Assembly (NCBI RefSeq): GCF_016907715.1
Contig: NZ_JAFBCM010000001.1
Location: 558,001-622,000, forward strand
DNA from: Tenggerimyces flavus
GTDB lineage: Bacteria; Actinomycetota; Actinomycetes; Propionibacteriales; Actinopolymorphaceae
Direction: 5' to 3'
Length of the DNA: 64,000 nt
How positions within the stretch are numbered: position 1 is the stretch's first letter; each line of letters opens with the position of its first letter. The notes beneath the pieces were generated by a model. The model did no database searches. It was given only the letters and a program-made list of their open reading frames with translations, and was not told where the DNA came from. A program made the position numbers and the translations under genes. Positions 1 to 64,000 of this stretch are shown piece by piece.

Positions 1-701
1 AGCCGCTGCGGGAGGAGCTGCAGTTCGTCGCGTCTCTGTTCGGGCCCGTCCGGGACACGGAGGTGCAGCTGGCGCGGCTCGAGTCGCATGCTGCTTCGGC
101 GTTGCCCGCGGAGTCGGCTGAGGACGTACAACGGTTCCTGCGGCGGAGGCTCGGGGCGGAGCTTTCTGAGGCTCGTGAGCAGGCTTTGTCGTTGCTGGGC
201 GGGTCGCGTTATCTCAAGCTGCACGAGGCTTTGGTCGAGGCGGTGCGTGCGCCGCGGACGAAGGACGATGCCGAGCGCTCGTCGCGCAAGGTGCTGCCGC
301 CGCTGGTCGAGGACGCTTGGAAGAAGCTGTCGTCGGCCGTGTCGAAGCTGTCGCTCGAGGATCCGGACGAGGTGTGGCATGCGGCGCGGATCAAGGCGAA
401 GCGGGCTCGTTATGCCGCCGACGCCTGCGCGCCGGCGTTGGGGAAGCCGGCGAAGCAGCTGGGGAGCCAGCTGTCGTCGGTGACCGACGTGTTGGGTGAG
501 CATCAGGACTCGGTGGTCGCTGCCTCGACGCTGTCGCGGTTGGCGTTATCGGGCCGGGTGCCGTCCGCGACGGCGTACTGGCTCGGGGTGCTGCACGAGC
601 GCGAGCTCGGGCTGACGGCTGCCGCTCGGGCGTCCTTCGCCGCGGTGTGGCAGGAGGCCAGCAAGCGCAAGTACCGCGAGTGGGTGCACGGCGGATCGTG
701 A
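1..701 (+). CDS. CHAD-domain protein, C-terminal part (gene begins before the window)
   Basis: The reading frame is open from the first base, so only the C-terminal ~232 residues are here. The visible part is alpha-helical and rich in Lys/Arg. It has the usual CHAD landmarks: an LREELQFVASLFGPVRDTEV segment at the left edge and HAARIKAKRARYAADA near the middle, whose basic residues line the polyphosphate-binding pore in this family. CHAD proteins bind inorganic polyphosphate and are often encoded next to polyphosphate kinase, which would lie to the left if present. The stop overlaps the GTG start of the next gene, a MutT1-like protein, so the two are probably translated together. The later pst and pit genes strengthen the phosphate theme. 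The family call is firm; a role in polyphosphate storage is inferred. Confidence 0.85.
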   Translation, partial: PLREELQFVASLFGPVRDTEVQLARLESHAASALPAESAEDVQRFLRRRLGAELSEAREQALSLLGGSRYLKLHEALVEAVRAPRTKDDAERSSRKVLPPLVEDAWKKLSSAVSKLSLEDPDEVWHAARIKAKRARYAADACAPALGKPAKQLGSQLSSVTDVLGEHQDSVVAASTLSRLALSGRVPSATAYWLGVLHERELGLTAAARASFAAVWQEASKRKYREWVHGGS

Positions 702-1546
702 ACACCGAGGTTCTCGCCGCCGGCGCGGTGGTGTGGCGCCGTACCGCGATGGGGGAGGTCGAGGTCGCCCTCATCCATCGGCCGAAGTACGACGACTGGT
801 CGTTCCCGAAGGGGAAGCTCAAACCCGGCGAGTCGCTGGCCGCCGCGGCTGTGCGCGAGGTGCACGAGGAGACGACGATCGCCATCCGGCTCGGCGTGCC
901 GTTGCCTCCGGTGTCGTACCCGTTGTCGAACGGGACGCGCAAGGTCGTGCACTACTGGGCGGGGCTGCCGGTCTCGACGTCCTCGTTCGTGGCGTCGGAG
1001 GAGGTGGACCGGCGGGAGTTCGTTCCGCTGGGTCATGCACGCCGGCGGCTCACCCATGCGCACGACGCCGCTTTGCTGGACGCCTTCTCGCCGTTGGTCA
1101 CGACGCCGCTGGTGGTCCTGCGGCACGCGAAGGCCTCGGCGCGGGTGGAGTGGCCCGGGGCGGATGTCGACCGCCCGCTGTCTCCTGTGGGTGAGGAGCA
1201 GGCTCTTCGGTTGGTCGAGCTGTTTGCCTCGTACGGGATTTCGCGCGTGGTGTCGTCCGATGCGCTGCGCTGCCTGGAGACCGTCCGGCCGTACGCGTCG
1301 TCCCTCGGGCTTTCGATCGAAACCGAGCCGGCCTTCTCCGAGGACGCCTCTTTGGCAGTGACGCGCGAACGGGCCTCGATTCTGCTCGACTCCGTCCGCC
1401 CGACGCTGGTCTGCAGCCACCGCCCGGTGTTGCCGACCCTCTTCGAGACGCTGGGCATCGAACCGGTCGCCCTGCCCCCCGCCTCGCTAGTCGTCATCCA
1501 CCGCGCCGGCCGCACGAACGTCGCTACCGAGCTGCACGAGGCTTGA
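698..1546 (+). CDS. mutT1: MutT1-like Nudix hydrolase fused to a histidine phosphatase
   Basis: The 282-residue protein has a Nudix domain first and a SixA/phosphoglycerate-mutase-type domain second, the layout of mycobacterial MutT1. The Nudix box is visible around residues 45-70 (GKLKPGES, then REVHEET). The phosphatase domain opens with VVLRHAKASARVEWPG, carrying the RH catalytic pair. MutT1 homologues act on 8-oxo-dGTP and diadenosine polyphosphates, so this is probably a cytosolic nucleotide-pool cleaning enzyme. The GTG at 698 was chosen because it gives a GTGA overlap with the CHAD stop and puts the Nudix domain right at the start. In mycobacteria this gene lies beside ppk, which fits the CHAD neighbour. 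The symbol is by architecture only. Confidence 0.85.
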   Translation: MNTEVLAAGAVVWRRTAMGEVEVALIHRPKYDDWSFPKGKLKPGESLAAAAVREVHEETTIAIRLGVPLPPVSYPLSNGTRKVVHYWAGLPVSTSSFVASEEVDRREFVPLGHARRRLTHAHDAALLDAFSPLVTTPLVVLRHAKASARVEWPGADVDRPLSPVGEEQALRLVELFASYGISRVVSSDALRCLETVRPYASSLGLSIETEPAFSEDASLAVTRERASILLDSVRPTLVCSHRPVLPTLFETLGIEPVALPPASLVVIHRAGRTNVATELHEA

Positions 1547-1554
1547 GGCCGTCC

Positions 1555-2805
1555 TCAGGGGACGGCATCCGCCGGATCCTCGGCGCGGGCGCCGATGCGG
1601 CGGGCGGAGGGGGCGAGGTACAGGTACGTGGCGGCGAGGACGCACAGCACGGCGCCGACCAGCAAGGGGGCGATCGGCGCGACCTCGTACAAGCCCGTCC
1701 CGACGACGGGGCCGACCATGAACGTGAGGCCGATGTTCGCCGACACCAGACCCGACACCGCGCCCTGCTCGTGCGGCCGCGCGACCAGCGTCGCCGCCGT
1801 TGTGTAGCCGGGGATCGCGAGCCCGACGCCAGCCGCGAGCAGCGCCATGCCGACGGTGATCGACCAGAGCTGGCCGCCGACCGCGATCACGACGAACCCG
1901 ACCAACGCGATGGGTACGCCGACCCGAAGCAGCCGCAGCACGTGCCATCCGAGGCGCGGGACCACGACGCCCTGCGTGAGAACGAGGACGACGCCCGTCA
2001 CGAAGAACGCGATGCCCACCGCGCCAGCCGTCTGCTCGGAGTCCAGCCGGAGCCGGTCCGCGACCAGGAAGCCGATCACGATCATCATCGACAACCCGAG
2101 GTAGACCACGAACCCCACCGCCAGGATCGGCAGCAGCCGCCGGTCGAACGGGCTGATCCTCGCCCGCGCCTCCCCGACAACCTTCTGCGCAAGCGGCGCC
2201 GGCTTGAGTGCGACGGCCAGCACGACGAACAGAACCACCAGCACCGAAGGCGAGATCCACAACGGCAGCAGCACGGACACCGTCGCGAGCGCGCCGCCGG
2301 CCAGCGGGCCGAGGACGAACGACAGTCCCTGCGCGGCACCGACCAGGCTGACCGACTTCGTCCGACTCGCTTCGTCCGTAGTCGAAGACGCCGCCAGCGC
2401 CACCCCCACGACGGGAGCGGCGGCGATGCCGGCGCCGAACAGCAGGCTGCGCGTCAGCAGCATCCCCGCGAACGTCCACCCCGCGCGGTTCTCCCCACCC
2501 AACCCCCACTCCACCGCCGCGGCGAACCCCGCGAGACCGAGCGCGGCGAGACCCACGCCAGAAAGCAGCACGGCGCGCGGACCGATCGTGTCCACCGCCC
2601 GGCCCCACACCGGGCTCATCACCGTCAGCGCCGCCGCGGCGATCGTCACCACGAGACCGAGCTGAAACTCGCTCAGCCCCAGCTCCCGCGCCAACGGGGC
2701 GAGCAGGGGGGTGAGCAGCTGCTGAGCGGAGAACGTGACGAGGACCGCGGCGAGCGCGAAGCCCAGCCCGCGGCCCTTGGTCACAGCAGCGGTCACGGCA
2801 GTCAC
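1555..2805 (-). CDS. MFS transporter, drug/siderophore-exporter type
   Basis: The 416-residue protein has about 12 hydrophobic segments and the MFS loop motif after helix 2 (GRAVDTIGPRAVLL). It is convergent with the Nudix gene, with only 8 bases between the stops. Substrate cannot be read from sequence. The frame extends to a TTG at 2841, but GTG 2805 is preferred because a -10-like CATAAT and a candidate iron box cover the upstream TTG. If that box is real, a siderophore exporter is the most natural reading; a general drug exporter is equally possible. The gene lies 3' of a YCII gene on the same strand. Confidence 0.75.
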   Translation of the reverse strand: MTAVTAAVTKGRGLGFALAAVLVTFSAQQLLTPLLAPLARELGLSEFQLGLVVTIAAAALTVMSPVWGRAVDTIGPRAVLLSGVGLAALGLAGFAAAVEWGLGGENRAGWTFAGMLLTRSLLFGAGIAAAPVVGVALAASSTTDEASRTKSVSLVGAAQGLSFVLGPLAGGALATVSVLLPLWISPSVLVVLFVVLAVALKPAPLAQKVVGEARARISPFDRRLLPILAVGFVVYLGLSMMIVIGFLVADRLRLDSEQTAGAVGIAFFVTGVVLVLTQGVVVPRLGWHVLRLLRVGVPIALVGFVVIAVGGQLWSITVGMALLAAGVGLAIPGYTTAATLVARPHEQGAVSGLVSANIGLTFMVGPVVGTGLYEVAPIAPLLVGAVLCVLAATYLYLAPSARRIGARAEDPADAVP

Positions 2806-2833
2806 CTCAGGCCCGATGCGTACGGCGTAAACA

Positions 2834-2852
2834 TTATGCAAGGGTGACCTAA
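2834..2852 (-). promoter_or_regulatory. Candidate DtxR/IdeR iron box upstream of the MFS gene
   Basis: Read on the minus strand the site is TTAGGTCACCCTTGCATAA. It matches the actinobacterial iron-box consensus (TTAGGTTAGSCTAACCTAA) at 14 of 19 positions, including both outer ends, and contains a CATAAT that could be the -10. Overlap of operator and -10 is usual for DtxR-type sites. The right half is poor, so this is tentative. Confidence 0.35.
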
Positions 2853-2872
2853 GAAACGACTGCGGTCAAGCG

Positions 2873-3235
2873 TTAGAGATCGATGCCTGTCGAGTGGATG
2901 ACCGGCCGCACCTCGAGCGTGTTGAGGTGCGCGTCCGGGACCTGGCTCGCGATCTCGATGGCGCGTTCCTTCGTCGCGGTGTCGACGAGGTAGTAGCCGG
3001 CGAGGAACTCCTTCGACTCCAGGTACGGGCCGTCGGTCTGCACGACGGAGCCGTTGCGTACCTGCACGACGGCGGTCTGGTCGGGCATCGCGAGCGCCTG
3101 GGTGCCGACGAGCTCGCCGGACTCGCGGAGCCCGGCCAGGAACGGCTCGAACTTGCCCATCAGCTCCTCGTTCTCCGCCCTGGAGAGCCCGTCCATCGCG
3201 GCCGGGTTGAGCACGATCATGATCATGTACTTCAT
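2873..3235 (-). CDS. YCII-related (DGPF) family protein
   Basis: The 120-residue protein starts MKYMIMIVLNPAAMDGLS and carries the ferredoxin-like YCII fold: a short beta strand start, a helix with GKFEPFLAGLRESGELVGTQAL, then DGPYLESKEFLAGYYLVD, the typical DGPF signature with conserved aspartate. Exact function of these proteins is unknown; many lie next to sigma factors or regulators. ATG 3235 was chosen over longer in-frame starts because those would run into the TetR gene, and GGGAT lies just upstream. It follows the SRPBCC and TetR genes on the same strand, so the three probably form one transcript. Confidence 0.85.
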   Translation of the reverse strand: MKYMIMIVLNPAAMDGLSRAENEELMGKFEPFLAGLRESGELVGTQALAMPDQTAVVQVRNGSVVQTDGPYLESKEFLAGYYLVDTATKERAIEIASQVPDAHLNTLEVRPVIHSTGIDL

Positions 3236-3266
3236 CGCTGGATCCCGTTCTGTCTCGGTGGACCTG

Positions 3267-3932
3267 TCATCGATCGGTCGGAGCCTGGTCGACGTTCTCG
3301 ACATCGCGGCCAAAGATTCCGTCGAGGACGCGGGTGAGGTTCGCCTCGAAGTACTCCGGCGTCTCGTGCCGTTCGGTCCCGACCGCGGCTATCAGGGCGG
3401 GGTACGTGGCGGCATCGGCCGCCTCGACCATGCGGCGGCTGTACGTGCTCAGCCGGTCGAAGTGCGACATCAGCGTCTCGCCGTAGAGGAACTGAAACAG
3501 CAGGTTGTAGATCGACCGCGACGTCGCCGGGTCGAAGCCGGCGTCGGTGAGGGCCTGGAAGACGGCCTCGATCATCGGGAGGATGCGCGGGCTGGCCAGG
3601 CCTTCGTGGGCGAGGACGCGGACGACCCAGGGATCGTCGCGGAACCCGTCGTGCATCGTCCACATCATCCGCGCGATGCGCTCGCGGGGCGCGCCCTCGG
3701 TGACGGGCTTGTCGACACGGCTGGCGAGGGCGTCGAGCATACGGATCAGCAGGTCCTCGCGGTCCGTGACGTGCCGGTACACCGCCATCGGCGAGGCGCC
3801 GAGCTCCTCGCCGATGCGGCGCATGCTGACCGCCTCGACGCCGTCGGACCGCGCGAGGCGGACGGCGACGCGAACGATCTCGTCGGCGCTCAGCGCACGT
3901 TGGCGCTTCCGGACCGGCTGCTGCTCGGGCAC
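3267..3932 (-). CDS. TetR-family transcriptional regulator
   Basis: The 221-residue protein has an N-terminal helix-turn-helix with the TetR signature at about residues 25-60 (VSMRRIGEELGASPMAVYRHV). The C-terminal half resembles the TetR_C tetracycline-repressor-like fold. The start is GTG 3932, seven bases after the stop of the SRPBCC gene; the longer frame would lie inside that gene. It sits between an SRPBCC and a YCII gene, which may be its targets. No clear palindrome was found in the short spaces around it, so regulation from the SRPBCC promoter is a guess. Confidence 0.85.
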   Translation of the reverse strand: MPEQQPVRKRQRALSADEIVRVAVRLARSDGVEAVSMRRIGEELGASPMAVYRHVTDREDLLIRMLDALASRVDKPVTEGAPRERIARMMWTMHDGFRDDPWVVRVLAHEGLASPRILPMIEAVFQALTDAGFDPATSRSIYNLLFQFLYGETLMSHFDRLSTYSRRMVEAADAATYPALIAAVGTERHETPEYFEANLTRVLDGIFGRDVENVDQAPTDR

Positions 3933-3939
3933 CCGCCCA

Positions 3940-4452
3940 TCATGGCGTGTGGGCTTGGACGTACGTGGCCGCCAGCTCGGTGGCGCGCTCGAACGGGTCA
4001 TACGCGGGCGTCGTGCCGTCGAGCAGTGCCTCGATCTGCTCGAACCCGACATGCCACCCGGCGCCCTGGACGATCGCGGAGTCGCGCTCGGGACAGGTCT
4101 GGGTGAACTCGAGCCGGCAGCCGCCGTCGGCGGTGTCGTGGAGCTGCCAGCGGAGGCGGTCCTCGCCCCAGGTGTACTCGAGCAGCTTCGGCGGATCGGC
4201 CGCGATCAGCTCACCCTGCGCCGCGTCGGCGTCGGTGAGCCCGAACTTCGCGCGCTGCTTGTCGGTCGGCGCGAACGTGAGCTTGGCGCCGACGGTGACG
4301 TCGAAGTCGACGACCGCGGGGAACCAGTTCCTGAGCTCGCCAGGATCGGTGAGCGCGCGCCAGACCTTGGCCGGCGGATGCTTGAACGTGCGCTCGAACG
4401 CCAGCTGGTACCCGCCATCGGTCTCGGTCACGACGCCCAGAGTCTGTTCCAT
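3940..4452 (-). CDS. SRPBCC (AHSA1/START-like) family protein
   Basis: The 170-residue protein has the N-terminal pattern of the AHSA1 group, FERTFKHPPAKVWRALTDP followed by ELRNWFP, then a ligand cavity sheet and a C-terminal helix (GAGWHVGFEQIEALLDG). These proteins form a hydrophobic pocket; ligands differ and cannot be told here. It is the first gene of a minus-strand set with TetR and YCII. A strong promoter is visible immediately in front, with almost no room for a leader, so the mRNA is probably leaderless. Confidence 0.85.
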   Translation of the reverse strand: MEQTLGVVTETDGGYQLAFERTFKHPPAKVWRALTDPGELRNWFPAVVDFDVTVGAKLTFAPTDKQRAKFGLTDADAAQGELIAADPPKLLEYTWGEDRLRWQLHDTADGGCRLEFTQTCPERDSAIVQGAGWHVGFEQIEALLDGTTPAYDPFERATELAATYVQAHTP

Positions 4453-4458
4453 GGCGGC

Positions 4459-4489
4459 TATATAACCGTGATGGCATGTTGCCTGTCAA
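4459..4489 (-). promoter_or_regulatory. Sigma70-type promoter of the SRPBCC-TetR-YCII genes
   Basis: On the minus strand a perfect -35 TTGACA (4489-4484) is followed after 18 bases by TTATAT, or after 19 by TATATA (4464-4459). The expected transcription start falls at or next to the ATG at 4452, which predicts a leaderless mRNA. Confidence 0.6.
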
Positions 4490-4550
4490 GCGCGCCAGGG
4501 CCGGGGTCGCTAACGCGTTTGCTCCGGTTCTTGCTGCTCCATCCGGGGTG

Positions 4551-4985
4551 TCATGCCGATCCGGGTCGAGGCCGCAGCGGCCTGGAGTTGCCAGGCTCCG
4601 CGAAGGCGGCGCGGTGGTGGCGCCAGTAGGTGAAGGCGGCGTCGACGAGGTGTTGGTCGGTGGGCAGGAGCTCGTTGTACGTGTCGTCCAACTCCTCGAC
4701 GCGTTCCTCCTGCTCCGGATCGTCCGACAGAGCCACGGCCTCGGCCACGACGTCGGCCAGCTCGATGAGGCCGTACGCCCGGAGCGCGGCGATCGCGGCA
4801 GGGGCGAGGTCGGCGCCGACCGAGCAGCTGTGCGACAGGCCGCCGTTCATCGTCAGCCCGTGGAACGCCAGCACAGCCCGCAACCCGTCGTCGCCGGCCA
4901 AACCCACGCCAGCGTCGGCCGCGCAGGCGAGGCTCCACACTCGATCGAAGAGCTCCCGCTCAATCGCCTCGACCATGGGCAGCAA
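4551..4985 (-). CDS. DUF4375 (DMP19-like) family protein
   Basis: The 144-residue protein shows the family core: VLAFHGLTMNGGLSHSC, where NGG is typical, then a helical AIAALRAYGLIELADVVAEA segment, and a C-terminal FTYWRHHRAAFAE. Family members are small cytosolic proteins with no proven enzymatic role, some resembling DNA mimics. No signal peptide or membrane segment is present. It is a single gene between the SRPBCC set and pstS, transcribed away from pstS, so the 290-base space upstream is shared with the pst promoter. Confidence 0.65.
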   Translation of the reverse strand: MLPMVEAIERELFDRVWSLACAADAGVGLAGDDGLRAVLAFHGLTMNGGLSHSCSVGADLAPAAIAALRAYGLIELADVVAEAVALSDDPEQEERVEELDDTYNELLPTDQHLVDAAFTYWRHHRAAFAEPGNSRPLRPRPGSA

Positions 4986-5155
4986 CCGTAGCCAAGCCCC
5001 ACCCTTGGCGCGGCAAGCGCAGGTCAGTAGTCTGCCGGCGCACGAGGCACGCGCTAGCCGTTCGCAGTTGACCCGCGACGCTGTGGCAGGGCGCGGGGTT
5101 GTTCATGTGACGGATGCCACTGCGTTGTGTCGCTGTTCAAATAATGCCGACCGAC

Positions 5156-5199
5156 GTTCACCACGCGTTCACTCCACCCCGCACGCGGTTTCACCTCCA
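5156..5199 (+). promoter_or_regulatory. PHO box (PhoP-binding direct repeats) upstream of pstS
   Basis: Two adjacent 11-base direct repeats are visible, GTTCACCACGC (5156-5166) and GTTCACTCCAC (5167-5177). A weaker unit in phase, TTTCACCTCCA, lies at 5189-5199, and GTTCAAATAAT lies further left at 5135. This is the form of the Streptomyces PHO box (GTTCACC repeats of 11). It lies 100-120 bases before the pstS start and predicts induction of pst by PhoP under phosphate shortage. Confidence 0.75.
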
Positions 5200-5276
5200 A
5201 TCCCTACGTTCCGTGGTGGGGCTGGGCATCCTGCGCGGCTCCAGCATGACCTCGACACGTTCAGGAGAAGACCCCA

Positions 5277-6410
5277 GTGAAGCTCATGCGGTACGGACGC
5301 GTCGCGGCCGTCCTCGTCGCTGGCGCGCTCGCGCTTGCGGCGTGCGGCAACGACCCCACTGGTCCGGGTAGCGACAGCAGCGCCTCCCCCGACAGCACAA
5401 GCACCGGCGGTGGCAACGGCGGCGGTGACCTCAAGGGCAACCTCGCGCTCGGCGGTGCCACGTCGCAGGAGTCCGCGATGCAGGCGTGGATCGCGGGCTT
5501 CCAGTCGGCCAACCCCGACGTCACGGTGAGCTACGACCCGACGGGCTCCGGCGGTGGCCGTACCGGCTTCCTCGAGGGCTCGTTCGCGTTCGCCGGCTCC
5601 GACTCGGCGATGGACGACAAGGAGAAGGCGACCTCCAAGGAGCGCTGCGGCGGCACCGAGGCCATCCACCTCCCGGTCTACATCAGCCCGATCGCCGTCA
5701 TCTACAACCTGCCGGAGGCCCCCGACCTCCAGCTGTCCCCGGCGACGATCGCCAAGATCTTCAACAACAAGATCACCAAGTGGAACGACGCCGCGATCGC
5801 GGCCGACAACGCCGGCAAGACGCTGCCGGACACGGCGATCAGCCCGGTGCACCGTTCCGACGAGTCCGGTACGACGGACAACTTCACCGACTACCTGAAG
5901 GCGACCTCGGCGGCCGACTGGCCGCACGAGCCGGACGGTGAGTGGCCGATCCAGGGTGGCCAGTCGGCGCAGGGCACCTCCGGTGTCGTGCAGACCGTCC
6001 AGGGTGGCCAGGGCACCATCGGCTACGCGGACGCTTCCAAGGCCGGCTCGCTCGGCAAGGTCAAGGTCAAGGTCGGCTCGGAGTGGGTCGCCCCGACGCC
6101 CGAGGGTGCCGCGGCCGTCGTCGACGCTTCGCCGAAGGTCGAGGGCACGCCCGAGCACGACTACGAGATCGAGCTCGACCGCAAGACGACCCAGTCCGGC
6201 GCCTACCCGGTCGTTCTGGTCTCGTACGAGGTTGCCTGCCTGAACTACCCCAAGGCTGAGGAGGGCGACCTGGTCAAGGCGTTCCTCGGCTACATTGCCA
6301 GCGCCGACGGCCAGAAGGCGGCCGCTGACGCCGCCGGTTCGGCTCCGGTCTCCAGCAAGCTCGAGGCCGACCTCAAGGGTGCTGTCGACGCCATCACCAG
6401 CGGCGCCTGA
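5277..6410 (+). CDS. pstS: Phosphate ABC transporter, substrate-binding lipoprotein PstS
   Basis: The 377-residue protein begins with a lipoprotein signal whose lipobox LAAC ends near residue 23, followed by a Ser/Gly/Thr-rich linker. The mature part has the PstS phosphate-binding features: TGSGGGRTGFLEGSFAFAGSDS near residues 85-105, HLPVYISPIAVIYNL, IFNNKITKWNDAAI and HRSDESGTTDNFTDYL. It captures inorganic phosphate outside the membrane and hands it to PstC/PstA. GTG 5277 is preceded by AGGAGA (5263-5268). It is the first gene of pstSCAB, behind a PHO box, and is the expected most highly induced member. Confidence 0.97.
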   Translation: MKLMRYGRVAAVLVAGALALAACGNDPTGPGSDSSASPDSTSTGGGNGGGDLKGNLALGGATSQESAMQAWIAGFQSANPDVTVSYDPTGSGGGRTGFLEGSFAFAGSDSAMDDKEKATSKERCGGTEAIHLPVYISPIAVIYNLPEAPDLQLSPATIAKIFNNKITKWNDAAIAADNAGKTLPDTAISPVHRSDESGTTDNFTDYLKATSAADWPHEPDGEWPIQGGQSAQGTSGVVQTVQGGQGTIGYADASKAGSLGKVKVKVGSEWVAPTPEGAAAVVDASPKVEGTPEHDYEIELDRKTTQSGAYPVVLVSYEVACLNYPKAEEGDLVKAFLGYIASADGQKAAADAAGSAPVSSKLEADLKGAVDAITSGA

Positions 6411-6511
6411 CAAGTCGAAGCAGACACTGGTGAGCGGGGGCTGCCGAGGTGCAGCCCCCGCCTACCGCCGCCCATGGTGACCACCGGCAGACCGATGGGG
6501 AAGGTGAAGAA

Positions 6512-7498
6512 GTGACGGCAACCACCGGTCAGCAATCTCCCAAGGACTTAGCTCCGGATCCGACCGGCAAGAAGAAGGTCGTACGGATCGGTGACCGGGT
6601 CTTCTCGTTCAGCGCCACCGCCGCTGGCTCGCTGATCCTCATCGTCCTGGCCGCGGTCGCGATCTTCCTGGTCCAGCAGGGCTGGCCGGCGATGACGGCT
6701 CCGATCGAGGAGCTCCAGGAAGTTCCCGGCTTCACGTACAGCAACATCCTCGCGTACGCCGGACCGCTGGCCTTCGGAACGCTCCTCGCTGCGCTCATCG
6801 CCCTCGTGATCGCCACCCCGATCGCGGTGGGCATCGCGCTGTTCATCTCGCACTACGCGCCCCGCCGGCTCGCCTCGGGCCTCGGCTACGTGGTCGACCT
6901 GCTCGCCGCCATCCCCAGCGTCGTGTACGGCCTGTGGGGTGGCCTCTGGCTGATGCCGCAGATCTTCCCGTTCTTCGAGTGGCTGGCGAAGTACTTCGGC
7001 TGGATCCCGATCTTCGCGGGTCCCGCCGCGAGCCCGCCGCGCACGATCCTGCTCGCCGGCGTCGTCCTCGCGGTGATGATCCTGCCGATCATCACGGCCG
7101 TCTCGCGGGAGGTCTTCCTGCAGACGCCGAAGCTGCACGAGGAAGCCGCGCTCGCCCTCGGCGCCACCCGGTGGGAGATGATCCGCATGGCGGTCATCCC
7201 GTTCGGCCGGTCCGGCGTCATCAGCGCCGCGATGCTCGGCCTCGGCCGCGCGCTCGGCGAGACGATGGCGGTCGCGATGGTGCTCTCCCCCGGCTTCCTG
7301 TACTCGTTCTTCCTGCTCAAGGCTGGCCAGCAGCAGTCGATCGCCGCGAACATCGCCCTGAAGTTCCCGGAGGCGAACGCGCTGGGTGTCGCCGTCCTGA
7401 TCTTCAGCGGTCTGGTGCTGTTCGTGATCACGCTCGCGGTCAACATGCTCGCCCGGTGGATCATCAGCCGGCGCAAGGAATTCTCGGGGGCCAACTGA
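6512..7498 (+). CDS. pstC: Phosphate ABC transporter permease PstC
   Basis: The 328-residue membrane protein has about six helices and the permease EAA-type loop (EEAALALGATRWEMIRMAV) that docks with PstB. The conserved AAIPSVVYGLWG sits in the middle. GTG 6512 is chosen because it follows a GGGGAAGG stretch and gives the usual short cytosolic N-terminus; an ATG at 6449 in frame would add 21 unlikely residues. The gene is about 100 bases after pstS, and its stop overlaps the pstA start (TGATG). Confidence 0.95.
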   Translation: MTATTGQQSPKDLAPDPTGKKKVVRIGDRVFSFSATAAGSLILIVLAAVAIFLVQQGWPAMTAPIEELQEVPGFTYSNILAYAGPLAFGTLLAALIALVIATPIAVGIALFISHYAPRRLASGLGYVVDLLAAIPSVVYGLWGGLWLMPQIFPFFEWLAKYFGWIPIFAGPAASPPRTILLAGVVLAVMILPIITAVSREVFLQTPKLHEEAALALGATRWEMIRMAVIPFGRSGVISAAMLGLGRALGETMAVAMVLSPGFLYSFFLLKAGQQQSIAANIALKFPEANALGVAVLIFSGLVLFVITLAVNMLARWIISRRKEFSGAN

Positions 7499-8589
7499 TG
7501 ACGACCATGACGACCCCTCCCACGGCTCCGTCGGCTCCGGACCATTCGCTGATCGCCGGCTCGCTGCCGAGGTACGCCACCCCCGCCATCCTGGTCGGCT
7601 CGCTCGCCGTCGTCGCCGCTGTGCTCGCCCTGCTCGGCGCGTTCAGCATCCCGGTCTGGGTCATCCTGGGCATCGTGTTGTTCGCGCTCGCGAACTACAT
7701 CACCTCGCGCGTCGTCGAGGGCGGCCGCAAGGCGACCGACCGGTTCGTCACCACGGTGGTCTACTGCGCGTTCGGGCTCGCCCTGATCCCGCTGGTCACC
7801 GTGCTCTGGACGGCGGTCGCGAACGGCATCGAGCGGTTCAACCCGTACTTCCTCACCTACACGATGCGCGGCGTGTTCGGCGGCATGGACGCTGGCGGCG
7901 CGTACCACGCGATCCTCGGCACGCTGATGATCACCGCGCTGGCCACGCTCATCTCGGTGCCGATCGGCCTGATGACCGCGGTCTACCTGGTCGAGTACGG
8001 CAAGGGCTCGCTGGCGCGCGGCATCACGTTCTTCGTCGACGTGATGACCGGCATCCCGTCGATCGTGGCCGGCCTGTTCGCGTACGCGTTGTTCGCGCTG
8101 TTCTTCGGACCGGGCATCCGGATGGGCATCATCGGCGCGGTCGCCTTGTCGGTGTTGATGATTCCGGTCGTCGTACGCTCGTCGGAGGAGATGCTCAAGC
8201 TCGTCCCGAACGAGCTGCGCGAGGCCTCGTACGCTCTGGGTGTACCGAAGTGGCTCACGATCGTGAACGTCGTGATCCCCACCGCGCTCGCGGGCATCGT
8301 CACCGGTGTCACGATCGCGATCGCCCGCATCATCGGCGAGACGGCACCGCTGCTGATCGTCTGTGGTGTGGTCGACTCGTTGAACCTGAACCCGTTCGAC
8401 GGCCGGATGATGACGTTGCCGGTCTACGTCTTCCGCCAGTACAGCCAGGGCCTCGCCCCGAACGGCGTCGTCACCATCAACTACGACCGAGCTTGGGCCG
8501 CCGCACTCACGCTTATCATCATCGTGATGCTGCTCAACCTCATCGCACGACTGATCTCGTACTTCTTCTCCCCGAAGACCGGCCGCTGA
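7498..8589 (+). CDS. pstA: Phosphate ABC transporter permease PstA
   Basis: The 363-residue membrane protein is the second permease. It has an extended N-terminal part with three hydrophobic stretches before the core permease domain, as in many actinobacterial PstA proteins. The core carries VDVMTGIPSIVAGLFAY and the EAA loop (LREASYALGVPKWLTIVNVVIP). The ATG shares one base with the pstC stop. With PstC it forms the membrane channel for phosphate; PstB follows 21 bases later. Confidence 0.95.
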   Translation: MTTMTTPPTAPSAPDHSLIAGSLPRYATPAILVGSLAVVAAVLALLGAFSIPVWVILGIVLFALANYITSRVVEGGRKATDRFVTTVVYCAFGLALIPLVTVLWTAVANGIERFNPYFLTYTMRGVFGGMDAGGAYHAILGTLMITALATLISVPIGLMTAVYLVEYGKGSLARGITFFVDVMTGIPSIVAGLFAYALFALFFGPGIRMGIIGAVALSVLMIPVVVRSSEEMLKLVPNELREASYALGVPKWLTIVNVVIPTALAGIVTGVTIAIARIIGETAPLLIVCGVVDSLNLNPFDGRMMTLPVYVFRQYSQGLAPNGVVTINYDRAWAAALTLIIIVMLLNLIARLISYFFSPKTGR

Positions 8590-8610
8590 GCTCATAGAAG
8601 GAACACGACC

Positions 8611-9390
8611 ATGGCCAAGCGCATCGATGTCTCCGGACTGAACATCTTCTATGGCTCGTTCAAGGCCGTCGAGGACGTGTCGATGACCATCGAACCGCGA
8701 TCGGTGACGGCTTTCATCGGCCCGTCCGGCTGCGGCAAGTCCACGTTCCTGCGCGCGCTGAACCGGATGCACGAGGTGCTCCCGGGCGCGCGCGTGGAGG
8801 GCAAGGTCGCGATGGACGGACAGGACCTGTACGGCTCGGGCGTCGACCCGGTGCAGGTGCGCCGCGAGATCGGCATGGTCTTCCAGCGGCCCAACCCGTT
8901 CCCGACGATGTCGATCGCCGAGAACGTGCTGGCCGGCATGCGCCTGAACAACAAGCGCATGAACAAGAAGGCGGCCACCGAGATCGTCGAGCGCTCCCTG
9001 CGCGGCGCGAACCTGTGGAACGAGGTCAAGGACCGCCTCGAGCGGCCGGGATCGGGTCTGTCGGGTGGTCAGCAGCAGCGCCTCTGCATCGCCCGCGCGA
9101 TCGCGGTCGAACCCCAGGTGCTGCTGATGGACGAGCCCTGCTCCGCACTGGACCCGATCTCGACGCTGGCGATCGAGGACCTGATCGCCGAGCTGAAGGA
9201 GCAGTACACGATCGTCATCGTGACGCACAACATGCAGCAGGCTGCGCGAGTCTCGGACGCGACCGGCTTCTTCAACCTGGCCGCGCAGGGCAAGCCGGGG
9301 CGGTTGATCGAGATGGACAGTACGCAGAAGATCTTCAGCAACCCGAGCGAGAAGTCGACCGAGGACTACATCACCGGCCGCTTCGGCTGA
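8611..9390 (+). CDS. pstB: Phosphate ABC transporter ATP-binding protein PstB
   Basis: The 259-residue ATPase has all ABC motifs: Walker [11 protein letters not shown]-loop FQRPNPFP, signature LSGGQQQR, Walker [13 protein letters not shown] and the switch histidine in VTHNMQQA. Length and the GTLTRFNRMHE-like region ([18 protein letters not shown]) are those of PstB. It drives phosphate uptake through PstCA. It ends the operon; a long hairpin follows 12 bases after its stop. No phoU directly follows it, which is usual for actinomycetes. Confidence 0.97.
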
Positions 9391-9402
9391 CCGCCCTTTT
9401 TG

Positions 9403-9453
9403 GGATGAAGGGCACCTTCATCCAAACCTATTGGATGAAGGTGCCCTTCATCC
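9403..9453. terminator. Double hairpin after pstB (GAAGGGCACCTTC repeat family, member A)
   Basis: Two 21-base units (9403-9423 and 9433-9453) are exact reverse complements of each other and each is nearly self-complementary (arms GGATGAAG / CTTCATCC). They are separated by the 9-base spacer AAACCTATT. It lies just after pstB, so it probably ends the pst transcript. The same unit-spacer-unit plan recurs at 9995-10045 and 18351-18401. Confidence 0.7.
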
Positions 9454-9557
9454 AAGCGTGGCGAGGTCTGGTTGGGTCGGGGGCACCCTGGTCCGGACCT
9501 ATGGGACTGGGGTGCCCCTCACCCAAACTCTCGGGCGCGCCTGTCCGTGATCATGAA

Positions 9558-9610
9558 CGTGATCATGAAGGCGACTCTGCGTATACGACTGGTTTGGCTT
9601 CATGATCACG
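9558..9610. repeat. Inverted repeat, 13 bp perfect arms
   Basis: CGTGATCATGAAG (9558-9570) pairs with CTTCATGATCACG (9598-9610) across a 27-base loop. A partial third copy of GTGATCATGAA lies just before it, at 9547-9557. It sits between the pst terminator and the long repeat LR1. No function is evident. Confidence 0.6.
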
Positions 9611-9648
9611 CATCACGGGCGGGATGTGGGTGGCGAAGCTCTTCTGGG

Positions 9649-10045
9649 TCTGGTGCTGTCTTGGTGCGGTGTTCCTTTGAGAGCTGTTCGGGAGTTTGGT
9701 GCTCTCGGGGACTGTGGCGGCGGTCGATTGTGGTGGCCGGTCCGAGGCGCGTCAAGGGCGCCTCCCAGGGGGCGCTTCGCGCAGACGGAGAGATGCGTCG
9801 CTTCGCGATCTTCGACCCTTGACTCGCCCCGGCCCGGCCACCTGTTTTTCACGCGCCGCCCCTGCCCCCCGGAACAGGTGTCCCGGGGGAGGTTCCTTGT
9901 TGCGTGGGTTTGTTGCCGTCCTCGCGTCGCTTGTTGGCTTCCCCCGGTCTCTTGTGGCTCGGATGAAGCCGGGTGGTTCCGTTCCCGCTGTTTTGAATGA
10001 AGGGCACCTTCATTCAATAGGTTCGAATGAAGGTGCCCTTCATAA
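9649..10045 (+). repeat. Dispersed non-coding repeat LR, copy 1 (~400 bp)
   Basis: This stretch matches 18351-18751 read on the other strand over about 400 bases, with long identical blocks (for example the region around ACCTGTT...AACAGGT and the block running to the terminal hairpin). Differences include a one-base indel in a T run, which breaks any shared reading frame, so it is unlikely to be coding. Features: a TTTGGTGCTCTC-like motif twice at the left end, an internal inverted repeat ACCTGTT/AACAGGT, and the GAAGGGCACCTTC double hairpin at the right end. No transposase, target duplication or tRNA is present. It fills the space between convergent pstB and the TetR gene. Confidence 0.7.
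9995..10045. terminator. Double hairpin (member B), right end of LR copy 1
   Basis: The 21-base unit at 9995-10015 is followed by the spacer AATAGGTTC and an inverted unit from 10025. The plan is the same as after pstB, but in the opposite orientation. It lies 14 bases past the stop of the minus-strand TetR gene and could end its transcript. Confidence 0.6.
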
Positions 10046-10058
10046 ACACCTGGCTGGG

Positions 10059-10622
10059 TCAGCCGAGGCGGAGGGGGGTGAGGTCGATGAGGTCGGCGAA
10101 CTCCTCCGCCGCTGCGTCGACCCTCGCCGGGTCGGTCGCCACTAGGCGGTCCAGGGCCAGGCCGTCGAACGTGCCCAAGATCAGGTCGGTCACCGCTCCA
10201 GCTCGATCCGGCGGTACGCCGAAGGCCACCAGGCCGGTGCGCACTCCCTCGCGCCACTGGCCGCGGAGCGCTTCCGGTGCGGTGCCGAAGCGGTCCGGCT
10301 CCTGCGCTGCCAGTACGCACGTCTCCACGTAAAGCCGCGTCACCTGCCGCCCCACCGGTCCGATCACGCCCGACCACACGTGCCGGACCATGTCGCCGAG
10401 CGTGCGCACGTCCGGCCCCGGCGGCCCGAGAGCCGCGCCCAGCTGCGTCTGGGCAAGCGACAAAACGGCGCTGACCAGGCGTTCCTTGCTCCCAAAGTGG
10501 TAAATCAGCATCCGATCGCTGGTCCCGAGCGCCGCGGCCAACGGGCGGAGTGAGAGGCCGACCAGGCCGTGCTCGAGGACGTACTCCAGCGCCTGGGCGG
10601 TAAGCGACTCACGGCGATCCAT
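10059..10622 (-). CDS. TetR-family transcriptional regulator
   Basis: The 187-residue protein has a TetR helix-turn-helix at residues ~22-50 (LSLRPLAAALGTSDRMLIYHF) and a helical ligand domain. It is divergent from a membrane-anchored alpha/beta hydrolase. The 62-base space between them holds two copies of a GTAGCNNNNGCTAC palindrome, the obvious operator pair. It therefore probably represses both itself and the hydrolase. The inducer is unknown. Confidence 0.9.
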   Translation of the reverse strand: MDRRESLTAQALEYVLEHGLVGLSLRPLAAALGTSDRMLIYHFGSKERLVSAVLSLAQTQLGAALGPPGPDVRTLGDMVRHVWSGVIGPVGRQVTRLYVETCVLAAQEPDRFGTAPEALRGQWREGVRTGLVAFGVPPDRAGAVTDLILGTFDGLALDRLVATDPARVDAAAEEFADLIDLTPLRLG

Positions 10623-10631
10623 CGGCGCACC

Positions 10632-10665
10632 GTAGCAGCTGCTACAGTCATGTAGCAGTCGCTAC
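10632..10665. promoter_or_regulatory. Tandem TetR operators between the regulator and the hydrolase
   Basis: GTAGCAGCTGCTAC (10632-10645) and GTAGCAGTCGCTAC (10652-10665) are perfect-armed 14-base palindromes with centres 20 bases apart, about two helical turns, on one face of the DNA. Such spacing suits two TetR dimers. Confidence 0.75.
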
Positions 10666-10684
10666 ATCAAGGGGAGGGACACCG

Positions 10685-12061
10685 ATGAGACGACTCGCCA
10701 TAGCCGCGGCGGTGGTCATCGCCTGGGGAGCCGCGACCGGGCTGCTGATGCCGCGCGGCCCGCTCACCACCACGCAGGCACTCGCCAGCATCGCGGTCAG
10801 CCTGCTCGTCGGCATCGCGGCCGGACACCTGACCAGGACCAAGTGGGCGATGCCGGCGGCCCCAGCGGTCTTCGCCCTCGCGACCGAGCTCGCCAGAGCA
10901 GGCGCCGGCGGGCCGACCGTCGACGCCCCGCATCTCAGTACGTTCGGCGTCCTCGCGTTCCTCGCCGGCCGCGGCGTGCACGGCCTGCTCGCCCTGCTGC
11001 CGATGGCCGTCGGAGCCGCGTACGGCGCCGGCATCACCCGCAAGCTCAAAGGCCGCATCGCCATCACCCTCCCCACCGCCGCTGTCCTGCTCGTCGCGGT
11101 CGGCGTCGCGATCCCCGCCAGCACGGCGAAGATCGAAGGCGGCATCGCCGAGCTCACCACGATCCAAAGCAAAGACCACCACCTCGGCCTGATGATCCGA
11201 GGCGCCAAGCCGACGAATCCCGTGCTGCTGTTCGTCCCCGGAGCCCCAGGCGCCGCCGAACGCGGTGCCGTACGCAAGCACCTGCAACCACTCGAGCGGG
11301 ACTTCGTCGTCGCCACCCTCGACCGGCGCGGCGGCGGCACCTCGTACCAGGCGATCGAGCCCACCGACACGCTCACGCTCGAGAACGAGGTCGCCAACAC
11401 CCTCGCCGCGGCCAACGCGCTCCGCCAGAAGTTCAAGCAGGACAAGGTTTTCCTCCTCGCCCACTCCGGCGGCACCGTCCCCGCGATCCTCGCCGCCCAG
11501 CAGCATCCCGAGCTGTTCCACGCGTACGTCGGCGTCGGCCAAGCGGTCGACCTCACCGAGGCCGACCAAGGCCAGTACGCGGAAGCACGGCTCAGGGGCG
11601 TCGGACCACCGCCGTACGACCACTTCTACGACTACGAACCCATGCTGCTCGCCGAGGCCGAGAAGCACGCCCAACCCGACCAGGGCGGCCTGATGTCCAG
11701 CCTCGCGGCCAAGGAGTACAGCCTGCTCGACAAGGCGCACGTCCTCGCCGGTCTGGTCGACGCGTACGACCTCTACTACCCACGTCTGCGCGACCTCGAC
11801 CTGCGCACCACCGTCAAGGCCCTGCGAGTCGACGTCTACTTCCTCGACGGAGCGAACGAGGTGCCATCCCGCAGCGAACTCATGCGGGAGTGGTACGCGA
11901 ATCTCCAAGCCCCACACAAAGAACACGTGATCGCCGCAGGCACAGGACACCGCTCGATGTTCGAACGCCCACAGGAGCTGGCGAAACTCCTCGCTAAGGC
12001 AAGAACAGCCGCGCCAAGAAGTAGCACAGAGCAGCCACCGCCGCCGACATCGGGATCGTGA
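10685..12061 (+). CDS. Membrane-anchored alpha/beta hydrolase
   Basis: The 458-residue protein has about four hydrophobic segments in its first 150 residues. An alpha/beta hydrolase domain follows: the oxyanion-type stretch LLFVPGAPGAAERGA, then the nucleophile elbow LLAHSGGT (GxSxG-like, Ser) and a late His in GTGHRSMF. The N-terminal membrane block is unusual for a hydrolase and suggests a membrane-facing substrate. AGGGGAGGG precedes ATG 10685. The tandem operators lie directly upstream, so it is the likely target of the divergent TetR. Its last 68 bases overlap the convergent pit gene. Confidence 0.8.
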   Translation: MRRLAIAAAVVIAWGAATGLLMPRGPLTTTQALASIAVSLLVGIAAGHLTRTKWAMPAAPAVFALATELARAGAGGPTVDAPHLSTFGVLAFLAGRGVHGLLALLPMAVGAAYGAGITRKLKGRIAITLPTAAVLLVAVGVAIPASTAKIEGGIAELTTIQSKDHHLGLMIRGAKPTNPVLLFVPGAPGAAERGAVRKHLQPLERDFVVATLDRRGGGTSYQAIEPTDTLTLENEVANTLAAANALRQKFKQDKVFLLAHSGGTVPAILAAQQHPELFHAYVGVGQAVDLTEADQGQYAEARLRGVGPPPYDHFYDYEPMLLAEAEKHAQPDQGGLMSSLAAKEYSLLDKAHVLAGLVDAYDLYYPRLRDLDLRTTVKALRVDVYFLDGANEVPSRSELMREWYANLQAPHKEHVIAAGTGHRSMFERPQELAKLLAKARTAAPRSSTEQPPPPTSGS

Positions 12062-12989
12062 GAATCCAAGCCAGCAAGATGTTTCCGGCCATCCCCCACC
12101 GCACCGCCGACAACCGCTGGGTCGCCCCCACGCCCATGATCGCCGCGCTGATCGTGTGCGTGGTCGACACCGGCGCGTGCAACCCGATCGCCATCACGTA
12201 CAGCACACCTGACGCCGTCATCTCCGCCGCCACCCCGCGCGAGGGGTCGAGCTTGATGACCTTTCGGCCCAACGTACGCATGATCCGCCACCCGCCGGAG
12301 TACGTACCCAGAGCGATCGCGCCCGCCGCGGCGAGCTTCACCCACAGCGGCACGTCCGACCCGGCGTGGTAGCCACCGACCACCAGCGCCAGAACGATCA
12401 CGCCCATCGTCTTCTGCGCGTCCTGCAGACCGTGCCCGAACGCCATCGCCGCCGCGGTCACCGCCTGCCCGGCCCGGAACCCCCGGTTGACCCGAGCCGG
12501 CGCGGCCCTACGGAAGATCCACAGGATCGCGAGCATCACCAGGTACGCGAGGACGAACCCGAGCAGCGGCGACAGGAACATCGGCAGGACGACCTTCTCG
12601 ACGATCACGTCCCAGTGCACGGTCGTCGCCGACGCGGCACCGGCTCCGATGAGCCCGCCGATCAGGGCGTGCGACGAGGACGAGGGGAGGCCGAGTCGCC
12701 AGGTGATGAGGTTCCACGTGATCGCGCCGATCAGGCCGGTCAGGACGACCGTCATGCCGTGCGCCGACTGGGCCGGCGTGATGATGCCGCTGCCGATCGT
12801 GGCGGCGACGCCCTCGGAGATGAGGGCGCCGGCGAGGTTCATGACGGCGGCCAGGATCAGTGCCGTACGCGGCGTCAGCGCGCGGGTCGAGACCGACGTG
12901 GCGATCGCGTTCGCCGCGTCGTGGAAGCCGTTCGTGTAGTCGAAGACCAGCGCGATCAGGACGACCGCAATGACGAGCGCGAGCTCCAT
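11994..12989 (-). CDS. pit: Inorganic phosphate transporter, Pit family
   Basis: The 331-residue protein has about ten hydrophobic segments and the duplicated PiT signatures: FDYTNGFHDAANAIATSVSTRAL at the N-terminus and AFGHGLQDAQKTMGVI plus GLHAPVSTTHTISAAIMG in the second half. Pit carriers move metal-phosphate with protons and work at high phosphate. It lies nine bases after a PhoU-like gene, the usual partner. Its 3' end overlaps the hydrolase gene on the other strand by 68 bases, which is uncommon but both frames are intact. Confidence 0.95.
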   Translation of the reverse strand: MELALVIAVVLIALVFDYTNGFHDAANAIATSVSTRALTPRTALILAAVMNLAGALISEGVAATIGSGIITPAQSAHGMTVVLTGLIGAITWNLITWRLGLPSSSSHALIGGLIGAGAASATTVHWDVIVEKVVLPMFLSPLLGFVLAYLVMLAILWIFRRAAPARVNRGFRAGQAVTAAAMAFGHGLQDAQKTMGVIVLALVVGGYHAGSDVPLWVKLAAAGAIALGTYSGGWRIMRTLGRKVIKLDPSRGVAAEMTASGVLYVMAIGLHAPVSTTHTISAAIMGVGATQRLSAVRWGMAGNILLAWILTIPMSAAVAALCYFLARLFLP

Positions 12990-12998
12990 CGGGTGAGC

Positions 12999-13616
12999 TC
13001 ACGACTCCTTGACGACGATCTGTTCGACGATGTTCGCGACGTGTTCGAACGCGTCGATCGCGTCCTCGAGCTGCTCGACGACGTCCCGGAGCTTCATCAC
13101 CTGGAGGGCGTCGTAGCTGCCGTTGAACAGCTTGGCCAGCATCTTGCGGTAGAGCTGGTCGCCGACGTTCTCCAGCCGGTTGATCTCGATCCAGTAGTCC
13201 TCGAGGTCGCGCATCGCCCGCAGCCGCGGCATCGTCTCCGCGGTGAGATCGGCCTGGCGTTGGAGGACGTCCACCATGTCCTCGATGCCCTCGGGCAGGC
13301 CGTCGAGCTCGTACAGCAGGACGTAGTCGACCGCCGCTTCCATCGCGTCCATGACGTCGTCGAGCGAGGACGCCAGCCGGTAGATGTCCTCGCGGTCGAA
13401 CGGGGTGACGAACGTCGAGTTGACTCGTCTGACGATCGCGTGGGTGGCCTCGTCGCCGCGGTGCTCGGCGTCCTTCATCTGGCGCGCGATCGCCGCCCGG
13501 TCGCTGCCGTCGACCAGCATCTCGGCGAGCAGGCGGGATCCGTCGACCAGGTTGCCAGCGGACTGGGCGAACAGGTCGTAGAAGGTCGTGTCCACCGGGG
13601 TGAAACGCAAGCGCAC
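12999..13616 (-). CDS. PhoU-like (DUF47) accessory protein of the Pit transporter
   Basis: The 205-residue all-helical protein belongs to the DUF47 group of PhoU relatives (TIGR00153-like). It has the metal-binding EXXXD-type stretch KDAEHRGDEATHAIVRRVNSTFVTPFDREDIYRLASSLDDVMD typical of the group, here described from residues ~50-95. These proteins bind metal clusters and modulate Pit. The gene is directly upstream of pit with a 9-base gap, so they form one operon. A 16-base palindrome lies ~95 bases in front. Confidence 0.93.
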   Translation of the reverse strand: MRLRFTPVDTTFYDLFAQSAGNLVDGSRLLAEMLVDGSDRAAIARQMKDAEHRGDEATHAIVRRVNSTFVTPFDREDIYRLASSLDDVMDAMEAAVDYVLLYELDGLPEGIEDMVDVLQRQADLTAETMPRLRAMRDLEDYWIEINRLENVGDQLYRKMLAKLFNGSYDALQVMKLRDVVEQLEDAIDAFEHVANIVEQIVVKES

Positions 13617-13711
13617 GGCGAACTCCTGTCGAACGGCACCTGACGTGGGATGGACAGGCCAGGGCCATGTTAGGGGTTCGAGGTACGCGAACAGGGCGGC
13701 TCCCGCACGAA

Positions 13712-13727
13712 GTGTGACCGGTCACAC
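13712..13727. promoter_or_regulatory. Perfect 16-base palindrome upstream of the phoU-like/pit operon
   Basis: GTGTGACCGGTCACAC is fully self-complementary. It resembles a CRP-type site (TGTGA...TCACA), but the spacer is four bases instead of six. Its place before the PhoU-like gene makes an operator likely; the protein that binds it is unknown. Confidence 0.45.
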
Positions 13728-13791
13728 CGGGTGAGCGGCGTACGTGTCACGGTGCGCGAGGTGGCGACTACGAGCCGTTGTCGATGGGGGC

Positions 13792-13941
13792 CTAGTGCTG
13801 GCCGAGCCCCAGAACGGCGTCGATCTGCTCCTGGGAGAGCGGCTCGTCGCTCGACGACGCCGCGATGATCAGCTCGGTGCACAGCTCGATCTCGTCCAAC
13901 GCGACCAGGTCGTGCACGCGCGCGTCGGGGTGCTGAACCAC
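13792..13941 (-). CDS. Small conserved hypothetical protein (49 aa)
   Basis: The protein has an acidic helix, then LCTELIIAASSSDEPLSQEQIDAVLGL. This pattern is common among unnamed actinobacterial small proteins. GTG 13941 is preceded by AAGGAGGTG at ideal distance, which fixes the start; longer in-frame starts lack a site. No signal peptide or cysteine is present. It stands alone between DUF202 genes and the PhoU-like gene. Function unknown. Confidence 0.65.
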   Translation of the reverse strand: MVQHPDARVHDLVALDEIELCTELIIAASSSDEPLSQEQIDAVLGLGQH

Positions 13942-14133
13942 CCGAGCACCTCCTTCGCAAACCCGAGCGCGCCGACCCCCCGCCGGTACGAGCTCCCCAA
14001 TGCGTCCAGCGTAAGGACCGGGGGCGATTTTGGGCATGACCCGAACGAGTCATCTCCTTCTCCGCCCAACCGGTCATGCCGGCTGGTTCCGGGTGGCAAC
14101 CGCTTGCCAGACGTTGCCAGATTCAGTGAAAAT

Positions 14134-14454
14134 TCAGTACCTATATGTCGCGATTACGACTATATCGACCATTCCCACCAGGGCGACGAACGCCGTGAAG
14201 CCGAGCGCGAACGAGGGGCTAGCCAGCAGGCTGCCCGGACGCTGTCCGCGCAGCTTCCGGTACGTCCCACTGGTCACCAACCACAGCACGCCGGTCGCGG
14301 CGAGCACGGCGACACCCACCACGGCGGCCCACGTTCCCGACATTGACGCCGCCCTGATCAGCAGCGCTCCGTTGACAGCGAGGGCCAGCAGCGACCGGTT
14401 CCAGGCGAGCGCCGTGCGCTCGAGCTGCGCCCCCGACTCGACGGCCCCGGTCAT
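14134..14454 (-). CDS. DUF202 family membrane protein (second of a pair)
   Basis: The 106-residue protein has the DUF202 opening LERTALAWNRSLLALAVNGALL, then three hydrophobic segments. ATG 14454 overlaps the stop of the partner gene (ATGA). DUF202 proteins are small inner-membrane proteins related to the VTC1/YidH group. Paired genes are common, and a hetero-oligomer is likely. Function is unknown. Confidence 0.85.
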   Translation of the reverse strand: MTGAVESGAQLERTALAWNRSLLALAVNGALLIRAASMSGTWAAVVGVAVLAATGVLWLVTSGTYRKLRGQRPGSLLASPSFALGFTAFVALVGMVDIVVIATYRY

Positions 14455-14804
14455 CCCGCGACCACGAGATAGACTGCGGCGGCCGACACCAGCACGACCG
14501 CGACCGCGAGGCCGAGCGGCATGATCGTCGCGGGGAGTGCCCGGCTCTGCCGCATCGCGGCAACGTTCTGCCGCCAGCGCAGGTACGCGCCCACCGCCGC
14601 GATCACGCCTGCCACCGCGAGGACCGCGCCGACCAGGCGGCGCGCCCACTCCTCGTGCAGGGACGTGAGGAACTGCACCGCCGCGAGACCTGCCGCGTCC
14701 AGCGCCAGGGCTGTCCGCAGGTAGGCGAGGAACGTGCGCTCGTTCGCCAACGTGAAGCGGTAATCGGGCTCGGTGGAAGGGGATTCGTCAGCCACGGGAC
14801 CCAT
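14451..14804 (-). CDS. DUF202 family membrane protein (first of a pair)
   Basis: The 117-residue protein has DYRFTLANERTFLAYLRTALAL at the N-terminus, the DUF202 hallmark, and three membrane helices. It matches YidH-type proteins. In eukaryotes the related VTC1 domain belongs to the polyphosphate synthase complex, interesting beside phosphate genes, but a link here is only inferred. It overlaps the end of the TetR gene upstream by 17 bases, or by 8 if GTG 14795 is used. Confidence 0.88.
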   Translation of the reverse strand: MGPVADESPSTEPDYRFTLANERTFLAYLRTALALDAAGLAAVQFLTSLHEEWARRLVGAVLAVAGVIAAVGAYLRWRQNVAAMRQSRALPATIMPLGLAVAVVLVSAAAVYLVVAG

Positions 14805-15405
14805 CCTGCCGCTCGGCCATCCCGTCGATCAGCAGCCGCAGGCCGTACGCGTACGCGTCGTCGCTCGTCGGCGTCCCACCCTCGCGTACGGCGGCGACCA
14901 CCGTCGGGTACTCCTCCGCGAGCGCGGCGATCCGTTCCGGGCTGGGATCGTGCTCGCGCGACTGCTCGTCGAGCACGAATCCCGTGGTGTAGTGGCTGAT
15001 CGCCCCGATCGCGAGCATCGACGCGGCCGGCCCGAATCCGAAGGCGATCATGATCCTGAGCTCCTGCTCGAACTTCCGGCCGACGCTCGGCCCGGGGTTG
15101 CCGCCGACGATGACCCGCGCGCCGTCGCGCCGGCCCAGCAGGATCGACCGGTACAGGTGGGCGCGCCGGTTGAGCCACTCCTGCCAGGTCTCGCCCGCCC
15201 GCGGCGGCCCCAGGCTCGGCTCGAGCATCGCCCTGGACATCTCGTTGAGCAGCTCCTGCTTGTTGCGAAAGTGCCAGTACAGCGCGGGATTCTGTACGCC
15301 TAGCTTCGCCGCGAGCCGGCGCATCGACAGCGCGTCCAGCCCGACCTCGTCGAGCAGATCCAACGCGGCCTCGACCACCGACGCCCGCGTCAGATCCTTC
15401 TGCAT
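14788..15405 (-). CDS. TetR-family transcriptional regulator
   Basis: The 205-residue protein starts MQKDLTRASVVEAALDLLDE, with the helix-turn-helix at about residues 25-50 (LSMRRLAAKLGVQNPALYWHF), closely like class TetR(B). The C-terminal part resembles TetR_C. ATG 15405 is fixed by the first operator lying ten bases further upstream. It is divergent from an alpha/beta hydrolase and shares two palindromic operators with it. The DUF202 genes follow on the same strand and may be co-transcribed. Confidence 0.92.
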   Translation of the reverse strand: MQKDLTRASVVEAALDLLDEVGLDALSMRRLAAKLGVQNPALYWHFRNKQELLNEMSRAMLEPSLGPPRAGETWQEWLNRRAHLYRSILLGRRDGARVIVGGNPGPSVGRKFEQELRIMIAFGFGPAASMLAIGAISHYTTGFVLDEQSREHDPSPERIAALAEEYPTVVAAVREGGTPTSDDAYAYGLRLLIDGMAERQDGSRG

Positions 15406-15414
15406 GACACACGA

Positions 15415-15452
15415 CCTTAGCAGTGCTAAGGTCCTCCTTAGCGATGCTAAGG
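15415..15452. promoter_or_regulatory. Tandem TetR operators (CCTTAGCNNNGCTAAGG)
   Basis: CCTTAGCAGTGCTAAGG (15415-15431) and CCTTAGCGATGCTAAGG (15436-15452) are near-identical 17-base palindromes with centres 21 bases apart. They lie between the divergent TetR and hydrolase genes. The second overlaps the hydrolase ribosome site AAGGAGG, so binding would also cover the start of that mRNA. Confidence 0.85.
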
Positions 15453-15463
15453 AGGCGACGACG

Positions 15464-16264
15464 ATGCTGACCACGACGGCCGCGGACGGCACGGAGGTCC
15501 GGGCGTACGACGAGGGCGAGGGCCCGGCGATCCTCGTTCTCCATGCGGGCATGGACGACGGCACCCGCTGGGGACGGGTCGCCGGGCTCCTCGCGGACCG
15601 GTTCCGGGTCGTCCGGCTGATCCGCCGGCAGTATCGGCTCGACCTGCCTGGGCCGGTGACGATGGCCGAGGAGGTCGAGCACGTTCGCGCGATCGCCGCC
15701 CTGCTGGACGGGCCGGTGGTCGTGGTCGGGCACTCGTCCGGCGGCGTGCTCGCGCTCGAGTCGATGCTCGAGCTACCTTTCGCCGGCGCCGTGATCTACG
15801 AGGCGGCGTTGGAGATTCCGCCGGGCTCGTGGGCCGAGCCGGTCCGCGACGCGATGGCGGCGCTCGAACGCGGGAAGATCGGCAAGCCGATGGCGATCTT
15901 CCTCCGCGACGTCATCAAGCTGCCCGCTGCCGTGGCCGCGCTCTCGGGTGTCTATCTCGCGATCCGCCGGACGTACCGCGGGCTCGTGCCGCGGCAGATC
16001 TACGACGCCCGGGCCATCCATCTATTGGGCGGCCACCACGAGCGGTACTCCCGGATCACCGCACCGACCACCGTGCTCACCGGCGAGCGAAGCTCCCCGT
16101 ACATCGCCGGACTGGTCGCGGCCTGCCTGGAGGCGGTGCCGCACGCGGAGAAGGTCGTGCTGCCGAAACAAGGTCACGCGGCGAACCTGACGGCGCCGGA
16201 GCTGCTCGCCCGCGAGGTCGCGGCCGCGTGCGACCGGATCCGGTCACGCACGGTCGAAGGATGA
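15464..16264 (+). CDS. Alpha/beta hydrolase under TetR control
   Basis: The 266-residue protein has the alpha/beta hydrolase fold: an N-terminal sheet with ILVLHAGMDDGTRW, the nucleophile elbow VVGHSSGG at about residue 92, and the catalytic His in KQGHAANL near the end. No signal peptide is visible. ATG 15464 follows AAGGAGG by nine bases. It is the divergent partner of a TetR-like repressor, an arrangement seen for enzymes that detoxify the inducer. The substrate is unknown. Confidence 0.85.
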   Translation: MLTTTAADGTEVRAYDEGEGPAILVLHAGMDDGTRWGRVAGLLADRFRVVRLIRRQYRLDLPGPVTMAEEVEHVRAIAALLDGPVVVVGHSSGGVLALESMLELPFAGAVIYEAALEIPPGSWAEPVRDAMAALERGKIGKPMAIFLRDVIKLPAAVAALSGVYLAIRRTYRGLVPRQIYDARAIHLLGGHHERYSRITAPTTVLTGERSSPYIAGLVAACLEAVPHAEKVVLPKQGHAANLTAPELLAREVAAACDRIRSRTVEG

Positions 16265-16360
16265 TCACGTCCGATCACAGGGTTACAGTCGATCCCAGAG
16301 TCACTACAGACTGAAGACTGGCTTCGGACCGACTGCGACGAACCCTGGAGGGGGCGGCAT

Positions 16361-17707
16361 ATGGACGGCGCGATCACGCCGGCGGACATCGACGCTTTGC
16401 GGAAGGAGTTCGCTCGCGATCCCGCGTACCGGGTCGTCCAGAACGCCGTCACGCAGACCACGATCGACGACGTCGCCCTCGACCGCGAGATCGTCGTACG
16501 GACCGACCACACCGTCTCGCACCTGCTCGACGACTGGAAGGTCACGAACCAGAAGAGCAGCGGCCGCTGCTGGCTGTTCGCCGGTCTCAACCTGCTGCGC
16601 GTCGGCGCGATGCAGGCGATGAACCTCAAGGACTTCGAGTTCTCCCAGAACCACATCATGTTCTGGGACAAGCTCGAGCGCGCGAACTACTTCATCGAGG
16701 CGATCATCGACACCGCCTCGCGCGACGGCGACGACCGTACGGTGGCGTACCTGCTCGACGAGGTGTCGAACGACGGCGGCCAGTGGAACATGTTCGTCGC
16801 GCTGGTGAAGAAGCACGGGCTCGTTCCGAAGCAGGCGATGCCGGAGACGCAGAGCTCGTCGGCGACGCAGCGGATGAACGAGATCGTCCGCCGCGTCCTC
16901 CGCCAGGGCGCCCGCGACATCCGCGCGCTGCATGGCGAGCTGGGCTCCAACGCGGACGCGTTGGAGTCGCTTCGCGACCGTAAGAAGGAGATCCTCGACG
17001 TCGTGCACCGGGTGCTGTCGATCCACCTGGGCACGCCGCCGGACAAGTTCGTGTGGCAGTGGACCGACAAGGACCGCGTGTTCCACCGCGACGGCGAGCT
17101 GACGCCGCAGGAGTTCGCTTCGAAGTACGTGAAGCTGCCGTTGGACGAGTACGTCTGCCTGGTGCACGACCCGCGGCCGTCGAGCCCGGTCGGCCGTACG
17201 TTCACCGTCGACCGGTTGGGCAACGTCGTGGGCGGTGCCCCGGTGACGTATCTGAACGTCGAAGTATCGTTGATGAAACAGCTCGCGATGCGCACAATCG
17301 TGTCGGGCGAGCCGGTCTGGTTCGGCTGCGACGTCGGCAAGATGATGCGCGGCGACGTGGGGATCTGGGACGCGAAGCTCTATGACCACGAGGCGGTCTA
17401 CGGGACGTCGTTCGACCTGAGCAAGTCCGACCGGCTGATGTTCCACGAGAGCCAGATGACCCACGCGATGCTCTTCACCGGCGTCGATGTGACCGACGAC
17501 ATCCCCGGCCGCTGGCGCGTGGAGAACAGCTGGGGCGACAAGGACGCGGATCAGGGGTTCTACACGATGAACGACTCGTGGTTCGACGAGTACGTCTTCG
17601 AGATCGCCGTCCGCCGCAACCTCTTGCCCCCAGCGTTGGCCGACGTGCTGGGCGAGCCCCCCATCGTGCTCCCCGCCTGGGACCCCATGGGCGCCCTCGC
17701 CCGCTAG
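16361..17707 (+). CDS. pepC: Aminopeptidase C / bleomycin hydrolase family cysteine peptidase
   Basis: The 448-residue protein is a full-length C1B peptidase. The catalytic cysteine is Cys70 in VTNQKSSGRCWLFAGLNLLR, the His lies in THAMLFTGVDV, and the Asn in RVENSWGDKD. PepC enzymes are cytosolic hexamers that trim peptides from the N-terminus and can inactivate bleomycin. There is no signal peptide, as expected. A perfect 17-bp hairpin follows the stop. It seems to be a single-gene unit. The symbol reflects family membership. Confidence 0.93.
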   Translation: MDGAITPADIDALRKEFARDPAYRVVQNAVTQTTIDDVALDREIVVRTDHTVSHLLDDWKVTNQKSSGRCWLFAGLNLLRVGAMQAMNLKDFEFSQNHIMFWDKLERANYFIEAIIDTASRDGDDRTVAYLLDEVSNDGGQWNMFVALVKKHGLVPKQAMPETQSSSATQRMNEIVRRVLRQGARDIRALHGELGSNADALESLRDRKKEILDVVHRVLSIHLGTPPDKFVWQWTDKDRVFHRDGELTPQEFASKYVKLPLDEYVCLVHDPRPSSPVGRTFTVDRLGNVVGGAPVTYLNVEVSLMKQLAMRTIVSGEPVWFGCDVGKMMRGDVGIWDAKLYDHEAVYGTSFDLSKSDRLMFHESQMTHAMLFTGVDVTDDIPGRWRVENSWGDKDADQGFYTMNDSWFDEYVFEIAVRRNLLPPALADVLGEPPIVLPAWDPMGALAR

Positions 17708-17721
17708 ATCGTTCGCAACGA

Positions 17722-17759
17722 GAAGGGCGCCTTCACCGCTCGCGGTGAAGGCGCCCTTC
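17722..17759 (+). terminator. Hairpin terminator after pepC (GAAGGGCRCCTTC family, member D)
   Basis: GAAGGGCGCCTTCACCG (17722-17738) pairs perfectly with 17743-17759 around a CTCG loop. It lies 14 bases after the pepC stop, with no T run, as is common in GC-rich actinobacteria. Confidence 0.75.
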
Positions 17760-17808
17760 CGTCTGTGATCACTTGCGCGGGTCGAACCTTTCAACTAGTT
17801 TCGAAGTC

Positions 17809-18285
17809 ATGGCCGCACTGTCCGAGGTGAGCTGGTCCGACCTGCTCAACAAGCCCACGCCGACCGTCGAGAGGCTCGAGGCGGATCGTCACCGCGCTCT
17901 GCGCATTCGTCGACGCGACGGCGAGGACCTGGTGCTGATCACGGCGAGCCGGGCGAGCCAGGAACATGAGCTCGTCGAGATCGCGCGGCGTCTGTTCTTC
18001 GCGGTGATGCGTGACCCCGGGCTGCGCTCGCACCATCTGGTCGATCTCCTGCCGGCGGTGTTCCCATGGGTGCGATTCCTGCCACAGGACGACTTGGTGC
18101 TGTTCCTCAAGGAGCTGATCGCGGTCTTCGACGCGAGTGTGGAGCTGGACAATCCCGCACCGGCGCTGACTGTGATCGCTCAATGGCGCAACACGGCAGA
18201 GGTGTGGGCGGATCCCGAGCTGCTTTCCGCTTTGAGCAGCGAGGTGGTCGACGCCGGACCGGCTTCGGCGCCCGAGTCTGAGTGA
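17809..18285 (+). CDS. Prevent-host-death (Phd)-like protein with C-terminal extension
   Basis: The 158-residue protein opens with a Phd/YefM-type pattern, VSWSDLLNKPTPTVERLEAD followed by RIRRRDGEDLVLITASRA. A long helical extension (LPAVFPWVRFLPQDDL, IAQWRNTAEVWADPELL) follows, which I recognise from unnamed Streptomyces proteins annotated as prevent-host-death family. Phd antitoxins bind DNA at their own promoter and neutralise a toxin. No toxin gene follows: LR repeat copy 2 starts right after. It may be an orphan antitoxin or a DNA-binding protein of other purpose. Confidence 0.55.
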   Translation: MAALSEVSWSDLLNKPTPTVERLEADRHRALRIRRRDGEDLVLITASRASQEHELVEIARRLFFAVMRDPGLRSHHLVDLLPAVFPWVRFLPQDDLVLFLKELIAVFDASVELDNPAPALTVIAQWRNTAEVWADPELLSALSSEVVDAGPASAPESE

Positions 18286-18350
18286 GCGCCCCCATGAGTC
18301 CGAAGCGCGGCGACCGGGTCGCGCCCGCCAGCTGATCGGCGGAGCGGTTT

Positions 18351-18401
18351 GCATGAAGGGCACCTTCATACAAACCTATTGAATGAAGGTGCCCTTCATT
18401 C
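18351..18401. terminator. Double hairpin (member C), end of LR copy 2
   Basis: A 21-base unit (18351-18371), the spacer AAACCTATT (18372-18380) and the inverted unit (18381-18401). The spacer is identical to that after pstB. It lies 65 bases past the Phd-like gene. Confidence 0.6.
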
Positions 18402-18751
18402 AAAACAGTGGGGACGGAACCACCCGGCTTCATCGTCACCACAAGAGACCGGGGGAAGCCAACAAGCAACGCGAGCACGGCAACAGACCTAAGCAAGAAG
18501 GAACCTCCCCCGGGACACCTGTTCCGGGGGGCAGGGGCGGCGCGTGAAAACAGGTGGCCGGGCCGGGGCGAGTCAAGGGTCGCAAAGCGATCGCGAAGCG
18601 ACGTCGTTTGCTCCCGCGCGAAGCGCCCGTCCAAACGGCGCCCTTGACGCGCCCCGGACCGGCCACCACCATCGACCGCCGCCACAGGCCCCCGAGAGCA
18701 CCAAACGGCCGGAGAGCGCTCATCGCGACACCGCACCAAGAGAGCACCAAA
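18351..18751 (-). repeat. Dispersed non-coding repeat LR, copy 2 (~400 bp, inverted relative to copy 1)
   Basis: On the minus strand this repeats 9649-10045. The best-kept parts run from the double hairpin (18351-18401) through the block holding GAAGCCGGGTGGTTCCGT and the ACCTGTT/AACAGGT inverted repeat. The central part around the CGCTTCGCG motifs is more diverged. It fills the space between the convergent Phd-like and LUD genes. No coding signal survives in both copies. Confidence 0.7.
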
Positions 18752-18768
18752 CCCCGGACAACGCGAGA

Positions 18769-18803
18769 AGGGCACCTTCACCGTTCGCGCGGGAAGGTGC
18801 CCT
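18769..18803 (-). terminator. Hairpin after the LUD gene (family member E)
   Basis: AGGGCACCTTC (18769-18779) pairs with GAAGGTGCCCT (18793-18803), loop 13 bases. It starts 14 bases beyond the stop of the minus-strand LUD gene. Confidence 0.6.
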
Positions 18804-18816
18804 CCTAGCAAAGCCG

Positions 18817-19452
18817 TCAGAAGCCGATCTCCTCCCGCACCAGGATCACGGTGGAGCGGTCTGGCAGGTACTCCCGCTCCATGATCAAGATCTTGCCGAT
18901 GAACGACTCGAAGCGGCCGTCAGTCGCGGCGTAGATCCGCTCGTACTCGCGCGGCAGGCTATAAGTGCGGACCCGCCGAAGCGCGGCATCCAGATCAGCC
19001 ACGATCTTCTGTGCGCCGACGATCCAGAAGGCCTTCTCCGCTCCCGCCGCGTACGGGCCGAGTTGGCTGCCGCTCGCGGAGGCGGCGAGCATCAAGCCGG
19101 ACTCGGTCACCGCGTGGACGCTGCCGACCACGACGTCCGGTGCCGCGCCCGACGCGATCTGCGCGCGGATGTCGCCCTCCAAGCCGACCAGCTTCGACCG
19201 TACCGAGCGGAAGGAGCCGCCATCGTCAATGTCGGCAGCGATCCCCGACACTCGCAGGGTCTCGCTGTTCGCGGTGAAGATCTCCTTGTCCTTGGGCAGC
19301 AGTCCGTGCAAGAGAACGCGCGCGTCGGCGGCGGAGTCGACGACGTGCGCGGAGAAGTTGTTGGCCTTCAGGGCCTCGGCCGCCCGGAGGATCCGCTCCT
19401 CCGTCGCGGGCTGGGCAAACGTCTCGTCCAAGGTCAGTGACGCGACGGTCAT
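18817..19452 (-). CDS. LUD-domain protein (LutC/YkgG-like)
   Basis: The 211-residue protein has the LUD pattern: RILRAAEALKANNFSAHVVDS, PKDKEIFTANSETL, then DVVVGSVHAVTESGLMLAASASGSQLGPYA and EKAFWIVGAQKIVADLDAAL. LUD proteins include the lactate-utilisation protein LutC, but stand-alone versions without LutA/LutB, as here, have no set role. ATG 19452 is favoured over longer frames that run into the promoter region. It is divergent from an HxlR regulator, which probably controls it. Confidence 0.85.
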   Translation of the reverse strand: MTVASLTLDETFAQPATEERILRAAEALKANNFSAHVVDSAADARVLLHGLLPKDKEIFTANSETLRVSGIAADIDDGGSFRSVRSKLVGLEGDIRAQIASGAAPDVVVGSVHAVTESGLMLAASASGSQLGPYAAGAEKAFWIVGAQKIVADLDAALRRVRTYSLPREYERIYAATDGRFESFIGKILIMEREYLPDRSTVILVREEIGF

Positions 19453-19484
19453 GAGATGTGATCCCCTTCTCACCAGGTGGTTCC

Positions 19485-19515
19485 TACTAGTAACTAACCT
19501 CATGATGCGTAACTA
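19485..19515. promoter_or_regulatory. Candidate HxlR operator between the LUD and hxlR-like genes
   Basis: Two direct copies of GTAACTA (19490-19496 and 19509-19515) are 19 bases apart, and the palindrome TACTAGTA (19485-19492) overlaps the first. The stretch is AT-rich for this genome. HxlR proteins are known to use direct repeats; the assignment is by position. Confidence 0.4.
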
Positions 19516-19570
19516 TGGACAGACGCGAAAGACGGCACTTTTTTCTGCCTCGGTTCCCTGGAGATAACCC

Positions 19571-20014
19571 ATGGCCTCGAACGATCGGCCCGCGAACCTC
19601 GCCAACGTCGCCGAGCTAGCGTCGGTGGCGTCCGACCCCGACGACCACCGTCGCGCTTGCAAGGCGCGGGACATCCTGGACCGCATCGGCGACAAGTGGT
19701 CGCTGCTCGTGATCCGAAGGCTCAGCAACGAGACGGTGCGATTCACCGAGCTCCGCCGTGACGTCACCGGCATCAGCCAGCGGATGCTCACCGCGACCCT
19801 GCGCGGGCTGGAGCGGGACGGCATCGTCAGCCGTACGGTCCACCCGGTCGTACCGCCGCGGGTCGACTACGCGCTCACTGAGCTGGGGCAGACGCTGCTG
19901 GCGAGCGTGTGCACGTTGGTGTCCTGGTCATACGACCACTCCGACCAGATCGACGAGGCCCGATCGGCGTACGACCAGCGCCAGGCGGATAAGCCGCGTG
20001 TAAGCGAGCTGTAG
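19571..20014 (+). CDS. HxlR-family transcriptional regulator
   Basis: The 147-residue winged-helix protein has the HxlR signature: a Cys followed by KARDILDRIGDKWSLLVIRRL, FTELRRDVTGISQRMLTATL, LERDGIVSRTVHPVVPPRV, then a wing and C-terminal helix. The Cys near residue 36 (RRACKARDI) is the position used as a redox or aldehyde sensor in some members. It is divergent from the LUD gene, so it likely regulates LUD and itself. Confidence 0.93.
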   Translation: MASNDRPANLANVAELASVASDPDDHRRACKARDILDRIGDKWSLLVIRRLSNETVRFTELRRDVTGISQRMLTATLRGLERDGIVSRTVHPVVPPRVDYALTELGQTLLASVCTLVSWSYDHSDQIDEARSAYDQRQADKPRVSEL

Positions 20015-20069
20015 GCGACCCCCTGCAGGCTGTCCGACGAGACAACGCCGGCAGCCGCAGAGGGACGCG

Positions 20070-21041
20070 ATGTTGCGCATCAGGTTCAGCTTCGAGGACG
20101 TCAGCCGGGTCACCGTCGCCCGGCACGCCCACCCGTCGTGGGAGCTCATGCTCTCGATCAACAGCCTGCAGGCGGCCAGGTTGCCGTCCCGGTTCGCCGG
20201 CTGGCGGCGGGACGTGCTGCGCACGGGCACCGACGACCGTGCGTACGCCGGCGCCATCCGAGCCGCGGCGACGCTTGCCCCGCCCGGCTCGAACTTCCCC
20301 GACTTCCTCACCCCACAGCTTGAGGATCCCGCCCCGCAGGCGCACCTCGAGGCGATGCTCGGGTACGGCAAGGCCGCGCTCCGCAAGGACCTGGCGCGAA
20401 CGTTCCGGCGCCAACGCGTCCCGACCTGGGCGAACGGGCTGTACGAACGCGGCAACGCCAAGGGGACCGTCGAGATGCTGCGGCAGTACTACGACCTCGC
20501 GATCGCGCCGCGCTGGCCACGAATCCACCAGGCGATCGAGACCGACCGGGCAATGAGGTCCACCCAGCTGACGGACAACGGCGTCGGGGCGGTGCTGTCG
20601 TCCCTGCATCCTTCGATCCGCTGGCGGGCGCCGGTGCTGGAGACGGACTACCCGTTCGACCACGACCTCGACCTGGCCGGACGAGGGCTCGTGCTGCAGC
20701 CGGCGTACTTCTGCTGGGGCAGCCCCATCACCCTGATCGACACCGACCGCTCCCCCGTCCTCGTCTACCCCGCGGCCGCCGACGACGCGATCCCGCAACC
20801 GCGACAGGGCGAAGAACGGTTGGGCAAGCTGCTCGGCGGTACGAGAGCCCGCCTGCTGGAGCTCCTCACCCTGCCCACGTCGACCGGCCGCCTGGCGGTC
20901 CGCCTCGACGTCTCCTCCGCCGCCATCAGCCAACACACCGCCGTCCTGCGCGGCGCGGGGCTGGTGGCGACGAACCGCCTCGGCCAGTCCGTCCAGCACA
21001 CGCTCACCCCGCTGGGCCGCGAGTTGCTGCGCGCGAGCTAG
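20070..21041 (+). CDS. ArsR-type winged-helix regulator with DUF5937-like N-terminus
   Basis: The 323-residue protein starts MLRIRFSFEDVSRVTVA and carries a long N-terminal part common to Streptomyces ArsR-like regulators. A C-terminal helix-turn-helix follows (RARLLELLTLPTSTGRLAVR, then VSSAAISQHTAVLRGAGLV). No metal-binding CxC motif is visible in the helix, so it is not a classical metal sensor. It stands 55 bases after the hxlR-like gene and 17 bases before mtnA, so co-transcription with either is possible. The ligand is unknown. Confidence 0.85.
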   Translation: MLRIRFSFEDVSRVTVARHAHPSWELMLSINSLQAARLPSRFAGWRRDVLRTGTDDRAYAGAIRAAATLAPPGSNFPDFLTPQLEDPAPQAHLEAMLGYGKAALRKDLARTFRRQRVPTWANGLYERGNAKGTVEMLRQYYDLAIAPRWPRIHQAIETDRAMRSTQLTDNGVGAVLSSLHPSIRWRAPVLETDYPFDHDLDLAGRGLVLQPAYFCWGSPITLIDTDRSPVLVYPAAADDAIPQPRQGEERLGKLLGGTRARLLELLTLPTSTGRLAVRLDVSSAAISQHTAVLRGAGLVATNRLGQSVQHTLTPLGRELLRAS

Positions 21042-21058
21042 CCGCGAGACTGAGGGGC

Positions 21059-22018
21059 ATGCGGAGGGCTATCGAGTGGGACGGCGACGCGATCGTGATC
21101 GTCGACCAGACGCTGCTGCCGGGGACGTTCGCCACCCAACGAATCACCAACGTGGACGAGCTGATCGACGCGATCCAGCGGCTGGCCGTCCGCGGCGCAC
21201 CCGCGCTGGGGGTGGCGGGGGCGCTCGGCGTGGCGCTCGTCGCCGGCCGCGACGACGCGAGCGAGCTGGCCGAACGGCTCGCGCGAGCGAGGCCCACCGC
21301 GGTCAACCTGAGGTGGGGCGTCGAGCAGGCCTTGAAGGAGCTGCCGAACGGACCACAGCAGGTCCTCGCCAGAGCGCAACGGCTGGCCAAGGCCGACGAG
21401 GAGATCAACAAGCGCGCGTCGTTCCGCGCGGCCGAGTACGTCAAGGCCCACACGACGAGACGCAAGCTCAGGCTGCACACCCACTGCAACACCGGCTGGC
21501 TCGCGACCGCGGGCTGGGGCACCGCGCTCGGCGTCGTCTGGCATCTCGCCAACGAGAACGCGATCGAAGAGGTCCTCGTCGACGAGACCCGCCCGCTGCT
21601 GCAGGGCGCGCGGCTCACCGCGTTCGAGCTCGCCGAGGCGGGCGTCCCGTACTGCATCCTGCCCGACTCCGCCGCCGCGACCGCGCTCGCCGAAGGCAGG
21701 AGCGACGCGGTGGTCGTCGGCGCGGACCGGATCGCGGCGAACGGCGACGTCGCCAACAAGATCGGCACGTACCCGCTCGCCCTCGCCGCGAAGCACCACG
21801 GCGTGCCGTTCCTGGTCGTCGCGCCGGAGTCCACGATCGACGCCAAAACCCTTACCGGCAAGGACATCGCGATCGAGGAACGGGACGCTGCCGAGCTCGG
21901 CGACTTGGTCCCGGACGGCGCCAAGGCGTTCAACCCCGCGTTCGACGTCACCCCCGCCGACCTGATCACCGCGATCGTCACCGAGGACCGCGTCTGGGAA
22001 CCGGCTACGCGGGCGTGA
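21059..22018 (+). CDS. mtnA: S-methyl-5-thioribose-1-phosphate isomerase
   Basis: The 319-residue protein matches MtnA/eIF2B-like isomerases. IQRLAVRGAPALGVAGALG binds phosphate, HCNTGWLATAGWGTALGVV holds the catalytic Cys, and VGADRIAANGDVANKIGTY holds the catalytic Asp. It converts methylthioribose-1-phosphate to methylthioribulose-1-phosphate in methionine salvage. Its 3' end overlaps the convergent SARP regulator by 14 bases. A kinase resembling MtnK, which would make its substrate, lies on the far side of that regulator (25299-26264). No other salvage gene is in the window. Confidence 0.95.
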   Translation: MRRAIEWDGDAIVIVDQTLLPGTFATQRITNVDELIDAIQRLAVRGAPALGVAGALGVALVAGRDDASELAERLARARPTAVNLRWGVEQALKELPNGPQQVLARAQRLAKADEEINKRASFRAAEYVKAHTTRRKLRLHTHCNTGWLATAGWGTALGVVWHLANENAIEEVLVDETRPLLQGARLTAFELAEAGVPYCILPDSAAATALAEGRSDAVVVGADRIAANGDVANKIGTYPLALAAKHHGVPFLVVAPESTIDAKTLTGKDIAIEERDAAELGDLVPDGAKAFNPAFDVTPADLITAIVTEDRVWEPATRA

Positions 22019-25000
22019 GCTCCGCCAGTCGGCGCGTCGTGATCGCCACCTGTGGTGCCGCGCCGCACGCGACGAACGACTCGTGCGCCTCCCGCAGCGA
22101 CCCCTGCCCCTCGGCCGTCGCACCGCGCGCCAACAGCGCGTCCGCCAACGCCGCCAACGCCCACGCCAGACCGAGCAGATGCCCGGTCTCCCGGTGGAGC
22201 TGGCAGCCGGCACGGGCGTGGCCCTCCGCGGCGAGCGCCTCGCCCATCGACAACGCGGTCCACGCGAGCGCGACCCGCGCGTCGCCCTCGCACACGCGGT
22301 AGCTGCTCGCCTGCGCGAGTTCGAGCACCCTCCGCGCCTGCCTGTCGGCGGCCACGAGGTCACCGCGATCGGCGTGACCCGTCGTCTGCCCGAGCAGCGC
22401 CTCGACGTACGCGTGGTGGTAGCGCCCGTCGCGGCTCGCCTCCACCGCCTCGGCGTAGTGCCGCGCGGACGCGTCGAACCGTCCGAGTCGCTGCTCGATC
22501 CGAGCCAGAACGGTCAACGCCTGACCGAGATTCTCCGCCGCCCGGATCTCCGACGCGATCTCCAGACTCCTGCTCACCAAGGCGAAAGCCTCGTCGAACC
22601 GGCCGATCGAGCCCAACACCGCCGCGCGCGTCTTGAGGATCCCGCCCTCAGCGCGCCGGTTGTTCGTCGAGGTCGCGACATCGAGCGCCTGGTCGAGAAT
22701 CTCCAACGCCACCAGGGGTCTTCCGAGCGCGTAGGTCACGTCGGCGAACGTGTCCAAGGTGTCCGCCGCGTACCGCTGGTCGCCCTGCTGGATCGTGGCC
22801 GCAGCTTCCGCGAGATGGTCGCGCGCGACGTGCAGCCGGCCGAGGAGCGACTCGACGTACCCGAGGTTCAGCAGCTGCAACGGGAACGGCTCGCGCGCCT
22901 GCCTCCGCATCGCGATGCACTCGGTCAACAGCTCCTGCGCGACCGGCAGCTCACCGAGCTGCATGTGGACGAGCCCGAGGTTGTTCTTAGCGTTCGCGAT
23001 CTCCTCCAGGTCGCCAGTGGCCTGAGCGAACTCCAAAGCCCGCTTGATGAACGGCAGGCCAGCCGCGGAGTCGAGCTTGGCTCTGACCACGCCGAGGTTG
23101 GCGTACGCACGGGCCTGGAACACCGGGTCGTCGAGCCGGTCGGCGGCGATCACGCCGGCCTCGGCCAGCGCGAGCTCGTCGGCCGAGCTGACGGTGCTCG
23201 CGTACAGCCGCAGCCGGTTGGCGAACCGGCAGGCCCAGGCGTACGGGCCTTGTTCGGCGCAGTGCGCGACGGCGGCCAGCAGCACGTGGCGCTCGTCCTC
23301 GAGCCAGCCGATCGCGGCGTCCTCGTCGGCGTACGGGACCGCCTCGACGTCCGGCGGCGGCAGCTCCGGCGCCTGGTGAACGGGCACGAGCCGGGTCACA
23401 GCGCCGTCGCAGTGGGCGTAGTACCAGGCGAGGAGGCGTTCGAACGTCTCGGTCGCTGCCGACTCCTCCGACGTCAGCCGGGCGCGCGCGAACTCGCGGA
23501 GCAGGTCGTGGAAGCGGTACCGCTGCGATGCGTGCTGCTCCAGCAGGTGCGCCGCGACGAGGCGCCGGAGCTGAGCACGCGCGTCGCCCGACGTCACGGA
23601 CGCCAGCGCGGCTGCGGTGTCGACGGTGAAGTCCGGCCCGGGGATCACGCCGAGCAGCCGGAACATCCGCCGGTCGGCTTCGCCGAGGCGTTGGTAGGAG
23701 AGCTCGAACGCCCGTTGGACCGCGTCGTCGCCGTCAAGCCGGAGCGCGGCGAGCGGCTCGGAGCGAAGCTCGACGAGGTAGTCGGCGATCGTACGATGCG
23801 GGTCGTCGACGAGCTGTGCGGCCGCAATCCGCAACGCCAGTGGGAGAAACGCGCAGGCAGCGGCGAGCTCGGGCAGCAAGGCGCGTTCCCGCGGCCGGTC
23901 CCTTCCGAGCAGCGAGTCGAGCAGCGCCGTCGCCTCTTCCGGCTTCAACGTGTCGAGCAGAATCCGTCGAGCGCCGTCCCTGGCGACGAGGCCGGACAGG
24001 CGGTCCCGGCTCGTCACCAGGCAGAGGCTCCCCGAGGTGGCGGGCAGCAGCGGGCGTACCTGCTCGGCGTCGATCGCGTTGTCGAGCAGCACCAGCACAC
24101 GTTTGCCCGCGGTCGCCGAACGGTAGAGCGCGGTCGCCTCGGTGACTTCGACGGGCACGGCGCGGGAGTCGACGCCGAGTCCGCGGAGCAACTGGGCGAG
24201 CGCCTCGTGCGGGGTGAGGGCTGGCGCCGGTGCGTACCCGCGCAGGTCCACGTGCAGCTGGCCGTCGGGGAAGTGGTCGCGGACGCGGTGGCTCCAGTGC
24301 ACCGCGAGGCTGGTCTTCCCGACGCCGGCGGTGCCCGCGATGACGGCGAGAGCGGCGGTCTGCCGGGCGTCCTGGGGGTTGGGGAGCAGCTCGTCGAGCC
24401 CGAGCAGGTCGTCGGTTCGGCCGGTGAACGCGGCGACCGCGGGCGGGAGCTCGGCGGGTGGGACGGCACCGTTCGGCTGTCGTGGTGCGGGTACGTCGAC
24501 CGGGATCAGCGCGGGGTCGGCGCGGCGGATCGCCTGCTCGAGGTCGGTGAGCTCGCTGGTGGGCTTGCCGCTGTACTCGCTGGCGAGCAGGTCGCGGTAC
24601 GTCCGCGCGGCGGTGAGCGCGCGGTCGGTCTGGCCGGCGCGGTGGGACGCGAGCATGTGCAGGCGGACCAGGCGTTCGCGGGTGCCGTGTGCCTCGACGA
24701 GGTCGGTGAGCTCGCCCAGCAGCCGGGTATGGCGGCCGAGGCGCAGCTCGGCGTCGATGCGGTCCTCGATCGCGCCGAGCCTTGCCTCTTCGAGTCCGTG
24801 CGTGAGGCGGTCGCGCAGCAGCTCGTCGGTGAGGGCGCCGCCGAGCGCAGGCCCGCGCCAGAGGTCGGTGGCTTCGGTGAGGAGGGCGACGAGCTGCTGG
24901 TCGTCGGTGGCTTGGTGCGCTTGGCGTACGAGCCGTTTGAACCGGTGCGCGTCGACCGCTTCGGGGTCGACGTCGAGCAGGTAGCCGTCGCCGGAGCTCG

Positions 25001-25241
25001 GCACGGTGGCGAGGCCGCGGAGCGCGCCGCGGAGCCCGGAGATGCGTACCTGGACTGAGGAACGTGCCGTACGCGGAGGACCGTCGGGCCACATCAGGTC
25101 GACGAAGCGGTTGACCGGAACGGCCCGTCCGACCTCGAGCGCCAGGACGGCGAACGCGAGCCGCTGTTGTCGGGGGCCCAGGTCGACCACGCGGTCGTCG
25201 CCATCGCGGGCCTCGACAGGCCCCAGCAGTCGGATGTCCAC
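22005..25241 (-). CDS. SARP/AfsR-type regulator (BTAD - NB-ARC - TPR)
   Basis: The 1078-residue protein has, in order, an OmpR-type winged helix (residues ~1-95, MDIRLLGPVEARDGD), a BTAD helical domain (to ~250), an NB-ARC ATPase with Walker A GTAGVGKTS and Walker B RVLVLLDN, and a C-terminal half of tetratricopeptide repeats (e.g. ARAYANLGVVRAKLDSAAGL). This is the AfsR layout, used to activate secondary metabolism or stress genes in response to phosphorylation or a partner. No biosynthetic cluster is adjacent, so the target is unknown. Full length and intact. Confidence 0.93.
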   Translation of the reverse strand: MDIRLLGPVEARDGDDRVVDLGPRQQRLAFAVLALEVGRAVPVNRFVDLMWPDGPPRTARSSVQVRISGLRGALRGLATVPSSGDGYLLDVDPEAVDAHRFKRLVRQAHQATDDQQLVALLTEATDLWRGPALGGALTDELLRDRLTHGLEEARLGAIEDRIDAELRLGRHTRLLGELTDLVEAHGTRERLVRLHMLASHRAGQTDRALTAARTYRDLLASEYSGKPTSELTDLEQAIRRADPALIPVDVPAPRQPNGAVPPAELPPAVAAFTGRTDDLLGLDELLPNPQDARQTAALAVIAGTAGVGKTSLAVHWSHRVRDHFPDGQLHVDLRGYAPAPALTPHEALAQLLRGLGVDSRAVPVEVTEATALYRSATAGKRVLVLLDNAIDAEQVRPLLPATSGSLCLVTSRDRLSGLVARDGARRILLDTLKPEEATALLDSLLGRDRPRERALLPELAAACAFLPLALRIAAAQLVDDPHRTIADYLVELRSEPLAALRLDGDDAVQRAFELSYQRLGEADRRMFRLLGVIPGPDFTVDTAAALASVTSGDARAQLRRLVAAHLLEQHASQRYRFHDLLREFARARLTSEESAATETFERLLAWYYAHCDGAVTRLVPVHQAPELPPPDVEAVPYADEDAAIGWLEDERHVLLAAVAHCAEQGPYAWACRFANRLRLYASTVSSADELALAEAGVIAADRLDDPVFQARAYANLGVVRAKLDSAAGLPFIKRALEFAQATGDLEEIANAKNNLGLVHMQLGELPVAQELLTECIAMRRQAREPFPLQLLNLGYVESLLGRLHVARDHLAEAAATIQQGDQRYAADTLDTFADVTYALGRPLVALEILDQALDVATSTNNRRAEGGILKTRAAVLGSIGRFDEAFALVSRSLEIASEIRAAENLGQALTVLARIEQRLGRFDASARHYAEAVEASRDGRYHHAYVEALLGQTTGHADRGDLVAADRQARRVLELAQASSYRVCEGDARVALAWTALSMGEALAAEGHARAGCQLHRETGHLLGLAWALAALADALLARGATAEGQGSLREAHESFVACGAAPQVAITTRRLAELTPA

Positions 25242-25298
25242 AGCTCTGCCCGAGATCCCCCAAGTGTCCGGATCTCGAACTGTAGCGCGAGGCCCTGA

Positions 25299-26264
25299 CT
25301 ACCGCGCGAACAGCTCCGCGAGCGTGCCGAACCCGCCTCGGAGCGCCCGCTCGCCGAGCAGCGAGACCTGCTCGGCCTCGGCCGGCGTGAGGTAGGCGGT
25401 GGGGGACTTCCCGTGCACGCGGGCCAGCAGCAGGGCGCCGGTGTGGCGGAGGACTGCTGGCTCGTCGAGCGCAAGCCCGCCGGCGTCGCCGTACGCGCGC
25501 CAGAACGCCAGCGCACAGTCCTCCAGCGGTGACGCCAATGCGGGAAGGTGGATCGCCTTCATCGTCAGGTGGTGCAGCATGAACGCGACGTCGAAGACCG
25601 GGTTACCGCGGTGCGCCACCTCGAAGTCCAAAGCCCACAGCGAATCCGGCCCGATCAGCACGTTCTTCGGCGAGAAGTCCCCATGCACGAAGCACGTCGG
25701 CGCGGCCAGAAGCTCATCCAGGCAAGCCGAAACGAGCGGCGCGAGGTCGGTACGCCGGGCCGCGACCGTACGGTGGTACGGGTCGCCGCGTAGCTCCAGG
25801 AAGCCGTCCAACGAGGTAAACACCTCAGGTAGGTCGGAGACCGTCGCGGAGTGCCAGCGGCCCAGTGTCGAGCCCAACGTCGTACCCGCCCACGACACCA
25901 CGGTCCCGCCGAGCAGCTGGGTCCGCCACTCCACCCACGACGCGGGCGCGGCCGCCATCACCAGCACGAACCGTTCCGGATCGAAGTCCAGCAACCGCGG
26001 CGCCACCTCGGGCGTCAACGTCCCCACCAGCGACAGCGCGGCAGCCTCGACGGCCGCCCGTTCCATCCGGGCCGGCCACTCGTCGGCGACGGACAGGAAC
26101 GGCAGCGGCTGCTTGACCACCAGCCGCTCCGAGGGGCCGGTCACGAGGTACGTCGCCCCACTCACCCCGCCCGCCAGCACCGACACCGAGTCCGGCGGGG
26201 CGGCCAGCACACCGCGGGCGAGCAGGTGGGCGGCCACGTCGTCCAAGGTCAGAGGCGCAGTCAT
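25299..26264 (-). CDS. APH-fold kinase, possibly methylthioribose kinase-like
   Basis: The 321-residue protein has the aminoglycoside/choline kinase fold, with the catalytic loop CFVHGDFSPKNVLIGPD and the metal-binding LDFEVAHRGNPVFDVAF. The N-lobe stretch LVVKQPLPFLSVADEW strongly recalls MtnK (KQ-alanine/proline-LP and ESW pattern). With mtnA only 3.3 kb away, methylthioribose phosphorylation is a reasonable inference, but the protein is shorter than classical MtnK and the usual HGDLHTGS loop is not kept. A general small-molecule phosphotransferase is the alternative. ATG 26264 lies nearer the fold start than the longer frame. Confidence 0.7.
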   Translation of the reverse strand: MTAPLTLDDVAAHLLARGVLAAPPDSVSVLAGGVSGATYLVTGPSERLVVKQPLPFLSVADEWPARMERAAVEAAALSLVGTLTPEVAPRLLDFDPERFVLVMAAAPASWVEWRTQLLGGTVVSWAGTTLGSTLGRWHSATVSDLPEVFTSLDGFLELRGDPYHRTVAARRTDLAPLVSACLDELLAAPTCFVHGDFSPKNVLIGPDSLWALDFEVAHRGNPVFDVAFMLHHLTMKAIHLPALASPLEDCALAFWRAYGDAGGLALDEPAVLRHTGALLLARVHGKSPTAYLTPAEAEQVSLLGERALRGGFGTLAELFAR

Positions 26265-26350
26265 CGCCCCAGATGGTAGGGGAAACCCCACCCTCACGAC
26301 GCCTGTCCGCCGGATGCCCCCACGCTTCGCGGCTCCATAATGTGAGTGAC

Positions 26351-27646
26351 ATGACCAGCGCCTTGCCCGCCGTCCCCCCGCAGACGCAGAGCTTCCTGCG
26401 TCGCCTCGGGGCCCGCAGCCTCTACGTGATCACGGAGTTCCCGATCGCGATCGCACGCTTCGTCGTGCTGCTTCCCATGTTCCTGCTCGGCATCGGGACG
26501 TTCGTCACCGTGCTCGGCCTGCCGATTCTGGCCGGAACGTTGGGCATCTCGCGCGTCTTCGCCGACGTCGACCGGGGCCGGCTGACCAACGTGCAGGGCT
26601 GGCCGGCGCAGCGCCCGCAGTACCGTTCGCTCGAGGATCGCAAGGGCTTCTCGAAGCTGTTCGGGATGCTGGCGCAGGCGCAGCGCTGGGCGGACTGGGG
26701 ACACGGCATCATCGCGTTCGTTCCCGCACTCGTGGCGTTCATTCTCACCGTCACCTGGTGGTGCGCGGGCGTCGGCGGCACGTTGTCGTTCGTCTGGTAC
26801 CCGGCGATCCCGGACGGCGGCGACGGCGACCAGGGCCTGGCCGAGCTCATCGGCTTCGGCGAGGGCAAGGCGGCGAACGCCCTGCTGAGCACGATCATCG
26901 GCGTGATCTTCCTGGTGACGCTGCCCGCGATCGTGAAGTTCAGCTCCGGCATGCTGTCCGGCCTGGCCCGCTTCATGCTGACCAGCGACCGGGTGCAGGT
27001 GCTGCACGAGCAGGTGTCCGACCTGGCCGAGAGCCGCGACGCGGCGGTGTCGGCCGAGGCGTCGGCGCTGCGCCGGCTCGAACGCGACATCCACGACGGC
27101 CCGCAACAGCGACTCGTACGCCTCGCGATGGACCTGTCCACCGCCCAGCGTCGGCTACAGAAGGACCCCGACGCCGCCCAGCCGCTGATCGCCGAGGCGA
27201 TCGCCCAGACCCGCGAGACGCTGGACGAGTTGCGCGCGCTGTCGCGTGGCATCGCCCCGCCGATCCTCGCCGACCGCGGTCTGGCCGCGGCGCTGGCAGC
27301 GGTCGCGGCGCGGAGCACGGTGACGGTCGACCTCGAGGTCGCGATGCCGGGCGGCAGCCGGCTGCCCGCAGCGGTGGAGAACGCGGCGTACTTCGTCGTC
27401 GCCGAAGCGCTGACCAACGTGGCGAAGCACAGCCAGGCCACGCACTGCCGAGTCGACGTCTCCCGTACGACCGAGTCCATCCGCGTGATCATCACCGACA
27501 ACGGCGTGGGCGGCGCCCATCCCGCGAAGGGACACGGGCTGTCCGGGCTGGTCGACCGGGTCCGCGCGATCGGCGGCAAGCTCGACGTCGAGAGCCCCGT
27601 GGGCGGGCCGACCATCCTTGCTGCCGAGATCCCCTGCCCGATGTGA
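26351..27646 (+). CDS. Two-component sensor histidine kinase (HisKA_3)
   Basis: The 431-residue protein has a sensor region with about four membrane helices (residues ~25-210), then the dimerisation helix with phospho-acceptor His in LERDIHDGPQQRLVRLAMDL and an HATPase domain (VVAEALTNVAKHSQATH, DNGVGGAHPAKGHGLSGLVDRV). This is the NarX/DesK-like class. The response regulator follows 84 bases later. A CATAAT hexamer lies nine bases before ATG 26351, so the transcript may be leaderless. The gene's last bases are part of a 27-base duplication. Confidence 0.93.
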   Translation: MTSALPAVPPQTQSFLRRLGARSLYVITEFPIAIARFVVLLPMFLLGIGTFVTVLGLPILAGTLGISRVFADVDRGRLTNVQGWPAQRPQYRSLEDRKGFSKLFGMLAQAQRWADWGHGIIAFVPALVAFILTVTWWCAGVGGTLSFVWYPAIPDGGDGDQGLAELIGFGEGKAANALLSTIIGVIFLVTLPAIVKFSSGMLSGLARFMLTSDRVQVLHEQVSDLAESRDAAVSAEASALRRLERDIHDGPQQRLVRLAMDLSTAQRRLQKDPDAAQPLIAEAIAQTRETLDELRALSRGIAPPILADRGLAAALAAVAARSTVTVDLEVAMPGGSRLPAAVENAAYFVVAEALTNVAKHSQATHCRVDVSRTTESIRVIITDNGVGGAHPAKGHGLSGLVDRVRAIGGKLDVESPVGGPTILAAEIPCPM

Positions 27647-27718
27647 CCCCCAAGGCCCCAAAGCGAGTGGGCGGCCCAACGCTGTGCCTCCCTGCCGAGA
27701 TCCCCTGCCCGATGTGAC
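27621..27718 (+). repeat. 27-base direct duplication at the kinase stop codon
   Basis: The same 27 bases occur at 27621-27647 and 27692-27718, 71 bases apart. The copy starts CTGCCGAGATCCCC and contains the kinase stop TGA. A looser match extends leftwards (GTGGGCGG at each unit). This looks like a partial tandem duplication of the gene's 3' end. Confidence 0.85.
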
Positions 27719-27730
27719 ACCCTCGACCCC

Positions 27731-28375
27731 ATGCGGGTCGTGATCGCCGAGGATTCGGTACTGCTCCGAGAAGGTCTGGTCCGGTTGGTCGAGGAGCACG
27801 ACCACACGGTGGTCGCCGCGGTGGGCGACGGCACCACGCTCGTCGAGGCGATCGAGGAGCACCGGCCGGACATCTCCATCGTCGACGTACGGATGCCACC
27901 GAGCCACACCGACGAGGGTTTGCGGGCCGCGATCGAGGCCCGCAAACGCGTACCGGGGGCGCCGATCCTGGTGCTGTCGCAGTACGTCGAGGAGTCGTAC
28001 GCCACCGACCTGCTCGCCGACAAGGTGGGCGCGGTCGGTTATCTGCTGAAGGACCGCGTGGTCGACGTCGACGAGTTCATGGACGGGCTCAACCGCGTCG
28101 CCGGCGGGGGTACGGTGCTCGACCCGGAGGTCGTCTCGCAGCTCCTCGTCGCCCGTCGCGATCCCTTGACGACGCTGACGCCGCGCGAGCGCGAGGTGAT
28201 CGGGCTGATGGCGGAGGGACGTACGAACACCGCGATCTCCCAGCGGCTCGTGGTCTCCGAGGGCGCGGTCGAGAAGCACGTCAGCAACATCTTCGCCAAG
28301 CTCGGCCTGGCCCCGTCCGACTCCGACCACCGCCGGGTGATGGCGGTCCTCGCCTACCTCCGACCGGGCAGCTAA
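27731..28375 (+). CDS. NarL/LuxR-type response regulator
   Basis: The 214-residue protein has a receiver domain with the phospho-acceptor Asp in ISIVDVRMPPSHTDEG, a Lys in YLLKDRV, and a C-terminal LuxR helix-turn-helix (LTPREREVIGLMAEGRTN, RLVVSEGAVEKHVSNIFAKL). It is the partner of the kinase just upstream. Targets are unknown. The gene ends 5 bases before a copy of the palindromic repeat element. Confidence 0.95.
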   Translation: MRVVIAEDSVLLREGLVRLVEEHDHTVVAAVGDGTTLVEAIEEHRPDISIVDVRMPPSHTDEGLRAAIEARKRVPGAPILVLSQYVEESYATDLLADKVGAVGYLLKDRVVDVDEFMDGLNRVAGGGTVLDPEVVSQLLVARRDPLTTLTPREREVIGLMAEGRTNTAISQRLVVSEGAVEKHVSNIFAKLGLAPSDSDHRRVMAVLAYLRPGS

Positions 28376-28379
28376 CCCG

Positions 28380-28519
28380 CCTCGATCTTTCGTCCGGCGG
28401 TGGGTTCGACCTGCCCGCCCCACCCCACCCTGGGGCCAATGATCATGTTTACATGGTCATTGGCCTCTTCACGTGGGGTGGACGCCAGGTAGAGGGGTCA
28501 TTGGCCGTGTAAGGCGACC
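28380..28519 (+). repeat. Palindromic repeat element PR, copy 1 (~138 bp)
   Basis: This sequence recurs at 51595-51732 in the same orientation, with about four bases in five identical. Shared blocks: CTCGATCTTTCGTCC, CGGTGGGTTCGACC, the central hairpin (28434-28465) and GTGGGGTGGACGCCAGGTAG. The hairpin has arms of 14 bases around TTTA; the one mismatch in this copy makes a G-U pair if the plus strand is transcribed. It fills the gap between two convergent genes. Confidence 0.75.
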
Positions 28520-29352
28520 ACGGTGACGATGCGCAGGGCGTCCGTGCCGGTCTGGACGGTCCAGCCGTCCTCGTGCTTGTCCAGGATGGTGCCCGGTGCC
28601 GTCGCCTGGCCGGGTGCCGGCCGCACGGCGAGGACGGTGGCTTCAGTGCCGTCCACGCGCACCTTCGCTTCGGGGCCCATCACGTTCAGCGCAGCTGCCT
28701 TTCGGACGAGGACGCTTGCCGGCTCGGTGAGGTCGAGCAGCTTCTCCTCGATCGTGAACGGCCTTGCCTCGGTGGCTCGCTCCGCATCCTGCGGCCTGCC
28801 CGGCTCTCCGGCCAGCGCGCTTGCCACGCCCTCCTCGAGCGTCTGCGCCATCAGGTCGAGCCAGCCGGCGAGGAACGTCACGGCGGTCAGCTCTTCGGGG
28901 AGGGTGGCTTCGCGCTGCGACATGATCGCGCCGGTGTCGAACTCCGGCGCGATCCGGTGCGTCGTGGCGCCGATCGTCGTCGCACCCTCGTACACCGCGC
29001 GCTGCGGGTTGGGGCCGCGGCCTTCGGGGAGGAGCGACGGGTGCACGTTGAACGCCCCACACGTCGGCACCGCGATGATCTCCGGCGGAATCAGCCGCGG
29101 ATAGGCGACCGAGACCACGAGGTCGGGGGCGAGGGCCGTGATCGCCGGGGTGGCGATGGGGCGGAGCCGCCCGGTGAGCAGAACGTCGGCGTCCGGCGGG
29201 AGGTCGAGAACGAGGGGGTTGGCGCCCCGGAGGGACCTGCCGACCGGCGGGGTGACCACGAGGACGATCCGGTGGCCGTGCCGTTCGGCCCAGTCCGCGA
29301 CGACGCGATAGGCGGGATGGAAGAACGTCATCACGACCACGCGCAGCGCCAT
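28498..29352 (-). CDS. Formyltransferase-family protein (methionyl-tRNA formyltransferase-like)
   Basis: The 284-residue protein has the formyl-transferase core. The Asn-x-His motif is in GAFNVHPSLLPEGRGPNP, the catalytic Asp in EFDTGAIMSQREATLPEE, and a C-terminal domain like that of Fmt follows (residues ~205-284). It is too diverged to call as the housekeeping Fmt. It may formylate a sugar amine or an amino acid, as in antibiotic or polysaccharide pathways. ATG 29352 was chosen because AAGGG lies just upstream; longer frames have no conserved sequence. Its last bases run into the PR repeat. Confidence 0.75.
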   Translation of the reverse strand: MALRVVVMTFFHPAYRVVADWAERHGHRIVLVVTPPVGRSLRGANPLVLDLPPDADVLLTGRLRPIATPAITALAPDLVVSVAYPRLIPPEIIAVPTCGAFNVHPSLLPEGRGPNPQRAVYEGATTIGATTHRIAPEFDTGAIMSQREATLPEELTAVTFLAGWLDLMAQTLEEGVASALAGEPGRPQDAERATEARPFTIEEKLLDLTEPASVLVRKAAALNVMGPEAKVRVDGTEATVLAVRPAPGQATAPGTILDKHEDGWTVQTGTDALRIVTVVALHGQ

Positions 29353-29469
29353 ATGCCCTTGTATAGCCGGGACTGCGCCGCGAGCGCGAACGAATATAGG
29401 CAGCGCCGCCTCCGAGTTGGGCACCCGCTGCCGATGGGTGCACCCTCCGTGGCCGCCTACAACGGAACC

Positions 29470-30819
29470 ATGAACTCCATTGCCACACTCCGCGACGCGG
29501 TCAAGGGCGCCGTCGTTCTTCCCGGTGACGCTACCTGGGAGCAGGAACGGCTCGCCTGGCATCTCACGAACGACCAACACCCGGCGGCGGTCGTCCACGT
29601 CACCGGCGTCGACGATGTCGTCGCCGCTGTCAATTTCGCCAAGCAGCATGGGCTTTCCGTCACCGCGCAGGCGCGTGGACACGGTGCCACAGCGGCGTTG
29701 CAGGGCGCGATCCTCCTTCGTACGTTGGGCCTCACCGCGATCGAGGTCGACGAGCAGGCGCGCATCGCGCGCGTCGAGCCCGGGGTGCGGTGGGGTGAGC
29801 TGAACGAGGTCCTGGCGCCGACGGGGCTCACCGGTCTGCCGGGCAGCTCGGGTGACACGTCCGTGGTCGGGTACACGCTCGGCGGCGGCCTCAGCTGGTT
29901 CGGGCGCAAGTACGGTCAGGCCGCGAACCACGTGCACGCTGTCGAACTCGTCACTGCGGACGGCGAGCCTGTGCGCGTGACCGCTGAGTCGGATCCGGAG
30001 CTCTTCTGGGCTGTGCGGGGCGGGGGTGGCGACTTCGGCATCGTGACGGCTTTGGAGCTTCGGCTGTTCGCCGAGCCGCAGATCTACGGTGGGCGGATGA
30101 CGTTCGCGGCCGAGCACGCGCGGGAGGTCTTCCGTTCGTTCGTCGCCGTGACCAAGTCGGCGCCCGAGGACCTGACGCTGTGGGCGTGGCTGATGAACAT
30201 GCCGGACGCGCCGATGATCCCCGAGCCGATGCGCGGGCGTTGGCTGGTGATGATCGATGCTGTGTACCTGGGCTCTTCGTCCGCTGCGGACGCGCTGCTG
30301 GCGCCAATCCGTGCCGCGGCACCTTTGCTGTCCGACACGGTGGGGACGGTGCCGTTGAACCAGCTGGACGGGGTGGCGAACGAGCCGGTGGATCCCGTTC
30401 CGGGCCTGCTGCAGGGGACGTTGCTGAGCGGCTTCGACGAGTCGGCGGTGGACGCGCTGATCGCGGCGGCCAACCCGGGCCAGCCGTCGCCGGTGGCAGT
30501 CTTCGAGGTCCGCCACCTCGGCGGAGCCTTCGCCCGCCCTCAGCCCACAGACGGCGCCGCGGGCGCGTTGGCCGAGCCGTACCTCCTCTTCTTCGGCGGC
30601 TTCCTCCCCTCGCCCGCCTTCACCCCGATCCTCGAGGCAGCGATGGGCGAGATCACCGAGGCGATGGCCACCTGGGACACGCAGCGGACGCACCTGAACA
30701 TGTCGTCCAACAAGCCCGTCGAAGTCCTCTTCCCCACCGACGTCCTGTCCTCCCTGCGCGCCATCAAGCACCGCCGTGACCCGAACGGAGTGATTCGCAG
30801 CAACCACCCCGTCGGGTAG
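29470..30819 (+). CDS. FAD-binding (BBE-type) oxidoreductase
   Basis: The 449-residue protein has the PP-type FAD domain, including QARGHGATAALQGAILL with the His used for covalent FAD linkage, LPGSSGDTSVVGYTLGGGLSW and FWAVRGGGGDFGIVTALEL. The GxC motif that gives the second FAD bond in berberine-bridge enzymes lacks its Cys here, so single covalent linkage is expected. Members oxidise sugars, alkaloids or other alcohols. There is no signal peptide. ATG 29470 is divergent from the formyltransferase-like gene (117-base gap). A long AT-rich hairpin follows the stop. Confidence 0.88.
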   Translation: MNSIATLRDAVKGAVVLPGDATWEQERLAWHLTNDQHPAAVVHVTGVDDVVAAVNFAKQHGLSVTAQARGHGATAALQGAILLRTLGLTAIEVDEQARIARVEPGVRWGELNEVLAPTGLTGLPGSSGDTSVVGYTLGGGLSWFGRKYGQAANHVHAVELVTADGEPVRVTAESDPELFWAVRGGGGDFGIVTALELRLFAEPQIYGGRMTFAAEHAREVFRSFVAVTKSAPEDLTLWAWLMNMPDAPMIPEPMRGRWLVMIDAVYLGSSSAADALLAPIRAAAPLLSDTVGTVPLNQLDGVANEPVDPVPGLLQGTLLSGFDESAVDALIAAANPGQPSPVAVFEVRHLGGAFARPQPTDGAAGALAEPYLLFFGGFLPSPAFTPILEAAMGEITEAMATWDTQRTHLNMSSNKPVEVLFPTDVLSSLRAIKHRRDPNGVIRSNHPVG

Positions 30820-30833
30820 TGCAACAGCCGTTT

Positions 30834-30891
30834 TGAAACACGTGTTGTAAAACACCTGTACTACAACAGGCGTTTTACAACACGTGTTTCA
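30834..30891. terminator. Long 26-bp hairpin between convergent genes
   Basis: The arm 30834-30859 (starting TGAAACACGTGTTGTAAAAC) pairs with 30866-30891 over 26 bases with a single mismatch and a 6-base loop. It is markedly AT-rich compared with its surroundings. The right arm includes the stop codon and last codons of the nitrilase-family gene. It is placed to end transcripts from both sides. Confidence 0.65.
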
Positions 30892-31864
30892 CATGGCCGA
30901 TCGTGCGCCCTGGTACGGGATCGCCCCGGTGATCGACGCGGACGAACGGCGGATGCTGCGCGGTATCGGTGAGAATGCCGTAGAGGTCAGGGCGGCGAAA
31001 CGCGTCGCCCTCGGTCTCGCGGTCGCGGAAGTCGCGGAGCCGGTCCAGGTCGAAGATCGCCGGATAGATGCCTTCGTGCTCGCCGGCTTCGACGACCAAC
31101 ATGTCCCGTGCGCTCGAGTCGGAGTTCGAGATGCCGTCGAAGGCGATCGAATGACCCTTGCCGGCGCCCGGATCGTTGGCCATCGCGATGGCGACCATGT
31201 TCTCGTCGGAGCGCGAGCGGAGCTGGCTGAGCCGGTACGTCTCCATGCTGCTGGCGTTCGGCACCAGGATGAGCTCGGCGCCGGCGAGCATGAGCGCGCG
31301 AGCGGCTTCGGGGAACAGTCGGTCGAAGCAGATCATCGCGCCGACCTGCACTGCTCCCGCTGCGGTGTCGAGCGTCGTCACGGGAAACCCGTCGCCGGGC
31401 GTGCACGCGGCCTCGCTCTGGCTGAACGCACAGGGGTGCACCTTGGCGTACGTCAACACGAGCTCACCGTGGCGATCGATCAGCGACACCGTGTTGCGGG
31501 GTAGGCCCGGCCAGTCCTCAAGGTAGGTCACCGCGATGGCCAGCTGGAGCTCTCGGGCGAGGTCGCGGAAGTGACGAACGAAGGCCGAGTTTCGGCCGAT
31601 GGCGAGTCCGCGCCAGATCTCGGCCGCGGGTGGCGACGGCGGTACGCGGTCGGTCCATCGGTCCGGCGAGCGATAGACGTCCGGGCCGTCCGGGTCGAGC
31701 GGAACGGCCGGGGCGAAGCCGATGCTGAACAGTTCGGGGAACAGCGCGACGTCCGCGCCGAGATGCTTCGCCTTGCGGCAGGCGGCCTCGCCGATGGCGA
31801 GGTTGGCGGCCTGGTCGTTCCCGGCCGCGGCGATCTGCAGCAGGGCGACGGTGAGCACAGACAT
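30875..31864 (-). CDS. Carbon-nitrogen hydrolase (nitrilase superfamily)
   Basis: The 329-residue protein has the Glu-Lys-Cys triad: Glu in LFPELFSIGFAP, Lys in LTYAKVHPCAFS, Cys in GAMICFDRLFPEAA. Members hydrolyse nitriles or amides, such as carbamoyl compounds; N-carbamoylputrescine or omega-amidase-like substrates are possible. There is no signal peptide. Its C-terminal codons lie inside the long hairpin, so the terminal IGHVKHVL may be set by the hairpin rather than by function. The gene is alone, upstream of a hairpin that ends the LAL gene. Confidence 0.88.
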   Translation of the reverse strand: MSVLTVALLQIAAAGNDQAANLAIGEAACRKAKHLGADVALFPELFSIGFAPAVPLDPDGPDVYRSPDRWTDRVPPSPPAAEIWRGLAIGRNSAFVRHFRDLARELQLAIAVTYLEDWPGLPRNTVSLIDRHGELVLTYAKVHPCAFSQSEAACTPGDGFPVTTLDTAAGAVQVGAMICFDRLFPEAARALMLAGAELILVPNASSMETYRLSQLRSRSDENMVAIAMANDPGAGKGHSIAFDGISNSDSSARDMLVVEAGEHEGIYPAIFDLDRLRDFRDRETEGDAFRRPDLYGILTDTAQHPPFVRVDHRGDPVPGRTIGHVKHVL

Positions 31865-31976
31865 TCGAGATCCTCCAGTTGGTGAGTGTCGACCCGGGTG
31901 GCGGTGCGAGTCGGCTGGAGGACCTCGTGGGGTGCCAGTCGGTCAAATCATCTGCATCGCAACGTACACCGAAAGA

Positions 31977-32032
31977 GAACGCGTGTCGTGGTACGTCTCC
32001 GCTCTTGCGAGGGTGTACCACGACACGCGTTC
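31977..32032 (-). terminator. 18-bp perfect hairpin after the LAL regulator
   Basis: GAACGCGTGTCGTGGTAC (31977-31994) is perfectly complementary to 32015-32032, loop 20 bases. It starts five bases beyond the stop of the minus-strand LAL gene and may end its transcript. It is also ~110 bases upstream of the nitrilase gene, so an operator is an alternative. Confidence 0.6.
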
Positions 32033-32036
32033 CGGT

Positions 32037-34667
32037 TCAGGCGAGCAGGAGGCTGCGCTCCGGGGAGTCGGTGTCGGAGGCGATGCCCAGGGTGTAGGCG
32101 GCGGCCGCGGCGTCGCGGCGGGTGCGGGCGCCGAGTTTGCTGAGGATGGCGGACACGTGGTGGTCGACCGTTCGCACCGACACCACCAGCTGCTGGGCGA
32201 TCTCCGCGTTCGTCAACCCACGCGCCAACAGGACGAGGACGTCGAGCTGCCGGTCGGTCAAGCCCGCCGGGTTGTTGCGGGTGCTCGACTGCACTCCACG
32301 CGGGATTCGCTGCACGCCGATCGCCTTCAGTCGGCGGCGCACGATCGTGGCCGTCGCGGTGGCGCCGAGCTCGTCCAGGATCGACAACGCCTGCAACATC
32401 GCCTCCGCCGACCCGGCGGCAGCCAGCTCCAGGGCTTGCTCGTACGGGTCCCCCACCCGCTCCCACGCAGCAGCCGCCGCACGCCACGAGCCGCTCAGCC
32501 CGGCCGCGTAGCCCTCGGCCAGCCCGGGGATCGACGTGACCTCCACCCCAGCGCGCGAAAGGTACCGCAGCAGCTCACCAAACGCAGGCGTGAACCCGTG
32601 CGGCAACAAGGCCAACACCCCGTCCCGCACGGCATGCGCGATGTCGTCGCGCCCGTTCAGGAAAGCCCACTCGACATAAGCCGTCGCCGCATACCGCAGG
32701 CCGGCCATCGACCGCAGCGACACAGCGCGCGACCACGCCGACGCCAACAGCTCCTGCGCCCGCGGATCCCCGCGCCGCGCCAGGAGGCGACCGTACGCCG
32801 GTGTGCTGAACAGGTCCAGCAGCCCCGGGTCCTCCACGGCAGAAGCCAACCGGCCGAACAAGGACTCCGCCAGCTCCCACTCGCCCCGACGCAGGTGCAG
32901 CATCGCCACATGCGCGTCCAGGGAGTACGAGTGGAACCACAACCCACGCTCAGAAGTGAAAGCCGAACCCTCGTCGAGCAAGGCAGGCAGCGACGACCAC
33001 TCCCCCTGGCAGAACAGCAACTCCACCAGGTTCGTGTATCCCCGCGCAGCCGCCTCGTGGTCCCCCGTCGCGAGCGCCAGAGCAAGGCTGTCCCGCAGAT
33101 ACTGACGCGCCGGCGCCCCCTGCAGAGCCAACTCGCCATGAGCGACGCCGAGATAGTTCAAGCACAGCGCGGCAAAGTCGGTCCGTCCCGCCGCGGCAGC
33201 GAGCGAACGGGCCTCCGTCAGCGCGGCGATCCCGGTCACCGGGTCGCCGGTCAACACCAGGATCGCGCCCCGGTAGTACGCCGCCGCCGCACGCACCGAG
33301 TCCGACGACGTCGACGAAGCCACCGACACCGCCCGGTCGATCGTCGACAGGGCACCCGACGTGTCGCCCGCCATCAGCTGGTGGCGCGACTGCCGCAGCA
33401 ACGTCTCCGCCAGCTCGACCGGCGACCCCACGACCTCGCGCAACGTGATCGCGGAGTCCCCGACCACCACGGCCTCGGTGAAGCGGTGCGCGATGTGCAG
33501 CTCCCAGGCGTAATCGTCAAGCACAGCAGCACGTTCGGCCACCGGAAGCGAGTCGACGTACGGCAACAACGCCTCGAAGAACACCAGCGCCTGCCGGTGC
33601 GACCCCGCCTGCGTGGCCTCCCGCGCGGCCTGCGGCGCGTACTCCAGCACCGTCGCGACATCTCCCGCCGCCACCGCGTGGTGGATCAGGCACGACAGCG
33701 GAGCGTTCCCGAGCTCGAGCATCTTCCGCACCAGGTCGGCGTGCATCGTACGGCGACGAATCGGCGCCAGCGACTGCTCCAGGGCGCGCCGAGCGATCTC
33801 ATGCCGGAATCGCAGGCCGGTCCCGTCCAGCTCGATCAGCCCCGAACGTTCGGCCACCGACAGCTCGTGCAGAGCATCCCCGACCACGTGCCGCGCGACC
33901 TCGAGCGTGATCGCCCCCGGCAGGATGCACAGCTGCTCCAGCACCCGCAGCGTCGACAGGTCGAGCGACCGCAGCCGCGCGAGCACCGCGTCGACCACGC
34001 TCGTCGGCACCCCGCCCGCGGCGGCACCAGCGGCGAGCACCTCAGTCACGAAGAACGGGTTGCCAGCCGTCAGCTCGTGCAGCTCACGAGCGTCCCAGCC
34101 GGACCCCGAAGCCAACGTACGCACGGACTCGACCGTCAACGGCGACAGCGCGAGCCGGTACACCCGGCTGTCGGCGAGCGCCCCCAGCACCGGCCGCAGC
34201 GGGTGGCGGGCGTCGACCTCGTCGTCGCGGAACGTCAGCACCAGCACCACGCGCAACCGGTACAGCCGCCGCGCGAGGTAGTGCAGCAGGTCCAGCGTCG
34301 CGTCGTCGGCCCAGTGCACGTCCTCGATCACGAGAACGGTCGGGTGCGCGCCGTCGAGCTCAGCGCACAGCGCATCGAAGATCTGGTCGGGCGAGCCGGC
34401 GGCGAGGGCACGCTCCAGTGGCCCGCCCGAACCGCGAGCGGCGTCGCGAAGCGGCGCCAGAGCCGGCGGCGCGAGCATGTCGTCGCAGCTACCGACCATG
34501 ACCTTGACGCCGCCCCCCACGCGGCGCAGGAACTCACGGACGAGGGAAGTCTTGCCGATTCCCGCCTCGCCCGTCAGCAGGACGGCGGTGCTGTGACGTG
34601 TCGTCGCCGCGGCGACCGCGGCCATGAGGGTCTGGACATGATCATGACGTTCGAACAGTGCTTCCAT
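32037..34667 (-). CDS. LAL-type ATPase regulator with LuxR DNA-binding domain
   Basis: The 876-residue protein has an N-terminal AAA/NB-ARC-like ATPase with Walker [14 protein letters not shown] (residues ~30-42) and Walker [20 protein letters not shown], a long helical repeat region, and a C-terminal LuxR helix-turn-helix ([39 protein letters not shown]). This is the large ATP-binding LuxR family, which often activates secondary metabolism or sugar use. Its position after the BTAD regulator, 200 bases downstream, suggests a linked regulatory pair. The space between them shows nothing else. Confidence 0.93.
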
Positions 34668-34867
34668 CGGAGTTTCCCCACCCGCACCTGTAGCAAAGCC
34701 TGTATGGACACCTGGCCCTACAGCTCGAGGTTGCTCAGCGTGAAACCCTGGAACTTCACCGCAACGCCCCTGCCGTCGCCACGTCGCCCTGACCTGACGG
34801 CGTGGTGGATCCCTCTGCGTGACAGAGTGGCGGGTCGATGCTGTGGGAAACGCTGTGGGGACCGTCG

Positions 34868-37780
34868 TCAGTCGCCGGGCTCCCGGATCAAAGCGGCATG
34901 CAACGCCACAGTCTCGGCGCTCGGCCCCACCCCGAGCTCGTCCGCAAGCAGCGTCGACAGCGTCTGATAGTGCCGGAGCGCCCGCCCCCGGTCACCCATC
35001 CGTACGTACGAAGCCATCAGCTCCCGGTGCGCCGGCTCCAGCAGCGGATCGTGCTCGATCGCCCGCAGGTACAGCTCGGCCGCCGCGGCGTGCGACCCCT
35101 CACCAGTGCGCAAACCGGCCAGGTCGAGCAGCGCCCGCTCGTACGACTGCTGCAGCGAGGAACGGCGGGTATCGACCCACGCACCGGACAGATCAGCGCA
35201 ATAGTCGCCGCGATACAGCTCCACCGCCTCCGCCAAAGCCAGCGCCGTACGAGGTCCGCCGACCACCGAAGCGAAGCGCTCCACATCGAAGGAGTAGGCG
35301 AGCGACCGGTTGAACGCGTACCGCCCCTTCCGGAACAAGATCCAGTCCGTACGTCCCAACGCCCGTCGCAGCTGGTGCAGGCAGGTGTGGAAGCTGTTTC
35401 GCAGCACGAGCGTCGAGGCCTCGGGCCACAGCGCCGCCCCGATCGTGTCCTTGTGCGCGGACTCCTCGCCCAGCAAGAAGAACAGCAGCTCCCGCGGCTT
35501 GGCGTACCCCCAGTCCGCCGGCCCCAGCAACGCACCGTCCCGCCGCGCCGCGCTCGCGCCGAAGCCGAGCAGCACCAGCGGCGCCGGCTCCGCAACGGCA
35601 ACAGGCGCGGGCCGTCGCAGAGAAGCCGGCAGCTCGGCGACCAACTCGTCCAACGAGCGCAGTTCTCCCAACTCCCACTCGCCCGCGAACACGCTCGGCC
35701 CGAGCGCCTGCCGTACCGACGCCGTGATGCGCTCGACGTCCGGGCGCTCGACCGCCGGAACGGGCCACCCCCACGACTCGTGCAGCTGCCCCGCACAGCC
35801 GAGCAAGCGCGCGGCGAGCTTCGCGTCCGACGACTCGACCGCGGCACCCGCGAGCGTCTCGAGCACCGTGGGCACCCGCCACCGGTTCCCGCCCTCCAGG
35901 CACAGCCGCAGCGCCTCCGACAGGTCGCGCCACGCCTCGTCGAAACGACCAGACCGCAGCGCGAGCACGCCACGCAGCTGCAGTCCCCAGGCGAGGACGT
36001 TCCGGTACGCCCCTGCCCGTGCCGTCCGCAACCCGTCCGCGAAGAACGAGCCAGCAAGCCCCACATCGCCTGAATACAAGGCGATTCCGCCCCGAAGCAC
36101 GGCCGTCCACGCGAGTGCCTCCGCGTTGCCCGAACGTTCATGCAGCTCGTACGCCTGCAAGCCGAGCTCGGAAGCGCGCGACAGCTCGCCGGCCAGCAGC
36201 TCGCGCATGCACAGATAGTCGACCGCGCGGGCCGCTCGCGACTCGTCGCCGAGTTCTTCCCACAGGGCAACGGTTTCCTCGCCGAGGCGCCGCGCCTCCG
36301 CGTAGTCGCCGCGACGCATCGCGACGCCGCCCAGCCAGTTCAGCTCGATGCCCACGCCGGTCCGGTCGCCCTCGGCCTGGTACGCCGCCAGGCCGGCCTG
36401 CAGCCAGGTCTCCGAGGCGTCCTCGTCGCCCTGCAGATGGGCCATCGACGCGGCCCCCATCAACGCCCGCGCACGCAGTTCCGTCGGCGCCGAGCCCTCG
36501 ATCGCGAGCGCCGACTCCAACCAGTCCCGCCCCTCGCTGAACCAGCCCTGCAGGTAGTACGCCCACCAGCAGCCGACAGCGATGTGCAGCGCACCCTCGG
36601 CCAACCCGTTCGCCTCGCACCAGGTGAGCGCCGCCCGGAGGTTGCCGCGCTCCTCGTCGAACAGCCGGAGCAGCTCCTCCTGCTGGCTGCCGTCCACGCC
36701 GTCGCCGATCCGCATCGCCACCGACAGGAACCAGTCGGCGTGCAGCCGGGCCGCGGCCTCGTCCTCGCCGAGCTCGCTGACGACGAACTGGCGCACGACC
36801 TGCAGCAGCCGGTACCGGGCCGTCGCCCCCTGCGTCACGAGCACGAGCGAACGGTTCACCAGCGACGAGAGCAGCCGCAGCACCTCACCCGAGGCGACGC
36901 CCGACTCGGCCGACACGGCCTCGACGGCGGCAAGATCGAACGTGCCCGGGAACGGAGCGAGCCGCCGCAGCAGCTGCCGTTCGGGCTCCGACAGCAGGCT
37001 CACGCTCCAGTCGAGCGCAGCCTGCATCGCCCGGTGCCGCGGCAGCGACTGCCGGTCGCCACCGACGAGAACGGCCAACGGGTTCGCCAGCTTCGTCGCG
37101 ACCTCGGCCGGCGTCATCAACGCCGACCACGCGGCCGCGAGCTCGATCGCGAGCGGGATCCCGTCCAGCTGCTGGCAGATCCGCAGCACGTCTTCGGCGT
37201 TCGCGGCGTCAACGACGAAGTCGTGCCGCGCCTGCCGGGCGCGGTCGGCGTACAGCTGCACGGCGTCGGGCGACGGCAGCGACGGAACGGCGAACATCAC
37301 CTCGCCCTCGGCGTTCAGCACGGCCTGGCTGGTCGCCACGATGCACAGCTCCGGACAGTTCGTGAGCAACGTGGCCGCGAGGTCGGCGATGGCGTCGACG
37401 AGGTGCTCGCAGTTGTCCAGCACCAGCAGCGTCGGTCCGCTCGACAGCCGGCGCTCGATGGCGGGGAGGAGGGGCGCCGTCGGCGTACTCCGCACGTGCA
37501 GGGTCTCGGCGATCGCCGGCAGCACGCCGGTCGGGTCGTTCAGGTGCGCCAGCGCGACCCACCAGACGCCGCCGGCGAACCGCGGCTGGACCCGCCGGCC
37601 GAGCGCCAGCCCGAGCCGGCTCTTGCCGCTGCCACCAGGCCCGATCAGCGTGACCAGGCGTGCGGCGGAGACGAGTCGCTCGAGCTCTCCCAGCTCGTTC
37701 TCCCGGCCGACGAAGCTGGACAGCCGGACCGGGAGGCTACCGTCCGCCACATCCGAAGGATAGTTGCCTGAGGTAGTCAC
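34868..37780 (-). CDS. Large NB-ARC ATPase regulator with a C-terminal BTAD region
   Basis: The 970-residue protein starts with an ATPase of the type seen in LuxR/AfsR relatives: [20 protein letters not shown], Walker [13 protein letters not shown] and Walker [15 protein letters not shown]-like repeats follow (e.g. [15 protein letters not shown]). The last ~250 residues are a winged-helix plus BTAD region ([64 protein letters not shown]). SARP proteins usually carry this part at the N-terminus, so the order is reversed. GTG 37780 overlaps the stop of the phosphotransferase (GTGA). Confidence 0.88.
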
Positions 37781-38970
37781 GACCTCCAGACCTGAGATCC
37801 CGTCAGCCGGTCGGGGAGCGCGAGGCCGAGGTCGACGAGGTAGCGGGTGAGCGCGAGCCGGCTCTCCACGAGGTCGGCGAGCTTGTCCGACGCGGGCTCA
37901 CGGAGCCGGCCGAGCGGCAGGGCCGTGAACGCGCTGCGGATCACGAGCTGCGCGTCGAAGCCGCACCGCAGCTCGTCCAGGTCCACCGGGAACCCGTCCA
38001 TCGCGAGACCCTGCGCGTGCGCGACCGCGATCTCGTCGTGCAGCGCCGGCAGCTCGGCCGCGTCGAGCAGCCCGGCGTGGGCGTGCCCGACGAGCAGCTG
38101 GCCGAGGTCGTATCCCACGGCGACGAGCCCGGCCATCGTCCAGTCGATGACCACGAATCCTTGCGGATTGTCCTTCGGAACAAGGAGGTTCTGTGGGCTG
38201 GCGTCGCCGTGCATGAACGTCTGGGGCAGCGTGTCGAGGACGCCGAGCAGCTCCGGTACGCGTGCGGCCAGCCGTTCCAGGTCGGCCCGCAGCGAGCCCG
38301 TCCCCTCCAGCAGCGGGTGCTCCCACACGGAGTCGGCGAACAGGTCCTCGAACGCCCCTGCCTCCAGGCGCGTCGTCACGTACAGGCGGGTCATCTCACC
38401 GGGGACGCGCGACGCGGTCTCCGGGTACAGGTCGTGCCGGGTCAGCCGGGCCGACAGCTGGCCGAGCAGCCGGGCGGCGCGCTGGTACCGCGGGATGTCC
38501 CAGTCCACCTGGGCGGTCTCGACGTTCTCCGACCAGACGACGGTCCGCAGATCGTCGTGCTCGTACGTTGCGTAGACCTTCGGCAGCCGGAGGCCGGGCG
38601 GCAGCGCGTGGTGCAGGTCCGACTCGTACACGTCGGCCTCGAAGCGCCAGCGCCCGTCGAACCGGCCGAAGTCCGGCACCAGCTTGGACACTCGTTCGTA
38701 CGGCGGCCACAGCCGGAACGACTGCAGCTCCTTGACGAAGAACGACCAGCGGAGCACGGCCTCGCCGTCCCTCGCGGTGCCCCGGACGCGCGTCAACCGG
38801 GCCGTGACCGGCGTGCCGATCTCGTAGTCGACCTCCTCGATCCACCAGTTCACGACGGTCGCGTTCGGCCGGCCGAGCTGGCCGCGCACCATCGCGGCCA
38901 GCTCGGCTCCGTCCGGTGCTGCCCAGGCCGGCAGTCCCGCGATGCCCGGGACCACGGTCGGGTTCGTCAT
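37777..38970 (-). CDS. Phosphotransferase (APH-fold kinase)
   Basis: The 397-residue protein has the kinase catalytic loop TFMHGDASPQNLLVPKDN and the metal-binding DWTMAGLVAVGYDLGQLL. The N-terminal half is unusual, with WWIEEVDYEIGTPVTARLTRV before the nucleotide-binding lobe. Such proteins phosphorylate antibiotics, homoserine, or small alcohols; the target is unknown. ATG 38970 overlaps the stop of the secreted peptidase gene (ATGA), and its own stop overlaps the BTAD regulator start, so it is within the same transcript. Confidence 0.8.
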   Translation of the reverse strand: MTNPTVVPGIAGLPAWAAPDGAELAAMVRGQLGRPNATVVNWWIEEVDYEIGTPVTARLTRVRGTARDGEAVLRWSFFVKELQSFRLWPPYERVSKLVPDFGRFDGRWRFEADVYESDLHHALPPGLRLPKVYATYEHDDLRTVVWSENVETAQVDWDIPRYQRAARLLGQLSARLTRHDLYPETASRVPGEMTRLYVTTRLEAGAFEDLFADSVWEHPLLEGTGSLRADLERLAARVPELLGVLDTLPQTFMHGDASPQNLLVPKDNPQGFVVIDWTMAGLVAVGYDLGQLLVGHAHAGLLDAAELPALHDEIAVAHAQGLAMDGFPVDLDELRCGFDAQLVIRSAFTALPLGRLREPASDKLADLVESRLALTRYLVDLGLALPDRLTGSQVWRS

Positions 38971-40475
38971 CGCGTGCCTGCCGAGAACGGCTCGCGTTGG
39001 TCCACGCACACGGTCCCTGCCGGCGGCAGCGTCTTGCCGTCGGTGAGGTACGTCAGCACGTGCACGAACAGGCAGAAGTCGCCGGTCAGAACGGCGTTGT
39101 GGCCGTCGGCCTCGAACGTCAGCAGCCGCGCGTTGCCGAGGTCCGCGGTGAGCCGCTCGCTCCAGACGTACGGCGTGGCGGAGTCGTACGTCGCTCCGAC
39201 GACGAGGATCGGTGCCGCCGACTTCGGGTTGCGGATCTTGCCATGGAACGCGTTCCGGTCCTTCGCCGGCCACAGCGCGGCGTCCAGCTCGTTGTGTCCG
39301 ACGGTGAAGAAGAAGTGGTCGAACAGGCCCTCGCCGAGCTGGCGCCGGTCGAAGTAGTCGGAGACCGGCCCGCGCGGCCACCGTTCGTCGACTGCCGTGA
39401 CGGCCGTGTACGCGTCGTTGACGAAGCTGAAGCCGAGCAGGCCGACGGTCTCCTCGTACCAGTCCAGCATCGGGTCGGCCTCGCCTGCCTCCAACCGGGT
39501 CAGGGCGGCCGCGAAGCCGTCCCAGGTGGACAGTCCGTACGTCATCGACATGGCGCTCTGCCGGACGAAGTCGCCGTTCACGACCGGGTCGGCGGGGTCG
39601 GATCCGCGCAGCGGTGCGTGGTCGAGCTTCGCGAGAAGGTTGTCGAACGCGACCTTCGGATCGTCGCCGCCGAAGCCACATGCAGGCCCTGCGGCCAAGC
39701 AGCCTTGGAAGAACCGGTCGAGGACGGTCTCGTACCCGGCGGACTGCTCGAGCCACAGGTCGAGCGGACGGTCGTAGTAGGTCTGCACGTCCATCGGGTT
39801 GCTGATCACCATCGCCCGCGAGCGACCGGGGAACATGGTGGCGTACGTCGCGGCGATCGCGCTGCCGTACGAGATGCCGAGCGCCGTGAGCTTGTCGTCC
39901 CCCACGGCCTTGCGCATCAGATCGACGTCGCGGGCAGCGTTCGCCGTGCTCATGTGTGGCATCAGCAGCGCGTTCTTCTGCTGGCACGCCTTGACGTACG
40001 CGCGGGTCTTCGCCTCGTACGCCCGCCGGTCGATCGTCGCCGCACGTTCGAACGAGGGCGGGACCTGGAAGCCCTGCCCGCAGTCGAACAGCGGCCGGCT
40101 CGCACCGGTGCCGCGCGGGTCGTAGGTGACCACGTCGAACTGGCCGAGCGCGGCGAGGGCGCCGGGCGGCGCGGTGGGGAGGAAGTCGTTGCCAGGAAGG
40201 CCAGGCCCACCCGGGAGGATGAACAACGAGCCGATCCGGTTGTCCCGGTCGGTCGCGGGCGCACGCATCATCGCGATCGAGATCCTCTTGCCGTGCGGCT
40301 TGCGATAGTCGAGCGGCACGGGGATCGTGGCGCATTCGAACTGCTCCGCGCACGGCTTCCAGTCGAGCGTCGGAACGGTAGACGTCGCCGCCACCGCCCC
40401 GCTCGGCAGCAACCCGGCGAGCACCAGTCCCACTGCGGCAGCGACCGCAAGGGCGCCTTGACGCAGGCTTGGCAT
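38967..40475 (-). CDS. Secreted serine peptidase (tripeptidyl-aminopeptidase-like, alpha/beta hydrolase fold)
   Basis: The 502-residue protein has a Sec-type signal peptide (hydrophobic AVAAAVGLVLAGLLPSGAVAA, cleavage near residue 30). The mature part has the oxyanion loop LFILPGGPGLPGND, the nucleophile elbow ALGISYGSAIAATYA, and late catalytic residues in ILVVGATYDSATPY and FEADGHN. This is the Streptomyces SlpD/E/Tap family, which removes N-terminal peptides from exported proteins or feeds on peptides. The ATG at 40475 follows the VOC gene by 11 bases. Confidence 0.87.
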   Translation of the reverse strand: MPSLRQGALAVAAAVGLVLAGLLPSGAVAATSTVPTLDWKPCAEQFECATIPVPLDYRKPHGKRISIAMMRAPATDRDNRIGSLFILPGGPGLPGNDFLPTAPPGALAALGQFDVVTYDPRGTGASRPLFDCGQGFQVPPSFERAATIDRRAYEAKTRAYVKACQQKNALLMPHMSTANAARDVDLMRKAVGDDKLTALGISYGSAIAATYATMFPGRSRAMVISNPMDVQTYYDRPLDLWLEQSAGYETVLDRFFQGCLAAGPACGFGGDDPKVAFDNLLAKLDHAPLRGSDPADPVVNGDFVRQSAMSMTYGLSTWDGFAAALTRLEAGEADPMLDWYEETVGLLGFSFVNDAYTAVTAVDERWPRGPVSDYFDRRQLGEGLFDHFFFTVGHNELDAALWPAKDRNAFHGKIRNPKSAAPILVVGATYDSATPYVWSERLTADLGNARLLTFEADGHNAVLTGDFCLFVHVLTYLTDGKTLPPAGTVCVDQREPFSAGTR

Positions 40476-40486
40476 GGTAATTCCCT

Positions 40487-40942
40487 TCAGTCGAGGTCGA
40501 CGATTTCCCAGTGGGCCGGTCGTTTGTGCGTTGCCCACGGCACGCCCGGCTTCATCCAGAGCACTTCGCCTTCCCAGCCGTCCGGGTCGGTGAAGCAGAA
40601 CAGCCGCGCGGGACCGACGTCGGTGACGACACCGTCGGTCGCGCCGATCGCGCGCAGCCTGCTGCGGAGCTCGCGGAACGCCTCTTCACTGGCGGCGTTG
40701 TAGCCGAGGTGGTCGTGGCGACCGCGGTCGAACCGGGGCCTTGTCGCGGGCATGTCCACCGACGCGAGCTCGTAGGCGGAGAGGATCGCGTTCGGTCCCA
40801 CGTTGATCAACGCGAGCCGTACGTTCTCCTCCTGCAGGTCCCATTCGACCCGCGCCTCGAAGACGCGTCGGTAGAACCGCACCAGCCGGTCGAGATCCGG
40901 CGTCAGTACGGCAACGTGGTTGATCCCCGCGAGTAGCTTCAA
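40487..40942 (-). CDS. VOC-superfamily protein (glyoxalase/bleomycin-resistance fold)
   Basis: The 151-residue protein starts INHVAVLTPDLDRLVRFYRRVF, the first beta-alpha-beta unit of the VOC fold with its metal His. A second His lies in RGRHDHLGYN and a Glu in WEGEVLW, so a metal site seems intact. Members include ring-cleaving dioxygenases and binding proteins; the substrate is unknown. It has no signal peptide, unlike its neighbours. A TTG start at 40942 follows a GGGGCC; this is the only in-frame start that keeps the fold. Confidence 0.78.
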   Translation of the reverse strand: MKLLAGINHVAVLTPDLDRLVRFYRRVFEARVEWDLQEENVRLALINVGPNAILSAYELASVDMPATRPRFDRGRHDHLGYNAASEEAFRELRSRLRAIGATDGVVTDVGPARLFCFTDPDGWEGEVLWMKPGVPWATHKRPAHWEIVDLD

Positions 40943-40976
40943 GGCCCCGATCCTTCGTGTTTCGGTGCGTCAGTGC

Positions 40977-42119
40977 TCAGTGCACGAGGTCGTCGGCGAA
41001 CGCGAGCACGTCCTGCAGCGCGGCGGGCATGAGACCGAGGTGGTCGACGCCCGGGTAGGACTTGAACGTGACGTCGTTGCCCTTGGCCCGCAGGCGATCC
41101 GCGGTCAGCTCGGCGGCCTCGGGCGAGACGACCGTGTCGAGGGTGCCCTGAGCGATGAACAACGGCTCGTGGTGCTTGACGATCGGGATCTCGGCGTTCG
41201 GGATGAACAGTTCGGCCACCTTCTGGTACTCGCCCAGCGAGACGTCGAAGTAGTCACCGTTCGTCTTGCCCGCGGACGCGACGGCGAGCGCGGTGTAGCA
41301 GTCGGTCTGCTCGGCCCGGGTCATGAGCTCCTTGCCCGCGGGGGTGACGTAGTCGTCCGCCTCGAACTTGCCGGGGTGCGCTGCCTCGACCACGGGGAAC
41401 ACCAGGAAGAAGTTCGGGATCACCGGCGCGGCCGGCCCGAACGCGGTGTACGAGGCGATCGTGTCGCGGAACTGCGTCGGCGGGGCGGTCGCGATCGTGC
41501 CACGGAAGTCCAGCTCCGGCGCGTACTTGTGCTCCATCGCACCGGCGAACAGCACGCCCTGGGCGCCCTGCGACTGCCCGACGGCGAGCCAGGTGCGGCT
41601 CAGCGAGGAGTCCACCTTGCGGGCCGCGCGGACCATGTCGATGATGCCGTACCCCTCGGACTTCCCGTACAGGTAGAGATGCGTGCCGGGAGTGCCGAAG
41701 CCCTCGTAGTCGCTGCTGACGACGGCGTAGCCGGCGCCGAGCAATGCACCGAGGTAGTTGGTGTCGCGGGCCGAGCGGCCGGCGATCGAGTTCGCGCAGT
41801 TGTCGGCGATGCCGACCGTTCCGTGTCCCCAGCTGACGACGGGCCAACCCTTCTTGGGAGCCTTGCCCGTCGGGATGAAGACGGCGCCGGACACGACGGT
41901 CTGCTTGCCGTTCTGGCCGGTCGACACGTAGTGGACGCGGTACGCCTTGGCGGTGTTGGGCAGCCAGAGCGCCGCCGGGAGCTGCTCGATCTTGACCGGC
42001 TTGCCGAGCGGGGCGCTCGACGCGGTGGCCGGCTGCGCGCTGAATCCACCTGCCAGCAAGGCGATGGCGGCGAGAGCGATCAGGACAAGTAGTCGGATGC
42101 GTGGAATGGTCGGGGTCAT
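40977..42119 (-). CDS. Secreted lipase (LIP family, PF03583-like)
   Basis: The 380-residue protein has a Sec signal peptide (LLVLIALAAIALLAGGFSA) and the secretory-lipase layout: VVSWGHGTVGIADNC, YAVVSSDYEGFG, the nucleophile elbow LAVGQSQGAQG, a catalytic Asp in FIAQGTLDTVVSPEAAE and the His in GVDHLGLMP. Two Cys residues could form a disulphide. Actinobacterial members cleave triglycerides or act on other esters. ATG 42119 overlaps the upstream amidase stop (ATGA). Confidence 0.88.
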   Translation of the reverse strand: MTPTIPRIRLLVLIALAAIALLAGGFSAQPATASSAPLGKPVKIEQLPAALWLPNTAKAYRVHYVSTGQNGKQTVVSGAVFIPTGKAPKKGWPVVSWGHGTVGIADNCANSIAGRSARDTNYLGALLGAGYAVVSSDYEGFGTPGTHLYLYGKSEGYGIIDMVRAARKVDSSLSRTWLAVGQSQGAQGVLFAGAMEHKYAPELDFRGTIATAPPTQFRDTIASYTAFGPAAPVIPNFFLVFPVVEAAHPGKFEADDYVTPAGKELMTRAEQTDCYTALAVASAGKTNGDYFDVSLGEYQKVAELFIPNAEIPIVKHHEPLFIAQGTLDTVVSPEAAELTADRLRAKGNDVTFKSYPGVDHLGLMPAALQDVLAFADDLVH

Positions 42120-42868
42120 GAGTGTTCTCTCCGGAACCGTTCGAGATAGGCCGCGACGTCCTGGCGGACGCCGGGAAGGTGGGGGTAGAACGCGTCGCCG
42201 GGGCAGGCCGTCGCGCTCCACTCGCGGTGCGCGGCGATGGCCGGTACGGTCTTCTGCGCTCCGCTGATGGGGTTGACGTACGCGACGGTGGCGAGCGGGT
42301 CGAGCCCAGTGAGGTGGGCAAGGCCGGCGAGCGTACGGACGAGCGACCTGCGTGCGGCCGCGGTGGGTTGGATGGTGGTGAAGTCGCCGAGCAGGCAGAC
42401 GCCCACGTTGCCGGCGTTGAAGCCGCCGACGTGCGCGCCGTTCGACATCCGTGGGCCGTTGCCCTGCCGGCCTTGAAAGACCGGCGTGGTGTCGGCGCCG
42501 GACCAGCGGCCCTCGTAGATCGTGCCGTGCCGGTCGATCAGCAGTTGGTAGCCGATGTCGCCCCAGGTCTGTGTCACGGCCTGGTCGCGGTAGATCGCGC
42601 GTACGGTGGCCGCCGGGTTCGCGTCGTTGTTCGACGTCACCGCATGGTGAACCGTCAACGTTTGAACAGGAAAGTACGCCTGCGGCATGATCTCGTTGCC
42701 GTTCGTGTCGAACCGGAACGACTCGTCGGCACCCCAGCCGGCGCGGCGTACGACCTCGACGCCGAACGCTCGGACGGTCGAAGGCGCGGCGTTGGCGATG
42801 CCCGGGGCAGCGAGGGCCGCGCTCACGGTCAGAGCCCCCGTGAGCACGGCACGACGTCGGAGGCGCAT
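42116..42868 (-). CDS. Exported N-acetylmuramoyl-L-alanine amidase-like (PGRP fold)
   Basis: The 250-residue protein starts MRLRRRAVLTGALTVSAALA, a signal peptide with an Arg-Arg-Arg run that could use the Tat route. The PGRP/amidase_2 domain follows: the Zn-binding HHA in LTVHHAVTSNND, YQLLIDRHGTIYEGRW, and a late HREWSATACPGDAFY. It probably cleaves peptidoglycan. The start overlaps the DUF3574 stop by one base, and its own stop overlaps the lipase start. Confidence 0.88.
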   Translation of the reverse strand: MRLRRRAVLTGALTVSAALAAPGIANAAPSTVRAFGVEVVRRAGWGADESFRFDTNGNEIMPQAYFPVQTLTVHHAVTSNNDANPAATVRAIYRDQAVTQTWGDIGYQLLIDRHGTIYEGRWSGADTTPVFQGRQGNGPRMSNGAHVGGFNAGNVGVCLLGDFTTIQPTAAARRSLVRTLAGLAHLTGLDPLATVAYVNPISGAQKTVPAIAAHREWSATACPGDAFYPHLPGVRQDVAAYLERFRREHS

Positions 42869-43392
42869 CAGAACGACACCCGATCCAGGCTGTCGGCGCG
42901 GAGGACGGACTCCTGCTGGAACGCCTTCTTGTAGTCCTTGCGGATGGCCTCGATCTCCTTGTTCGCACCGCGATCGTCCAGCGGGTAGAGCAGAACGACG
43001 ACGAACGACTTCTCCTCGATCGGGCCGGTGGACCCGTTGAACTGGCCCTCGCCGGTGAGCTGGGTGAGGCCGTCGGGGAAGCGCGGGGTGACGTACTTGT
43101 CGACGAACGTGTCGAACTGCGCGTCGGTGACCGGCGGCTTGTTGTCGGGACGGGCCGAGCCGAAGTAGAGCTCGGTCCGGCGGAAGATGTCGCCGGGCCG
43201 CGGCTGGTGCTGGGTGCCGCTGACTGAGCTGGCGGCCGCGGGTGCGGCGTCCGGCTGAGCATCCGGCGCGGCGGCGGCGCTGAGTCCGACGATCGACGCG
43301 ACCCCGGCCACCGCGAGTCCGAGCGGCAACAAGGACTGCTTGACAGTGCTGTTCTTCATGTGGGGTTCCTTGTCCAAAGCTTGCTTGTTCAT
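42868..43392 (-). CDS. Exported DUF3574 family protein
   Basis: The 174-residue protein has a signal-like hydrophobic stretch (residues ~21-40), then the DUF3574 core: RRTELYFGSARPDNKPPVTDA, VTPRFPDGLTQLTGEGQF, FVVVLLYPLDDRGANK and YKKAFQQESVLR. The role of DUF3574 is unknown. The start may be ATG 43392, which overlaps the amine-oxidase stop, or ATG 43359, which gives a shorter signal peptide; both have a ribosome site (GAAGGG or AAGGAA). Confidence 0.83.
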   Translation of the reverse strand: MNKQALDKEPHMKNSTVKQSLLPLGLAVAGVASIVGLSAAAAPDAQPDAAPAAASSVSGTQHQPRPGDIFRRTELYFGSARPDNKPPVTDAQFDTFVDKYVTPRFPDGLTQLTGEGQFNGSTGPIEEKSFVVVLLYPLDDRGANKEIEAIRKDYKKAFQQESVLRADSLDRVSF

Positions 43393-44861
43393 CAGGCGCC
43401 CTTCGAGTCAGCGGCGAGTACCTCTGAGACCACGCGTTCGGCGGACTCGAGGGCACCGTTCATCCAGGCGATCCAGAGCGAGGTGTGCTCGCCGGCGAAG
43501 TGGACACGGCCCTCGACCTTGCGCATCGCTGGCCACATCCAGGTCAGGTCGCCGGGTTGCACCCAGCCGGTCACGCCGCCGGCCCACTTGTCCTCCTGCC
43601 AGGTGTGGGTGGCGACGCCGACGATCTGGTCGTCCATCCCCGGCAGCGCCTTGCGGAACTGCTTGCGCATCGCGTCGATCCGGCGATGTCCGTACGCGGC
43701 GAAGTCGACCGCGTCCTGGCCGAGCATGTAGCTCTGCACCATGCCGTAGTGCGGATCGGTCTGCTGCGACGTCGTGTCCCAGATCCGTCCGGCGAACGTG
43801 TCCGTACCGACGAGCTGCAAGCCACCCAACGCGCCGAGCGGGTCGGAACGCCAGAACGGCTTGCGGGTCTGGAAGTAGGCGCGAGCCGCCGGGTAGTACC
43901 GCAGCTTCTTGATCGCGGCCATCTTGTTCGCGGAGAACGGTGTCGCGATGTTGACCCGGCGCAGCGGCGCGAACGGCATCGCGACGATCATCCGGTCGGC
44001 GCGCAGCTCGTGCCGGCGGCCATGCCTGTCCTCGTACGACACGGTCACGCCATGGGCGTCCTGCGCGATCCGCTTGACCACCGAGCGGTACTTGACCCGC
44101 TGCCCGAGCGCCTTCGCGAACGCGTACGGCAGCTTGTCGTTCCCGCCGTCGATGCTCCGCAGCTGTTCGCCGTTCGCGATCGACTCCACCGCGAACCCGG
44201 CGAGCGCGTTGACCTGAAGGATGTTGCCGTGGTCCGCTCGGAACCAGTCGAGCCAGGTGTCCGAAGCCCCCTGCGACTTCGCGTAGCCGCCGAACGTGGT
44301 GTCGTCGAGCTCCTTGGTAGCGGGGAACTTCTTCGGCCACGCGGAGTCGAAGATGTCGCCGAGCTTGCCGAACCCGCTGCCGAGGTAGTCGCCCACCTTC
44401 CCGTTCGGGTCGGGCTGCTCGTTCTCCCCCAACGTGATAGGCCATCGCTTACCAGCCGGGGGTGCAAGGAATCGCTTGCCCTGCAGGTAGAAGGCCCGCG
44501 TCCCGGTGTCGTACTCGCGCAGCGGCAGGCCGAACTCCTTGACGTACTTGTGCGTGTACTCGTGCACCTCGAAGATGCGGACCGCGCCCATCTCAGCGTG
44601 TCCGCCGCGACGCAGCCCGTCGCGCCTGGTGTAGACGCGACCGCCGGGGCGGTCCTGCGCCTCGAGCACCTTGACGTCGTACCCGCGCTTCATCAGGTTG
44701 TACGCCGACGCCAGACCCGCAAGTCCGGCACCAAGGATCACGACCCGCTTCTTGTGCGTCCCCGCCGATGCCGGCGCGTTCGCCAAGCTGGCAAGGGGAA
44801 AGGCGGCTCCCACGACGGCGAGCTTCTGGAGGAACGCCCGCCTGTCGACGGAGTCGTTCAT
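43392..44861 (-). CDS. Tat-exported flavin amine oxidase
   Basis: The 489-residue protein has a Tat signal (VDRRAFLQKLAVVGAAFPL) and a Rossmann FAD motif KRVVILGAGLAGLASAYNL, then LEAQDRPGGRVYTRRDGL. The C-terminal FAD loop is GRVHFAGEHTSLWIAWMNG with ALESAERV. It belongs with L-amino-acid oxidases and flavin monoamine oxidases; the product would be hydrogen peroxide, an aldehyde or keto acid, and ammonia. The first Arg pair and the absence of a lipobox favour a free exported protein. It overlaps neighbours on both sides. Confidence 0.9.
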   Translation of the reverse strand: MNDSVDRRAFLQKLAVVGAAFPLASLANAPASAGTHKKRVVILGAGLAGLASAYNLMKRGYDVKVLEAQDRPGGRVYTRRDGLRRGGHAEMGAVRIFEVHEYTHKYVKEFGLPLREYDTGTRAFYLQGKRFLAPPAGKRWPITLGENEQPDPNGKVGDYLGSGFGKLGDIFDSAWPKKFPATKELDDTTFGGYAKSQGASDTWLDWFRADHGNILQVNALAGFAVESIANGEQLRSIDGGNDKLPYAFAKALGQRVKYRSVVKRIAQDAHGVTVSYEDRHGRRHELRADRMIVAMPFAPLRRVNIATPFSANKMAAIKKLRYYPAARAYFQTRKPFWRSDPLGALGGLQLVGTDTFAGRIWDTTSQQTDPHYGMVQSYMLGQDAVDFAAYGHRRIDAMRKQFRKALPGMDDQIVGVATHTWQEDKWAGGVTGWVQPGDLTWMWPAMRKVEGRVHFAGEHTSLWIAWMNGALESAERVVSEVLAADSKGA

Positions 44862-46306
44862 CGAACGACCTCCATCTGCGCCATCATTCCGGCGTCGGCG
44901 TGGCCGAGCAGGTGGCAGTGGTAGAGGTACCGCCCGGTGAAGTCCCCGAACCTCATGATCAGCCGGATGCTCGAGCCTGCCTCGATCGTGACGCTGTCCT
45001 TCCAGCCGGCCTCGTGCGCCGCCGGCGGCTTGCCGTCGCGGTCGAGGATGTGGAACTGCACCAGGTGGGTGTGGAACACGTGCGGGATCGGCAGCTCCGG
45101 AGCCTCGGTGTTGCGGACGGTCCAGATCTCGGTGGCGCCGAGTTTCGGCTTGATGTCGATCCGGGCCGGGTCGAACGCCTTCCCGTTGATCAGCATCTGG
45201 CCGACCTCGAGGTTGGAGCGCAAGTCGAACGTACGGTGCTTGCTGGCTCGCTTGGGGTCGAGCCGGTGCAGGTGGACGAGCTTCTTCGGGATCGGGTGGA
45301 CGTACCCCTGGGCCTTCTTCGTCACGTCGAAGCGCATGACCTCGGCGCGGTTGCCGAAGAAGTTGACCGCGTTCCTCAGCACGATCTTCGCGCCGAGAGC
45401 GACCTTCGAGAAGTCGACGATCACGTCGTACCGTTCCGACGGCGCGATCGGCAGATGCTGAACGGGGACAGGCTTCTCGAGCAGGCCGCCGTCGTTGCCG
45501 ATCACGTAGAGCGGCGCGCCGTTGTCCAGGCTCAGGTCGACGAGTCCGTCCATCGACGAGCCGTTCAGGAGCCGGAAGCGGTACGGCCGCCGCTCGACCT
45601 CGAAGCGCGGGTGCGCGACGCCGTTCACCAACGTGACGTCGCCGGCGAACTCACCCGGAACAGGCAGCCGGAACGAGTTGTCGTCGTTGAAGAAGCGGTC
45701 CTGGATGATGAGGGGCACGTCGTACTTGCCACGCGGGAGGTCCAGCCGGTCCTCGCGCCAGTCGTGCAGCAGGTAGTAGCCGGACAGGCCCATGTAGCTG
45801 TTGAACGACTCCAGGCCGTGCTTGTGGTCGTGGTACCAGTACGTCGAGGCCTGCTGCGCGTTCGGGTAGAAGTACGTCCGGGTGTCGCCGGGCTGGATCT
45901 CGTCGCCCGGCAGGCCGTCGGAGCTGGACGGGACGTTCCCGCCGTGCAGGTGGACCGCGAGCTCCTTGTCCAGCTTGTTCTTCTGGATCACCTTGATCGG
46001 GCGGTTCTTCTCGACCTTGAACGTCGGGCCGGGGAACTGCCCGTTGTAGCCCCAGATCGGCGTCTTGGCGCCCGGCAGGATCTGCGCCAGGCCCTCCCGC
46101 ATCGAGACCCCGTAGTAGTCGACGCCCCACTTGCGGTACTTGCGGACGAGCACCGGCGGAATCCGCAGCTTCTGCGCGAACAGCTCCACCGCGGGCGAGG
46201 CCTGTGCGGGCTTCGCGCCGAGTGCGCTGACGATGCGTTCGGCCGGCAGGATCGCCGCGGCACCGGCGAGACCGCCGAGCTTGACGAGGTTACGTCTGCT
46301 GATCAT
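44858..46306 (-). CDS. Tat-exported multicopper oxidase
   Basis: The 482-residue protein begins MISRRNLVKLGGLAG, a Tat signal. All copper ligand clusters are present: HLHGG, WYHDHKHG, HVFHTHLVQFHIL and HCHLLGHADAGMM, the last with the axial Met. This is a three-domain laccase/bilirubin-oxidase/CotA-like enzyme that couples oxidation of phenols, metals or bilins to reduction of oxygen. A pair with a flavin oxidase in one transcript is notable. ATG 46306 overlaps the upstream membrane protein gene's stop. Confidence 0.93.
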   Translation of the reverse strand: MISRRNLVKLGGLAGAAAILPAERIVSALGAKPAQASPAVELFAQKLRIPPVLVRKYRKWGVDYYGVSMREGLAQILPGAKTPIWGYNGQFPGPTFKVEKNRPIKVIQKNKLDKELAVHLHGGNVPSSSDGLPGDEIQPGDTRTYFYPNAQQASTYWYHDHKHGLESFNSYMGLSGYYLLHDWREDRLDLPRGKYDVPLIIQDRFFNDDNSFRLPVPGEFAGDVTLVNGVAHPRFEVERRPYRFRLLNGSSMDGLVDLSLDNGAPLYVIGNDGGLLEKPVPVQHLPIAPSERYDVIVDFSKVALGAKIVLRNAVNFFGNRAEVMRFDVTKKAQGYVHPIPKKLVHLHRLDPKRASKHRTFDLRSNLEVGQMLINGKAFDPARIDIKPKLGATEIWTVRNTEAPELPIPHVFHTHLVQFHILDRDGKPPAAHEAGWKDSVTIEAGSSIRLIMRFGDFTGRYLYHCHLLGHADAGMMAQMEVVR

Positions 46307-46890
46307 GAGTGTGACTCCATGCCTTTCCACGGCACGCCGAAGAACAGCGACGCGCCGAGAGTGATCGCGAAGGTGTAGCGGAGGGTCGCGAGTGCGACGC
46401 CCGCGAGATGAGCGCCGAGCTCGGTGGGGAGGACCCCGCCGTCGAGCCCGTTCTGTACGAGAGCGAAGGGAATGCTCGCGATGGCGGCGAGGGTGGCGGC
46501 CGCGACGGCGAAGCCGAGCCGCGCCTGCATGCTGTCGGCGTCGACGCCGTTACGGGAGGTGAGCTTGCGGACGAGCATCACGGCGAGCAGCAGGACCGCG
46601 AGCGTGAGGGGGACGGACAGGGTGGCGTCGCGGAGGAAGCTGCCTCCCGCGCTTTCCCCGTGGTGGGAGACGAGACCAGCGTGGCTGGCGAGGGCGGCCT
46701 TGGCCGCAGGGGTGAGATTCTCCAGCCTCGGTTCGGGAAGCCGGCCTAGGTGGCCCAGGTGCGAGCTTCCGTTGAGGTAGAAGTTGTGCACCGCCCAGCC
46801 GACCGCGTACGCGACGACGGCACCGAGCGCGCTGACGCGCAGGAACAACGCGTTCGGGCGCGGCGGTGCGGTGAGCACGACAGTGGACAT
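46303..46890 (-). CDS. Predicted membrane protein, first gene of the oxidase gene train
   Basis: The 195-residue protein has about four membrane helices (residues ~18-38, 88-108, 125-148 and 160-185). A His-rich loop (SSHLGHLGRL, SHAGLVSHHGE) faces one side and could bind copper or another metal, which fits the multicopper oxidase that follows with an ATGA overlap. I do not recognise the family. A role in delivering or sensing metal is a guess. Confidence 0.65.
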   Translation of the reverse strand: MSTVVLTAPPRPNALFLRVSALGAVVAYAVGWAVHNFYLNGSSHLGHLGRLPEPRLENLTPAAKAALASHAGLVSHHGESAGGSFLRDATLSVPLTLAVLLLAVMLVRKLTSRNGVDADSMQARLGFAVAAATLAAIASIPFALVQNGLDGGVLPTELGAHLAGVALATLRYTFAITLGASLFFGVPWKGMESHS

Positions 46891-46964
46891 GACTCGATGG
46901 AAGCGTCGCGGGCGTGCGCAAACATCGGTGCCGGTTACCCATCTCCCGGCAGGGGGTGCCTACA

Positions 46965-47996
46965 TCAGGGAACGACGAGCACCTTGAGGTGGGCAGCCGG
47001 CTCGGCAAGCAGTGCCTCGAAGCCGTGCGAGACGACCTGATCGAGACCGATTCGGTCGGTGATCAGGGGTTCCGCGACGACCTGTCCGGACTCCAGCAGG
47101 CGCAGGGCTTCGGGGAAGTCCACGTCATACGTGTGCGACAGCGAGGCGATAACTTCCTTCTCCGTAAGAAGAAACCGGAGCAGCGGGAGCTCGAGCGAGC
47201 CGCCGGTGACGCCGAGCAGGACGGTGCGGCCGCCCTTGCGTACGAGCTCGACCGCTGCCTTCGCCGCCGCGGGGCTGCCGCCGGCCTCGAACGCGACGTC
47301 CGCGCCCACGCCGCTGGTGAGCTCGTCCAACGTGGCCTGGGCATCGTCGGGTGCGACTGCCTGGTCCGCGCCGAGCCTGAGCGCCAGCTCGCGACGGGAC
47401 GCGACGGGCTCGACCACCACGACGCGGGCGGCGCCGCGGAGACGCACGATCTGCAACAGCAGAAGGCCAATCGTGCCGCCGCCGACGACCACGACGGTCT
47501 CCCCCGCCGCCAGCCTGCCGCGGCGTACGGCTCGGACGGCGACGGAGGTGGGCTCGGCGAGGGCCGCGTGGTGGGGCTCGAGCGAGTCGGCGTACGGCAG
47601 GCACATGTACTCCGGCGCGAGCATCTCCTCGGCCAGCCCGCCGTCGGCGCCCTGGCCGAGCGACTTGAGCCGGACGCACAACGCGTAGTCGCCACGCAGG
47701 CAGTAGAAGCACTCGCGGCAGAACAGGTGCCCTTCGACCGCGACGCGCTGGCCGATCGCGAGCGAGACGCCCTCGCCGGTCTCGACGACGGTGCCGGCGC
47801 CCTCGTGGCCGAGCGTCAAGATCCCCTTGCCGGCGTACTCCCGGTCATCGGGGCCGTTGACGTACCCCTCCAGGTCGGTGCCGCAGATCCCGCACGCGTC
47901 GACCTTGAGCCGGACCCATCCGGGCTTGGGGCTACCGAGGTCTTCGACCTGGTCCATCCGGACGTCACGTCGTCCATAGAAGCGAACGGCTCGCAT
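46965..47996 (-). CDS. Zinc-dependent alcohol dehydrogenase (MDR family)
   Basis: The 343-residue protein has the MDR features: catalytic Zn Cys in DACGICGTDLEGYV, GHEGAGTV with the second ligand, structural Zn Cys set CRECFYCLRGDYALC, and the NAD site VVVVGGGTIGLLLLQ. The AEPTSVA motif is as in sorbitol and threonine dehydrogenases, so a polyol or 2,3-diol substrate is likely. It starts 3 bases after the enolase-like stop, so the two are co-transcribed. The oxidase train begins 74 bases later and might belong to the same transcript. Confidence 0.9.
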   Translation of the reverse strand: MRAVRFYGRRDVRMDQVEDLGSPKPGWVRLKVDACGICGTDLEGYVNGPDDREYAGKGILTLGHEGAGTVVETGEGVSLAIGQRVAVEGHLFCRECFYCLRGDYALCVRLKSLGQGADGGLAEEMLAPEYMCLPYADSLEPHHAALAEPTSVAVRAVRRGRLAAGETVVVVGGGTIGLLLLQIVRLRGAARVVVVEPVASRRELALRLGADQAVAPDDAQATLDELTSGVGADVAFEAGGSPAAAKAAVELVRKGGRTVLLGVTGGSLELPLLRFLLTEKEVIASLSHTYDVDFPEALRLLESGQVVAEPLITDRIGLDQVVSHGFEALLAEPAAHLKVLVVP

Positions 47997-47999
47997 TCG

Positions 48000-49283
48000 T
48001 CATCCCCTCCGCACAACCGCACCACCGGCGTACGCGGCCTCGGCGCCGACCTCGCGCGCGATCCGCAGCAGCCTGTTCCACTTCGCCGTCCGCTCCGACC
48101 GCGTTGTCGAGCCGACCTTGATCTGCCCCGTTGCCCAACCCACCGCGAGATCGGAGAGCCAGGAGTCTTCGGTCTCGCCGGATCGCGCTGAGAGCACGGT
48201 CGCATAGCCGGCTTTGTGTGCTTGCCGTACGACCTGGCGCGCTCCGGTCAGGGTTCCGTTCTGGTTGGGTTTGACCAGGATCGCGTTGGCAATGTCTTCG
48301 TCAACTCCGCGCCGCAGGCGTTCGGCGGAGGTCACGAAGAGGTCGTCGCCGAGCAGCTGGATCCCGCCGAGCTCCTTGGTCGCGAGCGCCCAGGCGTCCC
48401 AGTCGTCGTCGGCGCACGGGTCCTCGATCGAGACGATAGGAAGATCCCTTGCCCATTGAGCCAGCTCGGCGACCCAGTCGGCGGCTTCGAGCTCCCTGTT
48501 CTCGGCGGCGAGGACGTACCTGCCGTCGCGGTAGAACTGGGTCGCGGCGACGTCGATCGCGAGCGCGACCTCGTCCCCAGGTCGCAAGCCGGCGTGCTCG
48601 ATGCCCCGCACGACGAGCTCGAGCGCGGAGCGGTTGTTCGGCAGCGTGACGCCGAGCCCGCCCTCGTCCGCCACCAGGTTCGCGCGGTGGCCGTCGGTCT
48701 CGGCGACCTCGACGGTCGCGGCACGGACCCGTACGACGGTCTCGAGCGCGTCGGCGATCGACTCGGCCGCGACCGGGACGACGAGCACGTCCTGGATGTC
48801 GACGGCGCCGCCGGCGTGCGCGCCGCCGGACACGATGTTGATCATGGGAAGCGGGATCGTGAGCTGGTCGCCGGCCAGGTAGCGGTAGAGCGGGACGCGG
48901 TGCTGGTCGGCCGCGGCCTTGGCGGTCGCGAGCGAGACCGCGAGGACGGCGTTGGCGCCGAGGCGTTCGAGGTTCTTCGTTCCGTCGGCTGCCAGGAGCG
49001 CCTCGTCGACGGCTTGCTGGTCGCTGGCGTCGCGGCCCTTGACGGTGTCGGCGAGCGTGGTGCGGACGTTCTCGACGGCAGTGCGGACGCCTCTCCCGGC
49101 GTACCGTTCGCCGCCGTCGCGGAGCTCGTGCGCCTCGTGGCTCCCGACGGATGCGCCAGAGGGAACGGCGGCCTCCCCGTACCCGCCGCCGGCGACCCGA
49201 ACGGCCGCGGCAACGGTCGGACGACCGCGCGAGTCGAGCACCTCCCAGGCGTCGACGTCGACGATCTCCATCGGCTCTGCCAT
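48000..49283 (-). CDS. Divergent enolase-superfamily paralog
   Basis: The 427-residue protein aligns along its length with enolase: VDAWEVLDSRGRPTV, VPSGASVGSHEAHELRDG, LVADEGGLGVTLPNNRSA, IVSIEDPCADDDWDAW, ILVKPNQNGTLTGA and SGETEDSWLSDLAVG. The metal Asp/Glu residues and the catalytic Lys in KPNQNG are kept. However, the loop that reads GAHADNNVDIQEFMI in standard enolase is GAHAGGAVDIQDVLV here, so the conserved Glu is an Asp, and SHRSGETED is SARSGETED. It could be a slow enolase or act on another sugar acid. The downstream dehydrogenase supports a shared catabolic step. Confidence 0.85.
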   Translation of the reverse strand: MAEPMEIVDVDAWEVLDSRGRPTVAAAVRVAGGGYGEAAVPSGASVGSHEAHELRDGGERYAGRGVRTAVENVRTTLADTVKGRDASDQQAVDEALLAADGTKNLERLGANAVLAVSLATAKAAADQHRVPLYRYLAGDQLTIPLPMINIVSGGAHAGGAVDIQDVLVVPVAAESIADALETVVRVRAATVEVAETDGHRANLVADEGGLGVTLPNNRSALELVVRGIEHAGLRPGDEVALAIDVAATQFYRDGRYVLAAENRELEAADWVAELAQWARDLPIVSIEDPCADDDWDAWALATKELGGIQLLGDDLFVTSAERLRRGVDEDIANAILVKPNQNGTLTGARQVVRQAHKAGYATVLSARSGETEDSWLSDLAVGWATGQIKVGSTTRSERTAKWNRLLRIAREVGAEAAYAGGAVVRRG

Positions 49284-49377
49284 GCGTCCTCCGAGGTTGG
49301 TAAATAGAGCTTACTGACCAGAGCGTGCGATACCTTCGGCGCCGGGGATCAGCTGCTTGCCGAGAACGGAACCTTCT

Positions 49378-50685
49378 GTGTCCGAGCAACAAACGACGGA
49401 AGTCGCCAAGCCGAAGTCGCTGTGGCGCAACCGGCCGTTCGTCATGTTCTGGGTCGCCCAGGCCATGTCGAACATGGGCACCCAGGTCAGCGAGCTTGCG
49501 ATCCCGCTCACCGCGGTGATCGTGCTGTCCGCGACCCCCGCCGAGATGGGCATCCTCACCGCGATGGAGCCGCTGCCGAGCCTGGTGCTGGGCTTGTTCC
49601 TCGGCGTCCTGGTCGACCGAGTGCGGCGCGCACGGCTGATGTTCTGGTGCAACATCGGACAGGCCGTACTGATCGGGACGATTCCCCTCGCCGCGATGTT
49701 CGGCGTGCTCACGTTGGCGCAGATGTGCATCGTGATGTTCACCGCCGGTGGGCTCGCGCTCGCGTACGCGTTGGCGCACACGGCGTACATCCCCGTGCTC
49801 GTCACCGACAACCGTCAACTCACCACGGCGAACGGGGTCGTGGCGCTGAGCGACTCGGTCGCGGCGGTGGCGGGGCCTGGCGTGGCCGGCGTGCTGGTGC
49901 AGGTGCTCACCGCGCCGATCGCGGTGGCTGTCGACGCGGCTTCGTTCCTCGTCGCCGCGGTGCTGCAGCTGTTCGGCCGGCGGACCGATCCGAAGCCGGC
50001 GGTGGAGCACAACGAGCGGATCGGCGCGTCTTTGCGCGAGGGGTTCCGCGCCTTCGCCCGGCACAAGGGCGTCGTCGCTCTGACGGTCGCCAAGGGCGTT
50101 CCGGACTTCTTCCACTGGGGCGTGCTCGCGCTGTACGTGTTGTACGCCGTCCGCGAGCTGCACCTGTCGCCCGCGACGATCGGGCTGATCGCGATGGTCG
50201 CGTCGCTCGGTCCGGTGGTGGCAGGGCTCGTCGTCGCGCCGGTCAGCCGGCGCTTCGGAACCGCGTGGACGTCGGTCATCGGCGCCGTCCTGCTCGGCGG
50301 CAACCTGCTGATCCCGTTCGCCACCGGGCCGACGTGGATGGTGATCGCGATCATCGCGTTCGGGCAGTTCATCCTCGGGCTCGGCGTCGTGTACCTGATC
50401 ATCGTGCGGCAGACGATGCTGCAGCAGTCGGTGGCGCATCACCTGCTCGGCCGGGTGGGTGCGGTGATGCGGCTGATCGAGTGGGGGCCTGGGCCGGTGG
50501 GCGGTCTGGTCGGCGGGCTGCTGGGTCAGGTGTACGGGCTGCGTACTGGGCTCATCGTGCTCGGAATCGGTTGCCTGCTTGGCGTTCCGTGGGTCGTGAT
50601 CGCGGCGGTACGAGGGCACCTCGACGTCACCGACACGGGCGACGTGGCGTCTGCTGACGTCAAGGACGAAAAACACCAGACGTAA
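49378..50685 (+). CDS. MFS transporter (multidrug-efflux-like)
   Basis: The 435-residue protein has about 12 hydrophobic segments, with AIPLTAVIVLSATPAEMGIL and FLGVLVDRVRRARLMFWCN, the MFS helix 2-3 motif. It resembles the MdfA/enterobactin-exporter-like EntS group of Gram-positive bacteria. It is divergent from the enolase-like gene with a 94-base gap that contains an AT-rich patch (49297-49316). The start is GTG 49378; TTG 49357 in frame is an alternative. Substrate unknown. Confidence 0.83.
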   Translation: MSEQQTTEVAKPKSLWRNRPFVMFWVAQAMSNMGTQVSELAIPLTAVIVLSATPAEMGILTAMEPLPSLVLGLFLGVLVDRVRRARLMFWCNIGQAVLIGTIPLAAMFGVLTLAQMCIVMFTAGGLALAYALAHTAYIPVLVTDNRQLTTANGVVALSDSVAAVAGPGVAGVLVQVLTAPIAVAVDAASFLVAAVLQLFGRRTDPKPAVEHNERIGASLREGFRAFARHKGVVALTVAKGVPDFFHWGVLALYVLYAVRELHLSPATIGLIAMVASLGPVVAGLVVAPVSRRFGTAWTSVIGAVLLGGNLLIPFATGPTWMVIAIIAFGQFILGLGVVYLIIVRQTMLQQSVAHHLLGRVGAVMRLIEWGPGPVGGLVGGLLGQVYGLRTGLIVLGIGCLLGVPWVVIAAVRGHLDVTDTGDVASADVKDEKHQT

Positions 50686-50766
50686 CAGCCGGACGGCGCT
50701 AGTCTTCGACCCGGCGAAGGGCACCAAGGGGGGCAGCCGGCGCCGAGGTGAGCTTCAGGGGGAGCT

Positions 50767-51579
50767 ATGAACCATCGAATCGTTCGACAGCGCTTGCTGA
50801 TCGATGATCAACACGACGTCGAGGACGTCGCCGAAGACCTCGCGGACGGGGCGATCGTCGCCACGGCGTTCGCGAACTTCTACGTGATCGTGTCCCGACC
50901 GGACGTCGAGACCGTGCAGCGGATCAACTTGCTGACGGGGCGTCCGATCCGGCAGGTGGGCAGCGTTACCACCTCGTTCGATCTCATTCCGACCATGTTC
51001 GACTGGTCCCAGCTGCCGAGCGGCGTGTCCGGGCACGCGGTGCGCGCGTTGATGGACGAGCTGTTTGCCCTTGGCCCGTTCGGATTCCGCGGTCCCGCCG
51101 CCGAGCACGTGCCTGCGCACCTGACGCTGTCGTCCGCGGGGGTGCGGACCGTGCAGGTGATCGCGCCGGGGTACGCATGCCCGTCGAACGTGCTGTTCGC
51201 GCATGCTGTCGACGTGCTGGGCTCGGACGTTCTGTACGTGGGGGCAGCGAGCCGCCTCTCCTCCAACCTCGTGCCCTGGCGGGCGTCGGAGGTTGTGGAG
51301 GAGTTACATCACGTGGGCGAGTTCGAGCTGATCGAGCACCGCGACGAGGCCCTGTCCCTGGCCGCGTACCCGCACCACACGCCGGGTTCGGTGACGCTGT
51401 TGTCGTTCCACGCGCAGGACGGGTTCGTCGGGGGACGACCGGTGCTGACGATCGACCGGCACGGGTCACTGCCGATCGAGCACGTGCAGGAGCTCGCGGG
51501 GCCGTTGGGCTTCGAGATCCGCCCCACCGACCTCGCCGGCGAACGCCTCCGCACCCGCGCCGTCCCCATCCCCGCCTAG
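50767..51579 (+). CDS. Diverged Sua5/YrdC-like protein
   Basis: The 270-residue protein has the general plan of the YrdC fold: an early beta strand, VQRINLLTGRPIRQVGSVTT, in place of RxxxxKGRP, LGPFGFRGPAAEHVPAHLTLS, then AGVRTVQVIAPGYACPSNVLF. True YrdC carries TDTVYGL, which is lost here (AFANFYVIVSR), so the threonylcarbamoyl-AMP function is doubtful. It may bind nucleotides or RNA. ATG 50767 follows GGGGGAG. It is the last gene before the PR repeat copy 2. Confidence 0.5.
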   Translation: MNHRIVRQRLLIDDQHDVEDVAEDLADGAIVATAFANFYVIVSRPDVETVQRINLLTGRPIRQVGSVTTSFDLIPTMFDWSQLPSGVSGHAVRALMDELFALGPFGFRGPAAEHVPAHLTLSSAGVRTVQVIAPGYACPSNVLFAHAVDVLGSDVLYVGAASRLSSNLVPWRASEVVEELHHVGEFELIEHRDEALSLAAYPHHTPGSVTLLSFHAQDGFVGGRPVLTIDRHGSLPIEHVQELAGPLGFEIRPTDLAGERLRTRAVPIPA

Positions 51580-51594
51580 CTCGACCGGGCCCAG

Positions 51595-51732
51595 CCTCGA
51601 TCTTTCGTCCAGCGGTGGGTTCGACCGGTCCAGCCCGGCCCCCGGGGGCCAATGATCATGTTTACATGATCATTGGCCGCTTTACGTGGGGTGGACGCCA
51701 GGTAGAGGGGGCACTGGCCGGGTAAGGCGACC
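51595..51732 (+). repeat. Palindromic repeat element PR, copy 2 (~138 bp)
   Basis: Same element as 28380-28519. Here the hairpin at 51647-51678 is perfect: GGCCAATGATCATG, loop TTTA, CATGATCATTGGCC. The remainder up to the next start at 51902 (~170 bases) shows no gene or clear signal. Confidence 0.75.
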
Positions 51733-51901
51733 CACGACGCTTCACCCACGGAGTGCCTACCAACACCTGAAATCCCGAGGCTGGATCCGGATGCCGCACG
51801 TAACCATCCGGTAACGCGGCGCCATCGGCGCGCCAGCAGCGGATGCCAAGGTGGGTTGCCAGAACGAACCGATCCGACACCGACTTCTCCGGGGGTTCGC
51901 C

Positions 51902-52885
51902 ATGGCAGCACAGTGGATGTTGGCTTTCGACGCGTCGTGTTCGACGTGCCGCGGGATCTCACAGGCGGTGGAACGGGCCAGCGCGGGCAAGCTCGAGATC
52001 GTCCCACTCGGTCGTTCGGACGTAGCGACCTGGCGGCGCCAAGCGCTCGGAGCGCAGGCACCATGGGCACCGACTCTGCTCCGGGTCGACGACGACGACG
52101 TCCGGGCGTGGACCGGTCCTCGCATGGCGTTTCCGCTCGTCCGGCGACTGGGCGCGGCCGCGTCCCTCCGCGTCCTGGGCGCGCTGGGCGATCTGCGCAC
52201 CGCGCCCGGCGGCAAGACTGGGTTGACGCGAGGCAGCTTCCTCCGGCTCGGCGGAGGTGCGGTCATGGCGGCGGGTGCCCTGCTGGCCGGCAGCTCTCCC
52301 GCGCTCGCGGTCGAGCGGGAGAAGTCCGAGGCGCGTGCGTGGGTGGCCGCGAACGCCGGAAAGCTGCCACAGCGCTACGACGAGGTGGTGGCTCACGCTC
52401 CGGCGTACCGGCGCGCGATCTACGAAGCCTCCTCGCCGGCCGTTCGCAGCCACCTGTGGGTGGAACAGCTCACGCGGTACCGCGATAGCGCGAAGCTGTC
52501 CGCCGCGCAGCGGTCCGTCCTGGACAAGGCGGTGGCGCTCGCGGCCAAGGAGTCGACGTTCACCGACGACGTGGCCACGCGTACGGCCACCCAACCGGCG
52601 GTGGACGCGCTGACCGAGGCCGCGCACCAGGCGTTCGAACGGGACGAGATCTACAAGGTGCTCGCGTCGCTCGGGCCGAGCCTGCAGCCGGGATCCGTCT
52701 CGCCGCAGGACTGTGACATCTGCGAGTGCTCGACCGAGTCCGACTGGTGCTCGAAGCCGGCGCGCTACTGCCGCCAGATCGCCTGCCACATGGAATGCGA
52801 CCAGTCCCACGGCTGCTACTGCTTCACCGGCTGCGGCTCGTTGTGGCGCTACGAGTGCAACGGCTACTGCGAGGTCGTCAGCTGA
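51902..52885 (+). CDS. Thioredoxin-like (DCC-type) N-terminus fused to a fulvocin C-like Cys-rich tail
   Basis: The 327-residue protein has three parts. Residues 1-105 resemble DCC/thioredoxin-like proteins, with the CxxC pair Cys13-Cys16 in MLAFDASCSTCRGIS. Residues 117-137 are a hydrophobic stretch ending SPALA, like a signal or anchor. After a helical region, residues 271-323 hold 12 Cys, with the pattern C-x-CST-x-SD-x-C ... FTGCG-x-x-W-x-Y-x-CNG that I recognise from the myxococcal bacteriocin fulvocin C. A secreted disulphide-rich peptide made from a fused precursor is the simplest reading. ATG 51902 follows CCGGGGG. There is no dedicated immunity or transport gene next to it. Confidence 0.68.
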   Translation: MAAQWMLAFDASCSTCRGISQAVERASAGKLEIVPLGRSDVATWRRQALGAQAPWAPTLLRVDDDDVRAWTGPRMAFPLVRRLGAAASLRVLGALGDLRTAPGGKTGLTRGSFLRLGGGAVMAAGALLAGSSPALAVEREKSEARAWVAANAGKLPQRYDEVVAHAPAYRRAIYEASSPAVRSHLWVEQLTRYRDSAKLSAAQRSVLDKAVALAAKESTFTDDVATRTATQPAVDALTEAAHQAFERDEIYKVLASLGPSLQPGSVSPQDCDICECSTESDWCSKPARYCRQIACHMECDQSHGCYCFTGCGSLWRYECNGYCEVVS

Positions 52886-52963
52886 CAGCCTGAACGGCGA
52901 AGGAGCGCGCTCGGGGGTCCGAGCGGCGCTCCTTCGACTTCAACTCAGCTCGTCAAGGCCGGG

Positions 52964-53176
52964 TCAGGCGACCTTCTGCTCCGCGGGCGATTCGGTCCGC
53001 TGCGTGGGGACGCGGGGGCCGGCTCGGACCGGAGAGCGTGAACCGAGATCGGCACGCTGAGCGGGACGACGACGCCGGCGGGCGGCCGCGAGGATGCGGT
53101 GCCGGTCGGCCTCGGCGATGAGCTCCTGGTGACGGGTCTTGGCTACGTCGATCAAGTAGTCGGGGTGACCGTACAT
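52964..53176 (-). CDS. Small conserved hypothetical protein (70 aa)
   Basis: The protein starts MYGHPDYLIDVAKTRHQELI with an Arg-rich centre (RILAAARRRRR) and a disordered tail. The first half matches a pattern common in short actinobacterial proteins. AAGGAG lies eight bases before ATG 53176. It is convergent with the fulvocin-like gene. Function unknown. Confidence 0.6.
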   Translation of the reverse strand: MYGHPDYLIDVAKTRHQELIAEADRHRILAAARRRRRPAQRADLGSRSPVRAGPRVPTQRTESPAEQKVA

Positions 53177-53329
53177 GGTGGTTCTCCTTCGAGTTCTTCG
53201 AGTCTGTGTGGTGATGACTCAATTCTGGTTCGAAGGAGAGCCCCAGCCATCGGGAGCGAGATGCGTATCTTCGCCCCGACAGACCTACCTAGTCCGAATG
53301 GCCTAGGCCTAGGTACCTACGTCGCCACC

Positions 53330-54562
53330 TCAACCGCGGAAGACAACCCTGTAGTACGACTCCGTGTTCTGCCTCGCCAGCAGCACCGCACCCCGTACGG
53401 CGGCGTCCTGACCGAGGGCGGAACGCCTTACCAGCAAGCCCGAAGCTGCCTGTGGCAGAACGTGTTCGCGCAGCGACGCTTCGAGCGGATCGAGCAGTGG
53501 CGGCCCGATCTCCGCGAGCCCGCCCGCCACCACCACGGCCGCCGGATTGACCACGTTCACCAACCACGACGCGGCGATCCCCAACACCCGCCCGGCATCC
53601 GCCAGGATCTGCAACGCCACAAGGTCACCGGCATGCGCCGCCGCCGACACTGCCTCCGACGTCACCTTCCCGCGCGCACCCGGCCGGATCGACGTCGCCA
53701 GTCCCACCTCCACTGCTCGGGCCCCAGCCCGCGCCAAAGCTGGCCCGGAGGCCAGGGTCTCCACGCAGCCGCGCTTCCCGCACCGGCACGGCTCCGACGC
53801 ACCCGGCACCACGCAGTGCCCGATCTCCCCCGCCAGCCCGCGAAAACCGTGGAACACCCGGCGGTCCGCCAGGATCCCCGCCCCGACCCCGTGCGACGCG
53901 TAGAGCAGAACGACGTCGCCGACACCGACCGCCGCCCCCTCCACACTCTCCGCGACGGCCGCGGCCTGGGACGTGTTGTGCACGAAGATCTGCCCACCCA
54001 GCTGGCGCGACACCAGCTCGCGCACCGGCACGTCCCGCCAGCCCAGGTTCGGCGCCAGCAGGCAGGTCGACTGATCCGCGTCGACGAGTCCCGGAACGAC
54101 CACGCCCGTTCCCACCACCAGGTCGGCGTCGACGCCGGCCTCCGCGATGGTCGCGGCGGTACGCGAGGCGATCTTCGCCAAAGCCGTCGCCGGCGAGGAC
54201 CGCGGCGTTGCGAACGTCGTCCGAGCCACCTCCACGCCTCGCCCGTTCGCCACGACGATCGCCGTACGGCGGACCCCGACGCCCACTCCGACGACGTACT
54301 CCGAGCTGGAGTCGAACTCCAACAGGATCGGCCGCCGCCCACCCAACGCCGCGGTCGCACCCGGCCCGAGCTCGCGAAGAACGCCCTCATGGAGCAGCGC
54401 GTCGACGATCGCCGACACCGTCGGCTTCGTCAGCCCGACCTGCTCGGCCACTCGCGCCCGCGAGATCTGGCCGGCGGCCTTGATCGCCTCGAGCACCAGG
54501 GAACGGTTCACCTCCCGGAGCACGCCGGGACTCGCCCCCTGGGTCTTGGACTCGCGCCTCAA
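53330..54562 (-). CDS. ROK-family transcriptional repressor
   Basis: The 410-residue protein has an N-terminal winged helix (VLREVNRSLVLEAIKAAGQI, RARVAEQVGLTKPTVSAIVD) and a ROK sugar-kinase domain. The zinc motif is visible in CRCGKRGCVETLASG, with GEIGHCVV before it. ROK repressors of this layout bind sugars and control xylose, glucose or alpha-glucan genes. It is the last gene of the glucan operon, so it probably acts on the malE promoter. TTG 54562 overlaps the GH13 stop (TTGA); GTG 54523 is an alternative. Confidence 0.9.
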   Translation of the reverse strand: MRRESKTQGASPGVLREVNRSLVLEAIKAAGQISRARVAEQVGLTKPTVSAIVDALLHEGVLRELGPGATAALGGRRPILLEFDSSSEYVVGVGVGVRRTAIVVANGRGVEVARTTFATPRSSPATALAKIASRTAATIAEAGVDADLVVGTGVVVPGLVDADQSTCLLAPNLGWRDVPVRELVSRQLGGQIFVHNTSQAAAVAESVEGAAVGVGDVVLLYASHGVGAGILADRRVFHGFRGLAGEIGHCVVPGASEPCRCGKRGCVETLASGPALARAGARAVEVGLATSIRPGARGKVTSEAVSAAAHAGDLVALQILADAGRVLGIAASWLVNVVNPAAVVVAGGLAEIGPPLLDPLEASLREHVLPQAASGLLVRRSALGQDAAVRGAVLLARQNTESYYRVVFRG

Positions 54563-57500
54563 CCGGACACCACCACGTCGCGTACGAACGGTTCGGCCAT
54601 CGTGACACCGGTCGAGCCGTCTGGCAGCGAAAGCACGTGATCCACCACCACGTGGTACGTCCCCGCGGCCAGCGGCGACGAAGGTCGCCAGGTCACGGTG
54701 GCGCCGGAACGCGAAGCGGTCCCCGCCACCGCTGCGCCGTCCCGCGTCACCGTCACGACGGCGCTCACGTCGTCCGGGTCGGTCCCTGCCCCAGCGACCG
54801 GCCAGTTGAACGCCACCGCCACCGAGTCCGCCGAGGCGGTGAGCGACCGGACCAGCGGATCGCCCCAGTTGCCGACCGCGCGCCCGTTGTCCGGTCCCGT
54901 CGAGCCGGTGTTGTCGATCACCTGGGTGAGCTCCGGCGCCGACGGGTCTTCCGGCGTGATCGTGCCCGTACGGTTGACGAAACCGACGATCGAACCCCAC
55001 CGTTCGACCGTGTTCCAGTTACCGCGCGTGTACTTGTACTGGATCGACGCGCCCACCGGAAAGTCGCGCGTGAGCTCCCACACTCCCGGCGCCACGCGGG
55101 TCATCGCGGTGGTCGCGTTTCCGCCGCACCACAAGCACAACGGGTCGGGCTCGCCGGGACGCAGCCCGGTCGTGGCGCCCGCGAGATAGATGGTCTGGCT
55201 GTCCGGTGTCTCGTCCGGGACGCGGACGCGGACCGTCGTGTGGACGACCTTCCGCTCCACCTTGTGCGCGACCTCGTTCGACGCCGCGGACACGTTCAGG
55301 TGGTCGTCCACCGCGCGGACGACATAGCGGTACGTGTCGCCCTCGGACACCGTGTAGTCGGCGAAGTTCTCGTCGTTCACCGTTGTCAGCAAGGCGAACG
55401 AGCCACCCGGCGCCGCCCGGTAGACGCGGTACTCGGCCGCCGTCGCGACCGCAGGCCACGACACGGTGAGCGCGGTCTCCGCCCAGTCGATCGCGGTCAC
55501 CGGCGCCGCGGGCGGCGTGGTGTCAGCGCTCGGCGTGATCTCGAGCCGGCCCGGGTCGGCGTACGTCCACGTACGCCCGCCGTCCGCGCTGAACCGCACC
55601 CGGATCGCATGCCGGCCGACGGTCTCCGCCCGCACGTGTCCAGTGAACGTCCCCTCGTCGAGGCTCATCGGCGACCATGCGACGCCGACGCCGACGCCGA
55701 CCTCGCCCCGCACCGACAGCGACGTGACGGGACCGGTCGCCCGCACCCGAGCCGTGACGGTGTCGTAGCCGGCGCTGAGCTCGTGCTTCAGCGAGGTCGG
55801 CGCGATCAGCTCCGCGTTGCTGAGGCGGACCGCCGGCCGGGCCGTCGCCTCCTTCGACGAGGCGCCGACGTTGCCAGCAGGGTCGATCGCGCGCACCACG
55901 TAGCGATAGGTCCGCCCGGCCTCGACCCCGCGATCAACGAAGCGCTCCCCCGCCACCGTCGCCACCGGCTGGTATCCGCCGCCAGCGAGCTCGCTGCGGA
56001 GCACCTGGTACCGCGGCGCGTCGCCGGACCAGCTGACCCGAACCTCATCGGAACTCGCCCTGGTCTCGACGCCCCGCGGAGCGCTGGGACCCTTCAGATC
56101 CTGCTCGCCCTTCGATACCAGGACCTGTGCCGTCAACGGCGGCAGCGTCAAGGTCAGCTTGCCCCCTGTCGTCGTTGCGTCAGAAGCGGGTCCGAACGCC
56201 GACCGGAACGTCACTCCGTCGCGCAGGTAGCCCACGGTCGGTACCTCGACTGTCCGGGTGGCCTTCTCGTCCCGGTTGACCACCGTCAACGCGACGTTGC
56301 GCGAGTCCCGCATCGCGTACGAGACCGTACGGTTCTCGTTGTCGGCTGAGAGGAACCGCAGCTCACCGCGGCTCAGCACTGGGTTGTCCCGCCGCACCTT
56401 CGCCAGAGTCTGAAATGCCGTACGCATCGCGGCATCCCCACCCGCGAACCCGTCCGCCTGCCACGGGAACGTCCGCCGGTTGTCCGGGTCGTCGAACCCG
56501 TTCAGCCCGACCTCGTCGCCGTAGTAGACGCTCGGCGTGCCTGGCAAGGTGAACTGGACAGCGGCGGCGATAGTCGCTTTCGCCTTACCCACCGCGAGAT
56601 TCGCGGCGTTCCGCTCCTTCTCCTCCGCGTTGTTCCGGCCCGGCGTCAGCAGCCACAGCGACCGAGGCACGTCGTGTGAGGAGACCAGATTCATGAACGT
56701 GGCAACGGTCTCCGGCGAGTAGTCCTGCTGGATCGACTCGATGCCGTCGACGAACGTCGACACGGGCAGGTTCGGATCATCGTCTCCGGGGAAACCCTTC
56801 GAGCTCCCCACCCCGCCCAACAGGCCGAGCACTGCAGCGCGGAAGCGGTAGCCCATCGGCGAGTCGGCCGTGTCACCGTTCGTCAACGGGAAGTTGTCGT
56901 ACCAGTGCCAAGCCTCGCCGATCAGTGGCGCGTCCGGGTGATCGCGCTTGACGACCTTGCGGAACTCCTGCCAGTAGCTCAGCGGGAACGAGGGTTCCTG
57001 CATGGAGTCGAGCCTCCACCCGTCTGCGCCGAGGTCGAGCCAGTGCCGCGCGACGCTGTCCTTGGCGCGGTAGAAGTAGTCGGCGACCGGACCGTACGGC
57101 TTGCTCGGATCGGCGGGATCCTTCTTGCGGAACAAGGGCAACGCGTCGAACGAGCCGCCCCAGCTCTCGTACGTCGCCCCGGCACAGGGTCCAGCCCCGC
57201 CGGCGTCGTGGAAGATGAACCAGTCCCGGATCGGCGAGCTCGAGGACTCACACGCGCCGACCTCCGGGAAGTGGCCGTAGCGGTCGAAGTACGGGCTGTC
57301 GCTCGACGCCGGCGCGAACGGCCCGTCCAGGATCACGCGCATCCCGCGTTGGTGCGCAGCCTTCACCAGCTTGCGGAACGCCTCGTCGCCGCCGAACGCG
57401 GGATCGACGTGGTAGAAGTCGCGCACGTCGTAAGCGTGGTTGGACGAGGCGGTGAAGATCGGGTTCAGGTAGAGGACAGTGACACCGAGCTTCTTCAGGT

Positions 57501-58311
57501 AGTCCAGCTTGCCCGTCACGCCCTCGAGGTCGCCACCGAAGTAGTCGCGGCCGCGGGTGTCCTCGGCGCACGGCGACGCCGGCTGGTCGTACGTCCGGCA
57601 GTAGCCCTCGGGCTGGTCCGTCCACGGCCGGTTCTGGATCCGGGACAGCTCGGCATTGCGCAGTTGCTCCGGCGTCGCGTTCGGCGGCGCCGGGTAGTCG
57701 TACCGCGGCCCGTTCGGCGAAGGGTCGTTTCCGCTGTCCCCGTTGGCGAATCGGTCCGGGAAGATCTGGTACATCACGCCGTCGCGGAGCCACGGCACCA
57801 CGCGTTGCTTCGGGTCGGTCACGTGGATCCGGTAGCCGGTGACCGCGGGCTGCGCCGCCCCCACGCCGACGCCGCCGTACTCGAACGACGTGTCGGCGTA
57901 GTACGAGACGGCCGAGCCGTCGCGGACGAGGAAGCGGTACGCGTAGGTGCCGAGGCTCGGCGGTGCGTACGTCGCTTGCCAGAAGTCGCAGCGGCCAGCG
58001 GACCCGGGCTCGCACGCCGTGTCGGCCGCCGCGACCGCCATCGGCAGCCGGTGCTCCTTGCCCACCGCGTCCTGCATCCGCAGGAAGACCTCGGAGACGT
58101 CGTTCGCCGCCGTCCGGAACCGCAGCGTGACCCGCTGACCAGGCGCGACCGCTCCGAACGGTACGCGGTAGACGTCGTTGTGCCCGTCGTGCCGCAACAG
58201 GGCTTGGTCGATCGTGTCCGGCGGTGCCGCGACGGCGGGCTGCTCGGGCGTACCGACCAGCAACGCCGCGCCAGCGGCCAACACCGCGAGAACCGCACCG
58301 ATGCGCCTCAT
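54559..58311 (-). CDS. Secreted GH13 alpha-glucan hydrolase (neopullulanase/amylase type) with binding modules
   Basis: The 1250-residue protein has a signal peptide (residues 1-29), a CBM34-like N-domain, the GH13 barrel (~residues 150-650), two fibronectin-III-like modules (~720-960), and a starch-binding CBM20-like module near residues 1045-1150 (PDSQTIYLAG, GASIQYKYTRGNWNTVERWG). The nucleophile Asp is in GADGWRLDSMQEP, the acid/base Glu in PLIGEAWHWY, and the transition-state Asp in SSHDVPR. Region I is VILDGPFAPASSDSP, where relatives have FNH. It should cut starch or pullulan outside the cell. ATG 58311 overlaps the GH31 stop. Confidence 0.9.
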   Translation of the reverse strand: MRRIGAVLAVLAAGAALLVGTPEQPAVAAPPDTIDQALLRHDGHNDVYRVPFGAVAPGQRVTLRFRTAANDVSEVFLRMQDAVGKEHRLPMAVAAADTACEPGSAGRCDFWQATYAPPSLGTYAYRFLVRDGSAVSYYADTSFEYGGVGVGAAQPAVTGYRIHVTDPKQRVVPWLRDGVMYQIFPDRFANGDSGNDPSPNGPRYDYPAPPNATPEQLRNAELSRIQNRPWTDQPEGYCRTYDQPASPCAEDTRGRDYFGGDLEGVTGKLDYLKKLGVTVLYLNPIFTASSNHAYDVRDFYHVDPAFGGDEAFRKLVKAAHQRGMRVILDGPFAPASSDSPYFDRYGHFPEVGACESSSSPIRDWFIFHDAGGAGPCAGATYESWGGSFDALPLFRKKDPADPSKPYGPVADYFYRAKDSVARHWLDLGADGWRLDSMQEPSFPLSYWQEFRKVVKRDHPDAPLIGEAWHWYDNFPLTNGDTADSPMGYRFRAAVLGLLGGVGSSKGFPGDDDPNLPVSTFVDGIESIQQDYSPETVATFMNLVSSHDVPRSLWLLTPGRNNAEEKERNAANLAVGKAKATIAAAVQFTLPGTPSVYYGDEVGLNGFDDPDNRRTFPWQADGFAGGDAAMRTAFQTLAKVRRDNPVLSRGELRFLSADNENRTVSYAMRDSRNVALTVVNRDEKATRTVEVPTVGYLRDGVTFRSAFGPASDATTTGGKLTLTLPPLTAQVLVSKGEQDLKGPSAPRGVETRASSDEVRVSWSGDAPRYQVLRSELAGGGYQPVATVAGERFVDRGVEAGRTYRYVVRAIDPAGNVGASSKEATARPAVRLSNAELIAPTSLKHELSAGYDTVTARVRATGPVTSLSVRGEVGVGVGVAWSPMSLDEGTFTGHVRAETVGRHAIRVRFSADGGRTWTYADPGRLEITPSADTTPPAAPVTAIDWAETALTVSWPAVATAAEYRVYRAAPGGSFALLTTVNDENFADYTVSEGDTYRYVVRAVDDHLNVSAASNEVAHKVERKVVHTTVRVRVPDETPDSQTIYLAGATTGLRPGEPDPLCLWCGGNATTAMTRVAPGVWELTRDFPVGASIQYKYTRGNWNTVERWGSIVGFVNRTGTITPEDPSAPELTQVIDNTGSTGPDNGRAVGNWGDPLVRSLTASADSVAVAFNWPVAGAGTDPDDVSAVVTVTRDGAAVAGTASRSGATVTWRPSSPLAAGTYHVVVDHVLSLPDGSTGVTMAEPFVRDVVVSG

Positions 58312-60152
58312 GCCACGTCCTCCCGTTCGTACGCCGGAAACTCCGTCGCGGTCATCGTCACGGTCGTCCACCCCGGCCCGTCGACCGGCTCACCGCCGAG
58401 CAACGGGTGCCACCGGCCGGGTGGGACCCAGAACGTCCGCCGCCCACCGGGCTCGAGCAGTGGTGCGACCAGGACGTCGTTGCCCAACAGGTACTGCAGA
58501 TCCGCGTCCCGGCCCTCCCGCACCTCCGGATAGGCCAACGCCATCGGACGCATCATCGGCAACCCGTCGGCGGCGGCCTCGCGGAGGTATGGGCGCAGCC
58601 GTTCGCGCAGCCGGCACGCCTCGATCGCGACCGACCGCCACGGCTCGGGATAGGCGGTGGGTTCGCGGCGGCCGGTCCCGTGGAAGCGCAGCACCGGCGA
58701 CAGCGCACCCCACTGGGCCCATCGGGCGAACAGCTCCGGCTCGACGTCCGCCGGCAGCGGGTCCTCGCCGCTCCACTCGTAGCCGTCGATGTCATCGAAG
58801 ACCGCCCGCATCACCGGATCGGCCGTGGGGGTCCAGAACCCGCCGACGTCGTGGCCGAGGAACGAGAAGCCGGACAGGGACATCGACAGGCTCGCCCGCA
58901 GCGCCGAGACCAGCCCGGCCCAGGTGGCCGGCGTGTCCCCGACCCAGTGCACGGGAGTGCGCTGCCCGCCGGCGGTGCCGGAACGGCAGAACAGCACTGC
59001 GTCGTCGGATAGCACCTCGCGGATCGCCTGCTGGTAGAGCAGCGCGTACTCGTTCCGCAGCTCGACTCCGTCCCGGCCGTCGGCGAACCGAGCGTCCGCG
59101 GGCACCTCCTCGGCGAAGTCCGCCTTGATCGCGCTCGCGCCCTCGGCCACCAGCTCGGCGACGCGTTCCTGCCACCAGGCAACGGCTTCGGGGTTGGTGA
59201 AGTCGATCAGGTTGCGGCTTACCAGGTCGGGGGTGGTCGCGCGCGGCCCGCAGTCCGTGCGGACGAGGAAGCTCCGACTCGCGAGCAGCTCGGCGGTCTC
59301 CGTTCCGCTCGTGACGTACGGGTTGACCCACAGGCTGGTGCGAACGCCCTTGTCCCGCAGGCGTTTGGTCCACCCTTCCGGGAAGCGCCGCCGGTCGATC
59401 GTCCAGTTGCAGGACAGATCGTCGATCACGTTGCCGCTCACCCAGGCGTCGACATGGATGACGTCGACCGGGCAGCCGGCCGCCTGCAGCTCGTCGACGA
59501 TCGCGTCCACGTGTGTCTCGGAGAGGTACGAGCAGCGGCTCATCCAGACGCCGAACGCCCAGTCCGGCGGGACGGGCGACGTCCCCGTCACGCCCTGGTG
59601 CTGGCGCAGGATCTCCTCGGGTGTGCCGGAGTAGACGAAGACGTCGATCTCGTTGGTGGGAACGAGAAACGCCGCGATGTCGGTATGAGTGGCTCCGAGA
59701 TCGGCTGCGGTAGCGCCGGACGAGTGCAGGTAGAGGCCCCAGCCCGCGTCGGACCAGAAGAACGGCACGTTCAGGTAGGCGACGTCGCGGCCGAGGATGC
59801 CGTGCGTCTCGGCGTTCCGGCACAGCCTCGTACGCCCGCGCAGCCGCGGTCCCTGGAAGCTCTCGCCACCGCCGTACACCTCGGCTTCCGGCGGCAGCGG
59901 TACGGTCACCGCCCAGCCGACTCCCTCGGTCACCGGGTGGACGTCGATCCCCAGCGCCGCGAGCTCGCGGCGCGCCGTGCCGGTCGCGACCAACTGCTCG
60001 CCGTCGAACGCGAGCTGCGGCGTCGACCGGGTTTGCCCCACGGAGGAACGAAGTCGGAGCACGCCGTCCGCGGGTCGGTGGCTGCGCAGCGGCACCTTGG
60101 TGAGTGGCTGCTTGCTGGTCACGACGCGCCGCAGGTCGGCGAGCAGGTCCAT
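58308..60152 (-). CDS. GH31 alpha-glucosidase / alpha-xylosidase family
   Basis: The 614-residue protein has the GH31 barrel with the nucleophile Asp in AIKADFAEEVPADARFADGR, the acid/base Asp in VGDTPATWAGLVSAL and the substrate loop SGFSFLGHDVGGFW. No signal peptide is present, so it acts on imported oligosaccharides. Sequence around the nucleophile is nearest to alpha-xylosidase-like enzymes, so xylo- or isomalto-oligosaccharides are possible. It follows malG by three bases and overlaps the GH13 start. Confidence 0.9.
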   Translation of the reverse strand: MDLLADLRRVVTSKQPLTKVPLRSHRPADGVLRLRSSVGQTRSTPQLAFDGEQLVATGTARRELAALGIDVHPVTEGVGWAVTVPLPPEAEVYGGGESFQGPRLRGRTRLCRNAETHGILGRDVAYLNVPFFWSDAGWGLYLHSSGATAADLGATHTDIAAFLVPTNEIDVFVYSGTPEEILRQHQGVTGTSPVPPDWAFGVWMSRCSYLSETHVDAIVDELQAAGCPVDVIHVDAWVSGNVIDDLSCNWTIDRRRFPEGWTKRLRDKGVRTSLWVNPYVTSGTETAELLASRSFLVRTDCGPRATTPDLVSRNLIDFTNPEAVAWWQERVAELVAEGASAIKADFAEEVPADARFADGRDGVELRNEYALLYQQAIREVLSDDAVLFCRSGTAGGQRTPVHWVGDTPATWAGLVSALRASLSMSLSGFSFLGHDVGGFWTPTADPVMRAVFDDIDGYEWSGEDPLPADVEPELFARWAQWGALSPVLRFHGTGRREPTAYPEPWRSVAIEACRLRERLRPYLREAAADGLPMMRPMALAYPEVREGRDADLQYLLGNDVLVAPLLEPGGRRTFWVPPGRWHPLLGGEPVDGPGWTTVTMTATEFPAYEREDVA

Positions 60153-60155
60153 CGG

Positions 60156-61004
60156 TTACCCCTTCAGGCTTCCTTGGGTGAGGCCGGAGACGATCGCCTT
60201 CTGCAGCACGAGGAACATCACCACCACCGGTGTCGCCGCGATCAGCGCGCCGGCGGCGAACGGTCCCCAGAACTGCGCGTACTGCGCGTTCACGAACTGG
60301 TACAGCCCGACCGCCAGCGTCCAGCGCTCGGCGCCGGAGAGCAGCGCGCTGGCGAGCACGAAGTCGTTCAGCGCCGCGATCGTCGAGAGCAGCGCGGCGA
60401 CCGCGAGCATCGGCCGCGCGAGCGGGAGCAGGATGAGGAAGAAGATCTGCGTGTGGCTGGCACCATCGACCAGTGCGGACTCGTCGAGCTCCTTGGGGAT
60501 CGAGTCGAAGAAGCCCTTGAGCAGCCAGATGTTCCCGCCGAGACTGGTGCCCAGGTAGACGAGGATCAGCCCGGCATGCGTGCCGAGCCCGATCGCCGGC
60601 AGCAGGTCCTTGAGCTGCACCATGATGAGGAACAGCGCGACGACCAGCAGCATGCCGGGGAAGATCTGGAACAGCAGCAGTGTCGCCATGCCGAGGTCGC
60701 GGCCCTTGAAGCGGAGCCGGCTGAACGCGTACGCCGACAACGCGCCGAGCAGCACCGACAGTGTGGCGGAGCCGAGGCAGACGACGAGGCTGTTACGGAA
60801 CCAGCTCCAGTACGGGTAGCGCGGCGTGTTCATCAGCGTGTCGAAGTTCTGCAGCGACAACCTGCTCGGGAACAGCCGGGTGAGGTCGCCCGTCGCGCTG
60901 AACGCGGCACCGACGACGTACACCACGGGGAACAGCACGAGCACGACCACCACGATGCCGACGAGGTGGCGCCAGCCCGTTCGGCGGAACCAGCCGCGCC
61001 TCAC
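60156..61004 (-). CDS. malG: Sugar ABC transporter permease, MalG type
   Basis: The 282-residue protein has six membrane helices and the EAA loop PKELDESALVDGASHTQIFF. It resembles maltose permease MalG (LFQIFPGMLLVVALFLIMVQ). With MalF it forms the channel. No ATPase gene is in the operon; actinobacteria commonly use a shared MsiK-type ATPase. GTG 61004 overlaps the malF stop. Confidence 0.9.
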   Translation of the reverse strand: MRRGWFRRTGWRHLVGIVVVVLVLFPVVYVVGAAFSATGDLTRLFPSRLSLQNFDTLMNTPRYPYWSWFRNSLVVCLGSATLSVLLGALSAYAFSRLRFKGRDLGMATLLLFQIFPGMLLVVALFLIMVQLKDLLPAIGLGTHAGLILVYLGTSLGGNIWLLKGFFDSIPKELDESALVDGASHTQIFFLILLPLARPMLAVAALLSTIAALNDFVLASALLSGAERWTLAVGLYQFVNAQYAQFWGPFAAGALIAATPVVVMFLVLQKAIVSGLTQGSLKG

Positions 61005-62482
61005 GACAGCGCTCCGTCGCCGCAGCGGGCGGAGCGGAAGCCCGCGAACGAGACGATCGCGACCAGCACGAAGATCACCAGCGAGATCGCCGAGGCGAGG
61101 CCGTAGTCGCTCGTGCCCGCGCCACCGAACGCCAACCTGTACGTGTAGGTGATCAGCAGATCGGTATGCCCGGCTGGAGTTTGCGCGCCGACCATCGGTG
61201 GACCGCCGCCGGTGATCAGGTAGATCACGTTGAAGTTGTTGAAGTTGAACGCGAACGACAGGATGAACAGCGGCACGGTCATCGCGAGCAGCAGCGGCAA
61301 CGTGATGCGGCCGAAGACCCGCACCTCGGACGCGCCGTCGACACGCGCCGCCTCCTTCAGCTCGGGTGGGATCGCCTGCAGCGCGCCGGTCGTCACCACG
61401 AACCAGTACGGGAATCCCAGCCAGACATTGACGATCAGCACCGCGACCTTGGCGAGCGTCGGATCGAGCAGCCACGGGATGTCCGCGTGCAACAGGTTGT
61501 TGATCAGCCCGAAGCTGTTGTTGAACATGCCCTTCCAGATCAGCGCGGTGATGAAGCTGGGGAGGGCGAACGGGATGATCAGCAGTGCGCGGTAGATCTT
61601 CTGCCCGCGCATGCGCTTGTCGCCGAGGACGAGCGCGAGCAGCAGGCCGACGGCGAACGAGACGAGCACCGAGATCACCGCGAAGCCGCAGGTCCAGGCG
61701 AAGATCTTCAGGAACGGCCCGCGGATGGCCTCGTTGGTGAAGATGCGTTGGAAGTTGTCCGCACCGACCGGCACCCGCCAGCCCGGGGTGAGGCGCTCGC
61801 CGCTGTCGCTGACATACGAGCCACGCACCGCTCGGTAGGTCAGCCCGGTCGTGGTGTCCGTGATCGTGTCGTTGCTGCCCTCGTGACTCCGTGTCCGTTT
61901 GTAGAGCTTCGCGCGCGTGAACGTCTCAGCCTTGATCTCGCCGTCATCGGTGGGCACGCTGAGGAGGTTGACCTCGGTGTCGTACTGCTGCGCCTCTTTG
62001 AGATTGAGCTGCCGATACGGGTGCAGACCTTGGTCGGTGGATGTGAGCCCCTCGTCGTTGCCGATGTGCTGCTTGCCATTCTCGTCGGTGAGCAAGAATG
62101 CCACGTCGTCGTCCTGGCCAAGCAGGATGCGCAGCTTGTAGGTGGGACCGCCCTCCACGGGAGCGACACCGCTGGCGAGGATCCGTTCGACCGCCTGTTC
62201 CTTGCTGAGAATGTGACCGGTGCTGTAGTTCGTGAACGCGACGAACACCGTGTAGAGCACCGGATACACGAGGAACACCGCGAGCAGGACCGTCGACGGG
62301 ACGAGGAACTTCGCCGGGATCCTGCGGCGGCTCAGGTAGAGGTAGTTGAGGACGGCTGTCGCGAGGACCGTCCCGACGAGCAATGCCCAGTGCTCGTTGG
62401 ACACCAGCCCGGGGAGAGCCGAGATGACGAGCGCGTCGAGGAGCCCGAGCAGGACGACCTTGACGATCAGGCCAACCTTCAT
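61001..62482 (-). CDS. malF: Sugar ABC transporter permease, MalF type with large extracytoplasmic loop
   Basis: The 493-residue protein has eight or so helices. The stretch from about residue 90 to 245 is a soluble loop inserted after helix 3, as in the P2 domain of enterobacterial MalF. The remainder follows MalF closely: RALLIIPFALPSFITALIW, VLIVNVWLGFPYWFVVTTGA, the EAA loop LKEAARVDGASEVRVFG, and SFAFNFNNFNVIYLITGG. Most actinobacterial MalF proteins are shorter. Start ATG 62482 lies three bases after malE. Confidence 0.92.
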   Translation of the reverse strand: MKVGLIVKVVLLGLLDALVISALPGLVSNEHWALLVGTVLATAVLNYLYLSRRRIPAKFLVPSTVLLAVFLVYPVLYTVFVAFTNYSTGHILSKEQAVERILASGVAPVEGGPTYKLRILLGQDDDVAFLLTDENGKQHIGNDEGLTSTDQGLHPYRQLNLKEAQQYDTEVNLLSVPTDDGEIKAETFTRAKLYKRTRSHEGSNDTITDTTTGLTYRAVRGSYVSDSGERLTPGWRVPVGADNFQRIFTNEAIRGPFLKIFAWTCGFAVISVLVSFAVGLLLALVLGDKRMRGQKIYRALLIIPFALPSFITALIWKGMFNNSFGLINNLLHADIPWLLDPTLAKVAVLIVNVWLGFPYWFVVTTGALQAIPPELKEAARVDGASEVRVFGRITLPLLLAMTVPLFILSFAFNFNNFNVIYLITGGGPPMVGAQTPAGHTDLLITYTYRLAFGGAGTSDYGLASAISLVIFVLVAIVSFAGFRSARCGDGALS

Positions 62483-62485
62483 GGA

Positions 62486-63790
62486 TCAGCGACTGGCCTT
62501 GATCGCGGCGCGGATGGTCGCCGCCGCGTCCTTGAACGCCTTGTCTGGTGCGGCTTCTCCGGTGAGAACCAGCACGTACGCCTTGTTCCACGCCTCCCAC
62601 ACCGACGCCATCTGCGGCACGCTCGGCGTCGGGACGCCCTGCTGGGCCGAGGCGAGGAAGCCCGCGTTCACCTTGTCGGTCACGGCACCGGCCACAGCCT
62701 GGTAGGCGGATGGGCGGAAGTCGGCCTCGAACAGAGCCTGCTGCGCTTCCTTGGTGTTGAGGTAGTCGAGCAGGAAGGTGCGCGCCAGCGTCTTGTTCTG
62801 CGCGAAGTGGGACAGGTAGAAGCCCTGCACACCGACGAACGGCCTTGCTGGCTTGCCGTTCACGGACGGGATCGGGCTCACCTCGTAGGAGGAGCTGGCC
62901 TTGGCGAGGTCCGCGACGACCCACGGGCCGTCGATGAGGAACGGCACCTTGCCCGCCACGAACTTCTGCTTGGCGATGTCGGCGGTGACGTCTACGGAGA
63001 TCAGGCCCTCCTTGGCCCACTTGGCGAAGTTCTGCGCGGCCTTGATACCGCCGGGCGAGTCGATGCCGAGGTCGTCGACGTTCGGCTCGCCTGCCTTGTC
63101 GCCGAAGACGTAGCCGCCGGAGCCGGAGAACAGCGCGTACGGGTGGTAGGCGTTGCCGGTCTCGCCCATCGGCAGCGCCAGCGGGATCTCCGCCTTGCCC
63201 TGCTTCTTCAGCTCGAGCGCGGTCTTCTCCAGCTGCTCGAACGTCGTCGGGACCTTGGGCACGAGGGCGGTGTTGGTGATGAGCGCGACGTCCTCGACCG
63301 CGTACGGGAGGCCGTAGATCTTGCCCTGGTAGGTGAAAGCCTTGACCGCGACGTCGCTGTAGTTGGCCGCGTCGGCGCCGAGGTCGACGGTGTCGACCAG
63401 TCCGTTCTCGACGTACTCGCCGAGCACGTCGTGCGGCCCGACGATGAGGTCCGGACCCTGGCCGACCGGCGCGCTCTGGACGAACGACGGCCGCAGCTGG
63501 GCGAAGTCGAGCGTCTGGACCGCGACGCGCAGCCCGTTCTCGTCGCCGAACTGCTTGCCGAACTTCTCCAGGACAGGCGCGCGGTTGCCGTCCGCCCAGA
63601 TGACGAGGTCCGCGTCCGCGCGCTTCGGCGGCGGCGTACCCGACTCGGCCGGCTTCGGCTCGGCCGCCTTGCTCGGCGTCTTCGACGGCACGTCGGTCGG
63701 CGCCGCCTCGGGCGTCGAACCGCTGCCACAACCCGCAAGCGCGAGCGCGACAGCAACCGTGATCGGAGCGATCCGAAGCAGCATTCTCAT
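62486..63790 (-). CDS. malE: Maltose/oligosaccharide-binding lipoprotein, MalE type
   Basis: The 434-residue protein has a lipoprotein signal (lipobox LAGC near residue 20), a Pro/Lys/Glu-rich linker, then the maltose-binding fold (ADLVIWADGNRAPVLEKF, GPDLIVGPHDVLGEYVENGL, GKVPFLIDGPWVVADL). It binds the sugar outside the cell for MalFG. ATG 63790 is preferred; a GTG at 63802 is in frame. The promoter and a palindrome lie just upstream. Confidence 0.92.
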   Translation of the reverse strand: MRMLLRIAPITVAVALALAGCGSGSTPEAAPTDVPSKTPSKAAEPKPAESGTPPPKRADADLVIWADGNRAPVLEKFGKQFGDENGLRVAVQTLDFAQLRPSFVQSAPVGQGPDLIVGPHDVLGEYVENGLVDTVDLGADAANYSDVAVKAFTYQGKIYGLPYAVEDVALITNTALVPKVPTTFEQLEKTALELKKQGKAEIPLALPMGETGNAYHPYALFSGSGGYVFGDKAGEPNVDDLGIDSPGGIKAAQNFAKWAKEGLISVDVTADIAKQKFVAGKVPFLIDGPWVVADLAKASSSYEVSPIPSVNGKPARPFVGVQGFYLSHFAQNKTLARTFLLDYLNTKEAQQALFEADFRPSAYQAVAGAVTDKVNAGFLASAQQGVPTPSVPQMASVWEAWNKAYVLVLTGEAAPDKAFKDAAATIRAAIKASR

Positions 63791-63817
63791 GGCACGACCC
63801 ACCCCGTCGCCAATGGT

Positions 63818-63859
63818 TAGTTAAGGAACTATATAAACCTCGGCCGGCAGCGTCGTCAA
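63818..63859 (-). promoter_or_regulatory. Promoter and candidate ROK operator of the glucan operon
   Basis: Read on the minus strand, TTGACG (63859-63854) and TATATA (63835-63830) are 18 bases apart. TAGTTCCTTAACTA (63831-63818) is a 14-base inverted repeat (arms TAGTT/AACTA) overlapping the expected start of transcription. ROK operators of the XylR type carry the same AGTT...AACT pattern. Confidence 0.6.
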
Positions 63860-63868
63860 GCCTTGAAC

Positions 63869-64000
63869 TCAGTGGTCGGCGAGCAGACCACGCAGGATCG
63901 GATCGCGATCGGTCGTGTCGTCGTTGGTCAGGACGACGAGCGCGCGACGGGTGTCGGGGAGCCAGACGCGAAACGACTGGAAGCCCGGGTTGTCGCCGGG
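63869..64000 (-). CDS. Serine hydrolase (beta-lactamase family), C-terminal part
   Basis: Forty-three codons are present before a TGA at 63869-63871; the gene starts beyond the right edge. The end reads GDNPGFQSFRVWLPDTRRAL then VVLTNDD, which is the usual C-terminus of class C beta-lactamase/D-alanyl-D-alanine carboxypeptidase-like hydrolases (GxxPGFxS with the substrate loop). The protein could be a penicillin-binding enzyme or an esterase. It is on the same strand as the malE operon, separated by its promoter. Confidence 0.7.
   Translation of the reverse strand, partial: PGDNPGFQSFRVWLPDTRRALVVLTNDDTTDRDPILRGLLADH

Follow-up and report, generated by a model that had tools for sequence, protein, structure and literature searches.

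Pediocin-type disulphide bacteriocins need a separate exporter, a thioredoxin-like accessory and an immunity protein. The accessory PedC is described as raising pediocin potency (PMC4919988), and accessories of this type are presented as separate genes that share an operon with an ABC exporter (PMC5465099, PMC9148482). Halocin C8 is described as the product of one gene, whose Tat-exported precursor ProC8 gives rise to both the peptide and an immunity part (PMC11509114). For fulvocin C of Myxococcus fulvus, the primary structure is published work, cited in PMC8708641; the peptide lends its name to the NCBIfam family NF033852, "bacteriocin fulvocin C-related protein".

We analysed a window of 64,000 nucleotides from Tenggerimyces flavus and compared one of its genes with these systems. 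Like PedC and the bacteriocin transport accessory proteins, this gene would provide a thioredoxin-like partner for a disulphide-bonded peptide. PedC, however, is a separate gene, whereas the predicted thioredoxin-type domain of the window protein is fused into the precursor, ahead of an internal signal-like segment and with no recurring partner genes. The gene resembles that of ProC8 in encoding a one-gene precursor, and the available portion of PMC11509114 mentions no thioredoxin-like leader for ProC8. With NF033852, the tail of the window protein shares a match over the whole model and the eight core cysteines; the model has neither an N-terminal domain nor a signal, whereas the window protein has both, along with four further tail cysteines. 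The kind of system is an already known one, a disulphide bacteriocin with a thioredoxin-like helper; here the two are fused. Searching the open literature by title and abstract, we found no paper on a fusion of a thioredoxin domain with a fulvocin tail.

The first-pass annotation had placed the gene on the forward strand, from an ATG at 51902 to a stop codon ending at 52885 (327 aa), and had pointed to a Cys13/Cys16 pair, an internal hydrophobic stretch ending in SPALA and 12 tail cysteines within 53 residues. All of this was found as described: the pair reads C-S-T-C, the stretch follows R110 and ends in S-P-A-L-A (residues 132-136), and the cysteines lie at residues 271-323. It had also called a precursor with its own oxidoreductase domain unusual; the fusion is not peculiar to this genome, as 22 full-length loci in 13 actinobacterial genera and one member of the Chloroflexota carry it. 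The four-part layout of the protein is kept in 22 relatives at 36-48% identity (23-row alignment). The features are as follows.

51902..52885, forward strand: whole fused gene, stop codon included; its start is approximately that of the relatives
51902..52201, forward strand: predicted N-terminal thioredoxin-type domain (N-domain), residues 1-100, from the AlphaFold2 model, fold neighbours and profile alignment
51938..51949, forward strand: CxxC motif, residues 13-16 (CSTC), invariant in 28/28 N-domains and 23/23 aligned rows
52070..52072, forward strand: proline 57 of P-T-L, invariant in 28/28 and aligned with the thioredoxin P-T-L
52229..52309, forward strand: internal signal-like segment, residues 110-136, comprising R-G-S-F-L-R, a Gly/Ala-rich hydrophobic stretch and SPALA
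52310..52675, forward strand: helical middle domain, residues 137-258, with helices in the model; candidate pro-region or self-immunity part
52712..52870, forward strand: Cys-rich fulvocin-related tail, residues 271-323, with 12 Cys (eight core plus four); NF033852 match at 7e-30
51649..51676, no strand assigned: 28-base palindrome upstream of the gene, dispersed in the genome and not gene-specific

The tail is the best-defined part at the family level. Residues 170-324 match positions 1-150 of the 150-position NF033852 model at 104.9 bits (cut-off, 35), and all 23 aligned rows match the family, which supports placing the tail in the family named after fulvocin C. The part of the middle domain from residue 170 onward falls inside this match. 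Note that "bacteriocin", as applied to the fulvocin-type members, derives from the family name. RefSeq uses "bacteriocin fulvocin C-related protein" for the annotated relatives on Streptomyces plasmids, so the fused protein itself is not new to annotation. In the structure model the helices of the middle domain are well defined (block pLDDT 81-98, residues 141-260), and the tail is modelled poorly, with residues 262-309 and 320-327 below pLDDT 50.

Fulvocin C also has eight cysteines. Seven of the eight core cysteines of the tail are present in 23/23 rows and the eighth in 22/23, one neighbouring Cys replacing a core Cys in L041; the window protein has all eight. Two or four extra tail cysteines, mostly at differing columns, occur in 9/23 aligned proteins. 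Among 30 fulvocin-type proteins, which are related and hence not 30 independent trials of parity, the tail count is 8 in 19, 10 in 6 and 12 in 5, and odd in none. Even counts, as in fully disulphide-bonded peptides, argue against free cytosolic thiols, and the window tail would carry six disulphides. The first-pass annotation had stated that a tail without similarity to fulvocin C, in proteins with unpaired cytosolic cysteines, would speak against a bacteriocin; what we found was the family match and an even cysteine count in 30/30. Parity was examined for the fulvocin-type tails, and in the Rubrobacter-type cargos described below the counts are often odd.

The AlphaFold2 model of the N-domain has a pLDDT of 92.1 and the element order E-H-E-H-E-E-H-H. 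It resembles known folds only modestly, with a best Foldseek E of 0.0024 and a best Z of 5.7 (rmsd 3.4 over 77 residues), and the fold neighbours listed are mostly of thioredoxin, PDI, glutaredoxin or GST types. Foldseek also lists 1zma, a bacteriocin accessory protein from Streptococcus (E 0.014, rank 22). A fold search with the full-length window protein gave nothing with E under 0.001, a sequence search of solved structures gave no convincing relative, and Pfam gave no family at E ≤ 0.05, with one chance-level match to DUF2231 at 0.071. When a profile of 28 N-domains was compared with the PDB, thioredoxins were weakly matched (best E 0.018) and aligned at the CxxC and P-T-L. C13 and C16 lie at the start of helix 1 (predicted helix 14-27) and are invariant in the 23-row alignment, and both the CxxC and P57, which we take to occupy the position of the thioredoxin cis-proline, are invariant in 28/28 aligned N-domains. 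The CxxC is likewise present in 26/26 loci retrieved with Cys-free peptide patterns, and a C..C close to the N-terminus in 63/66 proteins with the N-domain; the three exceptions (L105, L106 and L107) all belong to one genome, G900, and their profile matches begin past the CxxC.

Of the DCC/thioredoxin-like assignment made in the first-pass annotation, the thioredoxin half is supported by the CxxC and the profile alignment, with modest fold matches, and the DCC half is not supported. We tried and rejected the DCC1-like family PF04134, which the window protein does not match (cut-off 27.8) and which matches 1/23 aligned rows at E 0.0031; the sole PF04134 match of the window genome (23.5 bits) is a different locus. 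The thioredoxin family PF00085 is also unmatched by the window protein and matches one of the 23 aligned rows. Both families share the CxxC, the P-T-L and the strand-helix order with the N-domain, which we predict to be of thioredoxin type with a conserved CxxC and proline.

Behind the N-domain comes the signal-like segment. All 23 aligned rows keep R110, L035 and L042 being aligned at this column but lacking the signal pattern, and a script found an R-x-x-F-L type pattern in 61/66 leader-bearing proteins. The script missed the signal of L106, which is visible on inspection in a protein whose N-terminal half is absent. The residue that follows the arginine of the pattern (n=61) is G in 19, R in 19, A in 11, K in 8 and S in 4, and the window segment reads R110-G111, with no twin arginine. 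The Tat model TIGR01409 matches L053 at 17.6 bits (cut-off, 16.7) and Tat models touch some other relatives more weakly; none matches the window protein. A plain Tat substrate was rejected as a description of the window protein, whose segment has no second arginine and begins at residue 110 rather than at the N-terminus. Twin arginines are described as almost invariant in Tat signals, a single arginine being workable in a more hydrophobic signal (PMC5539426), and a single arginine is described as possible in Sec signals (PMC10924467). In form, then, the segment appears Tat-like, often with a single arginine, and export may proceed via Tat or Sec. The positive charges ahead of the hydrophobic stretch would favour an orientation with the N-domain inside and the tail outside.

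We looked for partner genes among ORFs of ≥90 aa around 27 loci, in flanks that extended to at most 8 kb on either side and were shorter where a contig ends. No exporter, immunity or protease gene recurred in more than three of the 27, and no ORF family at all did so besides the fused gene and its antisense frames. The lack of an adjoining exporter or immunity gene, already remarked on for the window, thus extends to the relatives, and a single gene appears to make up the whole system. In the window, the neighbours are an upstream ORF at 50767-51579 on the forward strand and, downstream, a small ORF on the opposite strand followed by a larger one that we take to be ROK-like. One Rubrobacter and one Thermomicrobium plasmid have an S8 peptidase annotated close to the leader gene, and a presumably S8-like peptidase lies near the leader in L075; by eye, none was noticed among the window ORFs at 46-58 kb.

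A scan of named bacterial genomes yielded 26 loci with relatives, 22 of which have an uninterrupted frame across both ends. The other four end at a contig edge (L043), hold Ns (L044), carry another cargo (L045) or have the N-domain only (L046). The genera are Fodinicola, Nocardiopsis, Nonomuraea, Kutzneria, Streptomyces, Kribbella, Actinokineospora, Nocardia, Saccharopolyspora, Actinoallomurus, Planobispora, Microtetraspora and Rhodococcus, and the non-actinobacterial locus among the full-length relatives is from Ktedonosporobacter (Chloroflexota). Fifteen plasmid records matched, 13 of them from Streptomyces and 10 covering at least 80% of the query; there was no match among 50,697 phage records. 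The tail family is above its cut-off in 5/293 genomes of the window's order (7/293 at E ≤ 0.001), with one copy per genome having the family, and in 1/396 genomes of the phylum, the window's own (3/396 at E ≤ 0.001). We set aside L008, L009 (stops inside), L047 and L048 as below the family cut-off, and L014 (E 2.7e-4), which was not recovered by the N-domain profile.

Some annotations conceal the N-domain. In L017 (8001-8927), L019 (8001-8960) and L114 (20001-20927), RefSeq starts the gene inside the frame and leaves the N-domain unannotated; in L017 and L019, an ATG behind a purine-rich run precedes the N-domain. Elsewhere the domain is missing: a Kribbella-like genome (G030) has a fulvocin-type gene without it, so the leader is dispensable there. 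The surroundings of the Streptomyces clavuligerus tail match likewise showed no N-domain, and the frame read at H13, on a plasmid of this species, gave no tail match. In two Kribbella-like genomes, at L010 (229-1497, reverse strand) and L013, the latter without an N-domain, another gene starts directly where the fulvocin-type gene ends; we take it to resemble a haem peroxidase.

The N-domain has a wider range than the tail. Its profile finds it in 17/396 genomes of the window's phylum, Actinomycetota, in 4/293 of the order and in 7/301 of Ktedonosporobacter's phylum. All four genomes of the order also have the tail family. Fifteen of the 17 phylum genomes belong to one family, f21, one of whose genomes has the same protein as a Rubrobacter radiotolerans plasmid. 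In f21 genomes, Rubrobacter, Thermomicrobium, Nocardiopsis and others, the N-domain and an R-x-x-F-L signal stand ahead of differing C-termini: the post-signal parts of 49 proteins form eight groups that show no similarity to one another at E < 1e-4, and in five of these every member has at least seven cysteines in the last 110 residues. The pairing of oxidoreductase and bacteriocin put forward in the first-pass annotation is partly supported: the fulvocin-type tail fits it, but it is too narrow, the N-domain preceding at least eight cargo groups, some of them Cys-poor. We considered whether the Rubrobacter-type tails belong with halocin C8 and do not claim this, the ten proteins tried giving no library match to a family of that kind at E ≤ 0.1.

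Among 66 leader proteins, which are related and do not represent independent events, 53 have at least six cysteines in the last 110 residues, compared with 1 of the 378 further genes that a home-made gene caller predicted at these loci. The remaining 13 are Cys-poor (<6 Cys in the last 110 residues) and include M23-type cargos (L063, by Pfam match, and L064, of the same group); L064, L099, L100, L102 and L105 have no cysteine at all in this stretch. Redox folding of the cargo is therefore not the leader's only use. What is new here, besides the even tail cysteine counts and the plasmid hybrid described below, is, as judged by sequence comparison, that the N-domain and the R-x-x-F-L signal form a movable leader, found in several lineages and mostly ahead of Cys-rich cargos. 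The Chloroflexota genome G900 has nine leader matches (L095, L099, L101-L107), several stop-broken or partial, with C-termini that range from Cys-rich to Cys-free.

As to the composition of the 66, six proteins of <200 aa were dropped (L054, L087, L097, L101, L103 and L104). L043 (running off its contig), L044 (Ns), L055 (early frame end) and L046 (perhaps a lone N-domain, with an unrelated frame behind it) stand outside the set, as do nine of the 15 plasmid matches, six with an N-domain (H1-H3, H5, H6 and H10) and the three tail-only ones of Streptomyces clavuligerus (H13-H15); of these nine, H1, H2, H5 and H13 were examined separately. Repeats were left out (L065 equals L074, and L050 the Rubrobacter protein of L015), and L086, L092 and L093 were kept despite damaged-looking C-terminal frames.

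Closely related leaders can precede unrelated cargos. Genome G303 has four leader copies within 20 kb, with presumably ABC transporter-like genes between them. Two of its loci, L066 and L071, have N-domains identical at 92/97 aa and 265/291 bases, and their cargos align with a negative score. The 60 bases upstream are 98-100% identical among L070, L071, L068 and L069, which come from three genomes and represent three cargo groups. The stretch covered by L072 and L073 (G303:C1 2226000-2258000), with four leader genes and different Cys-rich cargos, looks like a multi-peptide cluster.

A clear example of a changing tail is given by two Streptomyces plasmids. That of Streptomyces sp. NBC_00012 carries two tandem fulvocin-type genes, identical at 808/810 bases (99.75%) over N-domain, signal and middle domain, and their tails are identical at 93/170 columns (116/160 under another boundary and scoring). 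The plasmid of Streptomyces sp. NBC_00046 carries a single gene, made up of the upstream flank of copy A, the body, and the tail and downstream flank of copy B; its tail equals that of NBC_00012 copy B at 183/183 bases. Over the region compared, a single 1,292-base unit, with an 814-base repeat at its borders, is what distinguishes the two plasmids. Together, the hybrid and the tandem pair point to recombination through the constant body, which swaps the tail behind the same upstream region, a pattern that would be expected of diversifying weapons. Of seven other pairs compared, four have the body better conserved than the tail, and in three the tail is conserved about as well or better; in L035/L042, for instance, body and tail are at 72% and 73%. 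With so mixed a comparison, the tail switching of NBC_00012 and NBC_00046 is one clear case and no rule. A different arrangement is seen in Actinokineospora fastidiosa (L081/L088, genome G691), where two fulvocin-type fused genes diverge from a common short intergenic stretch.

The reading that we favour, and to which we give an even chance, is that the window gene by itself encodes the precursor of a bacteriocin-like peptide, exported and disulphide-bonded, and that this precursor carries a redox leader in cis. The evidence counted for it comprises the tail family, the even cysteines, the kept CxxC, the reuse of the leader, the linkage in cis, the tail switching and the autonomy of the gene. 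The thioredoxin-type domain would remain cytoplasmic, ahead of the internal signal, and would work in cis on the cargo's thiols, so that disulphides are formed, isomerised or guarded at about the time of export. PedC, a separate thioredoxin-like accessory, would play the same part for pediocin. The segment R110-A136 would carry the chain out via Tat or as a Sec signal-anchor, and signal peptidase would cleave after SPALA. Were Sec the route, oxidation of the tail by a cytoplasmic domain would be hard to envisage. Also weighing against this reading are the 13 Cys-poor cargos, the fulvocin-type gene that lacks the N-domain, the R-G of the window signal, the modest fold matches, the low pLDDT of the tail, the mixed outcome in the seven other pairs and the odd counts among Rubrobacter-type cargos. 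The helical middle domain would be a pro-region, perhaps conferring self-immunity as in the halocin C8 precursor, and the tail, with up to six disulphides, would be released against competitors.

Three of the alternatives concern the N-domain and its linkage to the tail. It is rather unlikely, in our estimate, though still worth weighing, that the N-domain is a non-catalytic leader whose fold anchors, spaces or times the export of cargos that pose difficulties by being hydrophobic, Cys-rich or toxic, the CxxC being structural or regulatory. The same leader does occur on Cys-poor and M23-type cargos, one fulvocin-type gene does without it, and L105 is seemingly intact with no CxxC and a Cys-free C-terminus; but a structural motif sits less easily with the invariance of CxxC and P57 in 28/28 N-domains and with the excess of Cys-rich cargos (53/66 against 1/378 background genes). 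We find it less probable again that the N-domain is a cytoplasmic reducing guard, which would keep the tail cysteines reduced and export-competent, or the peptide inactive, until disulphides form outside, and so provide self-protection. The actinobacterial cytosol is reducing, the N-domain precedes the signal and is thus probably cytoplasmic, and no immunity gene recurs next to the fused gene, all of which would suit a guard, yet a free thioredoxin could serve equally in trans. Single-arginine signals would fit Sec (PMC10924467), which also favours the guard. An accidental fusion, or an annotation artefact of two genes, is very improbable. The RefSeq starts inside the frame do hide the N-domain in L017, L019 and L114, but the frame is open across both parts in 22/26 loci, and in L017 and L019 an ATG after a purine-rich run lies ahead of the N-domain; a chance product is contradicted by the NF033852 score and the conservation of the layout.

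As for the tail, the family name, the paired cysteines and the one case of tail switching make a bacteriocin plausible. The fulvocin name could instead mislead and the tail be another secreted disulphide-rich peptide, such as a protease inhibitor, adhesin, or wall or signalling peptide; we consider this possible, if doubtful. The weapon label comes from the family name, the tail having been compared at the level of the family profile, and each family-bearing genome of the order survey has a single copy. Antagonism, however, better fits the rare and patchy presence with plasmid carriage, the tandem copies, the switching of tails behind a single body, the divergent pair in Actinokineospora and the use of the leader with M23-type cargo.

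Beyond the precursor reading of the window gene, we tentatively put forward, as something short of probable, a secretion-leader class for which we found no name. It would consist of a thioredoxin-type domain and an internal, often single-arginine, Tat-like signal, and would fold the attached antagonistic cargo or guard its thiols; cargos would be swapped by homologous recombination through the constant body, and self-protection would reside in the same chain. The class would span Actinomycetota, Chloroflexota and Thermomicrobium. If this holds, a single leader would be at the service of a shifting repertoire of disulphide-rich peptides. The conserved leader is a sequence handle for unknown exported peptides in actinobacteria and Chloroflexota. 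A neighbour-independent precursor that brings its own oxidoreductase-type domain in cis would offer a compact way of making disulphide peptides, useful for production. The leader also raises the question of whether a cargo already folded and oxidised can be exported by means of an internal signal with one arginine.

Finally, the palindrome upstream of the gene (51649-51676) is perfect and reads CCAATGATCATG-TTTA-CATGATCATTGG. With its centre slightly variable, it has 56 copies in the 8.5 Mb genome, compared with 0 for a reversed control, and is a dispersed palindromic repeat.
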